This document shows, one piece after another, positions 1 to 14,259 of a stretch of DNA of 14,259 bases. Within the stretch, counting starts at the first letter, position 1. The number at the start of each line of letters is the position of its first letter. The translations under genes were made by a program, and so were the position numbers. Under the pieces are notes generated by a model. It was given only the letters and a program-made list of their open reading frames with translations, had not been told where the DNA came from and made no database searches. Source of the DNA: Tardiphaga sp. (GTDB lineage: Bacteria; Pseudomonadota; Alphaproteobacteria; Rhizobiales; Xanthobacteraceae); NCBI GenBank assembly GCA_028290765.1, contig JAQGJF010000964.1, forward strand, positions 1-14,259, read 5' to 3'.

Positions 1-666
1 TTTGCCGATCATATCCGAACACTGCTTGGCGCCCTCGAGGGCAAGCCAATCGGTGGGACCACGAACAGACTCTATCCGGATGGGCCCGGCCTCGTCGACC
101 GCTTCTGGCAGGCCACCTTCTCGGCCGACGGCGGTCACTGGGCCGGTCTCGGCGGGCATGGCCTGATGCTGTCGCGGACCCAGCCGCGCACGGCGGATGC
201 ACCGAATGCATCGCTGGGCGATATACAGCATCCGATCATCGACGCCTATCTCGCGGCGCTGCCGGCCGGCCGGCCGCCGCGGATCATGGCGTCACGAAGC
301 CTTTTTGTCGCCGACAGCCGCGCAGAAGCGCGACGTTTCGCCGAACAGGGATTGCGGCGCGCGCTGGAGCGCTTCAAGAAAGGCGGCCACATCCTCCGCG
401 GCGACACGCTGGATGATCTGATCGCGACTTTCGACACGCATGTCGGAACACCCGAAGACGTTATCGCTTCGCTACATGCCGATACCATCCTTCCCCGAGT
501 CACCGATCTCGTATTCCAGGTCCACTCGATCGATCCCCCTCCCGCTCTTACCTTGCGCTCCATCGAACTGACCGCCGAGCAGGTGGCGCCGGCGCTTGGA
601 TGGGCAGGTCCGGCGCTTTCCAGGCATGAGAATCGCACCGCTGCCAGCACGTCGCTGGCCGACTGA
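1..666 (+). CDS. Luciferase-like FMN-dependent monooxygenase, KPN_01858-type (5' truncated)
   Basis: The frame is open from the first base and ends with TGA at 664-666, giving 221 C-terminal residues; the N-terminus and true start lie outside the window. The visible part resembles the second half of a bacterial-luciferase-like TIM barrel (flavin-dependent oxidoreductase, LLM class): a WAGLGGHGLMLSR stretch near visible residues 47-59, then PIIDAYLAAL and a helical tail with GTPEDVIASL, the usual 'selection of target' motif of LLM enzymes. The specific assignment to the KPN_01858 family rests partly on the neighbours, because this family is known to occur with the two genes that follow. Such enzymes use reduced FMN and O2; the substrate here is unknown. 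The next gene starts 14 nt downstream, so they are probably co-transcribed. An internal ATG at 166 lies inside the fold and is not a start. Confidence 0.82.
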   Translation, partial: FADHIRTLLGALEGKPIGGTTNRLYPDGPGLVDRFWQATFSADGGHWAGLGGHGLMLSRTQPRTADAPNASLGDIQHPIIDAYLAALPAGRPPRIMASRSLFVADSRAEARRFAEQGLRRALERFKKGGHILRGDTLDDLIATFDTHVGTPEDVIASLHADTILPRVTDLVFQVHSIDPPPALTLRSIELTAEQVAPALGWAGPALSRHENRTAASTSLAD

Positions 667-680
667 ACGAGGCACTACGC

Positions 681-1280
681 ATGACACAACAGCCGAACAG
701 CGACATTATCGACCGCCTCGTCGCGATCGAGCCGGGCTCTCGCCTCGATCAAATCAGGGCGGTACGGCCGCAAGCGAGGGAGAATACGCAGAAAAGCTAT
801 CTCGCGCTGTTTCAGCCCGGTGATTTCGGCGGATTTTCTTTAACGGAACGTCTCGCGGTGGCCGCCTTTGTCGCTGGCGTGCAGCGCGAGCCGGCCTCCA
901 CGGCGTTCTATGCCGCCGAAATCAGCTCCTCCGAACCCGATCTGGCCGAAGTCATCGCGCAGGAAGCCGGCCGCGGCGCGGTTCAAGGACCCTATGGCCA
1001 CTATCCGGCCGGCCCTCTCAGCAGCGAAGACAAGCCCGGCGTCGCCTATCGCGTCGAGGACAGCCACCGGAAACGGCTCGGCGAACGGCTCGCTGCCGGA
1101 CTAGAGCACGCTCATTTGCTCGTCTTCCATCCGCGCGATGCCAGCCAGGAAGCATTGAGCGCCCTCCTCAAGGCCGGCTGGTCCACCACCGACATCGTCA
1201 CGCTTTCACAGCTGGTGGCTTATCTGTCGTTCCAGATTCGCGTCGTCGCCGGCTTACGCGAACTTGCGGCTTCTTTCTGA
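681..1280 (+). CDS. CMD-domain protein, Avi_7170-type
   Basis: A 199-residue cytoplasmic protein with ATG at 681, preceded by GAGG (669-672) at 8 nt spacing. It follows the monooxygenase by 14 nt. The sequence (FSLTERLAVAAFVAGVQ at about residues 52-68, then a C-terminal helical part with LLKAGWSTTDIVTLSQLVAYLSFQIRV) fits the all-helical carboxymuconolactone decarboxylase/AhpD-like superfamily, specifically the Avi_7170-type proteins that accompany KPN_01858-type monooxygenases. It contains no cysteine, so the AhpD-type CxxC redox pair is absent and it cannot act as a thiol peroxidase by that mechanism. A binding, decarboxylating or structural partner role is possible. The family name is from memory of conserved neighbourhoods and was not checked by a search. 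Confidence 0.75.
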   Translation: MTQQPNSDIIDRLVAIEPGSRLDQIRAVRPQARENTQKSYLALFQPGDFGGFSLTERLAVAAFVAGVQREPASTAFYAAEISSSEPDLAEVIAQEAGRGAVQGPYGHYPAGPLSSEDKPGVAYRVEDSHRKRLGERLAAGLEHAHLLVFHPRDASQEALSALLKAGWSTTDIVTLSQLVAYLSFQIRVVAGLRELAASF

Positions 1281-1289
1281 CTATTGTTT

Positions 1290-1337
1290 GAGCATGATCT
1301 TATCCGAAAACCGGCATCCACTTTCGGGATCATGCTC
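1290..1337. repeat. Dispersed palindromic repeat element (Bradyrhizobium-type)
   Basis: Perfect 10-bp terminal inverted repeats, GAGCATGATC (1290-1299) and GATCATGCTC (1328-1337), enclose a second pairing segment (CCGAAA against TTTCGG), so the 48-bp element can fold into a bulged hairpin. It lies in the 95-bp gap between the CMD-domain gene and the peroxidase-domain gene. I recognise this as a high-copy intergenic palindrome of Bradyrhizobium-like genomes; only one copy is in this window, so copy number is recalled knowledge. Within a transcript it could stabilise the upstream mRNA or attenuate the downstream gene. Confidence 0.75.
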
Positions 1338-1375
1338 TGACCGCGCCATCGCCATTCATATCGGGAGACATCGCC

Positions 1376-1984
1376 GTGGCTGAAACCGTCATCACCCATC
1401 CGCAAAATACCGAGCCGAACCAGTTCACGCGGGACCAGGTCGGCTGGCTGCCGTGGCTCGAACCGCTCTCCGAAGCCGAATTGACCGATCGGCACTGGGA
1501 AGCGCTGGTGGAGCCGGCACGCAGCAAGTCGGAGTACTTCATGCTCCTTGCCCGAGATCCCGGCATCCTCGAGGCTCGCACCAAGACCGACAAGGACATC
1601 TTCTACAATCCGGAAGGCGGACTGCCGCGCGCCGAACGGGAACTCGCCGCGACGGCGACGTCGCGCTTCAATGGCTGCATTTACTGCGCGTCAGTGCACG
1701 CCCGCTTTGCCACGACCTATTCGAAGCGCGGGGATGATGTTCAACGGCTGCTCGATGTCGGGATCGGCGCCGATCTCGAGGAGCGATGGAATGCCATCGT
1801 GGCGGCATCGATCGCGCTTGCGGCCACGCCGATCACGTTCGGCAAGCCGCATATCGAACGGCTGAGGGCGGCCGGACTGGAGGATGCCGCCATCGCCGAC
1901 GTCATCAACGGCAGCGCGTTCTTCAACTGGGCCAACCGCCTGATGCTGTCGCTCGGGGAGCCGACGCCGCCAAACAAGGGCTGA
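1376..1984 (+). CDS. Alkylhydroperoxidase-domain protein, Avi_7169-type
   Basis: A 202-residue protein starting at GTG 1376, with GGGAG (1363-1367) 8 nt upstream; this start gives MAETVITHPQ. The AhpD-like core shows RAEREL followed by FNGCIYCASVH, giving Cys101, Cys104 and His108 in the CxxC-x3-H arrangement of alkylhydroperoxidases. The protein is therefore a plausible thiol peroxidase or disulfide reductase, unlike its CMD neighbour, which has no cysteines. Its length (about 200 aa) and its place after the monooxygenase and CMD genes match the Avi_7169 type. The trio may form a pathway in which the flavin enzyme makes or uses a peroxide or oxygenated product that this protein reduces; that is inference. 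Its stop is followed at once by a strong hairpin, which marks the end of the unit. Confidence 0.8.
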   Translation: MAETVITHPQNTEPNQFTRDQVGWLPWLEPLSEAELTDRHWEALVEPARSKSEYFMLLARDPGILEARTKTDKDIFYNPEGGLPRAERELAATATSRFNGCIYCASVHARFATTYSKRGDDVQRLLDVGIGADLEERWNAIVAASIALAATPITFGKPHIERLRAAGLEDAAIADVINGSAFFNWANRLMLSLGEPTPPNKG

Positions 1985-1986
1985 AC

Positions 1987-2016
1987 GCGGCGCGACCGCA
2001 AACGGTCGATCGCCGC
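1987..2016. terminator. Hairpin terminator between convergent genes
   Basis: GCGGCG-CGACCG (1987-1998) pairs with CGGTCG-AT-CGCCGC (2003-2016) around a CAAA loop: 12 base pairs with a 2-nt bulge. It begins 2 nt after the TGA of the peroxidase-domain gene, and its right arm touches the TAG of the minus-strand small gene, so it could serve both directions. There is no clear U-tract, so termination strength is uncertain. Confidence 0.6.
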
Positions 2017-2264
2017 TACTTCCCGCCGCCGATATTGCCGCCCTTGATGTGGCCGAGCGAATTCGAGCCGCTGCCCGAATTGCCATTGTTGCCGCTCATG
2101 GCCGCGTTGCCCCAGGATCCGCCTGTCCTGCCGTAGCTCATATAGGGATGGTGGTGGTGATAATAGTGACCGCGATAACGGTGTCGCGCCGACGCTGCGT
2201 CCAGCGTGAACGTCGCGACGATCAGCGTCGCCGCGGCGGCGGCCAAAAACTTCTTCATATTCAT
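2016..2264 (-). CDS. Small secreted His/Gly-rich protein
   Basis: An 82-residue minus-strand protein. The start at 2264 (ATG AAT ATG AAG AAG) is chosen because GAGGAA (2279-2274) sits 9 nt upstream and because it places a clean Sec signal peptide at the N-terminus: MNMKK, a hydrophobic stretch (FLAAAAATLIVATFTL), and a likely signal peptidase I site after Ala26 (ASA). The open frame extends further upstream but lacks coding character there. The mature part of about 56 residues has a His/Tyr/Arg cluster (RHRYRGHYYHHHHPY, six His within residues 28-39) and a Gly/Ser/Asn-rich tail with no cysteine. The His cluster could bind metal ions, but the function is unknown. It is probably exported to the periplasm or beyond, and is transcribed separately, convergent with the peroxidase-domain gene. 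Confidence 0.7.
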   Translation of the reverse strand: MNMKKFLAAAAATLIVATFTLDAASARHRYRGHYYHHHHPYMSYGRTGGSWGNAAMSGNNGNSGSGSNSLGHIKGGNIGGGK

Positions 2265-2623
2265 TCCGTTAAGTTCCTCGTCGAGCAGCCCCATAGTGAA
2301 ACGGACGGCCTCGCATCCCGTTCCGGTCGGGCATTCATCATATCTGCATGACAGGACCGCCGGTACGGCGAGTACCACCTTCGCAGCAGCGACGCCCCAC
2401 TGTCACGCTTGTTGCGGCCGCGAATTAAATGCTGCGAAGCAGCAGACAAAATGAGACTGCAGGTCAAAAGCCGTATCCGTCCGCCGCCTCACCTGCGCAC
2501 AAAGTCCGTTAGTCTCTTCCCATTGGCCGGACCGGGTTCATCAGAATTTTGGTCGAGGCCGCACATCGGGTTGGCGAAACGCGGCGCGAGAACGCGCGGC
2601 GAGACCGACAAGGGGAGGACACA
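2265..2623. other. Non-coding divergent intergenic region
   Basis: This 359-bp gap separates the minus-strand secreted-protein gene from the plus-strand binding-protein gene and must hold promoters for both. I see no open frame with a convincing start and codon bias. Minor structures are a small hairpin, GCTGC-GAA-GCAGC (2431-2443), and GCGCG-AGAA-CGCGC (2584-2597) in the likely 5' leader of the binding-protein gene. An AT-richer patch at 2421-2455 is the best place for a promoter, but I cannot point to clear -35/-10 boxes. Confidence 0.5.
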
Positions 2624-3874
2624 ATGGTCAAGCGGAGTATCGGCGCCGTCGCGCTAGGCTGCCTTATGTTGTCAGGTGGCGCGCAGGCTCAGGAAAAGAT
2701 CAAGGTCGGCGTCACGGCGACCCTCGAAGGCACCTACACGGTGCTCGGCGAAGACGGCATCCGCGGCATGCAGACCGCGTTGAAAAAATACGGCACCAAG
2801 GTCGGCGGCAAGGAACTGGACTTCATCATTGCCTCCACCGACGCCACGCCCGATTCCGCGGTGCGGGCAGCGCGCAAGCTGGTCGAACAGGACAAGGTCC
2901 AGTTGATGCTCTCGCCGCTGTCGGGCGACGAAGGCATCGCGGTCAAGAACTTCGCCAAGACCCATCCTGAAGTCACCTTCATCAATGCGGCCTCGGGCGC
3001 CCAGGAAACCACTTACGTCGATCCCGCTCCCAACTTCTACCGCTTCAACATGGACGGCGCGCAGTGGCAGGCCGGCCTTGGCAACTACATTTTCAAGACC
3101 AAGGGCTACAAGAAGATCGCCACCGTCGGCGAGGACTATTCCTTTGTCTACACGCAGGTTTTCGGCCTCGCGCTGGAATATTGCGCGGCCGGCGGCAAGA
3201 TCAGCAGCCGCCAATGGGTGCCGCTCGGCACCAAGGATTTCGCCTCGGTCATCGCGGCGATGCCGGATGACGTCGACGCGATCTATCTCGGCCTCGGCGG
3301 CGGCGACGCCGTCAACTTCCTCAACCAGTATCAGCAGGCGGGCGGCAAGGCGCATCTGATCGGGGGGTCGATCATGGTCGACCAGACCATCCTGTCGGCC
3401 AAGGGCAACGCCAAGAACGCGCTGATCGGCACCGTCGCGGCCAGCGGTCAGGGCGATACCTGGGACAATCCGAGCTGGCAGGCTTTCGTGAAGGCCTATC
3501 AGGACGCATTCCCGCCGGAGAAGCGCTTCCCGAGCCCGTCCCTGCTGGCAACCAATTATTACGGCGCCACGCAGGCTTTGATGGAGGCACTCACCAAGGT
3601 CAACGCCGACCTCAGCGACGGCCAGAAGAAACTCCGCGAAACCCTCAACACGCTGGTGATCCAGGCACCCAACGGCGAAATCAAGCTCGACAGCAATCGC
3701 CAGGCGATCGGCACGAATTTCGTGACCGAGGTCGTCGATGACGGCAAGGGCAATCTGTTCAGCAAGGTCGTCGCGGTGATACCGAACGTCAACCAGACCT
3801 TGGGCTACGATCCGGCGGTGTTCGCCAAGATCGGTCTGCCGAGTCGCACCGTGCCGGAATGTAAGAAGTACTGA
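2624..3874 (+). CDS. Periplasmic substrate-binding protein of a LivJ/HAAT-type ABC importer
   Basis: A 416-residue protein. The start ATG 2624 has GGGGAGG (2612-2618) 5 nt upstream and yields a standard signal peptide (MVKRSIGAVALGCLMLSGGAQA, likely cut after Ala22). The frame is open further upstream, but that part lacks a signal peptide and a ribosome site. The mature protein begins KIKVGVTATLEGTYTVLGED and continues with GIRGMQTALKKYG, the typical opening of Peripla_BP_6 (LivJ/LivK/AmiC-like) two-lobed binding proteins; later GYKKIATVGEDYSF and DAIYLGLGGGDAVNFLNQYQ mark the second lobe. Its length is usual for the family. It should deliver the ligand to the LivH/LivM permeases encoded 1.3 kb downstream, although the AraC gene lies between. 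The ligand is not readable: HAAT systems carry amino acids, amides, urea, aromatic acids and other compounds. Confidence 0.9.
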   Translation: MVKRSIGAVALGCLMLSGGAQAQEKIKVGVTATLEGTYTVLGEDGIRGMQTALKKYGTKVGGKELDFIIASTDATPDSAVRAARKLVEQDKVQLMLSPLSGDEGIAVKNFAKTHPEVTFINAASGAQETTYVDPAPNFYRFNMDGAQWQAGLGNYIFKTKGYKKIATVGEDYSFVYTQVFGLALEYCAAGGKISSRQWVPLGTKDFASVIAAMPDDVDAIYLGLGGGDAVNFLNQYQQAGGKAHLIGGSIMVDQTILSAKGNAKNALIGTVAASGQGDTWDNPSWQAFVKAYQDAFPPEKRFPSPSLLATNYYGATQALMEALTKVNADLSDGQKKLRETLNTLVIQAPNGEIKLDSNRQAIGTNFVTEVVDDGKGNLFSKVVAVIPNVNQTLGYDPAVFAKIGLPSRTVPECKKY

Positions 3875-3931
3875 CCCATCCTGAAACGCATGCCTCGCTG
3901 TTGCATGCGAAGCGAACCCATCAAACCCCTC

Positions 3932-3966
3932 ACCGGAGGACGCGGCCGACCGCCGCGCCCTCCGGT
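3932..3966 (+). terminator. Strong hairpin after the binding-protein gene
   Basis: ACCGGAGGACGCGG (3932-3945) pairs with CCGCGCCCTCCGGT (3953-3966): 13 of 14 positions complementary, with a 7-nt loop and one A:C mismatch. It lies 58 nt after the stop codon of the binding-protein gene. A smaller hairpin, CGCATGC/GCATGCG (3887-3909), lies just before it. No U-run follows, so it may be a terminator or a processing and stability element that lets the binding-protein message exceed the downstream genes, as is usual for binding-protein-dependent importers. Confidence 0.55.
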
Positions 3967-4041
3967 TCATCGCGCGCTTGCAATCTCCAACCGGTGCGTC
4001 AAACTTGGCCGCAATAAATTAAGAATGCGGGGAGGATGGAG

Positions 4042-4866
4042 ATGAGCAGGGCGATCGCCGTGTTTCATGGCTGCTTCGGCCGCGCCTCGATTTATCAATT
4101 GAACCGACCCTTTAACGTCCACGCGCATCGCGAAGGACATCTGATTTTTCATCTCGGCGGTTCGGATGGAAGCATCACCGTCGGCGATACGTTCTGCCCG
4201 TTGACCACGTCTTCCTTTGTCGCCGTTTGTCCATGGGAGCCGCATAATTTCGTGCCCTGCGATCTGGACCAGGGATCGCTGTTCTTCGTTCTTTACGTCA
4301 ATCCCGAATGGTTCACGCCCGGCGCCGTCGGCGACGCGGCGCGGCTTAGCTTCGGCCGCCCCCTGACCTACCGGACCTCGACGATCGATCGCCAGATCCG
4401 GCGCACCGCGGCGATGGTCTATTCCGCGCATGGCCTCAGCGAATTGGATCGCGAGCTGCGCGGCCTGATCGACGCCTGCTACGCCGAGACCTGGCGGCGT
4501 CCCGGCGACCCGCCGGAACGTCGCGCCCTCGAAGGGGTGACGGATTTCCGCGTCCGCAAATCGATCCGCCTCATCCAGGAGGGACTCGGCGCCGACATCC
4601 AGCTCGACGACGTGGCCCGCGAATCCGGGCTGTCACGGCCGCATTTCTACAAGCTGTTCCGCAGCCAGACCGGCGTCACGCCGAACCTCTATCTCAACAC
4701 GCTGCTGATGGAACGAGCGATCGACGTGCTGGTGAAGACGGAAAACCCGGTGGCCGACATCGGCTTCAATCTCGGCTTTTCCTCGCAGAGCGCCTTTACG
4801 AGGTTCTTCGCGTCCAATGTCGGCATGGCGCCGACCGATTATCGCAGTGCGGCGCAGGTGTTGTGA
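4042..4866 (+). CDS. AraC-family transcriptional regulator with cupin-like sensor domain
   Basis: A 274-residue cytoplasmic DNA-binding protein. An in-frame ATG at 4036 directly abuts GGGGAGG (4029-4035), so the second ATG at 4042, six bases from that site, is the better start. Residues 1-95 form a cupin-like ligand-binding part with a VHAHREGH segment (His27, His29, His33) and further His/Pro residues at PWEPHNF. Residues 169-270 hold the two AraC helix-turn-helix units: IQLDDVARESGLSRPHFYKLFR (about 186-207) and VADIGFNLGFSSQSAFTRFF (about 238-256), ending in the familiar GMAPTDYR. It lies between the binding protein and the permease genes on the same strand, so it most likely senses the transported compound or a metabolite and controls this cluster. 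The target sites are not identified. Confidence 0.9.
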   Translation: MSRAIAVFHGCFGRASIYQLNRPFNVHAHREGHLIFHLGGSDGSITVGDTFCPLTTSSFVAVCPWEPHNFVPCDLDQGSLFFVLYVNPEWFTPGAVGDAARLSFGRPLTYRTSTIDRQIRRTAAMVYSAHGLSELDRELRGLIDACYAETWRRPGDPPERRALEGVTDFRVRKSIRLIQEGLGADIQLDDVARESGLSRPHFYKLFRSQTGVTPNLYLNTLLMERAIDVLVKTENPVADIGFNLGFSSQSAFTRFFASNVGMAPTDYRSAAQVL

Positions 4867-4879
4867 GGACACGGCCCCT

Positions 4880-4962
4880 GTAGCCCGGATGAGCGCAGCG
4901 ATATCCGGGGTGAGCCGATCGGCCCGTGGTGTCCCGTATGTCGCTGCGCTCTTCCGGGCTAC
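4880..4962. repeat. Long imperfect palindromic repeat (Bradyrhizobium-type)
   Basis: The left arm (4880-4901, beginning GTAGCCCGGATGAGCGC) is complementary to the right arm (4941-4962, ending CTTCCGGGCTAC) at 21 of 22 positions. A second, weaker pairing inside involves ATCCGGGG and GTCCCGTAT. The 83-bp element lies 13 nt after the araC stop codon. I recognise this 'GTAGCCCGGATGAGC…' class as a dispersed intergenic repeat in Bradyrhizobium-like genomes; multiplicity cannot be seen in this window. In the transcript it would form a very stable hairpin separating araC from the permease genes. Confidence 0.75.
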
Positions 4963-5085
4963 GTGCCACCACCGCCCGCGCAAAAAGATACTCACGATCA
5001 AGTCACTGGACCCCAGCCGCGCTACACTGCCCCGATAATCGCGTAATCGCGCCAAAAAGCGATAACGGTTCGGGAGGGCAAAGCG

Positions 5086-5099
5086 CCCATGGCCATGGG
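5086..5099. promoter_or_regulatory. Perfect 14-bp palindrome over the leader ORF start
   Basis: CCCATGGCCATGGG reads the same on both strands. It overlaps the candidate ATG at 5089 of the leader ORF and lies 7 nt after GGGAGGG (5072-5078). It could be a dimeric regulator site, for example for a protein acting on the livH message or promoter, or chance: ATGGCC-type starts make such palindromes easy to form. Confidence 0.3.
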
Positions 5100-5169
5100 A
5101 AGCACGCGAAGGATGACAATCCGGCGCATTCGCGCCGCGCCGGCCTATGCGGTGAGCGCGGCCGGATGA
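5089..5169 (+). CDS. Possible 26-residue leader ORF, translationally coupled to livH
   Basis: The ATG at 5089 has an excellent ribosome site, GGGAGGG (5072-5078), 10 nt upstream, better than anything near the livH start. The frame encodes 26 residues (MAMGSTRRMTIRRIRAAPAY…) and ends in TGA at 5167-5169, which overlaps the livH ATG (5166-5168) as ATGA. This arrangement suggests that ribosomes finishing the short ORF restart on livH, which has only a weak site of its own. The peptide is basic with no recognisable domain and no run of a single regulatory amino acid, so classic attenuation is not indicated. The alternative is that it is not translated and livH starts by itself. Confidence 0.35.
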   Translation: MAMGSTRRMTIRRIRAAPAYAVSAAG

Positions 5170-6176
5170 ACCGCTTTATCGAGCGCCATCCGGTGTGGGC
5201 GCTGGTGACCGTGGTCGCCATCGTGGTGGCGCTGTGGCTGATCTTTGCGATCTGGCCGGAGGGCCTCGAGGACGCCATCGGCCGGAAAAAAGTCTTTCTC
5301 AACGCGCTGTTCAACGGCATCACGCTGGGCGGACTGTATTTCCTGGTCGCCAGCGGCTTCACGCTGATCTTCGGGTTGATGCGCAACGTCAATCTGGCGC
5401 ATGGGTCGATTTATCTGTTTGGCGGATACATCGGCTACAAGACCGTGGAATGGACCGGGTCCTGGGTGTTCAGTTTCATCGTCGCCTTCATCGCGGCGGC
5501 CTTGCTCGGCATCATTCTGCAGGTTCTGGTGTTCCGCCGCATGGAGGGCCAGGACCTGCGGCAGACGCTGGTCACCATCGGCATCTCGATTGTGCTCGCC
5601 GACCTCATGCTGTGGGGTTTTGGCGGCAATTATTACCAGATCCACACGCCCCAATGGCTGGTCGGCCCGATGCCGCTGCCGTTCGTGACCGCGGTCAAAT
5701 CATCGGGAGAGCCGGTCTATCTGACCTACCCGATCGTACGGCTCGTCATCCTGATGGCTTCCATCGTGATCGGCGTGGCGATGTGGCTGGTGCTCAACCG
5801 CACCCGCATCGGCATGATCGTCCGCGCCGGTGTCGACGACCGCGACATGCTCGCGGCGATGGGCGTACCGATCCAATTGGTGTTCGTGCTGGTGTTTGCC
5901 TTCGGCGCCGGCATGGCGGGAATGGCCGGCGTGGTCGGCGGAACCTTTCAATCGATCTCGCCGGGCGAAGACACACGGTTTCTGCTGGCGTCGCTGGTCG
6001 TGGTCATCGTCGGCGGCATGGGGTCGATACCGGGCGCTGCGCTCGGCGCATTGATCGTCGGTCTCGCCGAACAACTCGGCTCGGTCTACATCCCGACCTA
6101 TTCGATCGTGCTGACCTTCCTGATCATGGTGGTGGTCCTAGCGCTGCGGCCCCAGGGCCTCTTGGCGAGGCGCTGA
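5166..6176 (+). CDS. livH: LivH-type permease of a HAAT-family ABC importer
   Basis: A 336-residue inner-membrane protein. ATG 5166 is chosen because it starts just before the first hydrophobic helix (WALVTVVAIVVALWLIFAIW, about residues 11-30). The upstream open frame passes through non-coding repeat sequence. The family hallmarks are clear: LFNGITLGGLYFLVASGFTLIFGLMRNVNLAHG (about 48-80), LVTIGISIVLADLMLWGFGG, the coupling-loop region NRTRIGMIVRAGVDDRDMLAAMGV, and the end LRPQGLLARR. These are typical of LivH, which pairs with LivM to form the transmembrane channel. It has no strong Shine-Dalgarno of its own (see the leader ORF) and is followed by livM after 3 nt. The substrate is uncertain. 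Confidence 0.92.
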   Translation: MNRFIERHPVWALVTVVAIVVALWLIFAIWPEGLEDAIGRKKVFLNALFNGITLGGLYFLVASGFTLIFGLMRNVNLAHGSIYLFGGYIGYKTVEWTGSWVFSFIVAFIAAALLGIILQVLVFRRMEGQDLRQTLVTIGISIVLADLMLWGFGGNYYQIHTPQWLVGPMPLPFVTAVKSSGEPVYLTYPIVRLVILMASIVIGVAMWLVLNRTRIGMIVRAGVDDRDMLAAMGVPIQLVFVLVFAFGAGMAGMAGVVGGTFQSISPGEDTRFLLASLVVVIVGGMGSIPGAALGALIVGLAEQLGSVYIPTYSIVLTFLIMVVVLALRPQGLLARR

Positions 6177-6179
6177 ACG

Positions 6180-7274
6180 ATGGCCGTGATCGACACCCAT
6201 CGTTCACCCCCATCCACGGTTGCCGCGCCAGCCGAGGCGACCGGCTGGATCCAGCGCATCCATCCGGCGGCGGCGGTCGTCGCGGTGATCCTGCTGATCA
6301 TGCCGCTACTGGCCAACGACTTCATCCTGTTCCAGATCTTCTCCTGGTCGTACATCCTCGGCATGATCGCGCTGAGCCTGATGTTCCTCGCCGGCTATGG
6401 CGGCATGGTCAGCGTCGCGCAGATGACGATCGCGGGCTTCGCCGGCTACATGGTGGCGATCTTCGGCGTCAACGGCGTTGGCGCCGTCAGCCTCGGCTGG
6501 CCGTGGTGGCTCGCCGCGCCGATGGCCATTGCACTCGCCACGCTGTTCGGCACCGTCACCGGCGCGCTGGCGGTGCGCACCGAGGGCATCTACACCATCA
6601 TGATCACGCTGGCGATCGCGTCGGCGTTCTTCTATTTCGTCAACCAGAATTACGCGATCTTCAACGGCCATACCGGCATCAACAGCGTCGCGACGCCGAA
6701 ATTCTGGGACGTCGACTGGCGCGCGCCGGTGCCGTTTTATTATGTGACGCTGGGCTTCGCCGCGCTGTCGCTTTGGGCCGCCGGCTATCTCGCCCGCGCG
6801 CCGTTCGGGCTCGCGCTGCAGGGCGTGCGCGACAATCCGCGCCGCATGGCGGCGCTCGGCTTCAACGTCAACGCGCATCGCATCGCCGCCTATGTGTTCG
6901 CCTCCGTGGTCGCCTCGGTCGCCGGCATCCTCCTGGTGTGGAGCAACGGCCAGATTTCCCCCGGCACCGTCGGCGTCGATACCGCGATCGATATTCTGGT
7001 CATTGCCGTCGTCGGCGGCATATCACGGCCGATCGGGCCGTTCATCGGAGCCTTGATCTACGTGGTCCTGCGCACCTTCGCGCTGGATTTCCTGGTCGCG
7101 GTCGGGCTCGACGGCAACCGGTTTCGCCTGCTGGTCGGCTTCGGTTTTCTCGTCATCGTGTTCTGGTCGCCGGACGGCGTGACCGGGCTGTGGATGCGCT
7201 GGCGCAACCGTGGCCAGGGCTCGCAGAACGCACCGCGAGGAAGTGGCAGCCATGGAGGCGGCGGCCATGGATAG
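6180..7274 (+). CDS. livM: LivM-type permease of a HAAT-family ABC importer
   Basis: A 364-residue inner-membrane protein starting 3 nt after livH, with GAGG (6167-6170) inside the livH end at 9 nt spacing. Residues 1-25 are a hydrophilic extension. Hydrophobic helices begin at about residue 30 (AAAVVAVILLIMPLL). Family motifs are LAGYGGMVSVAQMTIAGFAGY (about 76-96), VRTEGIYTIMITLAIASAF, the coupling-loop segment APFGLALQGVRDNPRRMAALGFN, and GGISRPIGPFIGALIY near the C-terminus, followed by the typical FWSPDGVTGLW. The last residues form a short Gly/His tail (GSHGGGGHG) whose codons overlap the livG start by 8 nt. It should pair with the LivH product. Confidence 0.92.
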   Translation: MAVIDTHRSPPSTVAAPAEATGWIQRIHPAAAVVAVILLIMPLLANDFILFQIFSWSYILGMIALSLMFLAGYGGMVSVAQMTIAGFAGYMVAIFGVNGVGAVSLGWPWWLAAPMAIALATLFGTVTGALAVRTEGIYTIMITLAIASAFFYFVNQNYAIFNGHTGINSVATPKFWDVDWRAPVPFYYVTLGFAALSLWAAGYLARAPFGLALQGVRDNPRRMAALGFNVNAHRIAAYVFASVVASVAGILLVWSNGQISPGTVGVDTAIDILVIAVVGGISRPIGPFIGALIYVVLRTFALDFLVAVGLDGNRFRLLVGFGFLVIVFWSPDGVTGLWMRWRNRGQGSQNAPRGSGSHGGGGHG

Positions 7275-8049
7275 CGTCGCGCAACGCCTTTCCGCCGTCG
7301 GCGCCGGCAACGCGCTGGAACTGCGCGGCGTCACCCGCCTGTTCGGCGCGCTCGCCGCCCTGACCGACATTACCCTGACGGTGCGGCCGGGCGAGCGGCG
7401 CGCGGTGCTGGGCTCGAACGGCGCCGGCAAGACCACGCTGTTCAACTGCGTCACCGGCGATTTCCTCCCGACCTCCGGCACGATCCGGTTCTTCGGCGAG
7501 GACGTCACGGCGTTTCCGCCGCATGAGCGGATCCGGCGCGGGCTGCGCCGCACCTACCAGATCTCGGCGCTGTTTCCCGGCCTCTCGGTGATCGACAATG
7601 TCTATCTCGCCTGTCGCGGCGTTTCGCGCGGACGCTTCTCGTTGATCCGCCCCAACCAGAAGGACGCGCTGGTTCATGCCGCCGAGAATCTCGTGCAGGC
7701 CGTGCATCTGCGCGACATCAAGGACCAGCTGGTTTCCGAGCTGAGCTACGGCCAGCAGCGGCAGCTCGAGATCGCGCTCGCGCTGGCCGGAGCGCCGCGT
7801 CTTATTCTGTTTGACGAACCCGCCGCCGGCCTGTCGCCGACCGAACGCTCCGAACTGATCGACATCCTGTCGGCGTTGCCCGCGCATATCGGCTACATCA
7901 TCATCGAGCACGACATGGACGTCGCGTTGCGCGTGGTCGAAAGCGTGACGATGATGCACAACGGCCGCATCTTCAAGGAAGGCGCGCCGCAGGAGATCGA
8001 ATCCGATCCCGAGGTGCAGGAACTTTATCTGGGAGGCGGACATGGCTGA
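7267..8049 (+). CDS. livG: LivG-type ATPase of a HAAT-family ABC importer
   Basis: A 260-residue cytoplasmic ATPase subunit. ATG 7267 is preferred since GGAGG (7254-7258) lies 8 nt upstream; an in-frame ATG at 7252 and a GTG at 7210 would only add a low-complexity, Arg/Glu/Ala-rich stretch. All nucleotide-binding motifs are intact: Walker A GSNGAGKT (49-56), Q-loop Gln98, signature LSYGQQRQLEIA (159-170), Walker B LILFDEP (179-185) and the switch histidine in IIEHDMD (His215). LSYGQQ and FDEPAAGLSP are typical of LivG rather than LivF. The gene overlaps livM by 8 nt at its start and the livF fusion gene by 8 nt at its end. It should form the ATPase pair with the LivF domain of the next gene. 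Confidence 0.93.
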   Translation: MDSVAQRLSAVGAGNALELRGVTRLFGALAALTDITLTVRPGERRAVLGSNGAGKTTLFNCVTGDFLPTSGTIRFFGEDVTAFPPHERIRRGLRRTYQISALFPGLSVIDNVYLACRGVSRGRFSLIRPNQKDALVHAAENLVQAVHLRDIKDQLVSELSYGQQRQLEIALALAGAPRLILFDEPAAGLSPTERSELIDILSALPAHIGYIIIEHDMDVALRVVESVTMMHNGRIFKEGAPQEIESDPEVQELYLGGGHG

Positions 8050-10267
8050 GCCGCGCCGTCCCACTGCCAGTACCGCGATCCTGCAGGTCAGCGGCCTCAA
8101 CGTCTATTACGGGCATTCGCACGCGTTGCAGGGCGTCGACCTCACGCTGGAGCGCGGCGTGCTGTCCGTCGTCGGCCGCAACGGCATGGGCAAGACGACG
8201 CTGTGCAAGACCATCATGGGCCTAGTGCGCGCCTCCAGCGGTTCGATCCGCATGAACGGCCAGGATCTTCTGAGCCTGCAGCCGGCACAAATCGCCCGGC
8301 TCGGCGTCGGCTATGTCCCGCAGGGGCGCCGGCTGTGGCGCTCGCTCAGCGTCGACGAGCATCTGCGCCTGAGCACCGGTACGCGGCCCGGCGCCTGGAC
8401 TGTGGAGCGCATCTACGACACCTTTCCGCGGCTCGCCGAACGCAAGAACAATGGCGGCGGGCAACTTTCCGGCGGCGAGCAGCAGATGCTCGCCATCGCG
8501 CGCGCGCTGCTGACCAACCCGCAACTGCTGATCATGGACGAGCCGACCGAAGGCCTGGCGCCGGTCATCGTCAGCCAGGTCGAGAACATGCTGGTCCAGC
8601 TCGGCGAGGAAGGCGACATCGCCATCCTCGTCATCGAGCAGAACATCGGCGTCGCGACCTCGGTATCCGACAAGGTCGCGATCATGGTCAATGGGCGGAT
8701 CAACCGCATCATCGACTCGCAGCGCCTGGCCGCCGACCGCGAATTGCAGCAGCGCCTGCTCGGCGTCGGCCGCCATTCGGAAGCGGCACCAGCAGCCGAC
8801 CAGGAACCCACAGGCGCGCCACGCGAGGCGGCGAGCACGCCGGCGACCGTCGCGCATGCGGGGCCGGTGCGCATCTACATTTCCAATCCGATCCCGCCGA
8901 CGCGGTGGTCGCAACCCGTTCCTGCGGCGCGCATCGAGGCCGCCGCGCGTATCGTCTCAACCGGGTCCAGCCGGATCGACGAGGCGGCGCGGCGGCGCTC
9001 CCCGACGGTAACCAGCCTTTCAAGCGGACCGCCTGCGATTCTCGTGGTCGGCACGCTCGATACCAAGGGACCGGAGCTGCGTTTCATTCGCGACCTCGTC
9101 AAGGCGAGCGGCCTGCGAACGCGGCTGGTCGATGTGTCGACCAGCGGCAAGGCCGCGACCACCGACGTGACCGCGCAGGAAATCGCACTCAACCATCCGC
9201 GCGGCGGTTCCGGCGTCTTCAATGGCGAGCGCGGCGCCTCGGTTAGCGCCATGGCGGAGGCTTTCGAGGCCTGGATCAAACGACAGGGTGCCGTCGCCGG
9301 CATCATCAGCGCCGGCGGCTCCGGCGGCGCCTCGATCGTCGCACCGGGCATGCGCGCGTTGCCGATCGGCGTGCCCAAAGTGCTGGTCTCCTCGATCGCG
9401 TCGGGCGACGTCGGCCGCTATGTCGGGCCGAGCGACATCACGATGATGTATTCGGTCACCGACGTGCAGGGCATCAACTCGATCTCGCGCCAGGTGCTCG
9501 GCAATGGCGCGCAGGCCCTGATCGGCATGGTGAAGTCGCGGCTGGCCGAGGGCACGGGCCCGCCCGCCACGACCGACCTGCCCGCCGTGGGCCTGACGAT
9601 GTTCGGCGTCACCACGCCTTGCGTGCAGCAGATCTCGGCAGAGCTTTCGAAGGACTGGGAATGCCTGGTTTTCCACGCCACCGGCGTTGGCGGGCAGTCG
9701 ATGGAGAAGCTGGCCGATTCCGGCCTGCTGGCCGGCGCCATCGACATCACGACGACGGAGATTTGCGATCTGCTGATGGGCGGCGTGTTTCCCGCCACCG
9801 AGGATCGCTTCGGCGCGTTCATCCGCACCCGCCTGCCCTATCTCGGGTCGGTCGGGGCGCTCGACATGGTCAATTTCGGCCCGCGCGACACCGTGCCGCC
9901 AGCCTATTCCGGCCGCCGCCTGCAGGTCCATAATCCGCAGGTGACGCTGATGCGCACCACGCCGGCGGAAAATGACGCGATGGGCCGGTGGATCGGCGAG
10001 CGCCTCAACCGCATGGACGGGCCAGTGCGCTTCTTCCTGCCCGAGGGCGGCGTTTCCGCGCTCGATGCGCCGGGAAAACCTTTCCACGATCCCGAGGCCG
10101 ACGGCGCGCTGTTTCGCGCGCTCGACCAGACGGTGCGCCAGACCACCAACCGCCAGTTGATCCGCATCAAGCGCCACATCAACGATCCAGAATTCTCCTC
10201 CGCCGTCGTCGCCGCGTTTCGCGCGCTGCACGGGCGCGGCGGCATCCGCAAGCGCGCGGTGAGGTAG
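8042..10267 (+). CDS. Fusion: LivF-type ABC ATPase + Tm-1-like/UPF0261 domain
   Basis: One uninterrupted 741-residue frame; ATG 8042, GGGAGG (8031-8036) 5 nt upstream. Residues 1-244 are a complete LivF ATPase: Walker A GRNGMGKT (45-52), Q-loop Gln94, signature LSGGEQQM (142-149), Walker B LLIMDEP (162-168), and VIEQN (Gln200 at the switch position, normal for LivF). Residues about 245-331 are an Ala/Pro/Arg-rich linker. Residues about 332-741 match the full length of Tm-1-like ATP-binding (UPF0261) proteins: [11 protein letters not shown] (334-343), ISAGGSGG (422-429), [18 protein letters not shown] (449-466), [14 protein letters not shown] (544-557) and [14 protein letters not shown] (568-581). 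The plant member, tomato Tm-1, binds ATP and blocks tobamovirus replication; the bacterial role is unknown. A TIM-barrel partner gene follows after 2 nt. Fusion by sequencing error is unlikely, since codon usage is even throughout and both domains are complete. Confidence 0.9.
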
Positions 10268-10269
10268 CC

Positions 10270-11103
10270 ATGCCCGCAATTGAACGCTCAGCCCTCCTCG
10301 AAAAATTCCGCGCCATGGTCGCGCGTGGCGAGCCGATCGTCGGCGGTGGCGCCGGCACCGGGCTGTCGGCCAAATGCGAAGAAGACGGCGGCGCCGACCT
10401 GATCGTGATCTACAATTCCGGCCGCTATCGCATGGCCGGCCGCGGTTCGCTGGCGGGCCTCATGGCCTATGGCGACGCCAACGCCATCGTCGTCGACATG
10501 GCGCGCGAGGTGCTCCCGGTGGTGAAACGAACGCCGGTACTCGCGGGCGTCAACGGCACCGATCCATTCCGGCAGATGGACGTCTTTCTCGACCAGATCA
10601 AGGCGCTCGGATTTTCCGGCGTGCAGAACTTCCCGACCGTCGGCCTGATCGACGGCATGTTCCGCGCCAATCTCGAAGAGACCGGCATGTCCTATGCGCT
10701 GGAGGTCGAGATGATCGCCAAGGCGCACGCCAAAGACCTGCTGACGACGCCCTATGTCTTCAACGAGACCGAGGCCGAGGCGATGGCGCGGGCCGGCGCC
10801 GACATCGTGGTCTGCCATATGGGCCTGACCACCGGCGGCGCAATCGGGGCACAGACGGCGCTGAAACTCGCCGACTGCCCGGCGCTGATCGATTCCTGGG
10901 CCGGCGCGGCGCTGCGGGTGCGGCCGGATATTCTGGTGCTGGCGCATGGCGGACCGATTTCGGAGCCCGCGAACGCGGACTTCATCCTGAAACATACGAA
11001 GACCTGCCACGGATTCTATGGCGCGTCCTCGATGGAACGCCTGCCGGTCGAGCGCGCGCTGACCGACCAAGTCAAACGGTTCAAGGCCATCGGCCGAAGT
11101 TAG
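10270..11103 (+). CDS. TIM-barrel phosphoenolpyruvate hydrolase-like protein (Tm-1 C-terminal homologue)
   Basis: A 277-residue cytoplasmic protein starting 2 nt after the fusion gene, with GAGG (10261-10264) overlapping that gene's end. The opening [41 protein letters not shown] (20-60) and the segments [11 protein letters not shown] (90-100), [13 protein letters not shown] (117-129), [13 protein letters not shown] (181-193) and [10 protein letters not shown] (224-233) are typical of the PEP-hydrolase-like TIM-barrel family. Members are named after phosphonopyruvate/PEP hydrolases, but their real reaction is not established. In plants and fungi this barrel is the C-terminal part of Tm-1-like proteins, whose N-terminal part is encoded at the 3' end of the preceding gene. 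The two products therefore very probably act together as partner subunits. The distance of 2 nt suggests translational coupling. Confidence 0.87.
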
Positions 11104-11115
11104 AAGTTGAATTTT

Positions 11116-11140
11116 CAGGCCGCGCCCCCGGGGCGGCCTG
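11116..11140 (+). terminator. GC-rich hairpin between the barrel gene and the flotillin gene
   Basis: CAGGCCGC (11116-11123) pairs perfectly with GCGGCCTG (11133-11140) around a 9-nt C/G loop. It begins 12 nt after the barrel gene's stop, has no U-run after it, and is followed within 3 nt by the flotillin ribosome site. It may attenuate or process the transcript rather than terminate it, giving the flotillin a different level from the upstream genes. Confidence 0.4.
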
Positions 11141-11157
11141 TCAGGGAGGGTACGAAG

Positions 11158-14019
11158 ATGTCGGGTCTTTTGATTGGCAGCCTGATCCTGTGGCTGATCA
11201 TCGCGGTCATCGTCATCGTGGTGTTCGTCTATGTCGTGAACTGGCTCTACCATCGCTCCTCCAAGGAGGTCGCGTTCGTCCGCACCGGCTTCCTCGGCGA
11301 GCGGGTCGTCATCGACGGCGGCGCCTTCGTGCTGCCGTTCATTCACGACTTCACCCCGGTCAACATGAATGTGCTGCCGATGGGGATCGTGCGCGAAAAG
11401 GGCGACGCCCTGATCACGCGCGACCGCATGCGCATCGACATCGAGGCCGATTTCTACGTCCGGGTGCAGGCGACGCGCGAAGCGGTCTCGATCGCCGCGG
11501 CAACGCTGGGCCGGCGCACGCTCGAGCCCGAGCGGCTGCACACGCTGCTGTCCGGCAAATTTGTCTCCTCGCTGCGCTCGGTCGCCTCGGAAATGACCAT
11601 GGAGCAGATGCACGAACAGCGCGGCGAATATGTCTCGCGGGTCAAGGCCGCCGCCGCCGAGGCGCTGGCGCAAAATGGCCTCGAACTGGAATCGGTCGCG
11701 ATCACCGATCTGGACCAGACCGATCTCGAATTCTTCAATCCTTCCAACCGCTTCGATGCGGAAGGCTTGACCAAGCTGATGGAAGACATCGAAGCCCGGC
11801 GCAAATTGCGCAACGACATCGAACAGGATTCGATGATCCGGATCCGCACCCGCAACCTCGAGGCCGAGCGCCAGGCGCTCGACATCGAGCGCGACAGCGA
11901 GACCGCGCGGCTCGAACAGCAGCGCGACATCGAGGTGCTGCGCGCCGTGCAGCGCACCGAAGTGGCGCGGGAGCGCGCCTTGCGCGAGACCGAGGCCGAG
12001 CAGGCGCAGATTTCCGCCCGCGAGACCATCGAGAAAGCGCGCATCTCCAACGAACAGGCGATCAGCGAAGCCCGGATCGCGTCGGAGCGGGAAATCCGCC
12101 AGAAGGAGATCGAACGCACCCGCGCGGTCGAGGAAGTCGAGATTTCCGCCCGCGAGGGCATCGAGAAGGCCCGGATCGCCAACCAGCGATCGGTCGATAC
12201 CACCCGGATCGCCTCCGAGCGCGAGGTGCGCCAGAAGGAAATCGAGCGCACCCGCACCATCGAGGAAGCCGAAATACAGGCGCGTGAATACGTCGAAAAA
12301 GCCCGCATCCTGCAGGAGCGCGCGGTTACCGAATCGCGCATCGTCAACGAGGAAGAAACCCGCCGGCGCGAGATCGAACGCACCCGGGCGGTCGACGAAG
12401 CCGAAATCGCCGCCCGTGAGGCGACCGAGAAACTGCGCATCGTGCAGATGACCTCGATCAATGCCGAACGCATCGCCTCGGAAGAACGCACCCGCTCGCT
12501 GGAAATTGCCCGGACGCAAGCAATCGAAGAGGCCGAGATCGCCGCGCAGCAGGCCACCGAGGCAGCGAAGATCGCGCGCGAACAACTGCTCGCCGCCGAA
12601 CGCATTGCGGCCGAACAGGAAACCCGAACGCTCGAAATCACCCGCAACGAAATGCTCGACAAGGCCGAGGTCTCCTCGCGCCACCTCGTCGCCTCCGCCC
12701 GCATCGCCTCGGAGGAGGAAATCCGCAGCCTCGAGATCGCCCGCAACCGCAACATCGAAGCCGCGGAGATCAGCGCGCGCGAGGCCATCGAGGCCGCCAA
12801 GATCGCCCAGGAGAAGATGGTCGCCGCCGAGCGCATCCTGGCCGATCGGGAGACCCGCGGGCTGGAGATCGCCCGCTCCGAAATGCTCGACGCCGCCGAG
12901 CTGAAGCGCCGCGACGCCATCGAGCGCCAGCGCATCGGCGTCGAACTGGCGCTGGAGGCCGACCGCATCGCGTCCGCCAGAACGCGTGAAGTGCTGAACA
13001 TCGAGCAGAAGAAGGTGGTCGAACTCGCCGACGAGGACCGCGTTATCGCGTTGTCTTCCAAGAAATCGGAACGCATCGGCGCCGACCGCCAGGTGCGCCA
13101 GGCCGAGATCCTCGCCAAGCAGCAGGTCGAGAAGAGCGACGTCGAACGCGAGCAGGCCCTGGAAGCCGCGCGGCTGGAGCGGCGGCGCGCCATCGAGCAG
13201 TTGGAGATCGCCCGGGTCCAGGCGCTGCAGGAAGCTGAAATCGCTTCGCGCGAGGAGGTCGAGCGGGTTCGCATTGCCTCCGATCGCGGCCTCGACGAAG
13301 CCCGGGTCGGGCGCGAACGGGATCTGCGCAAGCTGGAAGTCGACCGCGAGAAGGTGGTCGAGACCGCCCTGATGGAAAAGGCGATCGCGCTGTACCAGAA
13401 ATCGCTGGAACATTCGGCCGCACAGGCGGAGGCGGAAAACGCCAAGGCGCTCGCCTCCGAAGCCCAGGAAAAGGCCATTACCGTGCGCGACAGCGAGATC
13501 GCGCGGCGCCGCAAGACCATCGAGGTTCTGATCGCCGAAAAGGAAGCCGAGGAAACCCGCATCGGGGCGGAAGCCTCGCGGATCCGCTCCGCCGTCGAAG
13601 CCGAAGCGCAGCGGCTCATCAACGAGGCCGAGAACGTGCTCACCGACAGCGCGCGCCAATCGCTGTTCAAGCGCAAGCTGCTCGAGCACATCGAAGGCAT
13701 CGTCCGCGAGAGCGTCAAGCCGATGGAGAAGATCGAAGGCATCCGCATCCTGCATGTCGACGGGCTGAACGGCTCAGGCTCGGGCGGCGGCGGCCGCAAC
13801 GCCACCGACGAGGTGATCGATTCGGCGCTGCGTTACCGCGTGCAGGCCCCGCTAATCGACTCGATCCTCGCGGACATCGGCGTCGAGGGCGGCAGCCTGG
13901 CCAAAATGCCCGGCCTGATGCGCGAGGCGCGCGACATGCAGGGCATCCGTGAATCGACAACGCGGAAGGGGCGGCGAAGGCAAGCCGGCCGCGCCGGCGC
14001 AGAGTCCGCCCGCCGGTGA
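11158..14019 (+). CDS. Flotillin-family SPFH membrane protein with giant hendecad coiled coil
   Basis: A 953-residue protein as read; ATG 11158 has GGGAGGG (11144-11150) 7 nt upstream. Residues 4-30 are one membrane helix (LLIGSLILWLIIAVIVIVVF). Residues about 33-200 are an SPFH/band-7 domain with the flotillin-like LGERVVIDGGAFVLPFIHDF and MRIDIEADFYVRV. From residue 196 to 854 there is no proline: a long charged helix with about 45 eleven-residue repeats (251-759). Residues about 760-880 are a further helix and a folded end (LLEHIEGIVRESVKPMEKIEGIRIL), then a Gly/Ser linker (GSGSGGGG) and a conserved-looking end. E. coli YqiK and eukaryotic flotillins are shorter (about 430-550 residues). 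Flotillins oligomerise into membrane cages and microdomains. The extreme C-terminus is probably frameshifted (GGGG at 13968-13971). It lies 54 nt after the barrel gene and may share its transcript. Confidence 0.9.
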   Translation: MSGLLIGSLILWLIIAVIVIVVFVYVVNWLYHRSSKEVAFVRTGFLGERVVIDGGAFVLPFIHDFTPVNMNVLPMGIVREKGDALITRDRMRIDIEADFYVRVQATREAVSIAAATLGRRTLEPERLHTLLSGKFVSSLRSVASEMTMEQMHEQRGEYVSRVKAAAAEALAQNGLELESVAITDLDQTDLEFFNPSNRFDAEGLTKLMEDIEARRKLRNDIEQDSMIRIRTRNLEAERQALDIERDSETARLEQQRDIEVLRAVQRTEVARERALRETEAEQAQISARETIEKARISNEQAISEARIASEREIRQKEIERTRAVEEVEISAREGIEKARIANQRSVDTTRIASEREVRQKEIERTRTIEEAEIQAREYVEKARILQERAVTESRIVNEEETRRREIERTRAVDEAEIAAREATEKLRIVQMTSINAERIASEERTRSLEIARTQAIEEAEIAAQQATEAAKIAREQLLAAERIAAEQETRTLEITRNEMLDKAEVSSRHLVASARIASEEEIRSLEIARNRNIEAAEISAREAIEAAKIAQEKMVAAERILADRETRGLEIARSEMLDAAELKRRDAIERQRIGVELALEADRIASARTREVLNIEQKKVVELADEDRVIALSSKKSERIGADRQVRQAEILAKQQVEKSDVEREQALEAARLERRRAIEQLEIARVQALQEAEIASREEVERVRIASDRGLDEARVGRERDLRKLEVDREKVVETALMEKAIALYQKSLEHSAAQAEAENAKALASEAQEKAITVRDSEIARRRKTIEVLIAEKEAEETRIGAEASRIRSAVEAEAQRLINEAENVLTDSARQSLFKRKLLEHIEGIVRESVKPMEKIEGIRILHVDGLNGSGSGGGGRNATDEVIDSALRYRVQAPLIDSILADIGVEGGSLAKMPGLMREARDMQGIRESTTRKGRRRQAGRAGAESARR
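11908..13434 (+). repeat. Hendecad (11-residue) repeat region, with 132-nt tandem units at 12007-12897
   Basis: Residues 251-759 of the flotillin fit an 11-residue pattern of the type [RKE]-I-x6-h-x3 (for example EISAREGIEKA, RIASEREVRQK, EIERTRTIEEA). I count 34 units in register (251-624), a 14-residue segment, then 11 more units (639-759). Between residues 284 and 580 a higher-order unit of four hendecads (44 residues, 132 nt) is tandemly repeated: five full units, one of 33 residues, then one full unit. DNA similarity between neighbouring units (such as ATTTCCGCCCGCGAG at 12010 and 12142) shows origin by duplication. Confidence 0.85.
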
Positions 14020-14056
14020 GCGGCGGGCTGAGCGCACGCCGCGCAAGAAGGAGTAA
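13968..14056 (+). other. Displaced C-terminal reading frame of the flotillin gene (probable +1 frameshift)
   Basis: The annotated frame ends in an Arg-rich run (RKGRRRQAGRAGAESARR, TGA 14017-14019). If one G of the GGGG run at 13968-13971 is skipped, the frame reads RKGGEGKPAAPAQSPPAGER and then RAERTPRKKE, ending at TAA 14054-14056. That tail looks like the flexible Pro/Ala/Lys-rich ends common on such proteins. It gives 965 residues and leaves 9 nt to the next ATG. It may be a sequencing error, a strain-specific mutation or a slippery site. Confidence 0.55.
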
Positions 14057-14065
14057 GCGCCCGCC

Positions 14066-14259
14066 ATGGCCAGGGTTTATGTCTCAACCGTCGTCAATGC
14101 CCGCAACGATCGCGTCTGGGCACGCGTGCGCGACTTCAACGGCCTGCCGAACTGGCATCCCGCGATAGCAGAAAGCCGGATCGAGGGCGGCGAGCCGGCC
14201 GACAAGATCGGCTGCGTGCGCGACTTCCGCCTGCGCAACGGGGATCGCATCCGCGAAAA
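14066..14259 (+). CDS. SRPBCC-fold protein (3' truncated by window end)
   Basis: Sixty-four codons are visible from ATG 14066, preceded by AAGGAG (14048-14053) at 12 nt. The start MARVYVSTVVNARNDRVWARVRDFNGLPNWHPAIAESRIEGG is the classic opening of SRPBCC/polyketide-cyclase-like (START-type) proteins: a first strand, the Val-Trp helix, then the 'DF..LP.WHP' turn and the second strand. DFRLRNGDRIRE continues the sheet. These small helix-grip proteins bind hydrophobic ligands or catalyse cyclisation or hydration, and the ligand is unknown here. It starts 46 nt after the annotated flotillin stop, or only 9 nt after the alternative stop at 14056, so it probably belongs to the same operon. Confidence 0.82.
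   Translation, partial: MARVYVSTVVNARNDRVWARVRDFNGLPNWHPAIAESRIEGGEPADKIGCVRDFRLRNGDRIRE

Follow-up and report, generated by a model that had tools for sequence, protein, structure and literature searches.

ABC importers of the LivFGHMJ and UrtABCDE type are encoded by operons uniting a binding protein, two permeases and two ATPases. The importer ATPases MalK, ModC and MetN carry regulatory C-terminal domains, and group translocation by the PTS couples import with phosphorylation. To our knowledge, the union of transport and a first catabolic step in one protein is known from PTS and not from ABC importers. The operon described here is located on a window of 14,259 nucleotides (the whole stretch of DNA analyzed; Tardiphaga sp., contig JAQGJF010000964.1) and agrees with the LivFGHMJ and UrtABCDE systems in its set of components as well as in the LivF motifs. 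Unlike in these systems, its LivF has an extension of 500 residues comprising a UPF0261 (Tm-1-like) domain, and it reaches neither the LivF nor the UrtE equivalog cut-off of NCBIfam.

The solved UPF0261 proteins, i.e., tomato Tm-1 (PDB 3wrw) and Saro_1862 of Novosphingobium aromaticivorans (PDB 9mpy), have no ABC ATPase attached, and plant UPF0261 is described as being fused to a barrel enzyme instead of an ABC ATPase (PMC5028733). Provision of a transporter-type membrane protein with a dedicated flotillin gene, as in the present operon, is described for flotillin-associated rhodopsin clusters, which differ in harbouring a rhodopsin and, in the account consulted, no fused enzyme (PMC10308929). 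Open-licence literature on UPF0261, the barrel and flotillin in connection with importers or operons yielded no description of a LivF-UPF0261 fusion; database entries name this architecture, e.g., "ABC transporter permease". The operon provides context to the Tm-1 family, which is known from virus resistance of tomato and the bacterial role of which is only now emerging.

The fusion protein and its occurrence

The fusion gene (8042..10267, + strand) forms a single uninterrupted frame with an ATG start and no internal stop in the ORF listing. Its 741 aa product consists of (i) a LivF-type ATPase half (residues 1–242; 8042..8767), (ii) a linker (residues 243–330; 8768..9031), and (iii) the UPF0261 N and C domains (residues 331–741; 9032..10264). 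Three Pfam domains were detected above their cut-offs (ABC_tran, 29–169; UPF0261 N-domain, 332–500; UPF0261_C, 514–729), bearing out the initial annotation, which had proposed LivF and a complete Tm-1-like domain in one frame. The N and C domains score 195.4 and 297.6 bits, respectively, and the UPF0261 half exceeds the NF002673 equivalog with 590 bits (cut-off 520 bits).

The LivF half contains Walker A (residues 45–52, GRNGMGKT), signature (142, LSGGE) and Walker B (162–168, LLIMDEP) motifs. Its H-loop position is occupied by Gln and not by His (196, LVIEQN); the earlier wording of a complete LivF with all nucleotide-binding motifs holds for the former three and is slightly too strong for the latter. 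E199 and Q200 are invariant across 30 diverse fusions, and since the split LivF relatives introduced below also read EQ at the H-loop, this represents a trait of this LivF kind. Classification as LivF-type importer ATPase is based on Walker A, signature, Walker B and the EQN shared with split relatives, and on the adjacent genes for LivG, LivH, LivM and a binding protein. The E. coli LivF equivalog NF008626 is not reached (162.7 bits vs. a curated score of 441), and the LivF half also remains below the cut-off of the UrtE equivalog.

Seven split relatives (L146–L149, L084, L176 and L179; L147–L149 being near-copies) have a LivF that stops near the point where the linker starts and a UPF0261 protein that begins directly, i.e., they possess no linker. 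Comparison of 49 fused with only 4 split rows yielded R222, R288 and W289 as the sole fusion-specific residues. Following the Q-loop, the fused LivF (8327–8338 in the window, and its homologues) reads RRLW vs. RRVF, RRMF and RRIF in split loci L146, L147 and L084, respectively, which to judge from the sequences may mark a different permease contact.

A sequencing or frame artefact as source of the fusion is ruled out by 136 distinct fused ORFs. The frame is continuous across the linker, where the initial annotation had asked for a possible stop or frame change, and differences per codon position (0.232/0.194/0.481; 5062 codon comparisons from 60 random pairs of loci L001–L080) behave as in coding DNA, indicating that the linker is translated. 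Some in-frame ATG, GTG or TTG occurs within the last 45 codons before UPF0261 in 126 of the 136 fused ORFs, but an in-frame ATG or GTG with a Shine-Dalgarno-like string in only 12. Therefore, no conserved restart is apparent in these 45 codons, as judged from the sequences of the 136 ORFs; an internal start had been considered initially as a source of separate LivF and Tm-1-like proteins.

The fusion is conserved in further genomes. The best 120 of 7998 protein matches all share the three Pfam domains and a length of 734–745 aa, and the best 80 of 384 loci in named genomes (L001–L080) are all fused, 78 of them being titled Bradyrhizobium. Full-length, stop-free matches in one frame were obtained in 14 of 398 genomes of a phylum sample (plus a partial one in G322), 49 of 297 genomes of an order sample (plus 4 partial ones) and 9 of 240 genomes of another class sample (with separate pieces on two contigs in G664); these samples overlap, include their centre genome, are centred on fusion-bearing genomes and all lie within the fusion's own phylum. 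Plasmids of Shinella, Yoonia and Variovorax also encode the fusion, which occurs in Alpha- and Betaproteobacteria. The 136 distinct fused ORFs (80 from L001–L080 and 56 from elsewhere) are not independent, and most counts given here lean on closely related Bradyrhizobium loci. They were selected by a UPF0261 BLAST score >150, so that further decayed fusions may have gone undetected; one fusion below this score (L153) was added by hand, raising the set to 137.

Operon context and flotillin

The conserved gene order comprises genes for a periplasmic substrate-binding protein (2624..3874; PF13458), an AraC-family regulator (4036..4866; profile match), LivH- and LivM-type permeases (5166..6176 and 6180..7274; both PF02653), a LivG-type ATPase (7252..8049; profile match), the fusion, a PEP_hydrolase barrel, a flotillin and an SRPBCC protein, all on the + strand. 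Where the upstream stretch measured at least 7 kb (89 fused loci, 78 of which come from L001–L080), LivG, LivM and LivH always adjoin the fusion, accompanied by the binding protein in 87 and AraC in 83. Placement of the additional domain on a Liv-type importer, as proposed initially, is thus well founded.

The gene directly following that of the UPF0261 half (10270..11103) encodes a PEP_hydrolase (TBST) TIM-barrel enzyme (PF09370, 435.9 bits; PDB 2p10, E 1.1e-122), completing a UPF0261-TBST pair. The previously noted adjoining barrel partner is a general feature of the fusion, being located downstream in 94 of 100 fused loci with room on the basis of ORFs and in 97 after tblastn. The latter placed the barrel of L081, L157 and L160, apparently absent at the ORF level, inside frame-merged ORFs, and likewise detected a barrel in all three split loci L147–L149; none was found by tblastn at the fused loci L150, L161, L164 and L153. 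The split loci L146 (14127–16103) and L147–L149 (near 14–16 kb) also contain a large second ORF of 643–670 codons with a divergent PEP_hydrolase match (30–34 % identity), and three of these four a short partial barrel match.

The flotillin (11158..14019, + strand; 953 aa) displays an SPFH domain, a long repeat region and a flotillin C domain (Band_7 and Flot matches). About 50 successive 11-residue repeats extend over about residues 229–833, and shorter flotillin relatives yield matches that skip parts of this region. We know of no longer bacterial flotillin. Sequence comparison with the PDB retrieved four matches; their entries are those of a Rab family protein or an Ankyrin/TPR protein, with E values between 0.00016 and 0.00088. 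Among loci with at least 4.5 kb downstream, flotillin is present in 91 of 92 fused loci (75/75 of L001–L080 and 16/17 of the others) and in none of nine unfused ones (five split, four standalone). It is the most fusion-specific neighbour, and one that the initial annotation did not consider. The fusion provides a bacterial flotillin with a defined candidate cargo. Genome G629 contains fusion, barrel and full linker island, but at E 1e-20 it yielded no match to flotillin; this genome may be incomplete, or flotillin may not be strictly required. Related flotillins (50–55 % identity, 578–610 aa) are encoded in G472, G481 and G405 (L211–L213), which do not belong to the fusion-matching genomes of the order sample.

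The SRPBCC gene (PF10604; 14066..14259, + strand) is cut by the window end, its first 64 residues scoring 48.8 bits. Among 20 of 35 ORFs downstream of flotillin in 11 sampled loci, PF10604 was detected in seven loci and a molybdenum hydroxylase subunit in four; L001, L158 and L161 yielded neither of the two in this set. Annotations of Yoonia and Variovorax also include SRPBCC genes, in case of Yoonia additionally molybdopterin, MoxR and VWA genes.

The Arg-Trp island of the linker

The initial annotation had described the linker as Ala/Pro/Arg-rich and about 85 residues long. Its length is confirmed (88 residues), but it is no plain tether, since it contains a conserved island (about residues 276–305; 8867..8956, + strand) with an invariant Arg288-Trp289. 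Across 121 close sequences, 20-residue blocks of the linker average 63–77 % majority residue, except for residues 281–300 with 92 %, and no column between 242 and 337 other than R288 and W289 is invariant across 30 diverse fusions. The pattern S[NR]PxxPxRW was found in 111 and PxRW in 132 of the 136 distinct fusions. Allowing for [SA]NP, the long form is present in 120 and the RW core in the remaining 16, so that RW occurs in all 136. By contrast, RW is absent from the last 40 residues of LivF in all seven split relatives. On the UPF0261 tree, one clade of 36 rows separates the two forms: its fused rows all possess the long form, and the 16 fused rows that fall outside it are the 16 core-only fusions.

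AlphaFold2 prediction of the single chain (pTM 0.62) assigns a pLDDT <50 to residues 244–272 and 308–325. Block means between residues 271 and 310 amount to 61–82 in the whole protein, flanked by stretches below 50, and to 56–82 upon removal of UPF0261; the respective means of residues 281–290 and 291–300 are 70 and 82 with, and 74 and 82 without UPF0261. The island is therefore independent of UPF0261 in the prediction, and its modelled pLDDT could reflect local folding only. This short motif is amenable to mutation.

Flotillins beside the core-only fusions measure 539–761 aa where judged complete (9 of 16, the other 7 lying in short stretches). Those beside long-form fusions exceed 850 aa in 83 of 120 cases; in the remaining 37 loci, flotillin was not found (4), is cut at contig ends (5) or lies in short stretches (28). 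Confinement of long island and longer flotillin to one clade indicates a single correlated change at best. Linker and flotillin lengths are weakly and negatively correlated (rho -0.24, p 0.02, n = 93), some flotillin ORFs being cut by contig ends.

Proposed function of UPF0261 and possible roles of the fusion

The UPF0261 half matches tomato Tm-1 and 9mpy in sequence and fold. The latter, a UPF0261 domain protein with bound acetovanillone, a lignin-derived phenol, is its nearest solved bacterial relative (32–34 % identity, rmsd 7.1, motif blocks in common). Acetovanillone catabolism in the same organism is reported to begin with the kinase MarK (Hall et al. 2025, J Biol Chem 301:110606, cited in PMC13101465) and to continue with a carboxylase and a phosphatase (PMC13101465). 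We infer that MarK and Saro_1862 are one protein and that UPF0261 proteins of this type phosphorylate small molecules; resemblance of the UPF0261 half to a MarK-type kinase is confined to fold and motifs of 9mpy. The statement that UPF0261 has no known function in bacteria is out of date, given the acetovanillone-binding 9mpy and, as reported in the source consulted, MarK in the same organism. If MarK is Saro_1862, the present protein may share with it a kinase type that opens acetovanillone catabolism, but would differ in the subsequent enzymes and in its attachment to a transporter, which the portion of PMC13101465 consulted does not mention for MarK.

UPF0261 and barrel genes are reported to co-evolve, with UPF0261 present in 491 of 504 barrel-bearing bacterial genomes (97.4 %; PMC5028733). 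The present data set agrees with such a dependence. HATGxGG of the UPF0261 half is conserved in 135 of 137 fusions, the exceptions being those of G641 (L150) and G322 (L153), i.e., the two genomes with no PF09370 match anywhere (8 genomes searched whole, 6 positive; in the other fused genomes barrel status was judged by locus, or not scored where the available stretch was short). In case of G615 and G617, which lack a barrel at the fusion but have one elsewhere beside a second UPF0261 match, HATGxGG is retained. Other motifs vary without loss of the barrel: of the 137 fusions, 12 lack HNPQ and 10 lack TTTE, and more lack GGSGG and SALDAPG. Loss of HATGxGG in the two genomes without a PF09370 match supports UPF0261 and barrel functioning as one enzymatic unit. 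G641 and G322 nevertheless retain ATPase, RW and flotillin although barrel and UPF0261 motifs are lost, meaning that in these two genomes the fused domain either serves some purpose other than catalysis or is caught in recent or ongoing decay. These two genomes with a decaying enzyme half and a missing barrel represent a natural experiment.

Based on the sequences, we tentatively favour an importer motor carrying a kinase-type enzyme that would act on the substrate at the membrane; the barrel would act next, and flotillin would serve as organiser. LivF would pair with LivG under LivH/LivM, resulting in one UPF0261 domain per importer, the position of which would be fixed by the Arg-Trp island folding locally or back onto ATPase or importer rather than onto UPF0261. 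Located at the pore exit, UPF0261 would serve as ATP-dependent, MarK-type small-molecule kinase, phosphorylating a hydroxyl group of the aromatic-type substrate, either as it enters or once it has just been oxidised, and thereby trapping it. The phosphorylated product would be received by the PEP_hydrolase barrel, and flotillin would gather or enclose the complexes along with the products of the genes that follow in several loci (SRPBCC protein, molybdenum hydroxylase). Import and first chemical processing may thus be physically joined. UPF0261 as a phenol-binding family is suggested by acetovanillone in 9mpy, the common motif blocks and MarK in the same organism, an enzymatic unit with the barrel by the UPF0261-barrel dependence, and a scaffold role of flotillin by its restriction to fused loci. 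As regards the kinase part, the modest similarity to 9mpy (32–34 % identity, rmsd 7.1) and the reported use of carboxylase and phosphatase rather than this barrel in the MarK pathway speak against such an assignment. Retention of the fusion in G641 and G322 after motif loss argues against a purely catalytic role. Of the three functions proposed in the initial annotation, i.e., gating of transport, processing of the substrate and reporting to the barrel partner, processing fits best and gating and reporting less well, all three remaining proposals. One may speculate further on an ATP-driven group translocation, in which the motor-borne kinase would phosphorylate each imported molecule at the pore exit and pass it to the barrel in a flotillin-bounded compartment with the molybdenum hydroxylase; this extended version is doubtful. 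It would resemble the PTS in coupling import to phosphorylation, but rely on an ABC motor plus a distinct domain that uses ATP, in place of a PEP phosphorelay. Should the UPF0261 half be a kinase, transport and first catabolic step would be joined in one protein.

Persistence of the fusion in G641 and G322 beyond loss of motifs and barrel, at odds with a purely catalytic role, would suit a regulatory domain, with UPF0261 inhibiting or licensing the ATPase upon binding of a cytoplasmic metabolite, and C-terminal placement on an importer ATPase recalls MalK, ModC and MetN. However, the conservation of HATGxGG and the tight barrel linkage look enzymatic, and the decayed domains probably lost ligand binding as well, rendering regulation rather unlikely as the main role. 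Neutral joining of adjacent livF and UPF0261 genes, providing co-expression and stoichiometry via a mere tether and without new mechanism, is also unlikely. It accords with the side-by-side split genes of L084 and L146–L149 and with the UPF0261 tree, on which fused rows require three changes but the AU test does not reject a single fused clade (p 0.361; 0.311 upon omission of two long branches). The invariance of Arg288-Trp289 within an otherwise free linker, the flotillin linkage tracking the fusion and the spread over Alpha- and Betaproteobacteria speak against it. The flotillin linkage (91 of 92 fused vs. none of nine unfused loci) could also mean that the island docks on flotillin and that the main task of the fused half is to bring the importer into a flotillin microdomain, which would agree with the joint retention of island, fusion and flotillin in G641 and G322 despite the loss of barrel and motifs, and with the longer flotillins accompanying the long island in one clade. 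But this pairing traces to a single clade and hence one event at best, and the full island of G629 in the apparent absence of flotillin (possibly due to genome incompleteness) weakens flotillin as sole island partner; such an adapter role is therefore quite improbable.

Two further observations concern the remainder of the window. Long alternative-frame ORFs over real genes (5195–7363, + strand, 722 codons; 10288–13755, - strand, 1155 codons) are expected shadows in GC-rich DNA. Upstream of the importer operon, two genes (681–1984) match TIGR04029 (CMD-domain, Avi_7170) and TIGR04030 (alkylhydroperoxidase, Avi_7169), and this gene pair probably represents a separate unit.
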